Assembly (NCBI GenBank): GCA_903910555.1
Contig: CAIVZZ010000002.1
Coordinates: 1-64,000 of the forward strand
Direction: 5' to 3'
Origin: an uncultured Gemmatimonadota bacterium
Lineage (GTDB): Bacteria > Gemmatimonadota > Gemmatimonadetes > Gemmatimonadales > Gemmatimonadaceae
Length of the DNA: 64,000 bases
Shown piece after piece: positions 1-64,000 of the stretch (its first letter is position 1; every line of letters begins with the position of its first letter). Made by a program: the position numbers and the translations under genes. Under the pieces are notes generated by a model. That model had not been told where the DNA came from. It did no database searches and saw only the letters and a list, made by a program, of their open reading frames with translations.

Positions 1-140
1 ACCTTCGCCTTGAACTCGGGGGCATGGTTCCGGCGGGATCGTTTCGACATCGGGGACTCCTCCAGTGGTGAGCAAACTTTCGCTCGGGGAGCCCGCTTGT
101 CCACCTATCTCAGCTGTTCAGAAAACCGGGGCCACTTCTG
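1..140. other. Leader region upstream of the TonB-dependent receptor
   Basis: I see no complete gene here. The receptor reading frame is open back to position 72, just after an in-frame TGA at 69-71, and contains no ATG or GTG before the TTG at 141. A CTG codon at 114 would add a basic Phe-Arg-Lys segment in front of the hydrophobic core. Confidence 0.4.
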
Positions 141-3100
141 TTGAACACGGTTGCCGCCGCGTTCGCCGTGCTTGTGATGGTCGCGGCAACGGCTCAAGCA
201 CAAGTCACCACCGGTGCGATCGGTGGGACGATTACCGACGAAAGCGGAAAGCCCATCACTGACGTCCAGATTCGCGTCACGAGCACGTCGACGGGCTTCA
301 AGATGGGAACACAGTCCCGCGGGAACGGTCGCTATCTGATCGCGAACCTCGACGTCGGCAGCTACACCGTCGAAACGCGTCGCATCGGCTTCGCGCCGAT
401 CACGCGCGAGAACGTCGTCGTCACGCTCGGCGAAACGTCGACGCAGGATTTCACAATTCGCGCACAGGCCACCACGCTCGGCGCGATCAAGATCACCGAG
501 GATCCGTCGAACGTCTTTACGCCGACGCGAAACGGCGCGGAGAGCGAGCTGAGCGCCAATCAAATCAGCCACCTTCCGACACTCGGCCGGGACATCACGA
601 CGCTCGTGAAGTACACGCCGCAGGTGAACAACCAGACGGGCGGCGGTCCTTCGGCCGGCGGACAGTACAACCGGTACAACAACTTCACGATCGACGGCGC
701 AAACCAGAACGACGCGTTCGGCCTTGCGGCGAGCGGCGGCGTTCCCGGCGGCGCAACGAACGCGCATGTGATTTCGATGGACGCCGTGAAAGAGTTCCAG
801 GTCCTCATGGCTCCGGCTGACGTCCGCCAGGGCAACTTCACCGGCATGGCCGTGAACATGGTGACGAAGAACGGCACCAACACCTTCACCGGCGGCGCTT
901 CGTACTCGTATCGCGATCCGAACTTTGCTTCCGATCAGGCGTTCATCAAGACCGGCGACCAGCGCGTCTCGCAGGCCGGTTTCTGGTTCGGCGGCCCGAT
1001 CATCAAGGACAAGCTGCACTTCTTTATCGCGCCTGAGTTCCAGTCGAAGAGCAACCCGGCGGGCGGCACATTCATCGGCGCTCCGGCGACCGATCCCGGC
1101 CTGATCAGCGTCGACTCGATCAACCGGATCATCAATGACTTCAAGGCGAAGGGTATTGATGTCGGCAACGGCGGACAGGTTTCGATCCAGAATCCGCTGA
1201 AGAACCTGATGGGGCGTCTCGACTACGAGATCAACGACAACAACCGCCTCGTCTTCCGCACGCTGTACAACACCGCGCAGAACACGAGCTTCGGCCGCAG
1301 CAACACCACGTTCAACAGCTCGCCGACCGTTCAGAGCACGGGATTCCGTCTCACGTCGAACGGCTACAACGGTCAGAATACGAACGCGTCGCAGACGGCG
1401 TCGCTGTACACGCAGCTCGCCGGCGGCAGGAACAATGAGTTCTTCGTCGGCTACAACACGATCGACGACATCCGCATTCTCGGCAGCGCGCAGCAGCTGC
1501 CCGAGATGAGCCTCGCGGTGACGCCGCTCGCAGGCGGCACTCCGATCGCGGTGACGTTCGGCTCGGAGCAGTTCTCGCCGGGCAACGCGCTCAACCAGAA
1601 GATTCTCGAAGCCGCCGACAACTTCACCGTGCCGGTCGGGAATCACACATTCCTGTTTGGTGCGCGCTACGAGCACACGAGCATCTACGACAACTTCCCG
1701 CAGCAGTCGGATGGCGTGTACAAGTTCGCGAACATCGCCGGTCTCGAGGCGAACGCGCCGATTTCATACGCGGTCGGTTACGCAAACGGCGGCGTCGGCT
1801 ACGCAAAGTTCAACGTGCAGCAGGCATCGCTCTACGCGCAGGATCAGTGGGACGTGACCAGCCGGTTCCGCCTCACGTACGGTCTGCGCCTCGACATGCC
1901 GACGATGCTCGACAAGCCGTTCCAGAATGACTCGGTCGTCGCACAGTTCGTGAAGGCCGGCCTGCCGCCGGTAAACACGAGCGCGACACCGAAGGCGCAG
2001 GTTCTGTTCTCGCCGCGCATCGGCTTCAACTGGGATCCGACGGGCGATCGCATGAACCAGGTGCGTGGCACGATCGGTCTCTTCACGGCAACACCGCCCT
2101 GGATTCTCCTCGGCAACGCGTATCAGGGCACCGGACTCGGCTACGTCTCGCTCGCCTGCACCACGGCCGCGACGACGCCCGCGTTCACGACGGACGTGAA
2201 CAACCTGCCGAAGTCGTGCGCGGGCCAGCCCGCACCGACGCCGGGTTATGCCGGCACGAACGTGCTCAACGCGAATGACCCGAACTTCAAATACCCGCAG
2301 TCGTGGGTGATCTCCGGTGGCTTCGATCGCCAGCTGCCGTGGGGAACGGTCTTCACGTTCGATGGTCTGTATCGCCATGCGTACAACGGCATCATGATCA
2401 TCGACAAGAATCTCAAGGGCCCGCGCATGGTGAACGGCGTCCCCTACACCGATGTCAACGGTCGCGTTCTGTATGCCGACACGATCAGTGCCGCCGGCGT
2501 CGCGACGAGCAACGGCCAGAAGGTCATCAACTTCCTGGGCGGTCCGCCGGTCGCGTTCAGCCAGGGCATTTACTACGTCACAAACGAGAACACCGACTAC
2601 AACTACACGCTCACCGGTCAGCTGAAGAAGAAGTTCACCGACGCGCTCGAGATGAACATCTCGTACACGCGCATGAAATCGATGGACGTGCAGAGCCTTA
2701 CGTCAGACCGCGCCGTCTCGAACTTCCAGAACGGCCGCAACTTCGCCGGGCTGCAGACGGACGAGACGCCGACGACTTCGGCGTTCGAGCGGCCGAACCG
2801 CATCATGTTCTTCGGTACGTACACGCTTCCGTGGAAGTCCACGGATTTCTCGTGGTACTACGAAGCGATGTCCGGCTTCTCGATGGTGTACACCGTCAGC
2901 AACGCCGACTTGAACGGCGACGGCATCACGACGAACGACGCGATCTACATCCCGACGGGCCCGACGGATCCGAAAGGCTGGCAGTTCGCAAACCGTGGCA
3001 GCGGTGCGTCGCTCGTGACCGGTGCGTCCCAGGCGGCGGCATTCGACGCATTCATCTCCGCGAACCCCTGCATGAACAAGCAGCGCGGAACGATCATGGC

Positions 3101-3464
3101 GCGCGACTCGTGCAACACGCCGTGGCAGGACCGCGCTGACGTCTCGATTCAGCAGCGCTTCCCGGGCTTCATGGGACAGCGCCTCACGGTTCAGCTCGAC
3201 ATCTTCAACTTCGCAAACCTGATCAACAGCCAGTGGGGCCAGATCAGCGGCGCAACACTGAGCGGTTTCCCGCAGCAGGGCATCCTGCAGTCGGTGGGTC
3301 GCACGGCCGGACCACTGAGTACATCAGTGCCGATCGTGACGTTCAACTCCTCGGTCATGCAGAATGTGCAGCCGACGGCGACGAACGCCGGAGCATTCTT
3401 CCGGTCGCAGACGACGGCGTCGAACTTCTACTCGATGCAGTTGACGATGAGGTATTCGTTCTAG
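141..3464 (+). CDS. TonB-dependent outer-membrane receptor with carboxypeptidase-like N-terminal domain
   Basis: This 1107-residue protein is an Oar-like TonB-dependent receptor. A signal peptide ending ATAQA precedes Gln. A carboxypeptidase regulatory-like beta domain follows at about residues 23-105 (GGTITDESGKPI), then a plug with DGANQND at about 185-195, then a large barrel rich in aromatic and Asn/Thr-Gly strands that ends in RYSF, a typical BAM recognition end. No SusD partner is adjacent, so the substrate is unknown. The listed start is a TTG, and the signal peptide lacks a basic N-region from there, so the true start may be an upstream non-canonical codon such as CTG at 114. The gene faces the mlaD gene across a bidirectional terminator. 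Confidence 0.88.
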   Translation: MNTVAAAFAVLVMVAATAQAQVTTGAIGGTITDESGKPITDVQIRVTSTSTGFKMGTQSRGNGRYLIANLDVGSYTVETRRIGFAPITRENVVVTLGETSTQDFTIRAQATTLGAIKITEDPSNVFTPTRNGAESELSANQISHLPTLGRDITTLVKYTPQVNNQTGGGPSAGGQYNRYNNFTIDGANQNDAFGLAASGGVPGGATNAHVISMDAVKEFQVLMAPADVRQGNFTGMAVNMVTKNGTNTFTGGASYSYRDPNFASDQAFIKTGDQRVSQAGFWFGGPIIKDKLHFFIAPEFQSKSNPAGGTFIGAPATDPGLISVDSINRIINDFKAKGIDVGNGGQVSIQNPLKNLMGRLDYEINDNNRLVFRTLYNTAQNTSFGRSNTTFNSSPTVQSTGFRLTSNGYNGQNTNASQTASLYTQLAGGRNNEFFVGYNTIDDIRILGSAQQLPEMSLAVTPLAGGTPIAVTFGSEQFSPGNALNQKILEAADNFTVPVGNHTFLFGARYEHTSIYDNFPQQSDGVYKFANIAGLEANAPISYAVGYANGGVGYAKFNVQQASLYAQDQWDVTSRFRLTYGLRLDMPTMLDKPFQNDSVVAQFVKAGLPPVNTSATPKAQVLFSPRIGFNWDPTGDRMNQVRGTIGLFTATPPWILLGNAYQGTGLGYVSLACTTAATTPAFTTDVNNLPKSCAGQPAPTPGYAGTNVLNANDPNFKYPQSWVISGGFDRQLPWGTVFTFDGLYRHAYNGIMIIDKNLKGPRMVNGVPYTDVNGRVLYADTISAAGVATSNGQKVINFLGGPPVAFSQGIYYVTNENTDYNYTLTGQLKKKFTDALEMNISYTRMKSMDVQSLTSDRAVSNFQNGRNFAGLQTDETPTTSAFERPNRIMFFGTYTLPWKSTDFSWYYEAMSGFSMVYTVSNADLNGDGITTNDAIYIPTGPTDPKGWQFANRGSGASLVTGASQAAAFDAFISANPCMNKQRGTIMARDSCNTPWQDRADVSIQQRFPGFMGQRLTVQLDIFNFANLINSQWGQISGATLSGFPQQGILQSVGRTAGPLSTSVPIVTFNSSVMQNVQPTATNAGAFFRSQTTASNFYSMQLTMRYSF

Positions 3465-3601
3465 ACGGCAGACAGCGGTAGGCAGACGGCAGCCGGGAAA
3501 AAAGAAGACGGCGGACGACAGCACTGCGCTGTTGTCCGCCGCCTTCTTTTCTGCCGTCCGTAGTCCCAGCCGCCGTCCGCTGTCCGCCGCCTGCCGTCCT
3601 A
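3463..3601. repeat. Nested word-palindrome between convergent genes
   Basis: Flanks built from repeated GACGGCAGAC-like words (about 3463-3493) are an imperfect inverted copy of the GCCGTCCGCTGTCCGCC-like words at about 3568-3598. Between them sits the perfect terminator stem. The same architecture recurs at 36.9 and 44.6 kb with unrelated words. Confidence 0.6.
3498..3550. terminator. Bidirectional rho-independent terminator
   Basis: A stem of more than 20 bp (GAAGACGGCGGACGACAGC pairing with GCTGTTGTCCGCCGCCTTC) encloses the loop ACTGC. An A run precedes it and a T run follows it, so it can terminate in both directions. It serves the receptor on the plus strand and the lipid-transport operon on the minus strand. 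Confidence 0.8.
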
Positions 3602-4480
3602 AAAGATCGACAGCTTGATGTACTTCCGCGGATTCTTCTTGAAATCCGCCGCCAACGAATCAATCCGGGTCACCAGCCCCCTCACGTCGTTGTACAGCCC
3701 GGGATCGTTCATCAGCATCCCCAGCGATCCTTTGCCGTCCGTCGCCTTGTCGATCGTCGCATTCAGCTTTGCCGACGTCGTCTTAAGATCTTCAGCGAGC
3801 GAATTGATATTCGCTGCCGCCAGCTTGAACGAGCGAAGCGTCGAATCGATCGTCACTGAGTCGACTGCCGTGGCCGCTTTCCGCAATGCCATCTGCGTCT
3901 TCACCAGCTCGGCGTTCTGAATCTCGGCAACGCGCGAGATCTCCGTGAACATCGCACCGGCCTTCTTCACCGTCTCGCGCAGATCGCCCAGACCGTTGGT
4001 TTCCACGAATTCTTTCCGCAGCGTATTCGTGAGCACCGAAATATTCGCCGCGATCGTATCGACGCGCGCGAGCACATCGCCGATCGACGGTGTCGCATGT
4101 CCCGAAAGCAGCGTGTCACCGGCCGCATACGTGAGCAGATTCGGCTTGTCCGGATGCAGCGCCACGAGCTGATCACCGAAAAATCCATTTGGCTCGATCG
4201 TCGCCGTCGTGCCGCGCGGAATCTTGTATTCCTTGCGCACCCGCAGCTGAACGATCAGCAAACCGTCCGGCCGGATCTCGACGCCGTTCACGAACCCGAC
4301 GTTCACACCAGACAGCAACACCGGCTGCCCCTGCTTCAGGCCGGCGCCCCAGGTGAACTTCGCAAAAAGTTTATAGCCCGGCTGCAGACCACCGCGCGCG
4401 AGATAGAGCGATCCCACGACCGCGAGGATCAGCGCGGCCGTCGCCGTGATTCCCACGAGGACTTCGTTGGTGCGCTTCAT
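3599..4480 (-). CDS. mlaD: MlaD-like MCE-domain lipid-binding protein
   Basis: This 293-residue protein has one N-terminal transmembrane helix (about residues 9-28) and an MCE domain at about 36-112 with the hallmark stretch LLSGVNVGFVNGVEI. A long helical C-terminal region (about 150-290) follows. MlaD proteins form periplasmic hexameric rings that pass phospholipids to or from an MlaE permease. The C-terminal part is longer than in E. coli MlaD and resembles Mce-type helical needles. The start ATG overlaps the mlaE stop by 4 bases, which indicates translational coupling. No mlaF ATPase, mlaC or mlaB gene is present in the cluster. Confidence 0.85.
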   Translation of the reverse strand: MKRTNEVLVGITATAALILAVVGSLYLARGGLQPGYKLFAKFTWGAGLKQGQPVLLSGVNVGFVNGVEIRPDGLLIVQLRVRKEYKIPRGTTATIEPNGFFGDQLVALHPDKPNLLTYAAGDTLLSGHATPSIGDVLARVDTIAANISVLTNTLRKEFVETNGLGDLRETVKKAGAMFTEISRVAEIQNAELVKTQMALRKAATAVDSVTIDSTLRSFKLAAANINSLAEDLKTTSAKLNATIDKATDGKGSLGMLMNDPGLYNDVRGLVTRIDSLAADFKKNPRKYIKLSIF

Positions 4481-5319
4481 CCTTGCAAATATGGTGCGAG
4501 AAGTAGGGCTGTGAGTGCGTCGAGCACCAGAATCCAGATCGACGAAACAACAACCGCCTTTGCCGTCGCCTTGCCGACCCCCTCGGCGCCGGCATCGGTA
4601 ACGTACCCCTCATAGGTGCAGAGGTAGGCGATCGCCGCCCCGAATAATGTGCCTTTGATCAGGCTGTACGTCACCTGGAAGTTGTCGAACCCCAGGCGGA
4701 CACCCTCCATGAACTGCGAGACCTGCACGTCCGCCACGAGCACCGCCGCGAACATTCCCGCGATCACACCCGCGACATCGGCAAACACCACGAGCACCGG
4801 CAACATGAGAATCGCCGCGATGATCCGTGGTACCACGAGATACGCGACTGGGTCGTACGCCAGCGTCTCGAGCGCGTCGATCTGCTCGGTGACGCGCATC
4901 GTGCCGATCTCAGCCGTCATTTTTGCGCCAACGCGGCCGGCGAGCACCAATCCGGTGAGCAGCGGCCCCGTCTCGAGGATCACGATCTGTCGCACCGAGA
5001 GTCCGACGATCGAGAGCTGAATCCCCTGGAAAAGCTGATAGCGCACTTGCATCGAGATCACGCCACCGATGAACGCGGCAACCATGATCGCGAGCGGCAC
5101 GGAATCGACTCCGATCGCCCGCATCTGCGGAATGATCAGCGGCAGATATGTCTTGGGCTCACGCAGCGCGCGACGAATCTCGCGCAGGAACAGGATACGC
5201 CTGCCGACACCCCTGAACGTCCCGATCGTCGCCCGCGACATCCGCCGAAAAAAACGGATGCTGCCGCGCGCAACTATCGGGAAAGTCTCAGTGTGCCGGT
5301 ACGCGCTCTCGTCGCTCAA
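4477..5319 (-). CDS. mlaE: MlaE-like ABC transporter permease
   Basis: This 280-residue membrane protein belongs to the MlaE permease family. It has several hydrophobic helices from about residue 70 and the conserved segment ETGPLLTGLVLAGRVGAK followed by EIGTMRVTEQIDALE, the coupling and elbow region typical of MlaE. The chosen start is a TTG preceded by an AGGA at proper distance; an ATG 27 codons downstream is an alternative. It lies 28 bases after lptG and overlaps mlaD. It should work with MlaD and an ATPase encoded elsewhere in retrograde or anterograde phospholipid transport. Confidence 0.87.
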   Translation of the reverse strand: MSDESAYRHTETFPIVARGSIRFFRRMSRATIGTFRGVGRRILFLREIRRALREPKTYLPLIIPQMRAIGVDSVPLAIMVAAFIGGVISMQVRYQLFQGIQLSIVGLSVRQIVILETGPLLTGLVLAGRVGAKMTAEIGTMRVTEQIDALETLAYDPVAYLVVPRIIAAILMLPVLVVFADVAGVIAGMFAAVLVADVQVSQFMEGVRLGFDNFQVTYSLIKGTLFGAAIAYLCTYEGYVTDAGAEGVGKATAKAVVVSSIWILVLDALTALLLAPYLQG

Positions 5320-5347
5320 AACGTGTTCCTAGTGTCCTATATCGGGC

Positions 5348-6436
5348 CTACGTGCGGACACGGGCGAGCAACGTGCCGCCCACGGCCAGAAACAGTACGC
5401 CCGGCAGCCACGCCGCAAGCTCAGGGTTCACGAGTCCTTTGCCCCCCACGGCCTGCGTGAGCTGCACGAGCATCAGGAATATAACGGTCGTCCCGAGGCT
5501 CACGCCGACGCCGTACGCCGCGCCACCGCGCTGACTGCTCGTTGCGAGCGGTGCACCAAACAGCATGATGATCATGCAGGTCGCCGGAATCGCGATTTTC
5601 AGCATCCGCTCGACGCGCAGCTGATTCACATCGGTGCCAGATCGCTCCATCGATGCAATAAACTTTCCGAGGTCGACAAACCCCATCTCGTCGGGCGCCT
5701 TGTTGTTCGCGAGCAGGTTCTTCGGCGGCTCCGTCAGGTGCCGGTCGCGCAGCGAGTCAAAGCTCACGGTGAAGTTCGACGAATCACCCGTGAGCACGTG
5801 GATCACGCCGCTCTTGAGCATCCACCCGTTGCGCGGCGTCCAGTGTCCGCTGCGCGCGTAGATCATGTACGTCGGGTAGTCGGGCCACTGGCCTTTTCGT
5901 TCGATCTCGACGCGGTCGAGCGATCCGGTATTGGCGTCGGCCGACGCAACCTTGTACACACGCCCCTGCTCGGTCGCAAACGTAAAGTTGGATCGCGTGA
6001 CGGATTCGCCCGACCGCTTCTCGCCAAGCAGCTCATCGCGCCGGGAGTTTGCGCCCGGCATTGCCGCGCCGACTCCAAGATCGATGATCGTCGCGAGCAG
6101 CGCGCCAACTGCGATCGGTGCGATGAACCGATAGAAGCTGATTCCGCTCGCCTTCGCCGCGCTGATCTCCGAGTGGCGCGTGAAGCCGCCAATCGAGAAT
6201 ACTGTCGCGAACAGAACCGCCGCAGGAATTACCTGGAACGACGACTCAGGCAGCTGGTAGAAGTATGCCTTGACGAGGTCCATGATCGGGATGTGCCGAT
6301 ACAGATACTTCTGCAGGTTCTCTGTGATGTCGATGACGATCACGAGAATCGGAAATCCGAGCGCAGTCGCCGCCAGAATCTTCAGAAACTCGCTGAGCAC
6401 GTAGCGGTCGAGCGGGCCGAGCAGGCGAATTTTCAT
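5348..6436 (-). CDS. lptG: LptF/LptG-family permease (second copy)
   Basis: This 362-residue YjgP/YjgQ-family permease starts at an ATG overlapping the upstream lptF stop (ATGA). It begins MKIRLLGPLDRYVLSEFLK and has three N-terminal membrane helices, a periplasmic beta-jellyroll region (about residues 130-270) and three C-terminal helices. LptF and LptG are the membrane subunits of the LPS exporter with the LptB ATPase. The open frame extends far upstream of this start, but that stretch is only a shadow of lptF. Naming the second copy lptG rests on gene order, not on a diagnostic residue. Confidence 0.85.
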   Translation of the reverse strand: MKIRLLGPLDRYVLSEFLKILAATALGFPILVIVIDITENLQKYLYRHIPIMDLVKAYFYQLPESSFQVIPAAVLFATVFSIGGFTRHSEISAAKASGISFYRFIAPIAVGALLATIIDLGVGAAMPGANSRRDELLGEKRSGESVTRSNFTFATEQGRVYKVASADANTGSLDRVEIERKGQWPDYPTYMIYARSGHWTPRNGWMLKSGVIHVLTGDSSNFTVSFDSLRDRHLTEPPKNLLANNKAPDEMGFVDLGKFIASMERSGTDVNQLRVERMLKIAIPATCMIIMLFGAPLATSSQRGGAAYGVGVSLGTTVIFLMLVQLTQAVGGKGLVNPELAAWLPGVLFLAVGGTLLARVRT

Positions 6437-7920
6437 CCTGTGCTCCCGCGCCGCGTGAACCATCCGCGCACCTTCGCGAAGAACTCCGATGTTTCGCTGC
6501 CGCGCGACGTCGATCCTTCCCGGCCGAGACGCGACGTGAGCGCCACGCCGACCGAGAGCAGGAGCAGGTTCGAGGACCACATCGCCCAGAACGGAGGCAC
6601 GATATTGGCGCGGGCGAGCGCCTCGCCCGCGTTGAGCCCCACATAATAGAACGAGAACACGCCGAGGCTCACGCCGATCGTAAGACCGACTCCGCCGCGC
6701 GGAAAGCGCAGCGCGATCGGCGCACCGAGCAGCGCGAAGATCACGCACGCGGCCGCTATCGCGAATTTCTTCTCTATCTCCACGCGGTCGCCGTCGATCG
6801 TGGCCTGCGCGAGCCCGATCTGCAGCTTCAACTGCTCAGCCTGCGCGGCGCGCATGTCGGGCGTCGATACCTCACGCGGCATCGGCGGCACTTTGTAGCC
6901 GGGCGCCGGCGTTTGCGGCGGTGCCTGGCCGGGTGCCTGGCCCGGTGCCTGCGGCAACTCTGCCGCGCTGGCCGTCTTGATGATCTTCAGGCCGGACAGG
7001 CGGTGACAGTAGAGACCACCGATTCCGTTGGAGGTGTTGCCGAGCTTCACCGACTTCGCAACGCCGCTGTCGATCGCTTTCATCGAGCGGAACACGCTGT
7101 CGCGCGCGCGGACGAGGCGCACCACGCGACGCTGGAGTTCGCACACCGTCATCTCGCGGTCGCTCTTCTCGCCGCCGATCGTGTCGATCTCCAGCGTGTT
7201 GGCGATGTTGCGCACTTTTACGAAATCTGTCTGAAAGAACACCCGCCGGAGCTGCGTGGCGTTTTCCGGCTCAAGCACCATCCACGATCCATGAAAGAGC
7301 GTCAGCAGCAGGTCGCGCTGATTGGCCGCGAGCTCGAGCAGGCCGCTGTCCGCGTGGATGGTGTAGCGCGTCTGCGGGTTGCTCAGATCGTAGATCGAGA
7401 CCTCGCGCATGCGATTGTTTTCAAACAATCGCGCGGTGCGCAGAAAGAGGCGACCGGGCGAGATCTCGTTGATGACCTGTTCCTTCAGCGCAAACGTCGG
7501 TTTCTTGCGCGCGATATCGTTCGAGAGCGTGGTCAGGCGGTGATTCGCAGCCGGGAGAACCTGGTCGTTAAACCAGACCATGAAGAAGGTGAAACCCACG
7601 GCCGAGATGATCACCGGGATCATCAGTCTCTGGATCGCGATCCCGCTGGCCTTGAAGGCCGTGATCTCGTTTTCGGACGCCATCCGGCTGAAGGCATGAA
7701 GCGTCGAGACCAGCACCGCCATCGGCAGCGTAACGGCGACCGTGAACGGGACGGACAGGAGCAGGAATTCGGCGATAACCGGCCACGCCAGCCCCTTGCC
7801 CACGAGCTGTCCGAAATTCTTCGCGACGTAGTTGAGCAGGAGCAGCGATGTCAGCGCGGAGAGCGCAAACATCAGCGGCGCGAAGTGCTCCTTGAGTATG
7901 TACTTCGTGAGGATCTTCAA
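6433..7920 (-). CDS. lptF: LptF/LptG-family permease (first copy, with Pro/Gln-rich insert)
   Basis: This 495-residue YjgP/YjgQ-family protein is longer than the usual 360 residues or so. It has the N-terminal signature LTKYILKEHFAPLMFALSAL, a periplasmic domain and C-terminal helices around ALLGAPIALRFPRGGVGLTI. The extra length includes a Pro/Gln/Ala-rich stretch with APGQ repeats and a basic segment ahead of the last helices, plus a long Ser/Arg tail. It is first in the operon lptF-lptG-mlaE-mlaD, which groups LPS export with phospholipid transport. The start ATG is at 7920, divergent from sprA. Confidence 0.85.
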   Translation of the reverse strand: MKILTKYILKEHFAPLMFALSALTSLLLLNYVAKNFGQLVGKGLAWPVIAEFLLLSVPFTVAVTLPMAVLVSTLHAFSRMASENEITAFKASGIAIQRLMIPVIISAVGFTFFMVWFNDQVLPAANHRLTTLSNDIARKKPTFALKEQVINEISPGRLFLRTARLFENNRMREVSIYDLSNPQTRYTIHADSGLLELAANQRDLLLTLFHGSWMVLEPENATQLRRVFFQTDFVKVRNIANTLEIDTIGGEKSDREMTVCELQRRVVRLVRARDSVFRSMKAIDSGVAKSVKLGNTSNGIGGLYCHRLSGLKIIKTASAAELPQAPGQAPGQAPPQTPAPGYKVPPMPREVSTPDMRAAQAEQLKLQIGLAQATIDGDRVEIEKKFAIAAACVIFALLGAPIALRFPRGGVGLTIGVSLGVFSFYYVGLNAGEALARANIVPPFWAMWSSNLLLLSVGVALTSRLGREGSTSRGSETSEFFAKVRGWFTRRGSTG

Positions 7921-8028
7921 CGGTTATGCATGCGCTTTTCGGGCGGTTTTTGGGCGGTTAATCCAGGCTCGGCCAAGGGCACGCGTCCGGAATGTCCCAA
8001 TCTCAGGAAATCCGCGCGCCACATAGGG

Positions 8029-8056
8029 TTGTAGGCTCTTGGGTCGCTCGTATATT
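8029..8056 (+). promoter_or_regulatory. Candidate sigma-70 promoter of sprA
   Basis: TTGTAG (8029-8034) and TATATT (8051-8056) are separated by 16 bases. This would start transcription near 8063, downstream of the ATG at 7992, and favours the GTG at 8112 as the real sprA start. Confidence 0.45.
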
Positions 8057-8111
8057 CCACCCCTCGACCGCTCGAAGGCAAGGTCGATCATACCCCCGTT
8101 TTCGAGTTTGG

Positions 8112-11100
8112 GTGCGCCCCCTGCGACTTCCCTGGCTCCCATTCGCTCTCCGTGTCGTATTTGTCGCCGCTCCCGCACTCGCTGCGGCGCAGACCGGTGC
8201 CGATACGTCGCGAGCCAAGGCTGACTCAGCCAAGACTCGCGCGGACTCTGCTAAGTCACCGGTTTCGCCGGCTGACTCGAGCCGAATCACCGATCTGTTC
8301 GGGCAGCGGACCGACCTCGGCTTCCAGTTCAACGGCCGGTTCGAGTCGAAGCTCGAGCAGACCAAGAACCAGACGTGCAACTCGAGTCAGTTTTTTTCGG
8401 TTGCGGCGCAGTGCAACGGGTCGTTCCAGCCCGTCTTCGATTTTCAATTCGGCGTAAAGACCGGTGGCACCTTTGCCGACCGCGTCCACGTCAACGTGGA
8501 CTATAACTCCACGCGCGAGTTCGACGCGTCGAATAACATCTCGCTGTACTACGAAGGAAAGAAAGGCGATTGGCTGCAGCGGGTGGACGTGGGGAATGTC
8601 ACCTTCGAAGTTCCGGCGTCGCGCTACATCACGACCGGCATTCCGCAGGGGAACTACGGCATTCAGGCGTTGGCGAAATTCGGCGATCTGCGCGTGCGCG
8701 CGATCGCGGCGCAGCAGAAGGGAAATGTCGTCGCGAACAAGGTTTTCACTGTGGGCGGGGGGTCGCAAACGCAGGCATTGGTCACGCGCGACATCGACGA
8801 CTATCAGGTTGAGGCGCGGCGTTTTTTCTTCACGGTTGATCCGCGTCTGCTGGGCGGATATCCGAACATCGATATTCTGAACGCGGTGCAGATGCGGCAG
8901 CTCGCGAGCGCGCTGCCGGACTCCATCCGCCCGGTGCATATCGTGTTGTACCGGCTGTTGATCGGCGGTCAGCCACCCAATCCGAACGGCCCGCAGTTCC
9001 AGCTGATTGGTGATCCCAACTCGCGCCGCGGTCAGGTCTACGAGGTGCTGCGCGAGAACATCGACTACATCGTCGATCCGTCGCAGCTCTGGGTGAAGCT
9101 CACGCAGCCGCTGAATGTGAACAACGAGCGGCTTGTGGTTGCCTACACAGTGCGAAGTGTCGGCGCTGAGACGACCAATGCAAACACCGGCGGCACGCCG
9201 GACATCACCTACATCGCGTCGCGCCCGCAGTACGCGAATTTGATTTGGGATCCGACCGTAAATCCCGGCGACCCCGCGTCGTTTCGCGAAATGCGCAACG
9301 TGTATCGGATCGGCGGATCGGACGTGCAGCGGAACACGATCGGTATTTCGATCGCGACCGGCACGACCTTCGATCAACAGAAGCCGCTCGCGGGAATCGC
9401 GCCGTCGTTTCTTCAGCTGTTCGGCGTTTCACAGTCGGGGAATCCGGGCGCGTTCGATGCGGACAATAGACTCTGGCCGCGCGCCGGCGATCCAGGCTAC
9501 AACATCGCGGCGGGTGCGGGCAGCATCGGTGGACTGGCTGGACTCGGTGGGATCGGAGGAGCCGCCGGCGCAGCCACCGGCTCTCCCACCGGCGCGACCG
9601 ATCTCTTTCTCGTCTTTCCCTCGCTCACGCCATTCGCGCGCGCAGGACTCGCGCAGCCAGCCGGGAATCCCGCCAACGACGCGATTTACTCAACTCCGGG
9701 AATCTATCTCTACTCCCCGCAGCATCCGTCTCCGGTCTTTCGACTCCACCTGACCTACGAATCCGACGGCAGCGGCGACGGCACAGGCATCACGCTCGGA
9801 TCCAATCAGCTGCGGCCGCTGTCGGAGCGCCTGACGCTCGACGACGGCACCGTGCTCAAGCGTGATCTCGATTACACGATGGATTACGATCTCGGGCGCG
9901 TCACCTTTCTTCACCCGGACACGCTCTTCGCGCGGCCGCGGAATGTGACCGTGCGGTACGAGGAGAATCCGCTCTTCGTCACGGCGCCGACTTCCATTTT
10001 CGGACTCGCCGCATCGCTGCCGCTCAAGTACGGCGAGCTCAACTTCGTCGCGCTTGGTCAGGCGCAGAGCACGTCGCTCACGCGTCCGCAGCTCGGTTAC
10101 GAAGCGCAGTCGTCGCTGATCACGGGCGTCACCGGAAATTTCGCGTTCAACGCGCCATGGTTTGCTCATCTCGTGGATAAACTGCCGGGCGCAAATCCGA
10201 ACGCTCCCGCCAGACTGCACTTGCTCACCGAGATCGCGATGAGCCGGCCGCAGATCGGTGGATCGTCGACAGCCTACGTAGAAACGTTCGAAGGGAATGG
10301 CGGAACCATCGTCCCGCTCAGCGATCCGAGCTGGTATCTCTCAAGTCAGCCTGCGAACGGTACAAAGCTCAGCGGGCTGATTGGCGGAACGACGACGCTC
10401 GATCTCACGCGCGCCGCAACGCTCGCGTGGCAGAACAACGGACTCAATCCGGCAGGACAGTCCGTGACCTTTACGTTGCAGCAAATAGACCCGCTCACCG
10501 ACATCGTCGGCGCGGGCCTCCAGCAGCCGGAGCCGGTGCTCTGGCTGACGATGTATCCGCTCGGTGTCGGCGGCGCATTGAATGATCAGACGAAAAAATA
10601 TCAGTGGCTCACCCCGGGCGGTCCGTCTGGCCGGCGGTGGCGCTCGATCCGTCAGGCGCTCAGCACGACTGGTACCGATCTCTCGCACGCACAGAACATC
10701 GAGATGTGGGCGCTCGTCGACACGGCAACCGCGCGGCGCCAGCACAACCCGACGATTGTCATTGACGTCGGCGATGTCTCGGAAAACACTGTGGCCGTGG
10801 GGCCGACGAATCTTCTCGTGCAGCGCACCGCGGCCGGCGTCGACTCGGCGTACAGCGGCCGTGCAGTGTATGGGCGCGATACGCTTCAGTCCGAGCGCGA
10901 TCCCTTCACGCGCGCGTTCGATCAGACCAAGAACGACATCGGCCTGCCCGGTGACGTGATTCCGAACCTCGCGTTCGCGTCAACTGATTCGTCGGTCAAT
11001 ATCAAGAACTACAAGATGTGCTCGCGCGGCAACACGCAGCTGCGCCAGATCGGCGATACAAAAACGAATTGCACGGTGAACAACGGCCGCCTCGACGAAT

Positions 11101-14100
11101 GGGATCTCGATGGCGACGGCGTGCTCAACTTCAACTCGCTGCAGCGCGAACAGGAGCGTCTCTTCCGCTACGCTGTCGACCTGAGCAATCCAAAATCATA
11201 TGTGCGCATCGGTGGCTGCGCCGCGTCACCGACCGACTCGCTCGGCGCCGCCGGCGAGCGCAAATGCTGGGTGCTCGTGCGCATTCCGTTCGGCGCGCCG
11301 CTTGATACCATCAGCGGCGGGCCAAACATTCAGCGCGTTCATACCATCCGTCTCACGATGGTGTCCGGCGTTGCCGCCGCGGACGACGAGTTCACGCAGG
11401 TTCCGATCGCGCGGCTCTCGTTCACAGGTGCGAGCTGGCTCAAGCGTTCGCAGCAGTCGCTCGTCGGCGTTGCGGGCGAACGGACTTCGGTTGGCCTGGT
11501 CGCCGCTGGAACGATCGGCACGGCGGATCAGGATTCCACGAGCGGGCTCGTCTATCAGTCGCCGCCAGGTGTGGTCGACCAGGCGGACCAGAAGCTGAGC
11601 GGCCTCGAAAATCAGCGCATTGTGATCAACGAACAGTCGATGCGCCTGACGACGACTTCACTCGCGAAGTACGAGCGCGCCGAGGCGTATTACCGCTTTC
11701 CGGAAGGCGCGAAGAATTTTATGCAGTACAAACAGCTGCGCGTTTGGGCGCGCGGCCGCGGAAATGGCTGGGGCCAGACGGGTGACCTCCAGTTCTACGT
11801 GAAGATCGGCAACGACGATAACAATTTCTATTTGTATCGCACGCCCGTGAACTCGGGGCAGGGGCAGGCCGCGTGGCTGCCGGAAGTGATCGTCGACTTC
11901 ACGCAGCTCAACGCGCTCCGTCTCAAGCTTGAAAACGCGTACCTGCAAAACAGCAAAGACACGCTGTCGTGTACGGCCGCCGATTCCGCATTGATTGCGC
12001 AGAGCATTCTTCCCGCCGGCCAGATCTCGCGCCGGTACGCGGCGTGCGGAAATGGCTACATGGTGTACACGGTTAATCCTGGAGTGAGCGCGCCGAATCT
12101 TCGCGCGGTGCAGGAGCTCGCTGTTGGTATCGTACGCGTCGACAGCTCCGGTATTGGCGCGACGCGCATCATGCCTGGCGACACGCTCGAGGTCTGGGTC
12201 GACGACATCACGCTCGCGAACAGCGTGAACACACCGGGTTATGCGGGCCAAATTGGCGTGGATCTTGAATCGGATTTGGGAGCGATTCACGCGAACTTCT
12301 CGCATCGCGATCCAAACTTCCGCCAGCTCGGCGAGGCGGCCTCGAATGTCGCGGATGACGACGTCGAGCTCAGCACGACGCTGCGGCTCGAGCGGCTCTT
12401 CGGCCGCGGCTTTGGCTATGCGATGCCGGTGACGATCACGCATTCGACAATCGTCACGACGCCGGAATATTTGTCAAACTCTGACATACTCGCGAACGGT
12501 ATTGCGGGGCTGCGTACGCCCAAGAGCGACGCAACCAGCGTGTCGCTCGGCGTGCGTCGCAGCGTGCCGCTGCAGGAAGGCTGGGCGGCGCCAATCATAA
12601 ACAACCTTACGCTGACCACGTCGATTATCACGGCAAGCTCGCGCGACGAATTCTCAAGCGCGACACATTCGATGTTCAACGCCGGCATCGGCTACGCGAT
12701 CGGCGGTGGCCCGCGCACGACAGGAATGCCCGCGTGGTGGGAACGAATGTTCGACGGCCTGCCGCAGTGGCTCGCGACGTCGGAATTCGCGCAGTCGATG
12801 AAATACGCGCAGGTGCACACGGACCCGGTCGCATTCCGCTTCAGCAGCAGCTACACCAAGGGCGACGACGAGCGGTCGAGTTTCTCGAAGCCGGCGGTTT
12901 CCAGCACGGATACGGCATCGGTGGTGTCATCGCTGACGAATTACTGGAACAACGCGACGGCTGTTGAGCTCAGGCCGTTCGACGCGCTCAGCGCGCGCTG
13001 GGAGTTTTCATCGCTGCTCGATCTTCGAAACTACGGCGATACGTCGCTCGCGGGGATCGCCGCTACGAGCGAACGCAGTTCATTCTTCGGATTTGCAAAC
13101 GGACTCGAACGTCAGCGCAGCATCAGTACGTCAATCGATTTTCTGCCGAAACTGAAAGGCTGGCTGCGGCCGCGCTTCAACTTCTCGACCGGATACGCGA
13201 TGCTCCGCGATCCGAACACGACGCAAGTGTTGCATGTTGGCGATAGCAGCTCGGCGATTCGTCTGCCGCAGCGGCTCAATGCGTTGCAGTCGCTGAACAC
13301 GGGCGCGTCACTCGATCTCGTTCGTGTCATCAGCGCGTGGACCACGGATTCGGTGGCGCTGCGCAAACTGAACAACACTTTGCTCCCGGTCGATTTCAAT
13401 TATTCGCGCACGCTCAATTCGGCGTTCGACGGTACGCCGTACGCGCCGAGCCTCGGGTATCAGCTCGGCTTCTCCGGAGTGGCCGGGTACCTGCTCGAGA
13501 ACGGCCTGCTCGCGAGCAGCGCGGGGAGCAACGCAGCGGCAACCATCACCACCGGGCTCAAGTTGCCCTACGGCATGTCGCTGACCGCGCGGACGCAGCG
13601 GCTGGCCACGCGGAATTGGAACAGCGGCATCGACACGAGTCAGACGATCATCGACGGTGAGCAGCTCACGCTCCCCGATCTCACATTGCGCGCGACGTAC
13701 CATCCGAAAGCGCTGCAGCAGTATATCACGAGCTTCACCGCCAATGTCCGGTACGTGCTGACTCACCAGCGGTCGAGTGTGCCGAGTATTTCGACTCTGC
13801 TGCCGGCAGATGTTCGCACGAGCCGGGTGGTGAGTTATCCGGTGGGGGCGAGCGTGGTATGGAACGACGTCGGCAACCTCACGACCGGTTTTAGCCTGGG
13901 ATCGTCATATCGTGTGGATTCAGTGCCGGGGAGCATCACGGACTCTCATGCCCGCGATATCAGCGCCGACGCCTCGCGTTCGTTCAAGCTTCCAGTTGAG
14001 TGGAAGATGAAGAGCGCGTTGCGCGCGCGGATCGGCTTCCAGCAGACCACGTCAGTCAGTGATATATCAAACGGGCTCGTGGCCGGATTTCAGAGCCGGC

Positions 14101-14282
14101 TGGCAGACAATGGGCGACAGGCGATTACGTTGAATGCGGATACTGATATCGCGGACAACCTCACGTTCTCGCTGCAGAGTGCGCGGATCGTGACGTTCGA
14201 CAATAATTTGAATCGTAGATTGACGCAGGTCGTGCTGTCTGCGGTTTTGCAGATCGCGTTCTTCGGCGGAGAAATGAGATGA
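8112..14282 (+). CDS. sprA: SprA-like giant outer-membrane protein (type IX translocon homologue)
   Basis: This protein of about 2056 residues (2096 if the in-frame ATG at 7992 is used) resembles SprA, the very large outer-membrane barrel of the type IX secretion translocon in Bacteroidota. SprA-like landmarks are the repeated YTMDYDLGRVTFL segment near residue 588, the NEQSM motif near 1173 followed by YKQLRVWARG and WLPEVIVDF, and an N-terminal region with RRFFFTVDP. The GTG at 8112 gives a compact signal peptide ending PALAAA before Gln, and a good promoter lies just before it. The stop overlaps the start of a glutaminyl cyclase gene. No other type IX genes are in the window. Export function here is inferred from homology only. 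Confidence 0.75.
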   Translation: MRPLRLPWLPFALRVVFVAAPALAAAQTGADTSRAKADSAKTRADSAKSPVSPADSSRITDLFGQRTDLGFQFNGRFESKLEQTKNQTCNSSQFFSVAAQCNGSFQPVFDFQFGVKTGGTFADRVHVNVDYNSTREFDASNNISLYYEGKKGDWLQRVDVGNVTFEVPASRYITTGIPQGNYGIQALAKFGDLRVRAIAAQQKGNVVANKVFTVGGGSQTQALVTRDIDDYQVEARRFFFTVDPRLLGGYPNIDILNAVQMRQLASALPDSIRPVHIVLYRLLIGGQPPNPNGPQFQLIGDPNSRRGQVYEVLRENIDYIVDPSQLWVKLTQPLNVNNERLVVAYTVRSVGAETTNANTGGTPDITYIASRPQYANLIWDPTVNPGDPASFREMRNVYRIGGSDVQRNTIGISIATGTTFDQQKPLAGIAPSFLQLFGVSQSGNPGAFDADNRLWPRAGDPGYNIAAGAGSIGGLAGLGGIGGAAGAATGSPTGATDLFLVFPSLTPFARAGLAQPAGNPANDAIYSTPGIYLYSPQHPSPVFRLHLTYESDGSGDGTGITLGSNQLRPLSERLTLDDGTVLKRDLDYTMDYDLGRVTFLHPDTLFARPRNVTVRYEENPLFVTAPTSIFGLAASLPLKYGELNFVALGQAQSTSLTRPQLGYEAQSSLITGVTGNFAFNAPWFAHLVDKLPGANPNAPARLHLLTEIAMSRPQIGGSSTAYVETFEGNGGTIVPLSDPSWYLSSQPANGTKLSGLIGGTTTLDLTRAATLAWQNNGLNPAGQSVTFTLQQIDPLTDIVGAGLQQPEPVLWLTMYPLGVGGALNDQTKKYQWLTPGGPSGRRWRSIRQALSTTGTDLSHAQNIEMWALVDTATARRQHNPTIVIDVGDVSENTVAVGPTNLLVQRTAAGVDSAYSGRAVYGRDTLQSERDPFTRAFDQTKNDIGLPGDVIPNLAFASTDSSVNIKNYKMCSRGNTQLRQIGDTKTNCTVNNGRLDEWDLDGDGVLNFNSLQREQERLFRYAVDLSNPKSYVRIGGCAASPTDSLGAAGERKCWVLVRIPFGAPLDTISGGPNIQRVHTIRLTMVSGVAAADDEFTQVPIARLSFTGASWLKRSQQSLVGVAGERTSVGLVAAGTIGTADQDSTSGLVYQSPPGVVDQADQKLSGLENQRIVINEQSMRLTTTSLAKYERAEAYYRFPEGAKNFMQYKQLRVWARGRGNGWGQTGDLQFYVKIGNDDNNFYLYRTPVNSGQGQAAWLPEVIVDFTQLNALRLKLENAYLQNSKDTLSCTAADSALIAQSILPAGQISRRYAACGNGYMVYTVNPGVSAPNLRAVQELAVGIVRVDSSGIGATRIMPGDTLEVWVDDITLANSVNTPGYAGQIGVDLESDLGAIHANFSHRDPNFRQLGEAASNVADDDVELSTTLRLERLFGRGFGYAMPVTITHSTIVTTPEYLSNSDILANGIAGLRTPKSDATSVSLGVRRSVPLQEGWAAPIINNLTLTTSIITASSRDEFSSATHSMFNAGIGYAIGGGPRTTGMPAWWERMFDGLPQWLATSEFAQSMKYAQVHTDPVAFRFSSSYTKGDDERSSFSKPAVSSTDTASVVSSLTNYWNNATAVELRPFDALSARWEFSSLLDLRNYGDTSLAGIAATSERSSFFGFANGLERQRSISTSIDFLPKLKGWLRPRFNFSTGYAMLRDPNTTQVLHVGDSSSAIRLPQRLNALQSLNTGASLDLVRVISAWTTDSVALRKLNNTLLPVDFNYSRTLNSAFDGTPYAPSLGYQLGFSGVAGYLLENGLLASSAGSNAAATITTGLKLPYGMSLTARTQRLATRNWNSGIDTSQTIIDGEQLTLPDLTLRATYHPKALQQYITSFTANVRYVLTHQRSSVPSISTLLPADVRTSRVVSYPVGASVVWNDVGNLTTGFSLGSSYRVDSVPGSITDSHARDISADASRSFKLPVEWKMKSALRARIGFQQTTSVSDISNGLVAGFQSRLADNGRQAITLNADTDIADNLTFSLQSARIVTFDNNLNRRLTQVVLSAVLQIAFFGGEMR

Positions 14283-15244
14283 GCGGATTGAAGATCACCG
14301 GAATCGTTGGTCTCACGATTGCTGCCGTGACTGCGTGTGGCGCAACGGGCGACAAACCGGCGTTCATCGCGCGCACGTCAAATGAGTTCAACGCCGATTC
14401 GGCGATGAGCTACATCAAGCAGCAGGTCGCGTTTGGGCCGCGCATTCCCGGAACTGCGGCCGCGACGAAAACCGGCGATTGGATCGTCGCACACCTCAAG
14501 CAGACCGCCGATACCGTGCTCGAGCAGCGCTGGACGCACACGCTCGCGAACGGAAAAACGCTTCCGATGCGGAATATCTTTGCGCGCTTCAAGCCGGGTG
14601 CGAAGGACCGCGTGTTGTATATCACGCACTGGGACACGCGGCCGGTGGCCGATTCTGATCCGGATCCGGCAAATCGCGCGAAGACATTCGACGGCGCGAA
14701 CGATGGTGCGAGCGGCGTCGCGCTGCAGCTCGCGGTGGCCGACGCGCTGAAGAAAGTGCCGTCGACGTATGGCGTCGACCTGTTGTTCGTGGATGGCGAG
14801 GACTGGGGAACGTTCACGCCTGATGTAGACGTCCTGATCGGCTCGACCTACTTCGCGCAGCATCTGCCGAATCCGGGATACGCGCCGCTGTTCGGCGTGT
14901 TGTGGGATATGATCGGCGACGCCGACCTCAACATCTATCAGGAAATCAATTCCGCACAGGCGGCGCCCGAAGTCGTGCAGAAGGTATGGGGCACCGCCAA
15001 GGATCTTGGCTATGAGAAGTATTTCATTCCCGAGGCGAAGGAGCCGATCACGGACGACCATCTGCCGCTGATCAAAGCCGGCTTACGCGTGATCGATGTG
15101 CTTGACATTGACTACGGTCCGCGCGATGCGAACGGTGTCGTGACGACGAATTATCATCATGCGGTCGCCGATAATATCGAGCATGTCTCGGTGAAATCGA
15201 TGAAGATCGTCGGCGATGTCGCGATTGCGTTATTGCGGCCGTAA
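14279..15244 (+). CDS. Lipoprotein glutaminyl-peptide cyclotransferase, M28 fold
   Basis: This 321-residue protein has a lipobox ending AVTAC (Cys20) and an M28-type zinc fold. Segments FGPRIPGTAA, GDWIVAHLK, HWDTRPVADSDPDPA and FDGANDGASGV match the Bacteroidota glutaminyl cyclase pattern better than ordinary aminopeptidases. Candidate zinc ligands are His117, Asp142 and Glu174. Such enzymes turn N-terminal glutamine of exported proteins into pyroglutamate in the periplasm. The ATG overlaps the sprA stop (ATGA), so the two are co-translated. Many exported proteins in this window start with Gln after signal cleavage, which fits the role. An aminopeptidase function cannot be excluded from sequence alone. 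Confidence 0.82.
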   Translation: MSGLKITGIVGLTIAAVTACGATGDKPAFIARTSNEFNADSAMSYIKQQVAFGPRIPGTAAATKTGDWIVAHLKQTADTVLEQRWTHTLANGKTLPMRNIFARFKPGAKDRVLYITHWDTRPVADSDPDPANRAKTFDGANDGASGVALQLAVADALKKVPSTYGVDLLFVDGEDWGTFTPDVDVLIGSTYFAQHLPNPGYAPLFGVLWDMIGDADLNIYQEINSAQAAPEVVQKVWGTAKDLGYEKYFIPEAKEPITDDHLPLIKAGLRVIDVLDIDYGPRDANGVVTTNYHHAVADNIEHVSVKSMKIVGDVAIALLRP

Positions 15245-15249
15245 GAGCA

Positions 15250-15391
15250 GTTGTCTCACAACGGATAACTATCAACTGAGCACTCACGACTGTGGTCCTA
15301 CGACTGAGTACTGAGAACAGCTGTTGCGGGTCCACGGCTCTCGGACCAAAGTGGTGAATAGTGAGTTGATAGTTGTTAGTTGTGAGACAAC
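15250..15391. repeat. Long imperfect palindrome, copy A
   Basis: The ends GTTGTCTCACAAC (15250-15262) and GTTGTGAGACAAC (15379-15391) are exact inverted repeats, and the arms continue with CTATCAACT and AGTTGATAG. It shares the 17-mer GTACTGAGAACAGCTGT (15308-15324) with copy B. Confidence 0.7.
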
Positions 15392-15400
15392 AACTAAAAA

Positions 15401-15435
15401 CAAAACCCGCGGGCCGATTGGCCTCGCGGGTTTTG
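15401..15435 (-). terminator. Strong terminator reading leftward
   Basis: CAAAACCCGCGGGCC pairs with GGCCTCGCGGGTTTTG around a GATT loop. On the minus strand the stem is followed by a T-rich run, so it would terminate a minus-strand transcript through the tRNA-like sequence. Confidence 0.7.
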
Positions 15436-15523
15436 TCGTCAGGTTTCCCTGACTTTTGCGCACCTGGTAAGTGTACCAAACGATAGTAGCGCTCTTACTG
15501 GGTGTCAATGAACTGTGAGGGCG

Positions 15524-15600
15524 TGCCCAGAGCGGGATTCGAACCCGCACGTGCCGCCTTCCTCACGGTGCGCAGCGCTGTCGCGCTGCCCTGTTTGACG
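15524..15600 (-). tRNA. tRNA-like remnant (intact T arm and 3' acceptor strand only)
   Basis: On the minus strand a perfect T arm, GCGGG-TTCGAAT-CCCGC (15548 to 15532), is followed by the acceptor strand TCTGGGC and discriminator A. I cannot find a matching 5' acceptor GCCCAGA upstream, nor a clean 7-base anticodon loop. The upstream sequence has Leu-tRNA-like words such as TGGCGGA. A decayed class II tRNA, or a 3' end left by past integration, fits best. A terminator lies just downstream. Confidence 0.35.
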
Positions 15601-15635
15601 ACAACGTTCGTCCGCCAACGACCCGACTGCATCGC

Positions 15636-15775
15636 AGTTCTCTCACAACTGACAGCTATCGACTCACAACTCACCACTTTGGTCTGACGACTGCGTACTG
15701 AGAACAGCTGTCGTGGGTTCTGAGTGCTCAGGCCAAAGTGGTGAGTGCTGAGTTGATACCTGTCCGTGAAGAGAA
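15636..15775. repeat. Long imperfect palindrome, copy B
   Basis: CCACTTTGG (15674-15682) and CCAAAGTGG (15733-15741) are inverted, and the arms carry ACTCACAACT-type words as in copy A. It shares the 17-mer GTACTGAGAACAGCTGT at 15695-15711 with copy A, in the same orientation, 387 bases away. Confidence 0.65.
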
Positions 15776-15830
15776 CAACGCCCGCGCCATTCTTGCCGTT
15801 CGCCACCGCACATGCCATATCTCGTCCACA

Positions 15831-16337
15831 ATGGCAAACACAGAATGGTGGCAGCGCGGTCCCGTCGACGGTGTCCCCTCGACGCTGCAGCCCGTCGCGC
15901 ACATCCTGCTCCAAGTCGGCGAGAGCGTGGACGAGATCGCCGCAAATCTCATTGAGGCTGAATGGAACGCGCGCCCGGCCGGCGTTGCATCGGCGGCCTT
16001 TCACGTGCGACACATGGCGGGCGTCATCGATCGCCTTTTCACATACGCTCGCGGTGAAACACTAAGCGAAGATCAATTCGCGTCGATGCGAGCCGAAGGC
16101 GATCCGCTCGCCGCGGCCGACGTTCCCGCCACGATCGCAGCGCTCCATGCACGAATCGCGGCGGCGCTCGTGCAGCTCCGCGCGACAAATCCTGAAACAC
16201 TCGGCGACTTTCGCGCAGTGGGCCGCGCGAAACTTCCGTCGACCGTCATCGGCTGTCTTGTGCATGGCGCCGAGCATGCGATGCGCCACGTCGGGCAGCT
16301 GTCGGTAACGGTACGCGTAGCGCGCGGCGCTGCATGA
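15831..16337 (+). CDS. DinB-family protein
   Basis: This protein of about 168 residues has a DinB/YfiT-like four-helix layout, with metal-binding histidine candidates in FHVRHMAGVIDRLF (about residue 63) and HGAEHAMRHVGQL near the C-terminus. DinB-fold proteins often act as thiol-dependent metal enzymes or have unknown roles. The start at ATG 15831 (MANTEWWQ) is chosen because the open frame further upstream lies in the repeat. Its stop overlaps the next gene by ATGA. Confidence 0.72.
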   Translation: MANTEWWQRGPVDGVPSTLQPVAHILLQVGESVDEIAANLIEAEWNARPAGVASAAFHVRHMAGVIDRLFTYARGETLSEDQFASMRAEGDPLAAADVPATIAALHARIAAALVQLRATNPETLGDFRAVGRAKLPSTVIGCLVHGAEHAMRHVGQLSVTVRVARGAA

Positions 16338-16987
16338 CCAAGTCATTCCTCGATCCGCACCACCCGCGCCTGTTGTGTGAATGCTGCGAGCTGCCGACGC
16401 GCATTGTGCCGTCGCTCCCGCCGGCGATCGCCGATTACAAGAGCACGTCGACGAGCTGCCCGCTCTGCGAATGGGAAAACGCTCCCGTCGACAAACACGG
16501 ACAAACCATCGCGGATTCCAATGAGCAGGCGACCGAGCGAAATGGCGGCCACACGCTCGCCGAGTCGCAATCGAACTTCCGGCGTTTCCTCTCGATGTAC
16601 GATCCGGCGCAGCTCGAGCCGTGGATGCCCGAGCCGCCGACTGCGGAAGAGCTGCGATGGAAAGAGGAACTCGTGCGATTGTACAAGCGAATCCTCGATC
16701 CATATGCGGTCGATGGCCGCGAATCGCTCAAACAGATTCTGGCGCTTGAGCGCGTGCTCGCAGATGCAGAGCAGGCTCGCGTCTCCGACGAAGAAGTCCC
16801 GATCGAGACGTCCGATGATGAGGAGACTGCAGAGCCGACCGCGCCGCAGTATTGGCGCAAAGGCGATGCCGGAATCCGCCACTTTACAAACACCGGCGGC
16901 GAGGGCGAGGTGTGGCCTCCGATCCGCAAACAAGGTGACGAACCCGGCGCAGCGCCGACGCAAAAACAAATCAATGACCACAACTAG
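16334..16987 (+). CDS. Cys-rich CPCC-like zinc-binding protein
   Basis: This 217-residue cytoplasmic protein has an N-terminal Cys cluster (Cys15, Cys17, Cys18) and a second pair Cys42 and Cys45 in SCPLCEWEN. The layout resembles the cysteine-rich CPCC family (CPCC... ICPxCxWED). The C-terminal half is acidic and charged, with no recognised domain. It overlaps the DinB gene upstream and the cyclophilin gene downstream (ATG at 16974), so the three are translated together. Its function is unknown. Confidence 0.6.
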   Translation: MTKSFLDPHHPRLLCECCELPTRIVPSLPPAIADYKSTSTSCPLCEWENAPVDKHGQTIADSNEQATERNGGHTLAESQSNFRRFLSMYDPAQLEPWMPEPPTAEELRWKEELVRLYKRILDPYAVDGRESLKQILALERVLADAEQARVSDEEVPIETSDDEETAEPTAPQYWRKGDAGIRHFTNTGGEGEVWPPIRKQGDEPGAAPTQKQINDHN

Positions 16988-17669
16988 TCTTCGCGGTGCG
17001 TGGGCCGTCGCGGTGGCGCTCGCAATCGTCGCATGCGCGCACCGTACAGCTCCCGCGCCGACTCCGTTGCAGCGCAGCGCTCTGCTGCTCGACCCAAACA
17101 ACCCCGAGTGGACCCGCCCCGCGCCGGCCGTTTCACATCTCCGCTTTGAAACGACAAAAGGCGTATTCGTACTCGAGCTCAATCGCGCCTGGGGACCGCT
17201 CGGCGCCGACCGCGCATACAATCTGGCGCGACTCGGCTACTACAACGACACGCGAATTCATCGCGTGAATCCGCATTACTTGGCGCAGTGGGGGCTTCAC
17301 GGCGATTCCGCCGTCAACGCCGCGTGGAAGGGACACTATCTCCGCGACGATCCGCCGCGCTCACACAACGTGCGCGGCACGTTTGCATTTTCGTACGAAG
17401 GTTCCGGTCACGAGAACACACGCAACACGCAGATCTACGTGAACCTCGCCGACAACAATAAGAACGATGTCGAGCCGTTCACTGTGCTCGGCACCGTGTC
17501 GCAGGGAATGGCGGTGCTCGACAGCCTTTACTCTGGCTACGGCGAGAATTCAGGGAGCGGCGTGCGGCAGGGAAAGCAGGGCCCGCTCGCGAACGGCGGC
17601 AACGCATTCATGGATCGCATGTATCCGAAACTCGATCGGATCATCCGCGTGACGGTGTCCGTCCCCTAG
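16974..17669 (+). CDS. Lipoprotein peptidyl-prolyl isomerase, cyclophilin type
   Basis: This 231-residue protein has a lipobox ending LAIVAC (residue 20 or so) and a cyclophilin domain beginning LRFETTKGVFVLELNRAW. Cyclophilin features include YYNDTRIHRVNP and GTFAFSYEGSG followed by NTQIYVNL. It likely assists folding of exported or outer-membrane proteins in the periplasm. The ATG lies within the end of the preceding gene. The active-site Arg in RIHRV is kept; some other catalytic positions differ from classical cyclophilins. Confidence 0.82.
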   Translation: MTTTSLRGAWAVAVALAIVACAHRTAPAPTPLQRSALLLDPNNPEWTRPAPAVSHLRFETTKGVFVLELNRAWGPLGADRAYNLARLGYYNDTRIHRVNPHYLAQWGLHGDSAVNAAWKGHYLRDDPPRSHNVRGTFAFSYEGSGHENTRNTQIYVNLADNNKNDVEPFTVLGTVSQGMAVLDSLYSGYGENSGSGVRQGKQGPLANGGNAFMDRMYPKLDRIIRVTVSVP

Positions 17670-17702
17670 CTGCACAAATCGAGGGGACGGACGCCGAATC
17701 TT

Positions 17703-18815
17703 CTACGCGCCCACTTTCCTCGGCCGCACCGCCGTCGGCAGCGTCAACCGCGTGTCGTGATTCACCGCGCTGATCTGCAGATTGAATCCGTTCGGCGTGA
17801 ACGTGTGATAGCTCTTGTACGCGGAGACGTGAATCTCGTCGTCGGTCGACGTGTCCGGCTGAGCTCTGAGGCCGCGACCTTCCAACTCGGCCTTCACTTT
17901 GTCCGTGTCCCACGGGCTCATGCCGAATGAGATGTGGTCGATTCCGGTGCGACGGGCTGCTGGCGCCGCGCCGCCGCGACCGCCGGCTCCAGCAGGCGTC
18001 AACGGATTCCCGCCGCGAATGATGATGTCGCCGACATCGCCCATCATGCACTCGTTCTGACTTCCCTCATCATAGGTCGGCGTCCAGCCGAGGAGATTGC
18101 AGTAGAACGAAGCGCTCGTCTTGTAGTTTGTCGTGCCGAACGAAAAGTGGTCGAGCCAGGTTGTCTTCCATCCGGTCGGCTCGAACGGCGCTGCGACAGA
18201 GAGCTTCCCGGTCGCGGGAGTCGTCCGCCGATTTTTCTTGTTGCCGTTGCTCAGCTGCAGATCGAATCCGTCCGGATCTTTGATGTGAAAACTCTCGAAC
18301 CCTTTGCCGTCGTTGTCCGCAACGGGCGCGAGCCCGCGCTTCGTCAGTTCGGCTTCGATCTTTTTCGCGTTCCACGGCTCGATTCCAAAGCAGAAAGAAT
18401 TCACAGACGCATTGCTCGGCGCGCGTGCGCCGCCGCGGCCGCCTCGCCCGCCGCCCGCGCTGTCTCCAGCGGCCGGCGCTGGCGGAGGTGGAACGACCAA
18501 TCCACCGCGAATCACCATCGATCCGAAATCGCCGATGTCGAGCACGGCCTGCGTGCCGTCATCGCTCCTGATTTTCCAGCCCATGAGCGCGTTGAAAAAC
18601 GCCGCCTCTTTCTCGTAGTCCACCACCTGCATCGAGATGTGATCGAGCAGCACTGTTTTCCATCCCGTTGCTGCGAACACCGGCGCGACGGCGGTGGTGT
18701 CACAGCCGATATCGCCGAGTTTGAGTCGGCAGCGGCCTTGTGCGAGCGCGTTGGCGAACGGTGCGCCGACTGTTGCGGCGCCGAGTGCGTGGAGGAGTTG
18801 GCGGCGTGAGAGCAT
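17703..18815 (-). CDS. Exported protein with two VOC (glyoxalase-like) domains
   Basis: This 370-residue protein starts MLSRRQLLHALG, a Tat-like signal with an RR pair, and is cleaved after NALA before Gln. Two vicinal-oxygen-chelate repeats follow (about residues 47-195 and 205-360), each with a WK.VLLDHIS or WKTTWLDHFS start and a late FDLQLSNG or FNLQISAV strand. Gly/Ala/Arg-rich inserts (such as GGGRGGRGG) lie inside both domains. VOC proteins are metal-dependent lyases, dioxygenases or binding proteins; the substrate is unknown. It lies 11 bases after the secreted DinB-like gene in the same operon. Confidence 0.7.
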   Translation of the reverse strand: MLSRRQLLHALGAATVGAPFANALAQGRCRLKLGDIGCDTTAVAPVFAATGWKTVLLDHISMQVVDYEKEAAFFNALMGWKIRSDDGTQAVLDIGDFGSMVIRGGLVVPPPPAPAAGDSAGGGRGGRGGARAPSNASVNSFCFGIEPWNAKKIEAELTKRGLAPVADNDGKGFESFHIKDPDGFDLQLSNGNKKNRRTTPATGKLSVAAPFEPTGWKTTWLDHFSFGTTNYKTSASFYCNLLGWTPTYDEGSQNECMMGDVGDIIIRGGNPLTPAGAGGRGGAAPAARRTGIDHISFGMSPWDTDKVKAELEGRGLRAQPDTSTDDEIHVSAYKSYHTFTPNGFNLQISAVNHDTRLTLPTAVRPRKVGA

Positions 18816-18826
18816 GTGTCGAGCTC

Positions 18827-19345
18827 CTACTTCTTTGCTGTCGGCGGGAGCTGTCCGTTCAGGCGCAGATAGATCGCCATCTGGCTGTAGTGGTCAGCCC
18901 AGTCGCCCGTCGTTTCCAACTCGGCTTCGGCGCGCGTCGATTTCTCGCCCCACAGCGTGAGCGATTCGGAGAGTTTGGAATCGTCGAGCTTCGCGAGCGC
19001 CTGATCGCAGAAGGCAAACGTCTCCTTGAGGCGCGCGACGAGCGCCGCTTTGTCGGCGGTTGCGGCGAGCTTCGTACGCGTCGGCGCCTTCACGCCGCCG
19101 ATCAGTCCGCAGAGCGCGTCGTTGCCGCCGGCGAGATGTCCGAGAATATCACCGAAGCTCATCTGCGCGGGCGTCGGCTTGAACGAATACTTGTCGGCGG
19201 GCATGACCTCGGCCGCTGCGGTCAGATTCTTGGCCATCATTGTGGCGTTGCTGCGGAACGCGGTCGCGAGCGGATTGGCCTGTGCCGCGACAACAGCGGG
19301 CGAAAAGGCAGCGATGAACGCCGCTGCGCGAATGATCGTTTTCAT
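18827..19345 (-). CDS. Secreted DinB-like protein
   Basis: This 172-residue protein has a signal peptide cleaved after AVVAA, leaving Gln at +1. The rest has the DinB fold, with MSFGDILGHLAGGNDALCGL and DWADHYSQMAIYLRLNG as the usual His-bearing helices. It is the first gene of a two-gene operon with the VOC protein. Its role is unknown; a periplasmic metal-dependent thiol enzyme is possible. Confidence 0.7.
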   Translation of the reverse strand: MKTIIRAAAFIAAFSPAVVAAQANPLATAFRSNATMMAKNLTAAAEVMPADKYSFKPTPAQMSFGDILGHLAGGNDALCGLIGGVKAPTRTKLAATADKAALVARLKETFAFCDQALAKLDDSKLSESLTLWGEKSTRAEAELETTGDWADHYSQMAIYLRLNGQLPPTAKK

Positions 19346-19444
19346 TGGTTACCGGATCGGCTGGAGGAGCGTGGAGTGTGCCACGGAACGGGGCCGCTGT
19401 CCAGTCGCGGCCCGCTCACGCAAGCGCGGCCAGCGACGGATGAG

Positions 19445-19473
19445 TTGACCGCCCGCCCTGACCGCGATATCCT
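19445..19473 (+). promoter_or_regulatory. Candidate promoter of pilC
   Basis: TTGACC (19445-19450) and TATCCT (19468-19473) are separated by 17 bases, about 60 bases before the GTG start of pilC, in the divergent gap with the secreted DinB-like gene. Confidence 0.35.
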
Positions 19474-19534
19474 CGTCGTCAGGCGTGCAGGGCGCCTCCC
19501 GTCCGCGGAGAGGACTGAGTCCACCTGAGCAGCA

Positions 19535-20761
19535 GTGCGACGTGTCGCGTGGTTCCCACGAACCTCGCCAACGTATACCTACACCGCACGCGACGCCAAA
19601 GGCGAACTGAAGACCGCGACGATCGACGCGGCCAACCGCGAGGACGTCGTCCAGCAGCTGCGGCGCATGCGGATGAACGTCGTCAAAGTCGAAGAGCAGT
19701 CGAAAGCGAAGCAAAAAACCGGCGGCTCGGTCTCGATGCGCGACATCGTGATCTTCACGCGTCAGTTCTCGACGATGATCAACTCGGGTCTGCCGCTCGT
19801 GCAAGCGCTCGACATTCTTTCCAAGCAGTCGGAAAACAAAGCGCTGCAGGCCGTCACACGTCAGGTTGTGTTCGACGTGGAATCGGGTCACACAGTTGCA
19901 GACGCGCTCGCAAAACATCCGAAGGCATTCAGCGACCTCTATGTGAACATGGTCGCCGCCGGTGAAGCCGGCGGTATTCTCGACACGATTCTCATGCGAC
20001 TCGCGACGTTCATGGAAAAGAACGACGCCCTCGTGAGAAAGGTGAAGGGCGCCATGATCTACCCAGGCGTCATCATGAGCGTGGCCGCGATCGCCATCAG
20101 CGTGCTGCTCATCTTCGTTATTCCAGTGTTCCAAAACATGTTCGCGTCCGTGAACCTGGTGCTCCCGCTTCCGACGCGAGTCGTAATCGGGCTCTCAGGC
20201 TTCCTGAAAGGCTACTGGTACCTGATCATCGCCGGCGGCGTCGCCGGATTCTACGGTCTCAAGAAATACTACTCGACACCGAACGGACAGCTCGCGATCG
20301 ATCGCCTCATGCTGCACGCGCCCATCCTCGGCGACGTGCTCCGCAAATCAGCCGTGTCGCGCTTCACACGTACGCTGGGCACACTGATCAGCTCGGGTGT
20401 GTCGATTCTCGATGGATTGGAAATCACGGCGAAGACCGCCGGTAATCGCGTGATTCAGGACGCAATCATGGCGAGCCGTTCGTCGATTGCCGGCGGTGAT
20501 ACCATCTCAGCGCCACTTGCGAAATCCAACGTGTTTCCGCCGATGGTTATCTCGATGATCTCGGTTGGTGAGCAAACGGGCGGTCTCGACGAAATGCTCG
20601 CGAAGATCGCAGACTTCTACGACGAAGAAGTTGACGCAGCCGTCAGCGGATTGCTTTCGCTGCTCGAGCCGGTCATGATCGTGTTCCTCGGCGTCGTGGT
20701 CGGCGGCATGGTTGTGGCTATGTACCTGCCGATCTTCGACATGGTGAACGCGGTTCAGTAG
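19535..20761 (+). CDS. pilC: Type IV pilus inner-membrane platform protein PilC
   Basis: This 408-residue protein belongs to the T2SF/PilC family. Two homologous cytoplasmic domains (about residues 70-195 and 275-395) alternate with membrane helices. Signature segments are FTRQFSTMINSGLPLVQAL, FSDLYVNMVAAGEAGG and ISVGEQTGGLDEML. The start is a GTG. The first residues (TYTYTARDAKGELK) are typical. PilC couples the PilB and PilT motors to pilin. Unusually it stands alone, about 40 kb from the pilM-Q cluster, with unrelated neighbours. Confidence 0.92.
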   Translation: MRRVAWFPRTSPTYTYTARDAKGELKTATIDAANREDVVQQLRRMRMNVVKVEEQSKAKQKTGGSVSMRDIVIFTRQFSTMINSGLPLVQALDILSKQSENKALQAVTRQVVFDVESGHTVADALAKHPKAFSDLYVNMVAAGEAGGILDTILMRLATFMEKNDALVRKVKGAMIYPGVIMSVAAIAISVLLIFVIPVFQNMFASVNLVLPLPTRVVIGLSGFLKGYWYLIIAGGVAGFYGLKKYYSTPNGQLAIDRLMLHAPILGDVLRKSAVSRFTRTLGTLISSGVSILDGLEITAKTAGNRVIQDAIMASRSSIAGGDTISAPLAKSNVFPPMVISMISVGEQTGGLDEMLAKIADFYDEEVDAAVSGLLSLLEPVMIVFLGVVVGGMVVAMYLPIFDMVNAVQ

Positions 20762-20795
20762 CAACAGGGACGGACGAAGGGTGAGGGGCGATTGA

Positions 20796-20844
20796 GCGAA
20801 GGGTGCGGTGCGAGGAGACGATCTCCTCACTCCGCACCCTTCGC
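20796..20844. repeat. Intergenic hairpin of repeated words after pilC
   Basis: A 22-base arm starting GCGAAGGGTGCGG pairs with a 22-base arm ending CCGCACCCTTCGC around ACGAT, with only about two mismatches. Flanks repeat CGAAGGGTG and CTTCGCTCGTTGCC words. There is no strong T run, so terminator function is uncertain. Confidence 0.5.
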
Positions 20845-20912
20845 CCGTTGCCAGACCGCCTCGGACGCTTCGCTCGTTGCCAGCACTCTCACGACTACCT
20901 CGAACGGTCCTC

Positions 20913-21380
20913 ATGCGCATCATCGGCATCGCATTGATCGCACTCTGCGTCACCGCACCGCGCGTTCAGGCGCAGGAATCGCCCGCGGCCGCGCGCGCCG
21001 GCATCGACCGCTTCAACAAAGCCCTCGAAGACGCCACCCGCCGCATGGACAACGCCGCCACTCTCGCACTCTGGGAGGACGACGGCATCAGCATCCTTCC
21101 GCAAACCGCGCCTATCGTTGGCAAGAAAGCGCTCACAAAGTTCCTCGACGAGGTCATGGCCGGCATCGCCGGTGCCAAGATGGAATCGTTCGCGCTCGAC
21201 TGCCACGACATCGAAGTAACCGGCACCTCCGCGACCGAGTGGTGTAACGAACACCAGATCGTGCAGCTCGCCGGTGACAAAAAGTTCGACGGGCGGGGCC
21301 GGATGCTCCTCGTGCTTCATCTCAGTGCCGACGGCGTCTGGCGCATGAAACGCGAGATGTGGAATCAGGCCTCGCCGTAG
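20913..21380 (+). CDS. Exported SnoaL/NTF2-like (DUF4440-type) protein
   Basis: This 155-residue protein has a signal peptide ending RVQA followed by Gln. The mature part has the SnoaL-like layout: a helix with IDRFNKALEDATRRMDNAATLALWEDDG, split by PQTAPIVGKKAL, then strands ending WRMKREMWN. Such proteins are often small hydrolase-like or binding proteins; no catalytic residue is clear. The ATG at 20913 is chosen over upstream in-frame codons because the signal peptide starts there. Confidence 0.65.
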   Translation: MRIIGIALIALCVTAPRVQAQESPAAARAGIDRFNKALEDATRRMDNAATLALWEDDGISILPQTAPIVGKKALTKFLDEVMAGIAGAKMESFALDCHDIEVTGTSATEWCNEHQIVQLAGDKKFDGRGRMLLVLHLSADGVWRMKREMWNQASP

Positions 21381-21470
21381 TTGACAACCGCTCAAGAAAC
21401 TCGCATCACTCTATCATTGGAAACCACTGCGCGCCGCTGCTCTTGCGCCACGAACACGAGGGATCGAATC

Positions 21471-21995
21471 ATGTCGGGACTTTCGGTATCGCGAAATCTG
21501 ATGGTCGCAGGCGCAGCGATGGTTGGCGCTGCCTGCGCGTCGAATCCCACGCCGAGAGTGGCGGCGGAGTTGGCGCCGCCAGCCGTTGCCCAGGCACGTC
21601 AGGCCGGTCTCGACGTATACGTCGAGGCCCAGGTCACGAAGCCCGTGGCGCCCGAGGTTGGAAGTGCCACGCCGAAGTATCCTGACGTGCTGAAGATCGC
21701 GCGGATCGAGGGAATGGTGCTGCTCTCATTTGTGGTCGACACTACGGGACGCGTCGACATTCCTTCCGCGCTCGTACTGAAAGTCTCCGATCCGCGCTTT
21801 CTTCCGACGGTCGTCGCCGCGCTCCCCGACATGCGATTCGTCCCCGCAAAGCTCGAAGGGCGCAGAGTGAAGCAGCTCGTATCACAGCCGTACTATTTCC
21901 AGAACAGTGACAGCACCAAGGCGCACGGCCCGCAGACGATCGATCAGGCGGTGAAGACGCTGAGCGGTGCACCGATGTCGCCGATCAAGCCGTAG
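21471..21995 (+). CDS. Lipoprotein with TonB C-terminal-like domain
   Basis: This 174-residue protein starts at an ATG preceded by GAGGG. A lipobox ends GAAC (about residue 25). A TonB C-terminal domain follows, with YPDVLKIARIEGMVLLSFVV, then DTTGRVD and the late RFVPAKLEGRRVKQLVSQPY. It lacks the N-terminal membrane anchor and Pro-rich spacer of true TonB, so it is a periplasmic TonB_C-only lipoprotein of unknown role. It is convergent with the broken peroxidase gene. Confidence 0.7.
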   Translation: MSGLSVSRNLMVAGAAMVGAACASNPTPRVAAELAPPAVAQARQAGLDVYVEAQVTKPVAPEVGSATPKYPDVLKIARIEGMVLLSFVVDTTGRVDIPSALVLKVSDPRFLPTVVAALPDMRFVPAKLEGRRVKQLVSQPYYFQNSDSTKAHGPQTIDQAVKTLSGAPMSPIKP

Positions 21996-22024
21996 TCACC
22001 CTGTAACGCGCCGTCCGGCAGGCG

Positions 22025-23793
22025 TCAGCGCTTGGCGGGCTTCGCGATTACGGTATCGGTGAGCGTGCCGAGGAACGCAACAATCGCCCCGCGTTCCTCG
22101 GGCGTCAGATGGAGTGAGTCCGCAGCGAGAGTCTGATTCGCGATTCTCGCACCCGCGCCAAGCGCGCCGCCTCCGTCGTAAAAACGAATCACATCGTCGA
22201 GCGACGCAAACTTGCCATGATGCATGTACGGCGCGGTGAGCGTCACGTTGCGCAGCGACGGTGTCTTGAATGCGCGCAGATGAGCCGGCAAGTGATCGAG
22301 CCGCGCGCGGCCGGAATCCGCATCGAGCTCGGCAAATCGACGCGACGACGCCGGCGTTCCGATGACCTCGACGTCGTTTGACATGTAGAGCGGGGGAGTG
22401 TCACCGCTGAACAGCGGCGCGAAATGACAGGTGCCACACGCCGCCTTTCCCATGAACAGCGTGAATCCGCGTCGTTCGAGCGGCGTGAGCAAGCCGGTGT
22501 CGCCGCGTACGGCACGATCGAAGCGATCGCGGCCGCCGCCGCCGAATCTGAGCCGCCCATCTCGGCGGGGCTGCGCAGCACCACACCGGCTTGATCTTCC
22601 AGCGTCGTCGCGCGTGCATCGGCGAACTGCCGGGGTTGCAGCGCGGCGTTGATCAGTGTCGGCGTGTTGCGCGCAACGATCGCGCCGTGAAGATCGACGC
22701 TGGCGGCAGTCGGCAATCCATCCGTGAACGCGCGCCGTGGATCGTGGCACGATGCGCAACTTCGGGTTCCCGTACCGGAAAGGCGCGGCTCGAGAAAGAG
22801 TTTCGCGCCGAGTGCAATGAGTTCGTCAGTGGGCTGGGGCGCGGACGATGGCGCATAGGCCCGTGAATCGAACGCGTTTGCGACGTACACAGAGGGCACA
22901 TCCGCCCGCCACGCGCGCGGCATGAGCACTGAGGCCGTGCGCGACGCGCGGCGGAGCGCATCCAGCGCGCGGCCGGCAGGCTCCGCGTAGTCTGCGATGA
23001 ACGTCAGCCGATCAGACGACTCGAAGTCCGAGTGCGCGCGCAGATACGCGGCCGCAGTGGCGAGCGCGGAATCGAGCGCAGTGCGCTCCGAACGAAGCCG
23101 CGGCCATCGTTGCGCGCCGACCGCGGCGACGAGCGATCGCACACCAGTCAGCGCCTCGGCGGACTCGCGCATCGCCTCGCCGCTCTGCGGCGCGTCGAAT
23201 CCAGAAATTCCAAGCGTTGATATTCGCGCGAGCTCGAGCCGCGCGATCTCGATCACCTGCGCGTCGGTCGGAGTGATGCCGGCTGCGAGGGCACGCACGC
23301 GGGCGACAGCGCCATGCATTGCGTCCGCGAGTTTGCGCGCGCTGTCGGCTTGCGCGCGAGACAGTTTTCTTTCGGCCGGCCAAAGCAGCTGCTCGAGCGC
23401 GGGAAATCCACTCGCGGAGATCGTCGACGGCGGCGGCGCGTCATCGTCGTCCACTTCTTGACGGCGTGAGTTCAGTGCTGCGGCGAGCGCCGGAGCGTAG
23501 TACTCGACGATTCCCTCGAGATGCTTATATCGCGCACGAGTCAGCCTGAATGCTGAACGAATCCGTTGGGCGGAAATCGAATCGTTCGTGCCCGATGCGA
23601 TCGCGCCGGTCAACGCGACGAGCGACAGGTCGAGCGAATCTGCGTCGCTAATGATCAGGGTACGGACGTCGTTGCCGTCGCTCGCTCCGGCGACTCGCGA
23701 TGCGTGGGCGCCGATTGCGACGGTCACCATCCCAACCGCGAACAGCCCGGCGCCCACCAGCCATTTTCTGCCTGGTGAACGCCGGGAGATCAT
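22025..23793 (-). pseudogene. Di-haem cytochrome c peroxidase, frameshifted
   Basis: Two overlapping frames encode halves of one MauG/CCP-like protein. The first frame holds the signal segment, an imelysin-like helical region and the first haem motif SCASCH. The second frame holds KAACGTCHF, the later haem region and the C-terminus ending AKPAKR. The switch occurs near 22540 in a GGCGGCGGCGGCC tract, where RSPAEMGGSD should lead on to the segment before DRFDRAVRGD. Some 50-60 residues usual in the family are also missing, so an out-of-frame internal deletion is more likely than a single-base error. It is 17 bases downstream of the phosphoesterase gene. Confidence 0.7.
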
Positions 23794-23810
23794 GCGAACA
23801 AGATCCCCTG

Positions 23811-24881
23811 CTACTTCCAAGTGATCTCGGTGGAGTCGCGCATTGTCGTCGCGTCGGTCGGCGCGCCTGCATAATTACCGGCCGGGGCATCGCGGCCGTA
23901 GCTCTTGCTGAACACGCGCCCGCTGTTCGTCACGGTAACCAGCGTGTAGCCGAACCAAGTGCCGGTGCCCGGAATCGTCGGATCAACGCTCGCGTCGATC
24001 GGCGTGCCGCCATTTCCGGCAATGACCATCCACGTGTGACCGGTCGGCTGCGAATGATAGCCGACATGATTGTGCGCGGAGAACATCGCCTCAACCTGAT
24101 TGCTCTGGAGAATATTCCAGAATGCGTTGCGCGAGACGGGGTCGAACACGAGACCGTCCGTGGGAACGGTCGGGTACGGATAGGCAGGCTTGTGGCCAAT
24201 CGCGAACACATGCTTCTGACCGCGCGCCCGGGCAGCGGCGATGTCTTCCGCGACCCAATACACCGGCACGTGCCAGTCGGCGCCGACCGGATCTGTATTC
24301 AGCGTGACAAAGTGCGCGTCTTTATAGTCGAATGAATACGTGAGCTTGCTCTGATCGGTCTGGAGCGCATCAGCTCCGCCGGCACCCGGGCCGTTGCCGC
24401 CGCGCGTGATATACGGGGCCATGTCGCGCAGCCAGGTACGCTCACCCGGCGCGTACGCAACTTTCGCGAGGTTGTCGGTCTCGTGATTTCCAGGAATCGT
24501 CACGAGCTCCACACCGGATGTCGCCAGCGGCGACGCCTTGTACAGTGCGATCCACGCCTGCAATTCTTTGTCGAGATTTGTGCTGTCGTTCGTGTAGCCG
24601 AGTACGAGATCGCCGTCCATGAAAAGGAAGTTCGGCTTCGGGCTGAGTGCCGCGACGTCTGCGAAGGTACGATTGAGTTCCTGAACGTTTGCCGAGCTCG
24701 CGACGCCGAGCGTTTCGGTGGCGGCGAGACGGTTGCAGCCGAGGACGACGAAGGAATAGGCGATGCCATTCGGATCGAGCGTCGGTGCGGTGGCGGCATT
24801 TTTTGTGTCGCCGCAAGACATGACGATGGCACTCGTCGCGGCAATGAGCAGGAGGACGACGGCACTGCGATGGAGACGCAT
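23811..24881 (-). CDS. Lipoprotein calcineurin-like phosphoesterase
   Basis: This 356-residue protein has a lipobox ending IVMSC (about residue 22). Metallophosphoesterase motifs follow in order: FMDGDLVLGYTND, PGNHETD, IGHKPAYP and SAHNHVGYH. These supply the two-metal active site of the calcineurin fold. The first GD.H-type motif is weak (VLGCNRL), as seen in purple acid phosphatase-like family members. The ATG at 24881 is chosen because the longer frame lacks a signal peptide. It faces the rhodanese gene divergently. Confidence 0.77.
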   Translation of the reverse strand: MRLHRSAVVLLLIAATSAIVMSCGDTKNAATAPTLDPNGIAYSFVVLGCNRLAATETLGVASSANVQELNRTFADVAALSPKPNFLFMDGDLVLGYTNDSTNLDKELQAWIALYKASPLATSGVELVTIPGNHETDNLAKVAYAPGERTWLRDMAPYITRGGNGPGAGGADALQTDQSKLTYSFDYKDAHFVTLNTDPVGADWHVPVYWVAEDIAAARARGQKHVFAIGHKPAYPYPTVPTDGLVFDPVSRNAFWNILQSNQVEAMFSAHNHVGYHSQPTGHTWMVIAGNGGTPIDASVDPTIPGTGTWFGYTLVTVTNSGRVFSKSYGRDAPAGNYAGAPTDATTMRDSTEITWK

Positions 24882-25048
24882 AGGCGGGAGAGCTCGGTCG
24901 GGGAAACAGGTGACTGCGCGGACGCAGCCACGTTCGCCGAATTTTGTCACGGTTGCGTGGCCGGGTTGTAACCGGCGTGCCACGCGCGCGGTAGATTTGT
25001 ACGTCGCGGGACTACGGATCACATCCATCTGTTTCGACGGAGCATCGA

Positions 25049-25963
25049 ATGCCGGCTTCAGCCAGAACGCTTGCTGTTCTCGCGGGCGCGATTTCACTGA
25101 GCGTCTTGCTGGGCGCGAGCTCGGCTGCGCGGAAGCCAGATGCTTCGCTCATCGTCAGCACGGACTGGCTCGCCAAGAATCTCAAAGACCATTCCGTTAT
25201 CGTGCTCGTCGTCGATCGCACCGACTCGGCGTATCGCGCGGGTCACGTTCCCGGCGCGCGCTTCGTACCGTATGCAACATTCGGCGAGACGATCAACGGA
25301 ATCCAGCTCGAGCTGCCGTCGCCGGATTCGCTGCGAAAGCTGTTCGAGTCGGTCGGCGTCTCGAACGGAACGCATGTTGTGCTTATGGGGCGGCCGCTGA
25401 TCGTCACCCGCGCTTTCTACACGCTTTCGTACCTCGGCCTCGCGCACGTATCCGCGCTCGACGGCGGATTCACCAAGTGGAAGCGCGAGTCACGCGCCGC
25501 GGAAACAACGGCGCCATCTATAGAACGGGGGCATATCACGCCCGCGTCGCATTCGGAAATCGTCGCGAACGCGCAGTGGGTCCTCGACCGCGTCGGCAAG
25601 CCCGGCTACTCGTTCATCGACACGCGCACCGACAGCGAATACCTGGGACTCGCCTCGCGCGGCGGACTGCGCAGCCTGGGCCATCTCGACGGCGCGCGCC
25701 GCCTCGAGTGGCAGACGGCGTTCACGGATTCGATCGAGTTCACGCCGAAGAGCATCGCAGAGCTGAACACCATGTGGCGCGAGCGCGTCGTGCCGGGAGA
25801 CACGGTTGTCGCCTACTGCTACATCGGATATCGCGCGAGCGGCACGTACTTCATTTCACGCTTGCTCGGGTATCCCGCGAAGCTGTTCGACGGATCGTAC
25901 GAGGAATGGGCGAAGCTGAACTACCCGACCGTCACCACGGTCACTCCGCTCAGAAAGCCCTGA
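25049..25963 (+). CDS. Exported two-domain rhodanese (thiosulfate/mercaptopyruvate sulfurtransferase)
   Basis: This 304-residue protein has a hydrophobic signal segment (LAVLAGAISLSVLLGASSA) and two rhodanese domains (about residues 30-145 and 165-295). The second domain has the active Cys257 in YCYIGYRAS and the exit motif FDGSYEEWAKL. The first domain has no Cys at the corresponding loop (VVLMGRPL), as normal. It resembles SseA-type enzymes that move sulfane sulfur to thiols or cyanide, here in the periplasm. It is divergent from the phosphoesterase gene. Confidence 0.83.
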   Translation: MPASARTLAVLAGAISLSVLLGASSAARKPDASLIVSTDWLAKNLKDHSVIVLVVDRTDSAYRAGHVPGARFVPYATFGETINGIQLELPSPDSLRKLFESVGVSNGTHVVLMGRPLIVTRAFYTLSYLGLAHVSALDGGFTKWKRESRAAETTAPSIERGHITPASHSEIVANAQWVLDRVGKPGYSFIDTRTDSEYLGLASRGGLRSLGHLDGARRLEWQTAFTDSIEFTPKSIAELNTMWRERVVPGDTVVAYCYIGYRASGTYFISRLLGYPAKLFDGSYEEWAKLNYPTVTTVTPLRKP

Positions 25964-25975
25964 ACCACCGCGCCG

Positions 25976-27100
25976 TCACGCCTCGGCGAACCGGCCGATC
26001 CGAAAGGGCGTGAGATCGAACCGTGGCTTCTCTCCCATGAGATCGTCGGCAATCAGCTCACCGATCGCGATCGAGAACTTGAAGCCATGGCCAGAGCACG
26101 GGCTCGCGATGAACACCGCGGGATGCTCGGGATGCGTGTCGAGAATGAAGTTCTCGTCAGGCGAGTTCGTGTAAAGACACACAGTCGCCGATCGCAGCGG
26201 GCCGTTGGCGTCCGGAATGTATTTCGCCAGAAGATCACGCACGACGGTGACCTCGCTGTCGTTCACGGCGCGGCGCACGGTCTGCGGTGTGGTCGTCTCG
26301 CCCTGATGATGCAGCGCGGCTTTCACACCGTCACCGAAATCGGCGAAGCCATACCAGGTTTTTCCCGGCGCGTACTCGTGAATGAAAATCGGAAAGTTGT
26401 TCGGTGTGAACGGCTCTGGCTTCAGCGGGTCGAACCAGAAAATCGCCTGCCGCTCGACCGTCAGCGGCAGCTGTAAATCCGGCAGCAGACCGCTCGTCCA
26501 CGATCCCGCTGAGATCACCAGCCGCGCGGCGGTATACACGCCGCTCCATGTGGTCACCTCTACTCCATCCGCTGTCGCGCGCCACTTGGTGACCTTCTCA
26601 CCGAACTTCAGCTCCGCGCGCGCCGCACGGGCCACGGAAAGCTGTGCCTCGATCGCGGTTTCGGGGTCGAGCACACCGGCGCGCGGCTCCCATATCGCCA
26701 CGGTATCATCGGTCGGACGCAGGGCGGGGAATCGCGCGCGCAGCTGGCTCGCGCTGAGTTCTTCATACGGCAGGTTGTGCTCAACCGCACTCGCGCGCGC
26801 GCCGCTTACAACTATGCCGTCCGGCGCGCCGATCATCAGGCCGCCGGTACGTGTGAGCACACGCTTGCCGGAGCGCGCCTGCAACTCGGCCCAGTCATTG
26901 TACGCGCGCTTCACGAGCGGCACGTAGAGCGGATCTTCGAAGTACGCCTCGCGAATGATGCGCGACTTCCCGTGCGACGATCCGAACGCATGCGGCGGCG
27001 TGAACTGATCGATCCCCAGAACTTTCTGTCCGCGCAGCGCGAGCTGATATACCGTCGAACTTCCCATCGCGCCGAGCCCCAGCACAATCACATCAAACAA
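25976..27100 (-). CDS. Sarcosine/N-methyl-tryptophan oxidase-like FAD enzyme
   Basis: This 374-residue protein is a DAO-family flavoprotein close to monomeric sarcosine oxidase and SolA. The N-terminal GLGAMGSST nucleotide-binding loop is followed by GSSHGKSRIIREAYF. Near the C-terminus is CLYTNSPDENF, whose Cys matches the FAD-linking Cys of the family, and CSGHGFKFS. A TTG start at 27100, with AGGAC eight bases before it and 11 bases after the ALDH stop, gives the standard N-terminus FDVIVLG. An ATG at 27154 is possible but would add 18 basic residues. Confidence 0.78.
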   Translation of the reverse strand: MFDVIVLGLGAMGSSTVYQLALRGQKVLGIDQFTPPHAFGSSHGKSRIIREAYFEDPLYVPLVKRAYNDWAELQARSGKRVLTRTGGLMIGAPDGIVVSGARASAVEHNLPYEELSASQLRARFPALRPTDDTVAIWEPRAGVLDPETAIEAQLSVARAARAELKFGEKVTKWRATADGVEVTTWSGVYTAARLVISAGSWTSGLLPDLQLPLTVERQAIFWFDPLKPEPFTPNNFPIFIHEYAPGKTWYGFADFGDGVKAALHHQGETTTPQTVRRAVNDSEVTVVRDLLAKYIPDANGPLRSATVCLYTNSPDENFILDTHPEHPAVFIASPCSGHGFKFSIAIGELIADDLMGEKPRFDLTPFRIGRFAEA

Positions 27101-27110
27101 GTCTCGTGTC

Positions 27111-29513
27111 CTATTCGCCGTAAGGAATCCAGATGTTTTTGACCTGCGTCGCATGACGCAGGAACTCGCGACCTTCTCCCCGTGCTGCTTCGGTCCAGTC
27201 GCGCGCGCCGCTTTCGCACCACGTTTGCTTCATGTTTCCGATCGAGGCGGCTTCGCACAGCTTCACGCCTTCGCGCGATCCAAAATACCAGATCGCGTCG
27301 ACGTCATCATGCTCGGCGAGCACTTTCGCGAGCTCGTCGCGCCGTCCGGTGACGATGTTGACCACTCCTGCTGGCACGTCCGACGTTTCGAGCACCTGAT
27401 AAAAATCGGTGACGGCGAGCGGCTGATGCTCGCTCGGAATAGCGACGACCGTGTTGCCCGCCGCGATCGCCGGCGCAACGGTTGAAATGAATCCGAGCAA
27501 CGGATGCTCCGATGGTGCCGCGACGCCAATCACGCCGACCGGCTCGTTCATCGCGAGCGTCACGCCGCGGATCGGAGTCTGGTGTACCTGACCATCCCAC
27601 TTATCGGCCCACGCCGCGTAGGTGAACAGCCGGGCAATGCTCGCCTCGACTTCACTCTTTCCTTCACGTCCGGTCAGCTCGCGAATACGCGCCGCAAACT
27701 CGGCGGAACGCGCCGAGAGATTCTCCGCGATGTAATAGAGAATCTGTCCGCGATTGTGACCCGTGCTGCGCGCCCAAGCGCCGGCCGCATTCCGCGCAGC
27801 TTCGACGGCATTTCTGACGTCCTTTCTGTTTCCCTCGCCGACTTCACCTGCAGTCGCGCCCTTGGCTCCGATGATAGGGATCGAGTAGCCGCTGTCCGGC
27901 CGCGCCTGCTTGCCACCGATGAATAGTTTGGCGGTGCGGTCGATCTGAGAGCCGGAGGCCGGAAGCCGGAGGCCGGACGCAACGACCTTCTTCCGGCTTC
28001 CAACTTCCGGCTTCCGGCCAAGGTTTTCCGGCTTCCGGTTTCCGGCCTCCGGCTTGAGGTATTCCCACATCCCCTCACGCCCACCCTCTCTGCCGTACCC
28101 CGATTCTCTGTAGCCACCAAATCCAGCGGCTGCATCAAACAGATTCGTGCAGTTGATCCACACCACGCCCGCCTTCACCTTCGGCGCGACATCCAGCGCG
28201 AGATTGATGTTCTCGCTCCAGACGCTCGCCGCGAGACCGAACGGCGTGTTGTTCGCGAGCGCGACGGCTTCCTCGGGAGTACGAAAACTCATCGATACGA
28301 GCACCGGTCCGAAAATCTCCACCTGCGCGATCGTGCTGCTTGGCGCGACGTTCGTGAACAGCGTCGGCGGGTAGAAGCAGCCGTCCTTGGGAACGGCCCA
28401 ACTCGGCTGCCACATTTCCGCGCCTTCTTTCGCGCCCTGCTCAACGAGCGAACGAATCCGCTCGAGCTGCACCGGCGCGACGATCGCGCCCATATCAATC
28501 GCTTTGTCGAGCGGTGAGCCAACGCGAAGCTTCTCCATACGCGCGCGCAGCTTCGCGATGAGTTTATCTGCGATTCCTTCCTGCATCAGCAGTCGTGACC
28601 CGGCGCAGCAAACCTGACCCTGATTGAACCAGATCGCGTCTACAACGCCCTCCACCACGCTATCGAGATCGGCATCCTCGAACACGATGAACGGCGATTT
28701 CCCGCCGAGTTCGAGCGAGAGTTTCTTGCCGCTGCCCGCTGTCGCTTTCCGAATGATGCGGCCGACGTCGGTGCTCCCGGTAAACGCGAGTTTGTCCACG
28801 TCCGGGTGATCGACGAGCGCTGCGCCGGTCGCACCATCACCGGTGAGAATGTTCAGCACACCGGGCGGTAATCCGGCCTCTGAGGCGAGCTCGGCAAAAG
28901 CGAGCGCAGTGAGCGGTGTGAACTCCGCCGGTTTCAGAATCACCGTGCAACCCGCAGCCAGCGCCGGCGCAACTTTCCATGCGAGCATCAGCAGCGGGAA
29001 ATTCCACGGGATGATCTGGCCGACCACGCCAACTCCGTGGTGCCCCGCAAATTCCGTCTCGAGCAGCTGCGCCCAGCCCGCGTGGTGATAGAAGTGCCGC
29101 GCCACGAGCGGAATATCGATGTCGCGAGTTTCGCGAATGCTCTTCCCATTGTCCATCGACTCGAGCACGGCGAGCAGTCGCGCGTTTCGTTGCACTGTGC
29201 GAGCCAAAGCATACAAATGCTTTGCGCGCTGGTGTCCGCTCAGTTTGCGCCAGGCGGGAAGCGCTTTGCGCGCGGCTTTCACCGCCGCGTCAACGTCGCT
29301 CTTGGATCCCTGCGAAACTTTCGCGAGGACTCTTCCTGTTGCGGGATCGATCACGTCGAACCGTGCGCCTTTTCCCGCGCTGGTCCACGCTCCGCCAATG
29401 AAGTGGCCGAACGACGCCTGATGCGCGGCGATCCATGCGAGCGCGGGTTTATCGCTCTCCGGCGCCGGGCCGTACTCCATCGTCTCGAAAATGCCTGCGA
29501 CCGTCGTTGCCAT
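27111..29513 (-). CDS. Double-domain aldehyde dehydrogenase of the ALDH16 type
   Basis: This 800-residue fusion has two ALDH modules. The first (residues 1-480) is complete: Asn171 in PWNFPL, Glu268 in LELGGKSP and catalytic Cys302/303 in NQGQVCCAGSR. The second (about 530-800) has the ALDH N-terminal part (GVIGVAAPSEHPLL, AGNTVVAIPS) but no catalytic Cys loop, as in ALDH16 proteins. The linker (residues 484-522) is translated from a tandem palindromic repeat of CCGGCTTCCGG-type words. It lies 4 bases after deoC, so it may oxidise the acetaldehyde that DeoC releases. Confidence 0.85.
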   Translation of the reverse strand: MATTVAGIFETMEYGPAPESDKPALAWIAAHQASFGHFIGGAWTSAGKGARFDVIDPATGRVLAKVSQGSKSDVDAAVKAARKALPAWRKLSGHQRAKHLYALARTVQRNARLLAVLESMDNGKSIRETRDIDIPLVARHFYHHAGWAQLLETEFAGHHGVGVVGQIIPWNFPLLMLAWKVAPALAAGCTVILKPAEFTPLTALAFAELASEAGLPPGVLNILTGDGATGAALVDHPDVDKLAFTGSTDVGRIIRKATAGSGKKLSLELGGKSPFIVFEDADLDSVVEGVVDAIWFNQGQVCCAGSRLLMQEGIADKLIAKLRARMEKLRVGSPLDKAIDMGAIVAPVQLERIRSLVEQGAKEGAEMWQPSWAVPKDGCFYPPTLFTNVAPSSTIAQVEIFGPVLVSMSFRTPEEAVALANNTPFGLAASVWSENINLALDVAPKVKAGVVWINCTNLFDAAAGFGGYRESGYGREGGREGMWEYLKPEAGNRKPENLGRKPEVGSRKKVVASGLRLPASGSQIDRTAKLFIGGKQARPDSGYSIPIIGAKGATAGEVGEGNRKDVRNAVEAARNAAGAWARSTGHNRGQILYYIAENLSARSAEFAARIRELTGREGKSEVEASIARLFTYAAWADKWDGQVHQTPIRGVTLAMNEPVGVIGVAAPSEHPLLGFISTVAPAIAAGNTVVAIPSEHQPLAVTDFYQVLETSDVPAGVVNIVTGRRDELAKVLAEHDDVDAIWYFGSREGVKLCEAASIGNMKQTWCESGARDWTEAARGEGREFLRHATQVKNIWIPYGE
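27946..28062. repeat. Word-palindrome inside the ALDH16 gene
   Basis: GCCGGAGGCCGGAAGCCGG-type words at about 27952-27977 are an inverted match to CCGGCTTCCGGTTTCCGG-type words at about 28030-28055 (about 24 of 26 positions). CTTCCGGCTTCC copies fill the centre. The insert stays in frame and encodes an Arg/Lys/Pro/Glu-rich linker. Confidence 0.7.
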
Positions 29514-29516
29514 AGG

Positions 29517-30551
29517 CTACACCATTGGCTGGCGATGGGCCGCTGCGTAGCGCCCGGTGGCGAAATGTTCGAGCTGGCGTTCGATGTCGGTGAGCAGTCC
29601 GGAAGCGCCAAAACGAAAGAGATCCGGCCGAAGCCAGCGGTCGCCGAGTTCCTCTTTCATCAAGTACAAATACTCGAGCGAGTTTTTTGCCGAGCGAATT
29701 CCGCCGGCCGGTTTGTAACCGATCGCGAAGCCCGTCTGCTCGAAATATTCGCGGATCATCCGGACCATGACGAGCGAGATCGGCAGCGTCGCGTTCACGC
29801 CTTCTTTGCCGGTGCTCGTCTTGATGAAATCAGCGCCGGCCATCATTGCGACCATCGATGCGCGCGCGATGTTCGTGAGCGTGGCCAGATCACCCGTACC
29901 GAGGATCGTCTTCATGTGTGCGTCACCGCAAGCATCGCGAAAACTGCGCACTTCGTCGTAGAGCGCGTGCCAGTTGCCTGTGAGCACATGGCCGCGCGTG
30001 ATGACGATGTCGATTTCCCGCGCACCGGCCGCAACGCTCGCCCGCACCTCTGCGATTCGCGTCTCAATCGGCGAGAGCCCTGCCGGGAATCCCGTGCTCA
30101 CTGCCGCGACAGGAATATTCGACCCCGCCAGCGCTTCAACCGCGACGGGCACGAGCTGGTGATAAACACACACCGCGCCTGTCGCAATTGCGAGCGACTC
30201 GATTCCCAGCGTCCGCTCGAGATCGGCGCGAATCGGATGCATCGCCTTCGCGCACAACCGGCGGACATTTCCGGTGGTATCATCGCCGGAAAGCGTGGTC
30301 AAATCGATCAGTGAAACCGCGCGCAGCAGCCAAGCGGCCTGCCACTGTTTCTTTACCGTGCGGCGGCCGGGGAGCGTGGCCGCGCGGCGCTCAACAGCGC
30401 TCCGGTTCGCGCGCTGCGCGAGCACCAGATCGAGATCGAGCGGCATCCCGGGATTGCGCGCGACATGCGCGCCCGGAATCTCATGGCGTGTCTCCGCAGG
30501 GCTGACATCGGTGCCGGCCAGCTTCAGTGCGGAGTGTCGTGATGCGGTCAT
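29517..30551 (-). CDS. deoC: Deoxyribose-phosphate aldolase
   Basis: This 344-residue enzyme splits 2-deoxyribose 5-phosphate into acetaldehyde and glyceraldehyde 3-phosphate. The Schiff-base lysine lies in ADFIKTSTGKEG, and the helper lysines lie in MKTILGTGDL and YKPAGGIRSAK. It is the long class of DeoC, with about 90 extra N-terminal residues and an early VSLIDLTTLSGDDT segment. It is the first gene of the operon deoC-ALDH16-FAD oxidase, pointing to deoxynucleoside salvage. Confidence 0.93.
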   Translation of the reverse strand: MTASRHSALKLAGTDVSPAETRHEIPGAHVARNPGMPLDLDLVLAQRANRSAVERRAATLPGRRTVKKQWQAAWLLRAVSLIDLTTLSGDDTTGNVRRLCAKAMHPIRADLERTLGIESLAIATGAVCVYHQLVPVAVEALAGSNIPVAAVSTGFPAGLSPIETRIAEVRASVAAGAREIDIVITRGHVLTGNWHALYDEVRSFRDACGDAHMKTILGTGDLATLTNIARASMVAMMAGADFIKTSTGKEGVNATLPISLVMVRMIREYFEQTGFAIGYKPAGGIRSAKNSLEYLYLMKEELGDRWLRPDLFRFGASGLLTDIERQLEHFATGRYAAAHRQPMV

Positions 30552-30626
30552 GGTTCTAAAGATAGCGCGTTTGGGCCCCTGCCACGATGTTTACCCCGAA
30601 TCCAGAAACATCGAACCGGGGTCACC

Positions 30627-31553
30627 ATGCGCATCGGCCGAGCCGTCATCGCCCTCATAACAACAGTGCAATTCGCGGGTGCGCAGCCGCCCCGTGCCGC
30701 CGCGCGCACGGCGGCGCTGCCGACGCTCGACTCTGCCCGGCTCATTGCGGATATCTCCGTACTCGCCGCCGACTCCATGGAAGGTCGCCGCATCGGAACG
30801 CCGGGCGGCGCGCGGGCGCGCGCATTCCTGCTGCATGAAATCGCTCGTATAGGCCTCGCGCCGGTGCGCGACAGCTTCCCGTCGCACTTCACCGCCAAAT
30901 CTCGCGGCGCTGATCTGAATGGCGTGAATCTGTATGGAATGATTCGCGGCACGAAACACGCCGATCGCTATCTCGTCCTCTCCGCGCACTACGACCACCT
31001 CGGCGTGCGCGATGGCGTCATCTACAATGGCGCGGATGACAACGCGTCCGGGACCGCCGCCGTGCTCTCGATCGCGCAGTGGTTCAAGGCGCACCAGCCC
31101 GAGAACTCGATCATCTTTGCGTTTTTCGATGGCGAAGAGTCCGGGTTACTCGGCGCAAAGGACTTTCTCGCGAATCCACCGGTTCCACTCGATCGGATCA
31201 TTGCCGACGTGAACCTCGACATGGTGAGCCGAAATGTGAAGGGCGAGCTATACGCGTCTGGTGCGTCGGCGAATCCAGCGATGAAGCCGCTGCTTGATAG
31301 CATCGCCGCGATCGCGCCGGTAAAGCTGCTCCTCGGCCATGACGCGGGGCTCGGCGAAAACAACTGGATCCAGCAGTCGGATCAGGGTCCGTTTGCGACG
31401 AAGAAAATTCCTTTCATGTACTTCGGCGTCGAAGATCATCCTGATTATCACAAGCCGGGCGACAAAATCGGCCATATCGAGCCTGGATTTTATTACCACT
31501 GCGTGCAGACCATCGCCGAGTTTCTCAAACGACTCGACTCGCAGTCGAAGTAG
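30627..31553 (+). CDS. Exported M28-family zinc peptidase
   Basis: This 308-residue protein has a signal peptide ending QFAGA before Gln. Zinc-site motifs of M28 aminopeptidases are in order: SAHYDHLG, GADDNASGTA, FDGEESGLLGA, NLDMVS and EDHPDYHKPGDK. It probably degrades peptides in the periplasm or outside. The sequence TACCCCGAATC (30592-30602) stands shortly before the start, as it also does before 41299. Confidence 0.87.
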   Translation: MRIGRAVIALITTVQFAGAQPPRAAARTAALPTLDSARLIADISVLAADSMEGRRIGTPGGARARAFLLHEIARIGLAPVRDSFPSHFTAKSRGADLNGVNLYGMIRGTKHADRYLVLSAHYDHLGVRDGVIYNGADDNASGTAAVLSIAQWFKAHQPENSIIFAFFDGEESGLLGAKDFLANPPVPLDRIIADVNLDMVSRNVKGELYASGASANPAMKPLLDSIAAIAPVKLLLGHDAGLGENNWIQQSDQGPFATKKIPFMYFGVEDHPDYHKPGDKIGHIEPGFYYHCVQTIAEFLKRLDSQSK

Positions 31554-31601
31554 CTCCATCGCCCTTCGCCAATTCGCCCCTCATGCTTCGCCCGTTCCTG
31601 T
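31554..31601. repeat. Short gap with repeated TTCGCCC words
   Basis: The gap between two convergent genes contains CGCCCTTCGCC, TTCGCCC and CTTCGCCCGTTCC. The same word family appears in the hairpin after pilC. No strong stem is visible. Confidence 0.4.
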
Positions 31602-32267
31602 TTATTCCAGTAGCCCCTGCTCCAGCGCCAGTCGCGTCAGCCCAGCGACCGTCCGTATCTCCAGCTTCCGCATCAGCGAATCCCGGTGTGCCTCGACCGT
31701 GCGAGCGCTGATCCCCAGCTCCGCGGCAATCTGCTTGTTTGTTTTCCCTTGTGCGATATGAACGAGAATCTCGCGTTCGCGCGCGGTCAGCACATCCGTC
31801 GCGAGCGCGGGAGCTCTCTTCTTCGCGTCATTTCCCTTGCGCATCGCGTCCGTCATTTGCGCGGCCAGCGCGGGCGAGAAATACGAGTTTCCCGAGTGCA
31901 GCACTCTCACGGCTTCGCGCAGTTCGGCGGGCGTCGAGTCCTTCCTCAAGTAGCCGTGCGCGCCGGCCCGAAGGCTCTCGAGCACGTACTCGACGTCTTC
32001 GTGCACGCTGAGCATCAGCACGCGCACACCGGGAACGCGCTCGAGCAGTTCGCTCACTGCGTGAAGCCCCGATCCATCCGGCATCGAAACATCAAGCACG
32101 ACAACATCCGGCAGAACTTGCTGTGCGCTCGTCACGGCCTCCGGTCCGCTTCGTGCCTCACCGACGACGGAAAACTCTGCGCCGTCGCTCAGCACACTGC
32201 GAATTCCCTCGCGGACAACGGCGTGATCGTCGACGACGAGCACGCGGATCGGCGTTCCTGCACTCAT
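31602..32267 (-). CDS. NarL/FixJ-type response regulator
   Basis: This 221-residue regulator has a receiver domain with acidic residues VVDDH and the phospho-acceptor Asp59 in VVLDVSMPDG, then a LuxR-type helix-turn-helix at about 155-215 (LTAREREILVHIAQGKTNKQ). It overlaps the histidine kinase gene by 4 bases and is the last gene of a five-gene minus-strand operon that includes nicotinamide riboside uptake. Its targets are not visible here. Confidence 0.92.
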   Translation of the reverse strand: MSAGTPIRVLVVDDHAVVREGIRSVLSDGAEFSVVGEARSGPEAVTSAQQVLPDVVVLDVSMPDGSGLHAVSELLERVPGVRVLMLSVHEDVEYVLESLRAGAHGYLRKDSTPAELREAVRVLHSGNSYFSPALAAQMTDAMRKGNDAKKRAPALATDVLTAREREILVHIAQGKTNKQIAAELGISARTVEAHRDSLMRKLEIRTVAGLTRLALEQGLLE

Positions 32268-33589
32268 ACCGCGCTGCCCTCCGACACTGGGATGCGAATC
32301 ACGATCACGGCTCCGGCACCGGGTGCCGACTTCACCTGCACACTTCCGCCGAGTGCGACGATGCGTTCACGCATTCCCGCGAGGCCGAGATGTCCGGCCG
32401 CTTCGAGCTGTGCGAGCGAACTCTCACCTTCGAATCCAGGCCCGTGATCGGCAACGCGAAGGATAACTTCAGCGCCTGTCGCCGCAATCTCCACATCCGC
32501 GGGCGCATTGCCGGCGTGACGCGCGACATTCGACAGCGCCTCCTGCAGCGCGCGAAAGAGCGCGACCTCCGCTTCGTCGCTCAGCACGGGAAGCGCCTCG
32601 GGCGCATCGAGCGTGACGTTCACGCCTCGCCGCTCGGCGAAATCCGCGACAAGCGAACGCAGCGCCGGCAGCAGCCCGAGGTCGTCGAGCAGTGATGGGC
32701 GCAGGTCGTTGGTCACGTTGCGAATGCCGCGCATTCCTTCATCGACGAGTTCGAGCGCCCGGTCGAGCCGGTGCGCCATTTCTTCTTCAACGCGCTCGCG
32801 CACGACACCGAGCTGCATCTTCACGGCCGCAAAGACCTGCGCCGTTTCGTCGTGCAGTTCGAGCGAGAGCCTGCGTCGCTCCTCTTCATGCTGGCGAACC
32901 ATGCGCCGTGAAAGCGCTTCGAGCTCGAACGTACGCACCCGGAGCCGGCTTGCGAGGTCGGCGTTTACGAGCAGAAGAATTCCCGCGCCGACGGCGAGCA
33001 GAAAGAGAATGTCGATGTAATAGCCCCACGGGCTCCACGCGCCGCGCGCGCGAAGAATGGGGTAGTCGAGATGGTGCAATCCCCAGAGGAGAAAGGTCCA
33101 GCCGAGCAGCGTGCTCGCACCGCGTGTTTCGGCGCGGCGATGTCGAAGAAGTACGATTCCCGTCCAAAGCGTCGCCGCAGAGAGGAAAACAACAGCGGGT
33201 ACCGCGGCAAGCACGAAGTTGTCGAGCCTGATGACGGCGATATAGCTCCAGAGCAGCGGGAACGCGACGAGAAGCCAATAGCCTTTTTTCCACGTTGCCG
33301 CGTGCGAGAACACGACCGCGGCCCAGAGCAGCGCGAGCGCCGTCCAACCGGTGACGACCTGATGCCAGAAGAGCCAGGCGCGATCGTTCGTCGCGATGAA
33401 CACGGCGATGACGGTGATGCGCAAAACAAAAATCGAGAACGCGAGCGCCCACCAGCCGAAGTACGGCTGCTTCGTGCGGCGCCAGAGCGCAGCGCATAGC
33501 GTAGCGAGCGCCAAGGTGATCGTCGCTTCGAGCACCGCGGCGGGAAGCTCGCTCGTGAGTGCTGCGAGCGGGATTGACTCCTGAATCAT
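32264..33589 (-). CDS. Membrane histidine kinase, HisKA_3 type
   Basis: This 441-residue kinase has about seven N-terminal membrane helices (residues 15-220), a HisKA_3 dimerisation segment with RLSLELHDETAQVFAAVKMQ carrying the phospho-His, and a HATPase domain with NVARHAG, VADHGPGFEG and GHLGLAGMRERI. It is the partner of the downstream LuxR-type regulator. The membrane region may sense a small ligand directly, since no extracellular domain is present. It follows the nadR-like gene with a one-base overlap (TGATG). Confidence 0.9.
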   Translation of the reverse strand: MIQESIPLAALTSELPAAVLEATITLALATLCAALWRRTKQPYFGWWALAFSIFVLRITVIAVFIATNDRAWLFWHQVVTGWTALALLWAAVVFSHAATWKKGYWLLVAFPLLWSYIAVIRLDNFVLAAVPAVVFLSAATLWTGIVLLRHRRAETRGASTLLGWTFLLWGLHHLDYPILRARGAWSPWGYYIDILFLLAVGAGILLLVNADLASRLRVRTFELEALSRRMVRQHEEERRRLSLELHDETAQVFAAVKMQLGVVRERVEEEMAHRLDRALELVDEGMRGIRNVTNDLRPSLLDDLGLLPALRSLVADFAERRGVNVTLDAPEALPVLSDEAEVALFRALQEALSNVARHAGNAPADVEIAATGAEVILRVADHGPGFEGESSLAQLEAAGHLGLAGMRERIVALGGSVQVKSAPGAGAVIVIRIPVSEGSAV

Positions 33590-34116
33590 CAGTGGCCCGC
33601 GGCGGTGATCAGCGCGTTTGCCGCCGAGAGCGCTGCGCGTTCGCGAGCGATGCCAGTGCCGGATACATCGATGCTCACGCAGGCGAACTCGTCCATTGCG
33701 CGTTCGAACAGCGTGAACAGTTCTTGCCGCTGCTCCGGTCGGTCACGGACGCCGTCGGCAGTCCAGGCGAGATCTGGCGCGCAGAGCAAATACAAATCGC
33801 CGCGACGTTCGCGCGCGGCGTTTTCAATCCACGCGGGGCAGTGTCCGTAATAGTGCCGGACATAAACGACTGTGCTGATGAGATCGGTGTCGAGCAGCAG
33901 CAATGGCGGATCGCTCGCAAGCGCGACATCCTCGGAATCGATCGCGCGCTGTGCTATCACCTCCGCATCGGCGGCGGTGAGCTCGCGCTTCACTTGTTCA
34001 GCATAGAGCCGCGCTGTCTCAGGGAGCCAGGGCGCGCGAAAATGTCGCGCGAGCGCTTTCGCGAGCGTGGTCTTGCCCGTTGCTTCCGGACCGGTGAGCA
34101 CGACGCGCCGCGTCAC
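33589..34116 (-). CDS. NadR-like P-loop kinase (nicotinamide riboside kinase)
   Basis: This 175-residue ATPase has a Walker A at GPEATGKTT (residues 9-17) and an LLLLDTDLISTVVY segment typical of the kinase half of NadR. It is expected to phosphorylate nicotinamide riboside to NMN. The GTG start overlaps the pnuC stop (GTGA), so transporter and kinase are coupled. It lacks the adenylyltransferase and HTH parts of full NadR. Confidence 0.83.
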   Translation of the reverse strand: MTRRVVLTGPEATGKTTLAKALARHFRAPWLPETARLYAEQVKRELTAADAEVIAQRAIDSEDVALASDPPLLLLDTDLISTVVYVRHYYGHCPAWIENAARERRGDLYLLCAPDLAWTADGVRDRPEQRQELFTLFERAMDEFACVSIDVSGTGIARERAALSAANALITAAGH

Positions 34117-34703
34117 GCCGTCGCGGCTGCCGACGCAACGATTGCGTCGGCGCGAAACGCCCGGCGCCATTGCAGATATCCCATCACCGCGAGCACGAAG
34201 AAAACCGCATACAGACCGGCGGTCAAATACAGATGCTTGAAGATGAACATCCCGATGTACACCACGTTCACGGCGATCCACACCAGCCAGTTCTCGAGGA
34301 TCTTTCGCGTGATCATCCACTGCGCGATGAGGCTGGTGGTTGCCGTTGCCGAATCGACGTAGGGTAACGCCGCGTCGGTATAGCGCGCGAAGATCGTTCC
34401 GAGTACCGCCACCCCGACGACGCCGATCGCGGTGAGCGTGACCGCCATCCGCGGATTTCCGCGCGACACCTTCAGTTCCGTCTTGTTCTTGCCGCCGTAG
34501 AGCCATTCATACCACCCATACAGCGACAGCACAAAATAGATCACCTGCAGTCCCATATCGGCGTAAAGCTTCTGGTCGCGAAACACCACGAAGTACAGCG
34601 AGACGTTGATCAGCGCGATCGGCCAGTTCCAAATGTTCTGCTTGATCTGCAGATAGACACTGACGATTCCTGTCGCGACGGCAACAGGCTCGAGCCAGCC
34701 CAC
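34113..34703 (-). CDS. pnuC: PnuC nicotinamide riboside transporter
   Basis: This 196-residue protein has about seven membrane helices and PnuC landmarks WNWPIALINVSLYFVVF, FVLSLYGWYEWLYGG and NWLVWIAVNVVYIGMF. PnuC facilitates uptake of nicotinamide riboside, which is trapped by the downstream kinase. It starts one base after the M20 hydrolase stop and overlaps the kinase gene. Confidence 0.92.
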   Translation of the reverse strand: MGWLEPVAVATGIVSVYLQIKQNIWNWPIALINVSLYFVVFRDQKLYADMGLQVIYFVLSLYGWYEWLYGGKNKTELKVSRGNPRMAVTLTAIGVVGVAVLGTIFARYTDAALPYVDSATATTSLIAQWMITRKILENWLVWIAVNVVYIGMFIFKHLYLTAGLYAVFFVLAVMGYLQWRRAFRADAIVASAAATA

Positions 34704-34704
34704 G

Positions 34705-36063
34705 CTACTTCGTCCCGCTGGACAGATAGTCGAACGCGAGCCCGGCGAGCGCCTTCACGCCAACCGGGAGCGCGTCTTCATTCACAAAGAAGTACGGCGA
34801 GTGATTCGCCGCGGCGTCGTCGGGTTTCACGCCGGCCTTGTTGACGCCGAGGAAAAGAAAGAGACCGGGAATCTTCTCCTGATAGAGCGCGTAGTCTTCG
34901 CTCGGCATCCACACGGCGTTCGGATTGATCTTGCCGCCGGCGGCACGCGTGATGGTCGGCGTCATGCGCGTGAGCAGCGCGGGATCGTTGAACACGGGCG
35001 ACGCACCGGTCGACGATGAAAAGCTCACATGCGCCGTCGCGCCCGATGCCTTTGCAATCATCTCGGCAGTGCGAATGATCCGCGCATGCACATCCTCGCG
35101 CATTCCTTTGTCGAACGTGCGCACCGTCCCCGTCATCACGACGCTGTCCGGTATGATGTTGCCACGCACGCCGCCGTTGATCGTCGCAACCGTGACGATT
35201 GCCGGCGCGAGCGTGATGTCCGTCTGCCGTGCAGTGATCGTCTGAAGCGCGGTGATAATCTCCGCTGAGATCACGACGGGATCCACACCTTTCCACGGCT
35301 GCGCGCCGTGCGTCTGTTTCCCGTTCACAATGATCGAGAGGCCGTCTGCCATCGACATCTCTGCGCCAGGCTTGAAGCTCAGTTTACCGGCTTCTTCTGG
35401 CCACACGTGCAATCCGAAGATCGCGGTCGGCGCCGGGTTCTCGAGAGCACCTTCCTCAATCATGAGAACCGCACCGCCGCGCTCGCCAGGCGGCGGCCCT
35501 TCTTCGGACGGCTGAAATAGGAATTTCACCGTCCCCGGAATCTGCGCCTTCATCCCCGAGAGCACCGTTGCTGCGCCGAGGAGCATCGCCATATGCGCAT
35601 CGTGCCCGCACGCGTGCATCACGCCAACATCCTGGCCGGCGAAGGTCGAGCGAACTTTTGACTTGAATGGAAGATCAACCTGCTCCGCGACAGGCAGCGC
35701 GTCCATATCAGAGCGGAGCGCGACCACACCGCCCGGCTTCCCGCCGCGGAGCACGCCGACCACGCCGGTATGCGCGATCCCTTCGTGCACCTCCATGCCG
35801 AGCGAGCGCAGATAATCCGCGACGATCTTCGACGTGCGAACCTCGCGATTCCCGAGTTCGGGGTGCTCGTGGAAGTCGCGGCGCCAGGTGATGACCTGCG
35901 GCATCACGGCGGCAACCCGCTTGTCTATATCCTCATCGCCGGCATTTTGGAGCGCCGTTTGCTGCACTGCTTGCTGTGCCGCGCCGCGGGTGGAGAGCGC
36001 GCCGAGCACGATGACCGAGAGCGCGGTTCCGCGGCGGAGACCGGCGAATAAATCACTCATCAT
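34705..36063 (-). CDS. Exported M20-family amidohydrolase
   Basis: This 452-residue protein has a signal peptide ending STRGAA before Gln-Gln. M20D motifs follow: [27 protein letters not shown] and the acidic [11 protein letters not shown]. It resembles IAA-amino acid or hippurate hydrolases and p-aminobenzoyl-glutamate hydrolases. The ATG at 36063 (or 36060) is chosen because the frame further upstream crosses the divergent promoter. It leads the operon M20-pnuC-nadR-kinase-regulator. Confidence 0.85.
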
Positions 36064-36097
36064 GACGTTGAGTCCTTGAGCGAGGTATGATTGTGTT

Positions 36098-36117
36098 AAC
36101 CACATCGTAACCACATC
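36098..36117. promoter_or_regulatory. Direct repeat in divergent promoter region
   Basis: AACCACATC occurs at 36098-36106 and 36109-36117, a period of 11 bases, one helical turn. It lies between the divergent M20 and osmC genes, at the likely promoter of either. It could be an operator for an activator or repressor binding one face of the DNA. Confidence 0.35.
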
Positions 36118-36133
36118 ACGGAGATCGCGGAAT

Positions 36134-36559
36134 ATGGATCGCAAGGGAAGCGCAGTCTGGCAGGGCACGATCAAGGAAGGGAAGGGGACGGTCTCGACTG
36201 AGAGCGGCGTGTTGAAGGAAGCGCCGTACTCGTTCAGCAGTCGATTCGAGAGCGGCGCGGGCACCAATCCCGAGGAGCTCCTCGGCGCTGCTCACGCAGG
36301 CTGCTTCTCGATGGCCCTCTCAGGTCAGCTCATGGGCGAAAAACTCACCGCCGAGCGTATTTCGACGACGGCTACGGTCACGGTCGAGAAGGTCGAGGGC
36401 GGGTTTGGCATCACCCATGTCCATCTGGCCGTGGAGGCCAAGATTGCCGGCACCGATCAGGCGACCTTCGAGCGACTCGCCGGCGCCGCGAAGGCGGGAT
36501 GCCCGGTCTCGAAGCTGTTCAATACCAGAATCACGATGGATGCGAAGCTGGTAGGCTGA
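36134..36559 (+). CDS. osmC: OsmC-family peroxiredoxin
   Basis: This 141-residue protein has OsmC hallmarks: [20 protein letters not shown] with the first catalytic Cys, and [14 protein letters not shown] with the second. These proteins reduce organic hydroperoxides. The length and N-terminal [13 protein letters not shown] match OsmC rather than Ohr. It is divergent from the M20 operon. Confidence 0.88.
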
Positions 36560-36619
36560 GGGGGGCTCCGCTACATTTGATGGGTTACCCCGCTGTTGTT
36601 GACCTCTGACCTGGATTCC

Positions 36620-36841
36620 ATGGCGAAGGAAGAAGCGATCGAGCTGGAAGGGACCGTCACCGAAGTGCTGCCAAGTGCGACTTTTCGTGTACATCTGACG
36701 AACGGACATGATGTTCTGGCGACCATGGCCGGCAAGATGAGAAGGTTTCGCATTCGGGTCCTTCAGGGCGATCGGGTCTCGGTCGAAGTTTCGCCGTATG
36801 ATTTGAGCAGAGGACGAATCACTTTCCGTCATAAGAACTGA
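36620..36841 (+). CDS. infA: Translation initiation factor IF-1
   Basis: This 73-residue protein is a complete IF-1 with [20 protein letters not shown], then [20 protein letters not shown] and the C-terminal [15 protein letters not shown]. It has an OB fold and blocks the ribosomal A site during initiation. The ATG at 36620 is chosen by homology. It stands alone rather than in the spc ribosomal operon, which suggests a second or relocated copy. Confidence 0.95.
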
Positions 36842-37045
36842 CAGCTGTCAGCTCTAGCTGTTGGCTGTAGGTAACGGACTCGCAGCTAGCAGCTCACAGC
36901 TATCGTCTGACGGCCCCAAGAACAGAAAATCAAAAAGCAGAGCTGAATTCAGCTCTGCTTTTTTGTTTCAGTTTCCGGGGGCTCGTAGACGACAGCGATC
37001 AGTAGTTAGCTCTAAGACTGTGACCAACAGCTCACAGCTCTCAGT
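36842..37045. repeat. Word-palindrome around a terminator, infA side
   Basis: The left arm carries CTGTCAGCTCTAGCTGTTGG (36846 onwards) and AGCTCACAGCTATCG; the right arm carries CCAACAGCTCACAGCTCTC (from about 37022) as an inverted near match. AGCTGT/ACAGCT words recur throughout. A perfect palindromic terminator lies in the centre. Confidence 0.6.
36932..36965. terminator. Perfect palindromic bidirectional terminator
   Basis: A 32-base perfect palindrome (AAAAAGCAGAGCTGAA followed by its exact inverse) has A and T runs at its ends. It can terminate both infA on the plus strand and the hydroxylase gene on the minus strand. Confidence 0.8.
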
Positions 37046-37628
37046 CAACGACTTCCTTCACAAACTCCGTCCTGAAAACCCGATCCCAAAATCTCATCGT
37101 CACGCCGTAATTCGTCTCCGGCAGCGCATGATGGATCCGATGCTGCGACTGAAGATGACGAAACCACGCGAACTTCAGCTTGTAGTGATGCAGGCTGTGA
37201 TGCATGAAGCTGTACGCGATAAATCCTGCGAACCAGCCCGCAAAGAACGACGAGAATCCGGCCACTCCGTAGTAGCCGGCCACAAGAAGCTGCGGCGGCA
37301 GGAACAGCAATGGCGTGACAAACCAGGGCAACGCGAGATGCGCGAGCGGATCGTCATGATGCTTCTCATGTCCGCTGCGGGTGAGCGCGATTCCCCAGTG
37401 ATAGACCCAGCGGTGCGCGCAGTATTCCGTGAGCGTCCACGCGAACAACCCCAGCGTGAACATCCCGACCATCGACAGCGCGCCATACCCCAGGCGATAG
37501 CCGTCCCAGCCGAGGAAGAAGATCATCAGCGAGGCATCGACTACGTATGTCGCCCAGTAATTGGCCTCCGACTCGGAGACGCGGAGAATCCACGACGTCT
37601 CGGCCGTCAGTCGCCGGGTCTCAGTCAC
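37041..37628 (-). CDS. Fatty acid hydroxylase/sterol desaturase-family enzyme
   Basis: This 195-residue membrane protein has the histidine boxes of the family: HRWVYH, GHEKHH, HHSLHH and HRIHHALPETNYGV. These bind two irons. Members hydroxylate fatty acids, sterols or carotenoids. The helix pattern suits the fatty acid 2-hydroxylase type. The GTG start directly follows the stop of a 52-residue membrane protein gene, so they are coupled. Confidence 0.82.
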   Translation of the reverse strand: MTETRRLTAETSWILRVSESEANYWATYVVDASLMIFFLGWDGYRLGYGALSMVGMFTLGLFAWTLTEYCAHRWVYHWGIALTRSGHEKHHDDPLAHLALPWFVTPLLFLPPQLLVAGYYGVAGFSSFFAGWFAGFIAYSFMHHSLHHYKLKFAWFRHLQSQHRIHHALPETNYGVTMRFWDRVFRTEFVKEVVD

Positions 37629-37787
37629 TCAGCGGCCTTGTTCGGCCGGGGTACTCGCCTTATCCGGCTTCAGATAGGTCGCTTTATGGATCGAATAGGC
37701 CGTCACGTTGGCTATGATCGCCAGCGCGATGATGAAGGCGGCGACGCCCCATCCTTTCGTATTCGGATTGTATCGTTCGTTGGTCAT
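37629..37787 (-). CDS. Small single-helix membrane protein (52 residues)
   Basis: This short gene has a good GGAG ribosome site eight bases before its ATG. It encodes MTNERYNPNTKGWGV and a hydrophobic helix (FIIALAIIANVTAYSI), then a charged tail. Its stop directly abuts the GTG start of the hydroxylase gene. I recognise no family. It may be a partner subunit or a stabilising peptide for the hydroxylase. Confidence 0.6.
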   Translation of the reverse strand: MTNERYNPNTKGWGVAAFIIALAIIANVTAYSIHKATYLKPDKASTPAEQGR

Positions 37788-37942
37788 TAATCGGGCTCCA
37801 TACTGGACGAAGAATCGTAACGCCCTGAGGCACCCTCCCGCAATCGGCAGCCGGCTTTTCACTCGGCTGGGCTCATACCTGGCACGTTCGTGGCACCGTA
37901 GGGCCACTGGCCCGCCGCCCTCAGCCCAGCTTCATTAAAAGC

Positions 37943-38992
37943 ATGGCTACCGTCGCCCGCAGCGCTGCCGTCCACGACGAACCGTACCGGATTGGCGATC
38001 ACATCGTCACGGGCTCGTTCGTGGTAGACCTGCTCGACCAGCCTCCCGATTTATTCGTCGACCACACCACCACCGATTGGCGCTCGCTCAACTGGCGCGG
38101 GGTCGGCCGGCCGTACAAAGTCGACAAGTGGGCGACCGAGAAAAAAGTCTACGAGAAAACGCACGGCGAGCCGCTTCCCGTGCTCGAAGGGTGGAAGAAG
38201 TTCAACCAGAACTTCGACCGCTACTTCACGACCAACGTTCCCGACGCGCAGCGGCATGCGCGCGCTGATTTGTTGCAGTCGATCAAGAAAGCCGACGTGC
38301 ACGGCGCCAGCGAAGCGATTGAGGAGATGTTTCATCTCCTCGTCTGGAATCGCATCCACCGGGTTGAGGACGCTGTGTGGGATCCGCGCGGCAAACGCGC
38401 GCTCTTCAGCGGGCTCGATGTAAAAAACCCGCGCATTCTGTTCCTTGGCGCGGCCGACGGCTACGAGGCGATGGCGCTCGCCGCGATGTATCCCGGCGGA
38501 TCTACAGTGCTCGTCGACTACGATGAGTTCTGCAAGACGCACCGTTTTGGGCAGTTCCCCGAAGCCTACCCGTTCCTGGGCGTCGACCCCGCGAGCGGCC
38601 ACAAGCGAGTCTGGTACCGCGATCAGATGGACATGGAGTTCGAGGTCGAGGATATCCGCAATCTCAAGTACGGCCGCGAATTCGACATCGTCGTGAGTAT
38701 CGGACTCATCGAACACTTCCCCGATGAACACAAGGGAACGGCGTTCGAGTTCCATCGCCGCTTTGTGAAGCCCGGCGGCTATGTCATCATGACGACGCCG
38801 CGCGACCAGCTGCGCAGCCGCGCCTGGTATCACATCATGGCGGACGAACTCAACTATGGATATCGCGAGCTGATGGACGTGCGGCAGATGGGACTCTACG
38901 CGACCGAAAACGGATTCGACGTGCTGCGCGCGGGAGTGATCAAGGCGCACAACGGACTGATCTGCAAAGTGCGCGATACGGCTGCCGCTTGA
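37943..38992 (+). CDS. Class I SAM-dependent methyltransferase
   Basis: This 349-residue protein has a Rossmann methyltransferase domain: motif I LFLGAADGYEAMALA, acidic VDYDEF, FDIVVSIGLIEHFPDE and the post-motif VKPGGYVIMTTPRD. An N-terminal region of about 140 residues has no clear family (GWKKFNQNFDRYFTTN). The substrate is unknown. Its stop overlaps the TTG start of the downstream esterase gene. Confidence 0.75.
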   Translation: MATVARSAAVHDEPYRIGDHIVTGSFVVDLLDQPPDLFVDHTTTDWRSLNWRGVGRPYKVDKWATEKKVYEKTHGEPLPVLEGWKKFNQNFDRYFTTNVPDAQRHARADLLQSIKKADVHGASEAIEEMFHLLVWNRIHRVEDAVWDPRGKRALFSGLDVKNPRILFLGAADGYEAMALAAMYPGGSTVLVDYDEFCKTHRFGQFPEAYPFLGVDPASGHKRVWYRDQMDMEFEVEDIRNLKYGREFDIVVSIGLIEHFPDEHKGTAFEFHRRFVKPGGYVIMTTPRDQLRSRAWYHIMADELNYGYRELMDVRQMGLYATENGFDVLRAGVIKAHNGLICKVRDTAAA

Positions 38993-39717
38993 ACGAACAA
39001 ACAGAAAACCGTCCGATCCGCTCCGTTTCGATCGCAGTCAAACGTTCGGCGCGGCTCGCACTGCTCGGTCCTGAATCATCCGGAGTTCGCGAACTCTGGT
39101 ATGTGCTGCATGGCTATGGACAGCTCGCGGCGCCGTTCCTCGATGATTTTCGCGCGATCGACGATGGCTCGCGATTGATTGCGGCACCCGAGGCGCTCTC
39201 GCGCTTTTACGAGGGTGATGTCGTGTCGCGACTGCACAAAGAGGCCGCCGTTGGCGCGAGCTGGATGACGCGCGAAGACCGCGAATCCGAGATTGCCGAT
39301 TACGTCGCGTATCTGGATACGGTGCATCGGACGCTGCTCCAGCGGCTGACCCTCGCCGGTGAACCACCGGCGGTGACCGTGATTGGATTTTCGCAGGGCG
39401 GTGCGGCCGCGGTGCGCTGGGTGGCCGCCGGCAACGTGAAGCCGAAGCGGCTCATCGTATGGGGATCGCAGATTCCGCCGGAGATCGATCTTGCCGACCC
39501 GGGTTCGCCGCTGCGCAAGACGGAGACATCGCTCGTGATCGGCACGACCGACATTTTCGCGACGCCAAAAATCGTCGAGAGAGAACGCGCGCGGCTCGAC
39601 GCGGCGAACTTTCCGTACCGATTTGTGTCTTTCAATGGTGGGCACCGCATCGACGACGATACGCTGCGTACGTTCGCGGGGATGTCCACCGACTTTGACG
39701 CCACCGGAGCTATTTGA
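38989..39717 (+). CDS. Phospholipase/carboxylesterase-like alpha/beta hydrolase
   Basis: This 242-residue hydrolase has WYVLHGYGQLAAPF as the oxyanion region, nucleophile Ser in VIGFSQGGAAAV, a later Asp region in GTTDIFATP and the final His in FNGGHRIDD. It fits the YpfH/carboxylesterase 2 group. The start is a TTG overlapping the preceding stop (TTGA). Its stop overlaps the next ATG (TGATG), forming a three-gene cassette. Confidence 0.78.
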   Translation: MNEQTENRPIRSVSIAVKRSARLALLGPESSGVRELWYVLHGYGQLAAPFLDDFRAIDDGSRLIAAPEALSRFYEGDVVSRLHKEAAVGASWMTREDRESEIADYVAYLDTVHRTLLQRLTLAGEPPAVTVIGFSQGGAAAVRWVAAGNVKPKRLIVWGSQIPPEIDLADPGSPLRKTETSLVIGTTDIFATPKIVERERARLDAANFPYRFVSFNGGHRIDDDTLRTFAGMSTDFDATGAI

Positions 39718-40283
39718 TGTCGCACGAAGGTCACCACGTTGTCGCACTGGTCGGATCGTTGCGCGCGGGATCGATGCACCGCGTGCTGTTCAACGCCGCC
39801 GTTGAACTCGCGCCACCCGGAATGATCATCACGGAATCGCCTGCGATTGGCGATCTCCCGCACTACAACGCGGATATCGATCTCGATCCGTATCCGGCAC
39901 CGGTACTCGCGCTCGACGCCGCGCTGCATGCAGCAGACGGCGTGCTCTTCATAAGCCCTGAGTACAACTACTCCGTCCCAGGCGTGCTGAAAAACGCCAT
40001 CGACTGGGCATCGCGTGCGCGGCCGAAGTCCGCGCTGCGCCGCAAGCCGTCGGCGGTGATGGGCGGATCAATCGGAATCAGCGGCAGCATGCGGATGCAG
40101 TACCATCTGCGGCAGATGCTGGTGTTCAACGATTCTCCGGCGATGGTTCAGCCGGAAGTGATTCTGCCGAAGATGCAGGATCGGATTGTCGACGGACGCT
40201 TGAGCGATGCTCCCACGCGCGAACTTGTCGCGAAGCATCTGGCGGCATTCGATCAGTGGATCGCGCGCTTCAAAACCCCTTGA
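39717..40283 (+). CDS. NADPH-dependent FMN reductase
   Basis: This 188-residue flavodoxin-like enzyme has VALVGSLRAGSMHR for phosphate binding and SPEYNYSVPGVLKNAIDW typical of FMN_red proteins. Such enzymes reduce FMN, quinones or azo compounds. An ATG with GGAG eight bases upstream is used. The 3' end overlaps the convergent S4 gene by 14 bases. Confidence 0.85.
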   Translation: MSHEGHHVVALVGSLRAGSMHRVLFNAAVELAPPGMIITESPAIGDLPHYNADIDLDPYPAPVLALDAALHAADGVLFISPEYNYSVPGVLKNAIDWASRARPKSALRRKPSAVMGGSIGISGSMRMQYHLRQMLVFNDSPAMVQPEVILPKMQDRIVDGRLSDAPTRELVAKHLAAFDQWIARFKTP

Positions 40284-40671
40284 ACTTGTTGAGATCGCGG
40301 CGGTCCTTTTTTGTCGGGCGCCCTTCACCGGGGTCGATTACCGGCGCGGCATGCTTGAGCTGCCAATGAAGTTTTTCTCGCGCGACGCGCGACTCCGCTG
40401 TCTCCTCGTACAGCAGCGCAGCCTGCGTCGCCGGTCCGCGCCTGTCGCTGATTGCACGAACGATCACGACATGCTCATACGGCCCGAGTCGCACGCGAAC
40501 GGCGTCACCGGCTTTCACGTCGCGCGAGGGCTTCACACGCTCGCCGTTCACCGTCACTTTGCCGCCCTCAATCGCGGTCACCGCAATCGAGCGCGACTTG
40601 AAAAACCGCGCCGCCCAGAGCCATTTGTCCACGCGGACGGCCGCAGCGCTCACCGTTTCTTCTCGTGCCAT
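40270..40671 (-). CDS. hslR: S4-domain RNA-binding protein (Hsp15-like)
   Basis: This 133-residue protein has an S4 domain near its start, with VRVDKWLWAARFFKSRSIA and GGKVTVNGERVKPSRDV, and a basic tail ending KKDRRDLNKFKGF. Hsp15-type proteins bind 50S subunits carrying stalled nascent chains. The ATG at 40671 is chosen; the longer frame is antisense to the next gene. Confidence 0.86.
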   Translation of the reverse strand: MAREETVSAAAVRVDKWLWAARFFKSRSIAVTAIEGGKVTVNGERVKPSRDVKAGDAVRVRLGPYEHVVIVRAISDRRGPATQAALLYEETAESRVAREKLHWQLKHAAPVIDPGEGRPTKKDRRDLNKFKGF

Positions 40672-40681
40672 GACTGATAAT

Positions 40682-41185
40682 ATGCGCGCAGTTCTTCTCG
40701 CAGTGACAGTGTCCGTCGCCGCCTGTTCTTCGGGCGAGGACAAACAGGCGAAGGCCGAGCGCGCGGCGAGTGCTGCGATCGCCGCCGAGTCGACAACGGC
40801 TGCTGCGGCTGCGTCAATGCCGTCGACCGGCAAATGGGACAAACCGCACCTCGTCGAGCGGCTGGTGCGCGCGGGCCTCGCGCCGCAGGAGATGCACGAT
40901 CAAAAGGGCGAGGATTACTGGAAAGTTCCGCTGCTCGCATATCAGGTCGGCCCGTCGGTCCTCAACGTGTACATCTATGCGGATAGCGCTGCGCGCAGGC
41001 AGGTGACCGCGACGCTCGATACGGTCATGGCGGCGCCGCCGGGCCGGGCGATGGTGTACCCGATGCGTCACATCCTGATCATTCAGAACAATCTGGCCGC
41101 AGTGATGGTAGGAGGGACTGACACACAGCAGGAGCGTGTGCGCCTCGCAATCGAGGCCGGGCTGCCGGCGCCGGCCCGTCGATAA
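40682..41185 (+). CDS. Small lipoprotein of unknown function
   Basis: This 167-residue protein has a lipobox ending SVAAC (about residue 15), an Ala-rich linker and a C-terminal domain with WDKPHLVERLVRAGL and YIYADSAARRQVTATLD. I do not recognise the family. It is divergent from hslR, with starts only about 10 bases apart. An alternative ATG lies four codons upstream. Confidence 0.6.
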   Translation: MRAVLLAVTVSVAACSSGEDKQAKAERAASAAIAAESTTAAAAASMPSTGKWDKPHLVERLVRAGLAPQEMHDQKGEDYWKVPLLAYQVGPSVLNVYIYADSAARRQVTATLDTVMAAPPGRAMVYPMRHILIIQNNLAAVMVGGTDTQQERVRLAIEAGLPAPARR

Positions 41186-41298
41186 GCGCGGCGACGGCGT
41201 TTCATCGTGGCGCCGCCACTGCGGCATCGCGATATTTGACCGCTCAGGCCGACCACGCCTGATTTTTTAATAGAGTACCCCGAATCTCCGAGGACCAG

Positions 41299-42063
41299 AT
41301 GCGTTCCACTCGCACACTTCGCGTCGCTGCTTCTGCGACGCTTGCGTTCATTGCTTTCGCCGCGCCCGTACAATCCGCGCGCGCACAGACGCTGCCAACC
41401 GCAAAATCACTGCTCGAAAAGCACGATGCCGCAGTCGGAGGCCGCGCCGCGATGGACAAGCACACGTCGGTGCACGAGACGGTGACGCTCTCGATCGCCG
41501 CAGCCAACATCTCTGGAACGATGGAAGAGTTTCATTCGAAGCCGAATCTCTATCTCATCAAACAGAACTTTGCCGGCAACGAGATCGTCTCCGGCTTCGA
41601 CGGCAAGACGGCCTGGGCGATCGCGCCGGGCGCAGGCGCGCACGTGCTCGACTCCGCGGAAACGGCCAAGCTGAAAGTTGATGCCAACTTCTTCAGCGAT
41701 TACTACGATCCCTCAAAAATCAAATCGGCCCAGACGCTCGAGATCACTGATTTCAACGGTGCGCGCTGCTACAAGGTGAAGATCGTCCACTTCGATGACA
41801 GCCAGCGGCTCATCTACTTCGATTCGGCGACCGGATTCCGCGCGGGTCAGACGGAGAATCTGCCGATGAACGGTCAGGACATGGAACGCACGATCACCAT
41901 GAGTGACTACAAAGATTTTGGTGGCGTGAAGATTCCGGTGAAGCGCTCGATCAAGCTTCCCATGGCCGAAGTTACCAGCGAAGTCACCGCCGTCGAGTTT
42001 GACAAACTCGATGGATCGACGTTCGTGCTGCCGGATGCGGTGAAGGCGATTATCAAGCCGTAG
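41299..42063 (+). CDS. Exported LolA-like/outer-membrane lipoprotein-sorting-type protein
   Basis: This 254-residue protein has a signal peptide ending QSARA before Gln. The mature part forms beta strands such as MEEFHSKPNLYLIKQNF, GFDGKTAWAI and YKVKIVHFDDSQRLIYFD, as in LolA/LolB-type lipid-binding folds. The start has GAGGA six bases upstream and a TACCCCGAATC word just before. It precedes a DUF5117-type metalloprotease gene. Confidence 0.65.
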   Translation: MRSTRTLRVAASATLAFIAFAAPVQSARAQTLPTAKSLLEKHDAAVGGRAAMDKHTSVHETVTLSIAAANISGTMEEFHSKPNLYLIKQNFAGNEIVSGFDGKTAWAIAPGAGAHVLDSAETAKLKVDANFFSDYYDPSKIKSAQTLEITDFNGARCYKVKIVHFDDSQRLIYFDSATGFRAGQTENLPMNGQDMERTITMSDYKDFGGVKIPVKRSIKLPMAEVTSEVTAVEFDKLDGSTFVLPDAVKAIIKP

Positions 42064-42092
42064 AGGACCGAAGGCCGAAGACCGAAGACAAA
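42064..42092. repeat. Short tandem words before the metalloprotease gene
   Basis: GGACCGAAGGCCGAAGACCGAAGAC repeats a GAAGRCC word. It lies directly after the stop of the upstream gene and about 20 bases before the next ATG. It looks like a small member of the word-repeat family seen elsewhere in the window. Confidence 0.45.
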
Positions 42093-42114
42093 ACATTCGA
42101 TCGCCGGAGCGCCG

Positions 42115-44532
42115 ATGCGAAAGATTCTCTCCACCGCGGCCGCTCTGGCGATCGCGTTTTCAACCGTCGCGGCACAGCAGACTGCCGCCTCTATCTCATC
42201 GCGCACGGCCGGCCTCGAGAAGCGCGACGGTTTCCTTCCGATCTATCTGAACGACCGCACGGGACAGCTCCTCATCGAGTTCCCGCGCGATTCCGTCCGT
42301 GCGCTGATGCTCACGACGCTTGCCACGGGACTCGGCTCAAACCCAATAGGGCTCGACCGCGGATCCGGCGGCGGCGAACAGGTCGCGCGCTTCGAGCGCA
42401 GTGCGGACAAAGTCCTCGTCGTGTACGAGAACACGCAGTACCGCTCAAGCGGCGGCGCAGATCATCTGCGCACGGTGCTCGAAGCGTTTCCGCCGAGTAC
42501 CGTTGCGGCGCTTCCGATTGTCGCGGAGGAGGGCGGCCGCATTCTTGTTGATGCGACCGAATTCGTGATGCGCGACTGGAATGAGGTCGCGTCGACACTT
42601 CAGCGCAGTCAGCAGGGGATGTATGCCGTCGCTCGTGACAGGTCGCACATGTACAAACCGTACACCAAGGCATTTCCGGATAACACGGAGATCGATGTCG
42701 CGCTGACGTGGGCGGCTGCAGGAAGTCCGGGCGGCATCGTCTCGCGTGTCGCGCCCGACGGAAAGTCGATCACCCTGCGCCAGCATATCACGCTGATGCG
42801 GCTCCCCGACGACAATTTCAAACCACGCGCCGCAGATCCGCGCGTTGGTTACTTCGGCGTGATGTTCAAGGATTACGCGCAGCCGATCCAGGGTTCGCTC
42901 GAACAGACGTGGGCTTCGCGCCACAGGCTCGAGCGCGTGAATCCCGCCGACGCGAACAGTCCGATCAAGAATCCGATTGTGTACTACATCGACCGCGGAA
43001 TTCCGGAGCCGATGCGCACCGCAACCTTCCAGGGAGTGAGCTGGTGGGTCGATGCGTTCGATCGCGCGGGACTCAAAGGCGGCTTCAAGGTCGAGTGGCT
43101 CCCCGAGGGCGCTGACCCGATGGATGTGCGCTACAACGTCGTACAGTGGGAGAATCGCAACGAGCGCGGATGGAGCGTTGGCGGCGCGCTCACAGATCCG
43201 CGCACCGGTGAAATGCTCAAGGGAATGGCGCGCCTCGACTCACATCGCGCCCGCACGGACTACAACATCTACGCGGCGTTCATGGGAGCCGATCCATCAC
43301 CCGCTGATACGGCCTTCGTGCTCGCGCGCGTTCGCCAGGTGAGCGCGCATGAAGTCGGGCACACACTCGGGCTCGGCCACAACTACATCGCCAGCACCTA
43401 CGAGCGCGCCTCCGTGATGGATTATCCGGCGCCGCGCGTGCTGCTCACGAACGGGCGTATCGACTTGAGCCAGGCGTATGGCGTCGGGCCGGGCGCCTAT
43501 GACGTGTGGGCGATTCACTGGGGATACGGAATTTTCCCGGCGGCCGTCGAGGCCGATTCGCTCAAGGCGATCATGGCTGACGGTCTCAAAAAGGGATACC
43601 TGTACCTGAGCGACGCAGACGCGCGTCCCGAGAACGCCGCCGATCCGCGCACCAATCTCTGGGACGATGCCGCGACGCCCGGTGATTTCCTAAAACATCA
43701 GACCGACGTCCGTCGTTATGCGATGGCGCGCTTCGGCCTGCGCAATGTGCGTGACGGAGATCCGCTCGCGCTGCTTCAGGATCGTTTTCCATTGCTTTAT
43801 TTCTTCCACCGTTTTGCGATCAATTCGGTGACCAAGACCATTGGCGGAATGGAATATTCCAATCCGCTCAAAGGTGACGGGCAACAGGCGACGCGCCCGA
43901 TCAATGGCGCGCGTCAGCGCGAGGCATTGAGTTCGCTGCTTGCAGAACTCCAGCCCGCCGAGCTCGCGATTCCGGATACGGTCCTCGCGCTCTTCCCGCC
44001 GCGGTTCGATGCGGGAAGCAACGTCGAACTGCTCGGCGAGCATACGACGCCGGTGTTCGACGAACTCGGCGCGGCGCGCACGCTCGCGCAGATGATCATC
44101 GACGGGATCCTTCAGCGCGAACGTGCGGCAAGGCTCGTGCAGTTCGCATCGCGCGGCGCGAATCCACTCACGCTGGCGGAGACTATCGATAAGCTTGTCG
44201 CGGCGACGTGGAATGGACCGGCTCAGCCGAGTGCGAAGCTGTCGGCGTTGCAGCGGACTACGCAGCGCGCGCTGGCAGATCGTTTGTTGACGCTTGCCGC
44301 GGACAAGGATGCCGCCCCGGAAGTGCGGGCGATGGCGGAGTTCAAGATTGTGCAGCTGAAATCGAAGGCGGCGGCGATGGCCGCGGCGCCGGGGAGTGAT
44401 GAAGTGCGCGCGCACTGGCATTCGATTGCGGGCGATTTCACTCGGTGGATTGAGCGGCGCGAGCTTCCTGTGCCGACGCCCGCACTGCGCGCGCCGCCGG
44501 GGGATCCCTCCGGAGAGCCGCCGGGGATGTAA
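42115..44532 (+). CDS. Exported zinc metalloprotease, DUF5117/DUF4953 type
   Basis: This 805-residue protein has a signal peptide ending STVAA before Gln-Gln. A long beta-rich N-terminal part (DUF5117-like) comes first. The zinc site SAHEVGHTLGLGHN lies near residue 415, giving an HExxH with the third His of the metzincin group. A C-terminal helical region follows. The family is common in Bacteroidota and Gemmatimonadota, with unclear substrates. Confidence 0.83.
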   Translation: MRKILSTAAALAIAFSTVAAQQTAASISSRTAGLEKRDGFLPIYLNDRTGQLLIEFPRDSVRALMLTTLATGLGSNPIGLDRGSGGGEQVARFERSADKVLVVYENTQYRSSGGADHLRTVLEAFPPSTVAALPIVAEEGGRILVDATEFVMRDWNEVASTLQRSQQGMYAVARDRSHMYKPYTKAFPDNTEIDVALTWAAAGSPGGIVSRVAPDGKSITLRQHITLMRLPDDNFKPRAADPRVGYFGVMFKDYAQPIQGSLEQTWASRHRLERVNPADANSPIKNPIVYYIDRGIPEPMRTATFQGVSWWVDAFDRAGLKGGFKVEWLPEGADPMDVRYNVVQWENRNERGWSVGGALTDPRTGEMLKGMARLDSHRARTDYNIYAAFMGADPSPADTAFVLARVRQVSAHEVGHTLGLGHNYIASTYERASVMDYPAPRVLLTNGRIDLSQAYGVGPGAYDVWAIHWGYGIFPAAVEADSLKAIMADGLKKGYLYLSDADARPENAADPRTNLWDDAATPGDFLKHQTDVRRYAMARFGLRNVRDGDPLALLQDRFPLLYFFHRFAINSVTKTIGGMEYSNPLKGDGQQATRPINGARQREALSSLLAELQPAELAIPDTVLALFPPRFDAGSNVELLGEHTTPVFDELGAARTLAQMIIDGILQRERAARLVQFASRGANPLTLAETIDKLVAATWNGPAQPSAKLSALQRTTQRALADRLLTLAADKDAAPEVRAMAEFKIVQLKSKAAAMAAAPGSDEVRAHWHSIAGDFTRWIERRELPVPTPALRAPPGDPSGEPPGM

Positions 44533-44551
44533 AGCCTGAACGACAACCGCT

Positions 44552-44684
44552 TTCCCACGGATTTCACAGATTTAGCGGATAAGCGAAAACAGAAAATTGG
44601 GGGAACTGCAACTGCATGACTGTTGCTGTTCCCCCAATTTTTGTCGTTTCTGTAGATCCGCGAAATCCGTGAAATCCGTGGGAA
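44552..44684. repeat. Word-palindrome around a terminator
   Basis: The 29-base arms at 44552-44580 and 44656-44684 are inverted matches at about 27 of 29 positions. They are built from GAAATCCGTG words (CCACGGATTTCACAGATTT on the left). The terminator lies between them. Confidence 0.75.
44592..44645. terminator. Bidirectional terminator
   Basis: AAAATTGGGGGAAC pairs with GTTCCCCCAATTTT, extended by TGCAACTGC and GTTGCTG. A and T runs flank the stem. It separates the convergent metalloprotease and SulP genes. Confidence 0.75.
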
Positions 44685-44691
44685 CGATTTT

Positions 44692-46362
44692 TTATTCGTT
44701 GCTTATCGGTCTAAGAATCGCCCGTGCCCGCGCCAACGCCGCCCCGATATCACCAACCATATTCTCCGATCCAATAACGGCGCTCAGACCCGCACGCGCG
44801 ATCGCCTCCATCGGTTGCGCATGCAAATTCGAGAGAACCAGCGTGGTCCCATCGCGCGCACTTTTCTTCGCGAGCTCCCGAATCAGCGCGAGCGCCGTGG
44901 CGTCGAGCAGCTCCACCTTCCGAAGCCGCAGTATGAGCACTTTGGGCGCGCGCTCGATCGACCCCATTGTCTCTTTGAACTTCTCCGCCGCGCCAAAGAA
45001 AAACGGGCCGTCGATCTCATAGATCTGCACGCCTTTCGGAATCGCCTGGTCGAATAACTCGTCCCTCGCCAGGCTGTCGTCCGCGAACATCTCCGTCACC
45101 GCCGTGATGTGCGTCGCCTCTGCCATTTTTTGCATGAAGAGGAATGACGCGAGCACCATTCCAACTCCGAGCGCGACGGTGAGATCAACAAACACCGTCA
45201 GCCCGAACGTGACGAGCAATACCGCGACATCACCCCGCGGCGCCGCGAGCATTCCGCGGAATGTGCGCCACTCGCTCATGTGATACGCGACGATCACCAG
45301 AATCCCCGCGAGTGTCGCCATTGGAATCAGCGCCGCCCAGCGGCCAAAGAACAGCGTGATCAGCAGCAGCGTGATGCTGTGCACCATTCCCGCCACCGGT
45401 GTCCGCCCGCCCGCCTTGATGTTCGTCGCAGTCCGCGCGATCGCGCCCGTCGCCGGAATGCCGCCGAACATCGGCGTGATGACGTTCGCGATCCCCTGCG
45501 CAATCAGCTCCATGTTCGAGCGATGCCGGCCGCCGATCATCCCATCCGCGACGACCGCCGAAAGCAGCGACTCGATCCCGCCGAGCATCGCAATAGCAAA
45601 CGCCGGTGCCACGAGACGGCTGAGATCGTGCAGGGCGATTGCTGGCAGGTGCGGCACCGGGAACGACGCATCGATGCTTCCGAAGCGCGAACCGATTGTC
45701 TCCACCGGCAGATGCCCCAGCTGCACGATCATCGTGGTCACAATGAGCGCGACGAACGGCGCCGGCACTTTCACGGTGACGCGCGGCCAGAAGACGAGAA
45801 TCGCAACCGTGAGCGCCGCGATCGCGACCGCCGCCGGCGCCGCGCTCCCTGCATGCGTCGCGTAGGCTTCAATCTTCGCGACGAACTCCGCCGGCACGCC
45901 GGCCGGCATCGTGAGACCAAAAAAGTCGCGCAGTTCGCCGCTGAAAATGATCACGGCGATCCCGCTCGTGAATCCGGTCACGACCGGCGCGGGGATGAAT
46001 TTGATCGCACCGCCGAGCTTGGCGATGCCTAGCACGATCAGAATCACGCCGGCCATCATCGTCGCGACGGTGAGCCCCGCGACGCCAAACCGCTGCACGA
46101 TCCCGTAGACGATCACGACGAACGCGCCCGTGGGGCCGCCGATCTGCACGCGTGATCCGCCGAGTGCAGAAATCAAAAAGCCCGCGATAATCGCCGTGTA
46201 GAGACCGGCCTGCGGTCCGAGTCCGCTCGCTATCGCAAAGGCAATCGCAAGCGGAAGCGCCACCACGCCAACGATCACGCCGGCGGTGATGTCGGCAACG
46301 GCCCGCTCTCGATTATAGGTCTTGAGCGCCGTGAACAGCTTCGGCACCAGCGTCCTAGTCAT
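44692..46362 (-). CDS. SulP-family anion transporter with STAS domain
   Basis: This 556-residue protein has about 10-12 membrane helices with the SulP signature AIIAGFLISALGGSRVQIGGPTGAF (in part), then a cytoplasmic STAS domain from about 430 (IYEIDGPFFFGAAEKF, VLILRLRKVELLDATALA). SulP carriers move sulfate, bicarbonate or other anions. It starts 5 bases after arfB, so both share an operon. Confidence 0.9.
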   Translation of the reverse strand: MTRTLVPKLFTALKTYNRERAVADITAGVIVGVVALPLAIAFAIASGLGPQAGLYTAIIAGFLISALGGSRVQIGGPTGAFVVIVYGIVQRFGVAGLTVATMMAGVILIVLGIAKLGGAIKFIPAPVVTGFTSGIAVIIFSGELRDFFGLTMPAGVPAEFVAKIEAYATHAGSAAPAAVAIAALTVAILVFWPRVTVKVPAPFVALIVTTMIVQLGHLPVETIGSRFGSIDASFPVPHLPAIALHDLSRLVAPAFAIAMLGGIESLLSAVVADGMIGGRHRSNMELIAQGIANVITPMFGGIPATGAIARTATNIKAGGRTPVAGMVHSITLLLITLFFGRWAALIPMATLAGILVIVAYHMSEWRTFRGMLAAPRGDVAVLLVTFGLTVFVDLTVALGVGMVLASFLFMQKMAEATHITAVTEMFADDSLARDELFDQAIPKGVQIYEIDGPFFFGAAEKFKETMGSIERAPKVLILRLRKVELLDATALALIRELAKKSARDGTTLVLSNLHAQPMEAIARAGLSAVIGSENMVGDIGAALARARAILRPISNE

Positions 46363-46367
46363 CGCCC

Positions 46368-46805
46368 TTAGTCATCGCCTTGCTCCTTTCGATCGTGCTT
46401 GCGCTTGGAATGCGCTCGTTTTTCTTCGAGCCGGCGCTCGACGGCGCCACGCGTTGGCCGCGTTTTCTTGCGCGCTTTCTTCACGATCAGCGCGCGCCGC
46501 ACGATCTCCGCCAGCCGTTTCTCGGCCAGCGTCCGATTCCGCAGTTGGCTGCGCGTATCGCTCGCGACCACCCGGATCTCACCGGCCGCGGACAACCGCG
46601 TCCGCAGCGCATTCAATAGAAGCGCCCGCTGATCGCCAAACAGCACGCCTGACTTCGCCACATTCCAGAGCACTTCGACCCGCGTCGAGGACGTGTTCAC
46701 ATGTTGCCCGCCCGGCCCACCGCTGCGCGACGCTCGCACGTCCAACTCCGCCCTCGGAATCGAGAGTAAGTCGTTGACTACCAACGAGTCCGAGTCATTT
46801 TCCAT
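46368..46805 (-). CDS. arfB: ArfB-like ribosome-rescue hydrolase
   Basis: This 145-residue protein has the GGQ motif in RSGGPGGQHVNTSSTRVEV and a basic Lys/Arg-rich tail (KKARKKTRPTRGAVERR) that enters the mRNA channel. ArfB releases peptides on ribosomes stalled without a stop codon. It is divergent from the pilS-like gene and leads into the SulP gene. Confidence 0.92.
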   Translation of the reverse strand: MENDSDSLVVNDLLSIPRAELDVRASRSGGPGGQHVNTSSTRVEVLWNVAKSGVLFGDQRALLLNALRTRLSAAGEIRVVASDTRSQLRNRTLAEKRLAEIVRRALIVKKARKKTRPTRGAVERRLEEKRAHSKRKHDRKEQGDD

Positions 46806-46824
46806 ACGCCTCTCAGGAAAATAC

Positions 46825-46837
46825 TTGCATTATGCAA
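46825..46837. promoter_or_regulatory. Palindromic operator-like site
   Basis: TTGCAT-T-ATGCAA is a perfect inverted repeat in the 87-base gap between divergent arfB and the pilS-like gene. Nearby GCGTTTTGCAACGCC also has partial symmetry. It could be an operator for either gene. Confidence 0.3.
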
Positions 46838-46892
46838 TGCGAAGGGCCATGATGGAGATAGCGCGTTTTGCAACGCCTTTACCAAGGTAGCC

Positions 46893-48572
46893 GTGCGCCA
46901 TTCTTCGCCCCAGGTCGACAACCTCTACCTCGTCGTCCTCGATCCTCGACGGCTGATTCGCTGGATGTATATCAGCCGCCTGTCGATCGCGTCGTCGATC
47001 TTCGTCGCGGCGTTCTTCACCTGGTTCCAGGCCGAGCCGTCCAAGACCTTCGTCGCGACTGCCTGCTTTGTGGGCGCGATCTTCTTTACGGGCGCCTCAT
47101 TCCTATGGACTGAAGTTAACCGGAAGCCGCTCACGAAGGGCTTTCTCTACGGCCAGCTGATCGTCGATCTGCTCGTCGTCACCTCGGTCGTGCATGTCAC
47201 GAGCGCGCCGAACGCGGGATCGCAGTTCGCGGCGCTCTACATTCTTGTGAACGCGGCCGCGGCGCTGATGCTGCCGATCGGCGGTGCGCTGCTGATCGCC
47301 GCGCTGGGCATCGTGATCTATGTATTCGACGCGATCAGCGTCAGCGGTTTCAGCACGGCAACAACCCTTCAGCTGCTCGTATTCTCGATCGTCGCGGTCA
47401 GCACCGTCTACATCAGCGCGCGACTCCAGCAGGCGGGGCAGGGACGCGAGCAGCTCGTCGCCGAGCTCACGCGCGTGCGTCTGCGCGAGAAGGACATCCT
47501 CGCGAACATCAAAAGCGGAATTCTCACGGTCGACAATTCGGGCCTTCTGCTCTTTGCCAATCCGAGCGCCAGCGAACTGCTCGGCATCGATCTGGAATCA
47601 CTGATCGGGGGGCCGATCATCCGGGTCATTCGCGCCGTCTCGCCGGTCCTCGCGGATTCACTCGACCTTTCGGGGCGCGATCATACCAACTCGTCGCGCG
47701 CTGAAGGTGAGATCACGCGTGCCGACCGGAAATTTTCGTTCGGTGTCACCACGACCTCCGCCAGCGGCGATGGCGCGAACGTCGGTCCGAGTACCACGGC
47801 GATCTTCCAGGACATCTCGGATCAAAAACGGCTCGAGCAGCTGAACCTGCGCGCGCAGCGCCTCGAGGCTGTCGCAGAGCTTTCGGCGTCGCTGGCACAC
47901 GAAATCAAGAATCCGCTCGCATCGATTCGAAGCGCCGTCGAGCAATTGTCGGCTCGCCCGGTCGCGACGAACGATGAACGCACACTCGGAAATCTCATCG
48001 TGCGCGAGTCCGACCGGCTCTCGCGCCTTCTTTCTGAGTTTCTCGACTTCGCGCGCGTGCGTGTCACGCGCCGTGAACCGGTCGACGTTGCAGCGGTTGT
48101 GCGCGGCGCCGCGGCGCTGGTGAGCAGCCACCCTGCCTGCGCCGATGGCGTGACGCTCGAGCTCGAAGTCGGCCGCACGCCGCTCATGATTTTCGGTGAC
48201 GACGACCTTCTCCACCGCGCCGTGTTCAATCTCGCGCTCAACGCGGCGCAGGTGAGTCGCCCGACCCAGCGCGTGCGGCTGGTTGCTGCGATCGCGACCG
48301 CCGAGCAATTGCCTCGCGGCGTGCCATTTCCGCACGGCGCTGTTGCGGTGCAGGTGATTGATGAAGGGCCGGGTATTCCGGCGCAGGTGCAGGACCGGCT
48401 ATTCGAGCCGTTCACCACGACAAAAACGGGGGGCACCGGGCTCGGTCTCGCCATCGCGCATCGCGCGATCGAGGCCCACCGCGGTGTGATGCTCGTCGAC
48501 ACGAACGAACGCGGCACGCGCTTCACGGCGCTGCTGCCGCGAGCTGAACCTCTGGACGGAGCAACGACGTGA
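46893..48572 (+). CDS. pilS: PilS-like sensor histidine kinase
   Basis: This 559-residue kinase has about six N-terminal membrane helices (residues 25-190), a PAS domain (about 205-320), a HisKA domain with the His in ASLAHEIKNPLASIRSAVEQ and a HATPase domain ending GTGLGLAIAHRAIEAHRG. The helix arrangement is that of PilS, which senses pilin levels in the membrane. Its stop overlaps the GTG start of the pilR-like gene. Confidence 0.85.
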   Translation: MRHSSPQVDNLYLVVLDPRRLIRWMYISRLSIASSIFVAAFFTWFQAEPSKTFVATACFVGAIFFTGASFLWTEVNRKPLTKGFLYGQLIVDLLVVTSVVHVTSAPNAGSQFAALYILVNAAAALMLPIGGALLIAALGIVIYVFDAISVSGFSTATTLQLLVFSIVAVSTVYISARLQQAGQGREQLVAELTRVRLREKDILANIKSGILTVDNSGLLLFANPSASELLGIDLESLIGGPIIRVIRAVSPVLADSLDLSGRDHTNSSRAEGEITRADRKFSFGVTTTSASGDGANVGPSTTAIFQDISDQKRLEQLNLRAQRLEAVAELSASLAHEIKNPLASIRSAVEQLSARPVATNDERTLGNLIVRESDRLSRLLSEFLDFARVRVTRREPVDVAAVVRGAAALVSSHPACADGVTLELEVGRTPLMIFGDDDLLHRAVFNLALNAAQVSRPTQRVRLVAAIATAEQLPRGVPFPHGAVAVQVIDEGPGIPAQVQDRLFEPFTTTKTGGTGLGLAIAHRAIEAHRGVMLVDTNERGTRFTALLPRAEPLDGATT

Positions 48573-49966
48573 CTGAACGCGACTCAAGCCTGACGCCGAC
48601 CGGCGAGAAACCCACCGTGCTCGTCGTCGACGACGAATCGGGAATTCTCGAGACGCTCGAAATCCTGCTGCGCAATGAAGGGTTCTCGCCGCATGTGGCA
48701 CTCGGAGGGAAGGCCGGCCTCGAGAAAATTCCACTCCTTTCGCCGGACATTGTGCTGACCGATGTCCGTATGCCGCAGGTCGGCGGCGTCGACATTCTCT
48801 CGGCGGCGCGCGCGCATGATCCGGACACACCCGTGATCCTGATGACCGCGCAGGCCACGCTGCAGTCGGCGATGCAGGCGGTGAACGAAGGCGCCTTCTA
48901 TTACATCCAGAAACCGTTTCGCAACGACGAACTCGTCGCGATTCTCCGCCGCGCCGCGGAACACCGCATGCTGCGCGTCGAGAACACGACGCTCAAGAAG
49001 GAAATTCGCCGCCGCGATCGCAGCGCCGCGGGCGCACCGATCGGCACGAACCGAAAATGGCTCGAGGTGCTGCGCCTCGCCGAGGCTGTCGCGCCGACCG
49101 AGAGCACGGTGTTGCTCATGGGCGAATCGGGAACGGGCAAAGAAGTCGTGGCGCGCTATATCCACGATCTTTCGCACCGTACGAACGGTCCGTTCCTCTC
49201 GATCAATTGCGGCGCGCTTCCCGAGGGCCTGCTCGAGAGCGAACTGTTTGGTCACGTGAAGGGGTCGTTCACGGGCGCGGTGCGCGACAAGTCCGGATTG
49301 TTCACCGCTGCGGCGGGCGGCACGTTCTTCCTCGACGAAATCGGCGAGACCACACCCGCCACGCAGGTCAAATTGCTGCGCGTCCTCCAGCACCGCGAAG
49401 TAATTCCCGTCGGTGCAACGGACTCCATTCCAATAGACACACGCATTCTCGCCGCCACAAACCGCGATCTCGAGGAAGAAATCAAACGCGGGAATTTTCG
49501 CCGCGATTTGTTCTACCGCCTCAACGTCATCGCGCTGCACCTGCCGCCGCTGCGTCAGCGCGCCGACGATATTCCGCTGCTCGCAGAGGCGTTCCTGCAG
49601 CGCCATGCGGAACAGCGCGCCGAGCCGCAGAAACACATCAGCGATTCCGCGATGGAGGTGCTCCAGACGTATTCATGGCCGGGCAACGTGCGCGAACTCG
49701 AGAACGCGATCGAGCGCGCGGTCATCCTCACTGACGGCGAGATCATCGCGGTGGACGGCCTTCCGGAGAAAATTGCGGAGCGCACCGCCGAGCCACTGGT
49801 GTCGGACCGCACCGCGGCGAACCCGACCATGGAAACGATCGAGCGCGCGTACATCATGTGGGTGCTTGAAAGCGAGCAGGGAAATAAGACGCGCGCTGCC
49901 GAAGTGCTGGGCATCGATCCGTCGACGCTGCATCGCAAGCTCTCGCGCTTTGGCGTCGAAGCGTGA
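48569..49966 (+). CDS. pilR: PilR-like sigma-54-dependent response regulator
   Basis: This 465-residue regulator has a receiver (Asp65 in LTDVRMP), an AAA+ domain with Walker A GESGTGKEVVA and the sigma-54 contact loop GSFTGAVRD, and a C-terminal Fis-type helix-turn-helix (NKTRAAEVLGIDPSTLHRKL). It should drive the -24/-12 promoter found before the first pilin gene at 55.8 kb. The GTG start overlaps the kinase stop. Confidence 0.9.
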   Translation: MTERDSSLTPTGEKPTVLVVDDESGILETLEILLRNEGFSPHVALGGKAGLEKIPLLSPDIVLTDVRMPQVGGVDILSAARAHDPDTPVILMTAQATLQSAMQAVNEGAFYYIQKPFRNDELVAILRRAAEHRMLRVENTTLKKEIRRRDRSAAGAPIGTNRKWLEVLRLAEAVAPTESTVLLMGESGTGKEVVARYIHDLSHRTNGPFLSINCGALPEGLLESELFGHVKGSFTGAVRDKSGLFTAAAGGTFFLDEIGETTPATQVKLLRVLQHREVIPVGATDSIPIDTRILAATNRDLEEEIKRGNFRRDLFYRLNVIALHLPPLRQRADDIPLLAEAFLQRHAEQRAEPQKHISDSAMEVLQTYSWPGNVRELENAIERAVILTDGEIIAVDGLPEKIAERTAEPLVSDRTAANPTMETIERAYIMWVLESEQGNKTRAAEVLGIDPSTLHRKLSRFGVEA

Positions 49967-49972
49967 TTGAAC

Positions 49973-51547
49973 ATGGTTGACGGTCCGCGCCGCGCAGCCG
50001 GCGCGCTCTGGTATCCGTTGGCCGCAGGCGCGATCGTTGGCGCGATCGCGCTGATGGCAATCACGTCCGTCCCGCTGGGTGTGTTTTGGGACGACGGCGT
50101 GTATCTGATCGGCGCCAAATCGATCGCGACCGGAGCGGGATATCGCTTTCTCCATCTGCCCGGCGCGCCGCCGGCGGTGCATTTCCCGCCGCTCTGGCCG
50201 GCGCTGCTCGCGGTCGTCTGGAAACTGAGCCCGTCGTTTCCGGAGAACGCCGTTGCACTCAAAATGGTGAACCCCGTTCTCATGGCGATCGGTGGCGCGC
50301 TCGCCTGCCTTTACGGGATTCGCCGGCTTGCCATGCCACCGGTTGCAGCCGCCATCACCGCCGTAATCTTCGCGGCGGCGCTCCCGGTGGTCGTGATGGG
50401 CGGCGTACTTTTTTCCGAGCCGTTCTTTTTCACAATCCTCATGGCCGCCCTCATGCTCGCCGACGCGGCCTGCGACGAGGGCGGATGGCGCCGCGCGTTG
50501 TACGCGGGCGTCGCTGTGGGCGTCCTCACGCTCGAACGCAGCATTGGAATCACGCTGCTCCCGGCGCTCGTGATCGCGCTGTTCATTGCGCGCAGGAAGC
50601 GTGAAGCAGCGGTCGCCGCCGCCGCCACGGTGGCAACGCTTGCACCCTGGCAGCTCTGGATCGCGCTGCACACGCACGATCTCGCCGCGCCATTGCGCGG
50701 AAGTTACGGCCCGTATTTCGACTGGGTGCTCGGGATGTACCGGGAGCGCGGACCGGCGTTTGTGTTTTTCATCTCGCGCATGAATCTGCTCTGGCTCATG
50801 CACGGCCTCGGTGTCACGCTCTTTCCGCTCGGCCCGCGCGCGATCCGCCCGCTGCTCGTCACGCTCATGTTTGTGGTGACGGCGATCGCTGTGATTCGCG
50901 CGCGCCGGCGCGCGACGACCGCGCTGCTGTTTGTGCTGTTCTACTTCGCCGTCGTATTCGCATGGCCCTACACGCCGGACCGTTTCATGTGGGCGATCTG
51001 GCCGCTGCTCGGCATGCTGCTCGCCAGCGGCACGGTCGAGTGCTGGCGCATCGGTGCAGAACATCATGCCGTGCCGAGCGTCCGCGCGACGGCCGCCCTC
51101 GCGTGCGCGCTTGGCGTGTTCGCCGTCGGCGGTCACGCGCAATACTCATGGCACGGTGCCTCGCGCCATTGGTGGGATTCGGCGGCGCGCACCAACGCAG
51201 ACTTGATGCTCCCGGTCGCCGACTGGATCAACACGCACACCGCGCCGGGTGATGTCGTCGCCGTCGACGGCGAACCCTTCATCTATCTGCACACCTGGCG
51301 CACGGTGGTGCCGGTTCACATTCTCTCGCCCGACGAATATTTCGCGGGCACTCCGTTCGAGCGCGCGACTGCGGACCTGCGTTCGTTGATCGCCATGGGG
51401 CACCCGCAGTACGCGGTGTTTTCCGCGGCGGCGCGCGAGCGTGATGTCGCGCCGATGTTGGACGGCCGGAACGGCACGCCCAAACTCGAATGGATCGAAG
51501 CGCTGCCCGGCGGCGGGGCCGCGTTTCGCGTCGTGCATTCGCAGTGA
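49973..51547 (+). CDS. GT-C-type membrane glycosyltransferase
   Basis: This 524-residue protein has many membrane helices and an early acidic motif in FWDDGVYLIGAKSIATGAGY, as in Dpm-mannose-type GT-C enzymes (PMT/ArnT superfamily). Sugar is usually taken from a polyprenyl-phosphate donor. It starts 6 bases after pilR and overlaps the next gene by GTGA. Position beside pilin genes suggests a role in glycosylating pili. Confidence 0.73.
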   Translation: MVDGPRRAAGALWYPLAAGAIVGAIALMAITSVPLGVFWDDGVYLIGAKSIATGAGYRFLHLPGAPPAVHFPPLWPALLAVVWKLSPSFPENAVALKMVNPVLMAIGGALACLYGIRRLAMPPVAAAITAVIFAAALPVVVMGGVLFSEPFFFTILMAALMLADAACDEGGWRRALYAGVAVGVLTLERSIGITLLPALVIALFIARRKREAAVAAAATVATLAPWQLWIALHTHDLAAPLRGSYGPYFDWVLGMYRERGPAFVFFISRMNLLWLMHGLGVTLFPLGPRAIRPLLVTLMFVVTAIAVIRARRRATTALLFVLFYFAVVFAWPYTPDRFMWAIWPLLGMLLASGTVECWRIGAEHHAVPSVRATAALACALGVFAVGGHAQYSWHGASRHWWDSAARTNADLMLPVADWINTHTAPGDVVAVDGEPFIYLHTWRTVVPVHILSPDEYFAGTPFERATADLRSLIAMGHPQYAVFSAAARERDVAPMLDGRNGTPKLEWIEALPGGGAAFRVVHSQ

Positions 51548-53085
51548 GCCGAAAAAGCGCCGACTGGCCGTTCGTCACAGCGGTCGCGGTCGCGCTCGCA
51601 CTCGGGGTGTTCGCGATGAATCCGCTGCCGATCGGCGCGTTTCACGACGACGCGCGCTATTTGCTGCTCGCTCGCTCGATTGCAGAGGGAACCGGCTACC
51701 GCTTTGTCTTCGTTCCCGGATCGCCTGCGGGGACACATTTTCCACCGGCGTTTCCGCTGGTGCTTGCCGCGCTATGGAAAATTGCGCCGGCGTTTCCCGC
51801 GAGCGTGACGCTGTTCAAACTTCTAAACGCCGCGATGCTCGCACTTGCCGCGGCGGCGACTTTTGTGTTCGCGCGCGATCGCGGCGGCCTCGCACCCTGG
51901 ACCGCGGCAGGCGTCGCACTGGCGTTCGCCGGCTCCGTGCCCGTGCTCTTTCTCGACGGCGTGCTCTTTTCCGAGCCGTTCTTCACCGCCGGCCTGCTCG
52001 GCGCGCTGCTCGTCGCCGAACGCGCGGTTTCCCGCGCGGATACACGCGTCGCGCTCACGAAGATTGCGTTCGCCGCGGGGCTCGCGATCGGTGCAGTCAC
52101 CATGATTCGCACGCTTGGCATCGCGCTCGGTGTCGGTTTTGCCATAACCATTGTCCTTCGCAAACAGTGGCGCGAGTTCGCGGCCGGGGTGACCGGGATC
52201 GCGCTGTTCGTCGTGCCCTGGCAGCTCTGGACGATGCACCACGGCGGAGAAATTCCGCCCGTACTGAGCGGCGACTATGGGACGTACGGCAGCTGGGTCG
52301 GCGCCGCGCTGCACAGCGAAGGGAGCGGCTTCATTGTTCACGTGGCCGAAGCGAACCTTGCGGGCTTCCGAATATTGCTCGCGGTCTTTGGCGTCAGCGG
52401 CGCGCTCGAACTCGTTGTCGCGGTTCCGCTGATTGTCGCGCTCGCGATCGGCACAGCGCGCCTCGCGCGCAGCGCGCCGGTGAGCGTCGCGTCGGCCGCG
52501 ACGTATCTGCTGGTCGTGTTGATCTGGCCGGGAACGCCGGACCGTTTTCTCTGGCCGGCGTGGCCGCTCCTGCTCACGGGCATCGCGTGCGGCGCGTCGG
52601 AGATCGTGAAGTGGAATACCATCCGGGCCCGCGTACGCATCGCGCGCGCGGCGATGCTCGCCGCGCTCGGCGTGTGTGGACTGCTCTTTCTCCGCTTCAA
52701 CGTCGGGATGTACGGCACCCGTGACTGGGAGGGCCCGGCGCGCGCGAACGCGAAGCTCGCCGTCGCCGCATCGGAGACCGCCGCGCAGCTTCCCGACGGG
52801 CTCATCGCGAGCGAGTTCGACGCGCTCGTGAGCCTGTATACCGGTCATCCCGCGATCCCGCTCCTTCCCCTGATGGCCGCGAATTACCTGCGGCCGCGGA
52901 CACCGGCCGAGGCCGCCGCGCAGCTCTCCGAGATTCTCGATGCTTACCATCCGCGCTTTCTGCTCGTCGGTACTCCCGAGGCGCTTGATGCCGCGCGCTT
53001 GCTCGCGCACGCCGCAGCGCCGCGTATCCGGTTCAGTGGTGTCACCGCGTCAGGGATTTTGCTTTACGTTCCAACCACGCCGTAA
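51544..53085 (+). CDS. GT-C-type membrane glycosyltransferase, paralogue
   Basis: This 513-residue protein is a paralogue of its neighbour, with the matching motif [21 protein letters not shown] and [20 protein letters not shown]. It has about ten membrane helices and a soluble C-terminal part. The GTG start overlaps the preceding stop. The pair probably arose by tandem duplication. Confidence 0.72.
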
Positions 53086-53129
53086 AGACGTTTCGAATTC
53101 CGCGTTCCTCTTCCGCACTCTGCATTCAG

Positions 53130-53903
53130 ATGACCTCACCTGCCCGCTTCACGCCGACCAACGCGATCGACGCGCTTCCGCGCCTCCGCGGACGCACGCC
53201 GATGGATCCGTCGGTGCTCGTGCTTTCGGTGCTGATCCCCGTGTACAACGAGCGCGCCACGATCGAGTTGATTCTCGATCAGGTTCACGCGGTGCCCGTG
53301 CGCAAGGAAATCATCTGCGTCGACGACTTTTCCACCGACGGCACGCGCGACATGCTGCAGCGGATGAAGGACGCAGGACGAATCGACAAACTGATCTTTC
53401 ACGACCTCAATCGCGGCAAAGGCGCCGCGATTCGCACGGCGCTCGCGGCGAGCACCGGCAATGTCGTCATCGTGCAGGACGCCGACCTCGAGTACGATCC
53501 CGCCGACTGGCCCGCGCTGCTCGAGCCGATCATCGACGGACGCGCCGACGCGGTGTTTGGGTCGCGCTTCCTCGGCGGACCGCACCGCGTGCTCTATTTC
53601 TGGCATTCCGTCGGCAATCTCTGCCTGACCACGTTCAGCAACATGCTGACGAATCTGAACCTCACGGATATGGAGACGTGCTACAAAGCGATTCGCGGCG
53701 ACGTCGCGCGCGCGCTGCGTCTCACGTCGGACCGCTTCGGGTTCGAGCCGGAAATCACCGCACGCCTCTCGCGCGAAAAACTCCGCATCTTTGAAGTCCC
53801 GATCTCCTACTCCGGCCGTACCTACGCCGAAGGCAAAAAGATCGGCTGGAAGGACGGAGTGGCTGCCATCGGACACATTCTGCGATTCAACCTGCTTGGT
53901 TGA
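53130..53903 (+). CDS. Family 2 glycosyltransferase (polyprenyl-phosphate sugar synthase-like)
   Basis: This 257-residue enzyme has GT2 motifs [36 protein letters not shown] and the DxD-like [12 protein letters not shown]. It resembles dolichyl-phosphate mannose and ArnC-type synthases without membrane helices. It would make the lipid-linked sugar used by the neighbouring GT-C enzymes. Confidence 0.82.
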
Positions 53904-53910
53904 GACGCCT

Positions 53911-55650
53911 GTGAACAGCATGCGCGGCCCGCGCACCGCGTCGCGGGCGTACGACATCGGCGCCGACGACCCGCGCGGCTGGATGTGGCTCGCACTCTCG
54001 ATCGCGGCGCTCGCGTTCCTCGCGTCCGGTATCGGTCTTCATAACGGGTTCGCGTTCGACGATCGCTGGATCATCGTCGAGAATGGAAATGCGCACTCGC
54101 TGAGGAGACCGTGGGAGCTGTTCGACACGACGTACTGGCCGACGACACGCGGCGCATCGCTCTACCGCCCGCTGACGATCCTGCTGTATGCCGTGCAATG
54201 GGTGATCGGCCACGGCTCGCCGTTTGTGTTTCATCTCGTGAACGTGGCGCTCTACGTGATCGTCTCCGTTCTCGTACTGTTGCTTGGCTTGCAGTGCCTT
54301 CCCCGCGTCGGCGCGTGGGTCGCGGCGGCGTTGTTTGCCGTGCACCCCGTACATGTCGAGGCGGTGGCGAACGGGGTCGGGCAGGCGGAGCTCTGGACCG
54401 GCGTCATACTGCTCTCGGCCGTGCTCATCTATGTACGTGAGCGCCAGGGTGGAATCCCGCTCCCGCGATCGCAGGGCGGCCTGATCGTCGCGCTGTACAT
54501 CGCCGGGATGTTCATCAAAGAAAATGCGATCGTCCTGCCGGCATTGCTGGTGATCGCGGAACTGTTTCTCGTGAAAGACTCGCGTCCGTGGCGCAAGCGT
54601 GCCGACGAACTTTTTTCGTTGCTCGTGTGGATGGCGTTGTTTGCCGTTGCGTTCCTCTGGGTGCGCACCAAAGTGACCGGCGAAATCGGCGGCGACACCG
54701 AGCATCCGGCGCTCCGCCATCTCGGCATGGCGCAGCGCTCGCTCGTGATGACCGGACTGGTGCCGATCTTTACGCGGCTCTTTCTATGGCCGTCGGCGCT
54801 CTCGGCGGACTACTCGCCGCAAATGGTCCCGGTGTACAGCAGCTGGGATGCCGGCTTGCTCCCCGGTGCCGCGCTGCTGCTCGCCTTTGCTATTGTGGTC
54901 GTCGTCTGCTGGCGGCGCGCGCCGGTCGTGACGTTCGGTCTCGCGTGGCTGGTGGTGGCGATTTCGCCGGTGGCGAACATCCTGATCCCGAGCGGGATCC
55001 TGATTGCCGAGCGCACGCTGTTGGTGCCGAGTGTCGGCGTGATGCTTGCGATCGGCGCGATCGCACCGTGGGTCGTGGAGCGGTTGAAAGTTGAGCCGCG
55101 CAGCAGCCGCATCGCCGTAACCGGATTGCTAGCCGCGGTACTCGTGCTGGGCATTATCCGCAGCGCCACGCGAACGCTGACGTGGAAGAACAGCCAGTCT
55201 GTCTTCATGACGCTCGCCGACGACGCGCCGCTCGATTTCAAGGCGCACTACGTGATGGGTGGGATGCTGTGGGAGCAGCATCAAGGGCTGAAGGCAGAGA
55301 TCGAATGGCAGATCGCCATCAAACTGTTGCCGGATTACTACGGTGTGCGCGTGGATCTGGCGCACCGATATCGTGAAATGCACCGCTGCGACGCTGCGGT
55401 GCCGCAGTATGTGAAGACGTTGGAGATCGAGCCGTCGCTTCCGCTCGCTAGGGTGGGACTCATCGCGTGTTATTTGGAGCTCCAGCAGTATCGGCGTGCC
55501 CGTACCACCGCACTGATTGCGAAAGCCGACGGATACTCGCCGGGCGCGCTCAACTATTTGACCGAGCTCGCGGACAGTGCATTGGTGAAGAACGACTCTG
55601 GCGGCGGGATTAACCAGTGGACCGGTCACCACAAGCGTCGTAAGCCTTGA
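53911..55650 (+). CDS. GT-C membrane protein with C-terminal TPR region (TMTC-like)
   Basis: This 579-residue protein has about ten membrane helices beginning with FAFDDRWIIVENGN and LFAVHPVHVEAVANGVGQAEL, which match TMTC-type O-mannosyltransferases. The C-terminal 130 residues form TPR-like helices (HYVMGGMLWEQHQGL, KTLEIEPSLPLARVG). Start at GTG 53911 or ATG 53920. It is the last gene before the pilins and may transfer sugar to them. Confidence 0.72.
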   Translation: MNSMRGPRTASRAYDIGADDPRGWMWLALSIAALAFLASGIGLHNGFAFDDRWIIVENGNAHSLRRPWELFDTTYWPTTRGASLYRPLTILLYAVQWVIGHGSPFVFHLVNVALYVIVSVLVLLLGLQCLPRVGAWVAAALFAVHPVHVEAVANGVGQAELWTGVILLSAVLIYVRERQGGIPLPRSQGGLIVALYIAGMFIKENAIVLPALLVIAELFLVKDSRPWRKRADELFSLLVWMALFAVAFLWVRTKVTGEIGGDTEHPALRHLGMAQRSLVMTGLVPIFTRLFLWPSALSADYSPQMVPVYSSWDAGLLPGAALLLAFAIVVVVCWRRAPVVTFGLAWLVVAISPVANILIPSGILIAERTLLVPSVGVMLAIGAIAPWVVERLKVEPRSSRIAVTGLLAAVLVLGIIRSATRTLTWKNSQSVFMTLADDAPLDFKAHYVMGGMLWEQHQGLKAEIEWQIAIKLLPDYYGVRVDLAHRYREMHRCDAAVPQYVKTLEIEPSLPLARVGLIACYLELQQYRRARTTALIAKADGYSPGALNYLTELADSALVKNDSGGGINQWTGHHKRRKP

Positions 55651-55705
55651 CGCTCTGGCGAGGGCGACGCGGCGCGTGCCGGTCGTTCTGACCGCCCCCC
55701 TGCAA

Positions 55706-55827
55706 AGTGCAATTAAACCCGCACTCCACACCCCGATAGGGATTTGACACGTGACCAACGGGATAGCTAAATCGTTCCTTCCCTTGCACTAAGGCGCTTC
55801 CGTAGGCTTTGGCAAGGGGTTTGCACT
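55706..55827 (+). promoter_or_regulatory. Repeated TTGCACT heptamers upstream of the first pilin gene
   Basis: AGTGCAA (55706-55712, inverted), TTGCACT (55784-55790) and TTGCACT (55821-55827, within the -12 element) recur before the pilin. The upstream pair could be a binding site for the pilR-like activator. Confidence 0.35.
55809..55826 (+). promoter_or_regulatory. Sigma-54 (-24/-12) promoter of the pilin gene
   Basis: TTTGGCAAGGGGTTTGCAC holds GG at 55811-55812 and GC at 55823-55824 with exactly ten bases between, the sigma-54 rule. A start site near 55836 would give a leader of about 62 bases. A sigma-54 activator (pilR-like) is encoded 6 kb upstream. Confidence 0.7.
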
Positions 55828-55897
55828 AGAGCCCCCTGTCCGGACTTCCGGATGATGCACCAAATCAACGAACCACCCATTTACCCGGAGTTTCGCG

Positions 55898-56272
55898 ATG
55901 CCGCGTAACCAGAAGGGCTTCACCCTGATCGAACTGCTGATCGTTGTCGTCATCATCGGTATTCTCGCCGCGATCGCAATCCCGAAGTTCGCCAACACGA
56001 AGGAAAAGGCGTATGTCGCCTCGATGAAGTCGGACCTGCGCAACCTGATCACCGCCCAGGAAGCCTACTTCTCGGACAACAACAGCATGTACGCAGCGGG
56101 CACGACCAACCTCGGCACGAACTACAAGCCGTCGAACGGCAATACGGTCTCGATTTCCAACGCGACCGGCACGGGCTGGAAGGCAACGATCTCGAGCGTC
56201 TCGACGACGAAGACCTGCTTGATCACGCTGGGTGGCGGTTCCACGGACGAAGGCGATCCGGTCTGCCAGTAA
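55898..56272 (+). CDS. pilA: Type IV major pilin, copy 1
   Basis: This 124-residue prepilin has a 7-residue leader MPRNQKG and the class III site with mature Phe1 and Glu5 (FTLIELLIVVVIIGIL). The mature part is 117 residues with a C-terminal disulfide pair (Cys100 and Cys116). It differs from copy 2 at only two mature residues (Ser78, Lys88) and the leader. It sits directly behind the sigma-54 promoter. Confidence 0.93.
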   Translation: MPRNQKGFTLIELLIVVVIIGILAAIAIPKFANTKEKAYVASMKSDLRNLITAQEAYFSDNNSMYAAGTTNLGTNYKPSNGNTVSISNATGTGWKATISSVSTTKTCLITLGGGSTDEGDPVCQ

Positions 56273-56359
56273 GAGTTTGATGCACGTGATTTTGGGTTCG
56301 GCGGTGTCGGACCCGCGTGTCTAGAGTGAGCTGTGAGGGCGATGCCGCCCGTTGCTGGA

Positions 56360-56397
56360 TTCTCGAAGGTCATCCTCGAGAAGGTCAAACCTTCGAG
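56360..56397 (+). promoter_or_regulatory. Competing hairpins in the leader of the second pilin gene
   Basis: CTCGAAGGT (56361-56369) can pair with ACCTTCGAG (56388-56396). CCTCGAGAAGGT (56373-56384) can also pair with the same ACCTTCGAGG. The two stems exclude each other. They lie about 40 bases before the ribosome site. Confidence 0.4.
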
Positions 56398-56420
56398 GCA
56401 CCGACCCACACTTCTCACGC

Positions 56421-56425
56421 AGGAG
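56421..56425 (+). promoter_or_regulatory. Ribosome binding site of the second pilin
   Basis: AGGAG is seven bases before the ATG at 56433, one of the best ribosome sites in the window. It decides this start over the 27-codon upstream extension. Confidence 0.75.
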
Positions 56426-56432
56426 CTTTACC

Positions 56433-56807
56433 ATGATGTCGAACAAGAAAGGCTTCACGCTTATCGAACTGCTGATCGTCGTCGTCATCATCGGCATTCT
56501 TGCCGCGATCGCGATTCCGAAGTTCGCCAACACGAAGGAAAAGGCGTACGTCGCCTCGATGAAGTCGGACCTGCGCAACCTGATCACCGCGCAGGAAGCC
56601 TACTTCTCGGACAACAACAGCATGTACGCAGCGGGCACGACGAACCTCGGCACGAACTACAAGCCGTCGAACGGCAACACGGTCACGATTTCGAACGCAA
56701 CGGGCACGGGCTGGAACGCCACGATCTCCAGCGTCTCGACGACGAAGACCTGCTTGATCACGCTTGGCGGCGGTTCCACGGACGAAGGCGATCCGGTCTG
56801 CCAGTAA
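56433..56807 (+). CDS. Type IV major pilin, copy 2
   Basis: This 124-residue prepilin (leader MMSNKKG) is almost identical to copy 1. The mature chain differs at Ser78 to Thr and Lys88 to Asn, the latter creating an extra N-A-T sequon at WNATIS. Most base differences are synonymous. It has its own strong ribosome site, a structured leader and a following terminator, so copy 1 and 2 may share a transcript from the sigma-54 promoter. Confidence 0.93.
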   Translation: MMSNKKGFTLIELLIVVVIIGILAAIAIPKFANTKEKAYVASMKSDLRNLITAQEAYFSDNNSMYAAGTTNLGTNYKPSNGNTVTISNATGTGWNATISSVSTTKTCLITLGGGSTDEGDPVCQ

Positions 56808-56830
56808 GCTGTATCGAAGTTTGATGTGAT

Positions 56831-56858
56831 GCGGGCCGGGCGATTTCGCCCGGCCCGC
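56831..56858 (+). terminator. GC-rich terminator after the pilin pair
   Basis: GCGGGCCGGGCG and CGCCCGGCCCGC form a perfect 12-bp stem with an ATTT loop. The T run after it is weak (TTCGCATTT). It ends the pilin transcript or attenuates reading into the kinase gene. Confidence 0.65.
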
Positions 56859-56905
56859 TTCGCATTTAATATGCGGAACAGGAAAATTTACCCCATGATT
56901 CTCGC

Positions 56906-57700
56906 ATGAGTGAAACGTCTCAAATCGTGGCCGGACTCGTACACGAGCTCGGGAATCCGCTGTGCGCGATCGGGAACTACGCGCACTCGCTGGAGGACAA
57001 AGTCGCGCCAGAGCACCGCGCGATTTTGCAATCCATGCAGCGGGAAGTCGCGCGCGTTCAGCGCATGATGGAGAGCCTCGGCGACTATGCGCGCCCGCGA
57101 GACCCCGGGATGCTCGGCGCCGACGCCAACGTGGCGCTGCGAGACGCAGTTCGCTTCCTCCGCGATCAGGGAGTTTTTCGCAACATCATCCTCGATGAGC
57201 AGCTCGACACCGCCGCGCTCCCGGTGAAAGCGACAGCGCTCGAACTCGAGCAGACATTCGCGAATCTCCTGCTCAACGCTGCCGATGCGATGCCGGGCGG
57301 CGGTACGCTCGGCCTCTTCACCAAACGTGTCCCGCGCACGACGCTCACGGATGGATCGGTGCGGCGCCACGGCGATGCATCACCGCCGGTCGTTCTGCGT
57401 CGCGATGAACGCATCGAGCGGTGGCTCGTCGCGCACGAGATGGCGCAGGTGGTCAAGATTATTGTTGCCGACAGCGGCCCTGGCATCGAACCCGGAAGTG
57501 AAGATCGGATTTTCGAGCCGTTCGTGACGACGAAATCACCGGAGCATGGCACCGGTCTCGGACTCGCGATCGTGCGCGGCATCGTGAACACGATGGGCGG
57601 GCTCGTGTGGGTGCAGCGTTCCCGCGAAGGCGGCGCGGCATTTCATATCGTGGTTCCCGTCTTCGCAGCGGATACCGCGGGCAGCGCTCCACCGCGCTAA
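56906..57700 (+). CDS. Soluble histidine kinase without sensor domain
   Basis: This 264-residue protein has a HisKA helix with His13 in GLVHELGNPLCAIGNYAHSLE, then HATPase motifs NLLLNAADAMPGGG, VADSGPGIEPGSEDRIFEPF and HGTGLGLAIVRGI. It has no membrane helix or PAS domain. It lies between the pilins and the minor pilins. No response regulator is adjacent. Its input may come from another protein. Confidence 0.82.
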   Translation: MSETSQIVAGLVHELGNPLCAIGNYAHSLEDKVAPEHRAILQSMQREVARVQRMMESLGDYARPRDPGMLGADANVALRDAVRFLRDQGVFRNIILDEQLDTAALPVKATALELEQTFANLLLNAADAMPGGGTLGLFTKRVPRTTLTDGSVRRHGDASPPVVLRRDERIERWLVAHEMAQVVKIIVADSGPGIEPGSEDRIFEPFVTTKSPEHGTGLGLAIVRGIVNTMGGLVWVQRSREGGAAFHIVVPVFAADTAGSAPPR

Positions 57701-57763
57701 TTCGCTCCGCCGTGCATGGCGGCGGTGACACTTTTGCGGGCGCGCGCACACACGTTGTGCGCT

Positions 57764-58111
57764 ATGACTTTACTCAATCGCCGCGCATTCACGCTCGTTG
57801 AAGTCCTCGTCGCGCTCATGATGCTGGGCGTCGGATCGGCGGGCCTCGTCGCCGCGCTCACGGGTGATCGCAAACTGCGAGATGCGTCGGCGGCGCAACT
57901 GTTCGCCGCCGGACGTACCCGCGCGCGAATCGAAATGCTCGCGCTCCTTCCCTGTTCGGCGGACGCCGCGGGAACGACGGGATCCGCGTGGGGAGCAGAG
58001 CGCTGGCATGCGTCCGTGTCCCAATCGGGCTGGAGTCTCACCGACTCGCTCGTGCTCGTCCGGTCGGCCGTCCCGCTCGTGATTCAGGCGCGGGTCGCGT
58101 GTCCGGACTGA
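57764..58111 (+). CDS. Minor prepilin, PilV-like
   Basis: This 115-residue protein has the prepilin site MTLLNRRAFTLVEVLVAL; the residue before Phe is Ala instead of the usual Gly, which is unusual for PilD cleavage. A hydrophobic helix and a small C-terminal domain with a Cys pair follow. It overlaps the next gene by 13 bases. It belongs to the minor pilin group that primes pilus assembly. Confidence 0.72.
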   Translation: MTLLNRRAFTLVEVLVALMMLGVGSAGLVAALTGDRKLRDASAAQLFAAGRTRARIEMLALLPCSADAAGTTGSAWGAERWHASVSQSGWSLTDSLVLVRSAVPLVIQARVACPD

Positions 58112-58944
58112 AATCGCGCCGCGGCGCCGGGCTCGCCGAAATGATCGTCGCGTTGACGCTTTCGGCGATCGTCTCCGCCGCCAGCGCCACGGCGCTCGCG
58201 AGCGCGGAACGATATACGCGTGTCAGTCGCGCTACGGCGGACGCGCGTCGCACGCTGCGCGAGGCCGCATCGGTGCTCACGACTGAGCTTCGCGTCGCCT
58301 CATCCGATTCCATTCGCGTGCGCGGCGATAGCGCGATCGATTTTCTCGGAATGGTCGGCGTGTCGGTGGTGTGTGTGTCGTCCGGCGCAGTGCTCGTGCT
58401 GCCGCCGGACGTCGCCGCGAGCGGTGCGCCGTACTCGTCGTGGCGCGCCGTTCCGGAATCCGGCGACATCGTCGCGCTGTTCGATACCGCGGGCGGCGGC
58501 AGCTGGAAAACAGCAATCGTCGACTCGGCCGCGACGCAAACCAATCCGGCCGGATGCAAGCCCGCGAGCGGACTCATGTCTGCGGCAGACAGCGTCGCGC
58601 GCCGTTCGGTAACACGCGTGGTGCTGCGATCCTCGTTCGGTGCCGCCGTCGCTATCGTCGGCACTCCGGTGCGCGTCGTTCGCAGCGGCCGTTACGCGCT
58701 GACCCGCGCAGCCGACGGCAGTTGGTCGCTGTCGTATCGCCGATGCACGGGGTCGTCGTGCGCGGTCGCCCAGCCGGTGGCGGGTCCGTTCGCCGCACCC
58801 GCTGATTCCGGCACCGTGTTCAGCGGCGGCACGGCCACCTCGTCCGTCGATGTTTTCCTTCGAACACCGCCGTCTGTTGGACTGCCGCGGGAAGCCGCGC
58901 AACTGCACATCGCGCTCCGGAACCGTGCGACGGGCGCGCCCTGA
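58099..58944 (+). CDS. Minor prepilin, PilW-like
   Basis: This 281-residue protein starts at GTG 58099 with MSGLKSRRG followed by AGLAEMIVALTLSAIVS, a prepilin site with Glu5. The large C-terminal domain has Cys pairs (SVVCVSS, RRCTGSSCAV). It is the PilW-type minor pilin by order and length. It overlaps both neighbours, so translation is coupled. Confidence 0.68.
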   Translation: MSGLKSRRGAGLAEMIVALTLSAIVSAASATALASAERYTRVSRATADARRTLREAASVLTTELRVASSDSIRVRGDSAIDFLGMVGVSVVCVSSGAVLVLPPDVAASGAPYSSWRAVPESGDIVALFDTAGGGSWKTAIVDSAATQTNPAGCKPASGLMSAADSVARRSVTRVVLRSSFGAAVAIVGTPVRVVRSGRYALTRAADGSWSLSYRRCTGSSCAVAQPVAGPFAAPADSGTVFSGGTATSSVDVFLRTPPSVGLPREAAQLHIALRNRATGAP

Positions 58945-59386
58945 CCTGCGCCGCGGCTTCGTCCTGCCGCTCGCGCTGTTCATGCTGCTCGTGATCGCGC
59001 TTCTCGCTGCGGTCCTGCTCGAAGGGGCGGTGCAGGAACTGCGCACCGCGCGCGGCGACGTCGCCGGCGCCCGCGCTGAGGCCGCCGCCGGATCAGCGCT
59101 GACCAACCTTCTCGCGTCGCGACCAGACAGCGCCCTGCTCGCGAGGCCGCGCGGGACGACTTCGACCGCCACCGCGGTCGCCGGCGCCGAGACCACCACC
59201 GTTACGCTGCAGTCGTTGGGTAACGGCGCGTTTCGCGCGCTCTCCACAGCCCGCGTCTGGTCCGCCGGAGTGCGCGCCGACGCCTCTGCGCTCGGCTTCC
59301 TGCGCATCGTTCCCGACTCGGCAGGACCCCCGGGAAGCCTTCGGTATAGGCATCTCCCCGGCTGGTGGTGGGCCCAGCTTCCGTAG
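58925..59386 (+). CDS. Minor pilus protein, PilX-like
   Basis: This 153-residue protein starts at GTG 58925 with RRGFVLPLALFMLLVIALL, a PilX N-terminal region with the typical Phe-Val-Leu-Pro start. The rest is poorly conserved. It sits between PilW-like and pilM genes, as in many pilus clusters. Confidence 0.65.
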   Translation: MRRARPDLRRGFVLPLALFMLLVIALLAAVLLEGAVQELRTARGDVAGARAEAAAGSALTNLLASRPDSALLARPRGTTSTATAVAGAETTTVTLQSLGNGAFRALSTARVWSAGVRADASALGFLRIVPDSAGPPGSLRYRHLPGWWWAQLP

Positions 59387-59525
59387 GTCCGTTGGCGGCC
59401 ATCTGTTACCTCTCCCGCCCGCCGTTGGTGTCATGGTGACAGGCCGTCCGTTCGCGCCCTACAAAGGCCGGACGGGTGGTGCGCGTTGCAAGCCAACATT
59501 AGTCCTCAGGGACCGGCGACAGCTC

Positions 59526-60569
59526 ATGGCACTTTTTGGCCGTAAAAAGACCACGGTGGGTCTCGATATTGGTTCCGGCCTCATAAAAGTGGCCGTGATC
59601 GATCATTCGAAGGCCGAACCCGAGCTCATCAAGGTCGCCATCGTTCCGCTCCTCGCCGACGCGATTGTCGAGGGCGAAATTATGGACCCAGGCATTGTCT
59701 CCGAGGCGATCACGGGTTGCCTCGCTGCTGCCGGCGTCACGACGCGCGACGTCGTCACCGCTGTCGGCGGCCGCGACGTGATCATCAAGAAAATCCAAAT
59801 CGAGCGCGTCAAGGAACAGCAGGCGCGCGAACTGATGCGATGGGAAGCCGAGCAGCACGTGCCGTTCGATATGGAATCGGTCGAGCTCGATTTCCAGATT
59901 CTCGATCCCGATGGCGAAGGGATGGAGATGAACGTTCTGCTCGTGGCGGCCAAGCGCGAGCTTGTCGAAGCCAAGCTTCGCGTGCTCTCCGAGGCCGGCC
60001 TGACGCCGGCCGTGGTCGACGTCGATGCGTTTGCGCTCCACAACGCGTTCGAAGTCAACTATCCCGATGCGATGACCGGCGTCGTTGCGCTCGTGAACAT
60101 CGGGCACGAAGTCACGAACATCAATATTCTCGACGAAGGCGTGCCGATCCTCACGCGCGACATCACCGTGGGCACCCGCCGTTTTCGCGAAGATCTTCAG
60201 CGCGAGCGCGGGCTGAGTCCCGAGGACGCGGCTGCGCTCATCCAAGGTTACGATCGTTCGCCGCATCTCGACGCGGTGATCGAAGGGCGGGGCGAGGAAA
60301 TCGCCGTCGGTATTGAGCGCGCGGCTGCATTTCTCGCGTCGTCGTCGCGTTCGGCCGGTGCACTGCGCGCCGTTTACCTCTGCGGCGGCGGGTCCCGTAT
60401 ACCGGGGCTCCCCGACGCGCTCGGAACACGCCTCCGTTTGCAGGTCGAGCAGGCAAATCCGCTGACCAACCTGCGCGTGCGTGACGGTGCTCTCGAGTCG
60501 CTCGTCACAGACGAAGTGGCTCCGCTTCTGATGCTGCCTATCGGTCTGGCCCTGCGCCAGCCCAACTGA
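59526..60569 (+). CDS. pilM: Type IV pilus assembly protein PilM
   Basis: This 347-residue actin-like protein has VGLDIGSGLIKVAVIDHS as phosphate loop 1, RELMRWEAEQHVPFDMESVE and the late CGGGSRIPGLPDALG. PilM binds the PilN tail and organises the inner-membrane alignment complex. The ATG at 59526 is chosen; the frame extends upstream without homology. Confidence 0.93.
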   Translation: MALFGRKKTTVGLDIGSGLIKVAVIDHSKAEPELIKVAIVPLLADAIVEGEIMDPGIVSEAITGCLAAAGVTTRDVVTAVGGRDVIIKKIQIERVKEQQARELMRWEAEQHVPFDMESVELDFQILDPDGEGMEMNVLLVAAKRELVEAKLRVLSEAGLTPAVVDVDAFALHNAFEVNYPDAMTGVVALVNIGHEVTNINILDEGVPILTRDITVGTRRFREDLQRERGLSPEDAAALIQGYDRSPHLDAVIEGRGEEIAVGIERAAAFLASSSRSAGALRAVYLCGGGSRIPGLPDALGTRLRLQVEQANPLTNLRVRDGALESLVTDEVAPLLMLPIGLALRQPN

Positions 60570-60606
60570 CCGTGCATTCCACACCAACGACGGTCACCTG
60601 CGAACG

Positions 60607-61362
60607 ATGATCGAAATCAACCTCCTGCCCGGCGCGCGAAAGCAGAAGCGGAGCCGATCGGCTGCCTTCGATTTCGGCGCGTTCTTCGGCAATCTCGCCG
60701 CGCGCGTCAGGGATCCGTTCCTGATCGCCGCCGTCGTGTGCGTGGTCATCGCGCTCGTGGCCGTGGGCGGCATGTTCCTGTATCAGAACCGTAAGATGGA
60801 TTCGCTGACCGAGCACTCGGCGAAGGCCACCCAGGACTCGACGCGCTAAGCGTCGGTCATCGCGCAGCGTCACGCGGCCGAAGAGCAGCGCGATTCCGTC
60901 GTCCGGCAGATCAATGTGATTCGCGCCATCGACGGCACACGATTTGTCTGGCCGCATATTCTCGACGAAGTCAGCCGCGCGCTCCCGCCATACACCTGGC
61001 TGACGACGTTGCAGCAGACGAGCGCCGTCCCGAGCCTCTCGCCCGAAGTCGAAGCAGGGCTTGGCGCCGGCGACTCAAAGAACAAGACGAAGCTCGAAGC
61101 GAAGGCCGATTCCGATGCCGTCGCCGCCGCGCAGCTGTCGTTCCGCATCGTCGGCCAGACCGTCGATATCCAGGCGCTCACCCGCTTCATGATTCAGCTC
61201 GAGGCTTCTCCGTGGATCGAGAACGTCGTGCTGCTGAAAACGGAGAACAAGGTGGTGCAGCCGGGCAATAAGGACGCCATCGAGTTTACGCTCGACATGA
61301 AACTGCAGAAGGCCGACTCGTCGGCCATCAAGAAAGTGCCGCTCAACGTCGCGGTGAGATAA
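60607..61362 (+). pseudogene. pilN: pilN interrupted by an in-frame TAA
   Basis: The N-terminal part (80 codons) is a proper PilN start with the PilM-binding MIEINLLPGARK and a membrane helix (FLIAAVVCVVIALVAVGG). A TAA at 60847-60849 ends it. The same frame continues through ASVIAQRHAAEEQRD and YTWLTTLQQTSAVP to 61362 as the periplasmic PilN domain, with no other start of note until GTG 60916. A single base change would restore a full gene of about 251 residues. Sequencing error, recent mutation or readthrough are the alternatives. Confidence 0.8.
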
Positions 61363-61364
61363 CC

Positions 61365-62069
61365 ATGGCAATTCTCCCGACGAAACAGCGCGACCAGGTC
61401 ATGGTGCTCATTGCGATTCTCGCACTGGGCCTCGTGGGCCTCTTCTGGTACTTCGTGTACGATCCGAAGAGCACCGACATCGACAAGCTTGCGCTGCACG
61501 TCGACTCGCTCGACGACATGAACCAGAAGGCGAAGTCCGAACTGGCGAAGGGCACGGTCGAGCAGATTCGCGAACAGGCACGCGTCTCGCGCGAGAACCT
61601 CGATCTGATGCGCACGCTCGTTCCCGCCGCGAACGAGGTCTCGAATCTCATCGACCAAGTCTCGACCGCCGCGCGTCGCGCACATCTCGACGTTGGCAAT
61701 CTCGAACCGGAGCCGCCGATCGAAGGCGAGCTGTTCGACACATATCGCTATCGCATGCGCATAAACGGGTCGTATCACGACATCGGCCAGATGCTCGCGA
61801 ACATCGGCTCGCTCAATCGCATCGTGACATCGCTGAACCTTCAGCTCACGCTCCCGCAGGGCAACGTACCGTCGGTCGGGGGTAAGCAGACGCTCGCATC
61901 CACGTTTGAGATCCAGACGTACGTCGTGCGCACGGCGCCGCGTGGCAAAGGCGCGCCCAAGCACGTTGTTCCGGGAGCTGCAGCGGCACCTGGCCCACCG
62001 CCGGGCGCAACACCGCCGCCGGCACCCGCAGGCGCACCGAAACCCAAGGCACCGGGAGGCGGAGCATGA
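61365..62069 (+). CDS. pilO: Type IV pilus alignment protein PilO
   Basis: This 234-residue protein has a short cytoplasmic start, one membrane helix (MVLIAILALGLVGLFWYF), a coiled coil (LHVDSLDDMNQKAKSELAKG) and the ferredoxin-like PilO domain (YRYRMRINGSYHDIGQMLAN). A Pro/Ala/Gly-rich tail is added. It overlaps pilP by ATGA. Confidence 0.9.
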   Translation: MAILPTKQRDQVMVLIAILALGLVGLFWYFVYDPKSTDIDKLALHVDSLDDMNQKAKSELAKGTVEQIREQARVSRENLDLMRTLVPAANEVSNLIDQVSTAARRAHLDVGNLEPEPPIEGELFDTYRYRMRINGSYHDIGQMLANIGSLNRIVTSLNLQLTLPQGNVPSVGGKQTLASTFEIQTYVVRTAPRGKGAPKHVVPGAAAAPGPPPGATPPPAPAGAPKPKAPGGGA

Positions 62070-62755
62070 TGCGCCGTTCTATGTACGCCATCGCGCTATT
62101 CACCGCCGCGTCGGTTGTCGCTGCTCCGGCGTCGGCGCAGATGCCGCCGTCGATCAGCAACCCGATCAACGCGGCAAAAAAGCAGGCAACGAGAACCAGC
62201 ACACAGATCAATAACGAGCAGAAGATCGGCAACGATCAGGGCACGAAGGCTGCGCCCATGCCGGCGGCGCAGGCGTCGCAAACAGCAGCGCAGAGCGCGG
62301 CACAAAAAGGCGCGCCGACAAAGCAGGGCACACCGACAAAAGCGGCGCCGGGTGCTGTTGCCGCCGACACGACGCAAAAGCGCGGCAGTGTCACGCAGAA
62401 CGGCGCGAAGACTTCGGTCACGTTCTACCGCGAAACGTTCACATACGAATCAGACGGACGGCGCGATCCGTTCCAGTCGCTCATGGCGACCGGTGAACTT
62501 CGCCCGATGATCTCCGATTTGACGCTCGTCGGAATCATCTATGATGAATCGGGACGGGGCTCCGTTGCGATTCTCGTTGACGCGTCGGCCGGCGGTCAGG
62601 CGTACCGCAAGCGAGTTGGTGATGTGCTCGGCCGCATGAAGATCACGAAGATTTCAGAAAAAGAAATCACTTTGAATGTTGACGAATTCGGATTCGCTCG
62701 TCAGGAGACGCTCCTGATCGACCGAAATCCGCGTACAGGTGCCAGGAGACCGTGA
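62066..62755 (+). CDS. pilP: Type IV pilus protein PilP
   Basis: This 229-residue protein has a signal peptide ending APASA before Gln and no lipobox Cys, unlike Pseudomonas PilP. An Ala/Gln/Lys-rich linker comes next, then the PilP beta domain (DGRRDPFQSLM, MISDLTLVGIIYDESGRGSVA). It links PilO to the secretin. The start ATG overlaps pilO and the stop overlaps pilQ. Confidence 0.88.
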   Translation: MMRRSMYAIALFTAASVVAAPASAQMPPSISNPINAAKKQATRTSTQINNEQKIGNDQGTKAAPMPAAQASQTAAQSAAQKGAPTKQGTPTKAAPGAVAADTTQKRGSVTQNGAKTSVTFYRETFTYESDGRRDPFQSLMATGELRPMISDLTLVGIIYDESGRGSVAILVDASAGGQAYRKRVGDVLGRMKITKISEKEITLNVDEFGFARQETLLIDRNPRTGARRP

Positions 62756-64000
62756 TGAAGCGAGTCTTGAGTTCGGCCGCACTCGCGGCAGGGTTTTTTC
62801 TTTCCGTGCCCCTTACCGATCGCATGGCGGACGCCGCCGCGGTCGGTCGCGACACGCCGCCGGCCGGGTCGGTCACTGCGCTTAGCGTCGTGCCCGGATC
62901 TGGTCACGCGGATGTCGTGATCGCAGTCGAAGGGCCATCGATCGAAATCATCGACTTCACACTCGAGAGTCCGCGCCGCGTCGTTGTCGACTTGAAGGGC
63001 GCGACGCTCGGCATAGCCGCGCGCCTCTACGACAAGGTCAGTCGTGGCGGCATCACCAACGTTCGCATGGCGCAGTGGAAGCCGGAGATCGTTCGCGTCG
63101 TGCTCGATCTCGACGGTCCGCGCGAGTATTCCATCGTCCGCGAAGATCATGATGTACGTGTGTCGGTGACGGGTCCGGCTGATTTCGCCGCATGGCGCAT
63201 CGGCGCGGGTCATACCGCGGTAGTGGGTGAGGTGTCAGTGGCGGCACGGTCAGACGCGGCTGCAGTCGCCGCGGCGCCGGCGCCTGTGGCAGCAGCCGCG
63301 GCGCCAGCAGCTGCGCCAGCGCCCGGACCAGTGCAGGCGGATCCTCCGCAGCGCGCGCCCATCACACGGGCGTCAACGAAGGTCGCGGAGCCGCAGCAGT
63401 CGCAGGAGCGCGCGATCACCGTCGATTTCCAGGACGTCGACATTCGCGACGTGATCACATCGTTCGCCGTCTACAGCGGCCGCACGATCGTGGTCGGCAA
63501 AGGCGTCGCCGGAACGGTGACTGCCAGCATCAAAGATCAGCCGTGGGATGTCGCGCTGCGTTCGATCCTGCAGTCGCAGGGGCTCAACGCGCTCGAGGAC
63601 GCCTCCGGCATCATCACGGTCGACAGTTACACGAACATTGCCGATCGCGCAAAGGTTGAACCGCTCTACACGCACGTCATCTCGGTGAACTACGCAAAGG
63701 CCGAGGTAATGGCGAACACGGTGAAGTCGCTGCTCGGCGCGGGCTGCGGAGGCGGTGCGGCTGGTGGCGGCGGAGGCGGCGGTGGCGGTGCCGGCGGCGC
63801 GGCAGGTGCGCCCGCGGCTTCGGGTGCGACCACGTGCAGTTCGCGCGGCTCGGCGAGCTTCGACGAAAAGACGAATACGGTGATCGTCACCGAGACGCCG
63901 TCGCGCCTCGCTGACATCGAGAGCTATATCCACGACCTCGACATCCGCACGCCGCAGGTGTCGATCAAGGCGAAAATTATTTCGGTCGACCGCACCTCCA
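62755..64000 (+). CDS. pilQ: Secretin PilQ, 5' part (cut by window edge)
   Basis: The first 415 codons are open to the window edge. A signal peptide (MKRVLSSAALAAGFFLSV) is followed by an AMIN domain (about residues 45-145), an Ala/Pro-rich linker, a secretin N0/STN domain (ITVDFQDVDIRDVITSFAVY) and an N1-type domain (HVISVNYAKAEVMANTVKSL). A Gly-rich loop with Cys on either side (AGCGGGAAGGG to TTCSSRGS) is inserted in the N1 region. The barrel lies beyond the edge. Confidence 0.9.
   Translation, partial: MKRVLSSAALAAGFFLSVPLTDRMADAAAVGRDTPPAGSVTALSVVPGSGHADVVIAVEGPSIEIIDFTLESPRRVVVDLKGATLGIAARLYDKVSRGGITNVRMAQWKPEIVRVVLDLDGPREYSIVREDHDVRVSVTGPADFAAWRIGAGHTAVVGEVSVAARSDAAAVAAAPAPVAAAAAPAAAPAPGPVQADPPQRAPITRASTKVAEPQQSQERAITVDFQDVDIRDVITSFAVYSGRTIVVGKGVAGTVTASIKDQPWDVALRSILQSQGLNALEDASGIITVDSYTNIADRAKVEPLYTHVISVNYAKAEVMANTVKSLLGAGCGGGAAGGGGGGGGGAGGAAGAPAASGATTCSSRGSASFDEKTNTVIVTETPSRLADIESYIHDLDIRTPQVSIKAKIISVDRTS

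Follow-up and report, generated by a model that had tools for sequence, protein, structure and literature searches.

A conserved sprA-glutaminyl cyclase gene pair in Gemmatimonadota and its apparently reduced or divergent type IX secretion system

Descriptions of type IX secretion name the GldLM motor as its drive. The Q-rule, by which glutamine follows the site of signal peptide cleavage, is described as a feature of the Bacteroidetes. In P. gingivalis, the gene encoding glutaminyl cyclase (QC) heads an unrelated three-gene operon. Two kinds of this enzyme are known, the type II (bacteroidal, M28-fold) QC and the type I QC (plant-type, beta-propeller, Glu_cyclase_2), which share the expected chemistry but are unrelated in fold. 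An earlier survey reported type IX secretion systems (T9SS) in Bacteroidetes only (PMC4793230); their possible occurrence in Gemmatimonadetes has since been mentioned (PMC11285876). High Q-values have been described as typical of Bacteroidetes and not of related phyla, with values scattered along a continuum elsewhere (PMC5837995). In the window analysed here, a stretch of 64,000 nucleotides from an uncultured Gemmatimonadota bacterium, the QC gene follows sprA. In the largely non-subscription literature that we searched, we found no description of a SprA-QC operon and none of a QC in Gemmatimonas.

The sprA gene (8112-14282, forward strand) starts with GTG and encodes a homologue of the type IX outer-membrane translocon SprA/Sov of 2056 amino acids; the mechanically derived open reading frame that contains it opens upstream, at an ATG at 7992. 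An earlier note on this DNA had called the gene SprA-like, and this is borne out by a score of 666.7 bits against the SprA/Sov equivalog TIGR04189 (cut-off 200). Likewise, a phmmer search matched the product to F. johnsoniae SprA (6h3i) with an E-value of 1e-27. The structure prediction that the note had proposed was performed with AF2 for residues 545-1725 only, based on an alignment of 46 Gemmatimonadota sequences, and gave a mean pLDDT of 86.5. Four SprA entries, 8gl6 and 6h3i among them, were its sole structural matches with E <0.001 in 350,542 solved chains (E 6e-55 to 1.5e-36). The TM-scores were moderate (0.51-0.56, by query length) because the model covers just part of the large barrel. 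The identity of the protein as SprA is secure by sequence and fold. A rule-based site prediction places a type I signal peptide at 8112-8189, with cleavage at AAA/Q and the codon of the glutamine at 8190-8192. Therefore, SprA itself is a predicted QC substrate. In a loose scan, such an A/Q site was present in 34 of 48 SprA homologues, 10 of the 48 being without a recognisable signal peptide.

The adjoining gene (14279-15244, forward strand) encodes a type II QC of 321 amino acids with the lipobox VTAC. Its product belongs to Pfam family Peptidase_M28, and the solved structures nearest to it by sequence are those of P. gingivalis QC and related QCs (E about 1e-61), in agreement with its earlier designation as a lipoprotein M28 glutaminyl cyclase. 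The predicted structure resembles P. gingivalis QC (6qql) with TM-scores of 0.82/0.91 (E 1.9e-31). With PgQC and TfQC the protein shares the fold, the zinc ligands including the bacteroidal aspartate, and the lipoprotein anchor (PMC5837995, PMC10653852). It differs from PgQC in its host phylum, Gemmatimonadota, and in three pocket aromatics of PgQC (W193, F294 and W298), which are replaced; Trp298, which adjoins the histidine ligand, is present in QC homologues from families f2, f3 and f8. This partial loss of the pocket aromatics, together with the M28 fold, would also be compatible with an aminopeptidase. We regard that identity as very improbable, since the zinc ligands D142, D175 and H294 and the catalytic E174 are unchanged throughout nine homologues, and an aspartate at the place of D175 (PgD183 in the P. 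gingivalis enzyme) is specific for bacteroidal QCs (PMC7948796). Moreover, an aminopeptidase matches the protein much more weakly by sequence (E 1e-8), and every top structural match is a QC or a protein since re-annotated as one. The identification as a QC is thus secure by sequence, fold and metal ligands, and the predicted protein is likely to be enzymatically active.

The stop of sprA and the start of the QC gene share an ATGA at 14279-14282, exactly the four-base overlap claimed earlier. A ribosome-binding-like element read from the sequence, GGCGGAGA, lies at 14266-14273 within the 3' end of sprA, with its GGCGGAG stretch just 5' of the overlap. The locus had been described as "fused in operon"; the operon stands, but there is no fusion, as these are two separate genes. 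A strong hairpin followed by a T-rich stretch (15400-15436, forward strand) probably ends the operon, the region 15395-15450 folding with -30.2 kcal/mol (z -5.2). A match to the Rfam leucine leader over the terminator region was dropped, since its score lay below the gathering threshold. On the reverse strand, divergent from sprA, are an lptF-like gene (6433-7920; PF03739 238 bits, TIGR04407 167 bits) and an lptG-like gene (5348-6748; PF03739 221.5 bits, TIGR04408 170 bits), both encoding LPS-export permeases and both below the cut-off of the respective TIGR model. They are joined in a conserved upstream block by genes for an mlaE-like permease (4477-5319, reverse strand; PF02405 222 bits) and an mlaD-like protein (3599-4480, reverse strand; PF02470 52.5 bits). 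The lptG-lptF block is common to the homologous loci compared, and the place of lptF beside sprA and/or QC is conserved. This setting, in an operon with QC and beside lptFG/mlaED, distinguishes sprA here from its counterparts in F. johnsoniae and P. gingivalis.

Of the 121 phylum genomes examined, 88 encode SprA, with open, full-length reading frames in nearly all of them. The locus collection was scanned with the QC alignment, the SprA alignment being too divergent for this use. Of 80 named QC loci, 35 have SprA immediately 5' of QC in the same orientation; 34 of these are labelled Gemmatimonadota and one Bacteroidetes. A QC start overlapping by four nucleotides is available in 20 of these 35 pairs, and one that overlaps by a single nucleotide or abuts in eight more. 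QC directly follows SprA in families f1, f2, f3 and f8. The linkage is secure, is not due to chance and spans at least four families; the pairing is real and old. The single locus with a Bacteroidetes label (L219, HyVt-473) also has SprA directly before QC, and the pair may thus extend beyond Gemmatimonadota.

We subsequently examined the residue that follows signal peptide cleavage. Glutamine occupied the predicted +1 position in 41 of 140 signal peptides pooled from five genomes, compared to 0 of 28 in E. coli (p = 1.7e-4; Fisher values overstate independence because the genomes are related, and shared ancestry weakens the p-values but not the direction). The counts were 11/30 for the genome of the window (own genome), 6/23 and 8/30 for two SprA-less genomes, and 7/28 and 9/29 for two with type I QC, while glutamine makes up about 3% at other residues. 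All five genomes sampled show the enrichment, with or without SprA. This recalls the Q-rule of the Bacteroidetes, but a crude predictor such as ours does not show glutamine after the majority of cleavage sites. The crude Q-value of 25-37% comes from a home-made, noisy predictor, compared to a mean of 71% obtained with SignalP for the Bacteroidetes (PMC5837995, PMC10653852). The spacing in our predictor was calibrated against mature N-termini of E. coli proteins, of which it placed 15 of 18 correctly. Earlier predictors were discarded because they mis-set cleavage sites or admitted cytosolic and membrane proteins, as was a looser [AGS]Q count, which was also positive in E. coli owing to glutamine at -2. 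In the own genome, the A/Q site is found on SprA, on both PorV/PorQ-family proteins and on an M14 carboxypeptidase that is a candidate cargo.

From the overlap of the two genes, the earlier note had inferred a coupling, in this lineage, between SprA-mediated export and the cyclisation of N-termini. QC would then specifically modify the cargo of SprA, or SprA itself, and both steps would form one functional unit. Such a dedicated coupling would account for the conserved four-nucleotide overlap, for the linkage in at least four families and for the A/Q site on most SprA homologues. The pattern of gene loss argues against it. Type II QC is present in 26 of 33 SprA-bearing genomes, but also in 16 of the 17 without SprA. 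In a genome of the same genus (G056), and likewise in two further loci (L190 and L220), QC stands beside lptF while SprA is missing from its place. Conversely, SprA is kept without type II QC in 7 of the 33 genomes, mostly together with the unrelated type I enzyme. Type I QC occurs in 6 of the 8 genomes lacking type II, compared to 10 of 42 that have it (p = 0.009, weakened by shared ancestry; the eight are the seven SprA-bearing genomes and the SprA-less G070). Five of these six genomes carry SprA (G019, G073, G079, G006 and G017), the sixth being G070. Among the Gemmatimonas-like relatives looked at, type I QCs had lipoprotein N-termini in three loci. Since either gene is lost independently and glutamine is enriched without SprA, the coupling is unsupported. 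Experimental evidence from P. gingivalis also counts against a role of cyclisation in targeting (PMC5837995). We therefore hold a dedicated coupling to be quite unlikely, and the gene losses suggest that pyroglutamate capping is independent of type IX secretion. The sprA-QC operon is probably not a dedicated export-cyclisation machine.

Which other type IX components accompany SprA? PorV, Gld and sorting-domain genes were reported missing from the window, and this held for the subset of window genes tested. In whole-genome searches, the matches to the PorV family and to sorting domains fell on contigs of the own genome other than that of the window. This genome, which is listed as 100% complete, encodes two PorV/PorQ-family proteins, with 112 and 106 bits against the family model (PorV_fam, cut-off 90); both fall well short of the 250 bits required by the PorV equivalog, unlike the PorV of the F. 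johnsoniae and P. gingivalis systems. PorV-family proteins over cut-off were found in 28 of 33 genomes with SprA and in 1 of 17 without (p = 6e-8; the genomes are related). SprA presence thus tracks the PorV family rather than QC. The only protein of the own genome with a possible type A sorting domain, of the kind seen in the two described systems, is the M14 carboxypeptidase, and its match is marginal (23.5 bits in the genome search, 19.2 for the whole protein; cut-off 23). PorU gave no match in the own genome and exceeded its cut-off solely in family f9 among the 20 Gemmatimonadota tested. There was no match to GldM in 50 Gemmatimonadota genomes, to GldL in 20 or to GldN in 16, the own genome being included in each set. 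The genome search proposed in the note therefore recovered the PorV family, by the family model and not the equivalog, but none of GldL, GldM and GldN. In a positive control (G135, Bacteroidales), GldL, GldM and GldN matches lie side by side. The Gld models were trained on Bacteroidota, and a divergent motor would escape them. All 17 other genomes reached via named loci encode SprA, with a GldM match solely in G135. GldM was likewise not recovered from a Bacteroidales draft that encodes full-length SprA, so single absences are weak evidence. A faint GldL match (18.1 bits) was seen in a Balneolales genome. The Glassbacteria (f9) are far richer than the family of the window: each of the four genomes tested (G001, G003, G007 and G009) has PorU above its cut-off, 12-25 PorV-family matches and 25-33 sorting domains; profile searches for GldL, GldM and GldN found none of them there.

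In several relatives, sorting-domain genes adjoin PorV-family genes. In one locus (L060 5192-10346, G043), a protein of 1322 amino acids with a near-threshold sorting domain is encoded directly 5' of a PorV-family gene; this resembles a porU-porV pair, with no sortase-domain match over cut-off. In another (L056 6875-11060, contig C8 of G000), a PorV/PorQ-family gene overlaps both an upstream ORF of 708 amino acids without a Pfam match and a downstream gene for a putative aminopeptidase (PF10023).

The earlier alternative had been a system complete elsewhere or reduced. The PorV family is indeed found elsewhere in the genome, but PorU, GldL, GldM and GldN went undetected, so that the system here would, from its gene content, be reduced or divergent. 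Several interpretations have to be weighed. The type IX system could be complete if its motor and ring have diverged beyond the reach of Bacteroidota profiles. The Glassbacteria lend this some weight, as a lineage with SprA, PorU and so many PorV-family proteins and sorting domains should require energy, and so do the faint Balneolales match and the Bacteroidales genome without GldM. The uniform lack of Gld matches in the Gemmatimonadota genomes searched, given that all three genes are recovered side by side in the control, tells against it, and we consider it possible but on balance improbable. Another interpretation would start from the conserved neighbours lptF, lptG, mlaE and mlaD and from the near lack of recognisable cargo in the own genome: SprA might have been taken over for the transport of lipids or LPS, or be a relic, and not act as a secretion pore. 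The retained SprA fold, the open, full-length frames in nearly all genomes, a SprA presence that follows the PorV family and the sorting-domain genes next to PorV-family genes in several relatives speak against this interpretation, which is unlikely. We favour, with fair confidence, a type IX translocon that is reduced and may be powered in another way, its gene sharing an operon with that of a general housekeeping QC. The marginal sorting domain of the single own-genome candidate counts against this reading, cargo being poorly supported. Outside the Bacteroidota, either a divergent motor or another power source would be used.

According to this favoured reading of a reduced translocon with a housekeeping QC, exported proteins would cross the inner membrane via Sec, and signal peptidase I would bare an N-terminal glutamine. 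The periplasm-facing lipoprotein QC would then cyclise this residue to pyroglutamate. It would work generally on envelope proteins, comprising SprA, both PorV/PorQ-family proteins and one candidate cargo; judged by its cleavage site, SprA is probably capped as well. SprA would hand sorting-domain cargo to PorV-family carriers. The operon would probably serve to make a very large outer-membrane protein together with the enzyme that protects exposed N-termini. The presence of SprA and the PorV family without detectable GldLMN raises the question of what powers transport through SprA without the motor. Likewise, finding glutamine enrichment together with either of two unrelated cyclases leads one to ask if the capping of N-termini by pyroglutamate requires type IX secretion in the first place. 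As a tentative and rather doubtful generalisation, SprA outside the Bacteroidota may export with the PorV family, and with PorU in some lineages, using an energy source other than GldLMN, while pyroglutamate capping would be phylum-wide and carried out by either of two unrelated cyclases.

Downstream of the operon, a cyclophilin gene (16377-17669) was considered as a SprA-associated PPI but dropped, because its product does not match the SprA complex entries; it is also absent from the syntenic loci compared. On the reverse strand, at about 15535-15620, a tRNA-like stretch contains GGGATTCGAACCCGC, with no ARAGORN call. The gap 3' of the QC gene (15247-15774) is filled by two direct copies of 141 nucleotides that are 77% alike, each of which is also an imperfect palindrome. 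Both copies contain the 17-mer GTACTGAGAACAGCTGT, which occurs nowhere else in the window.
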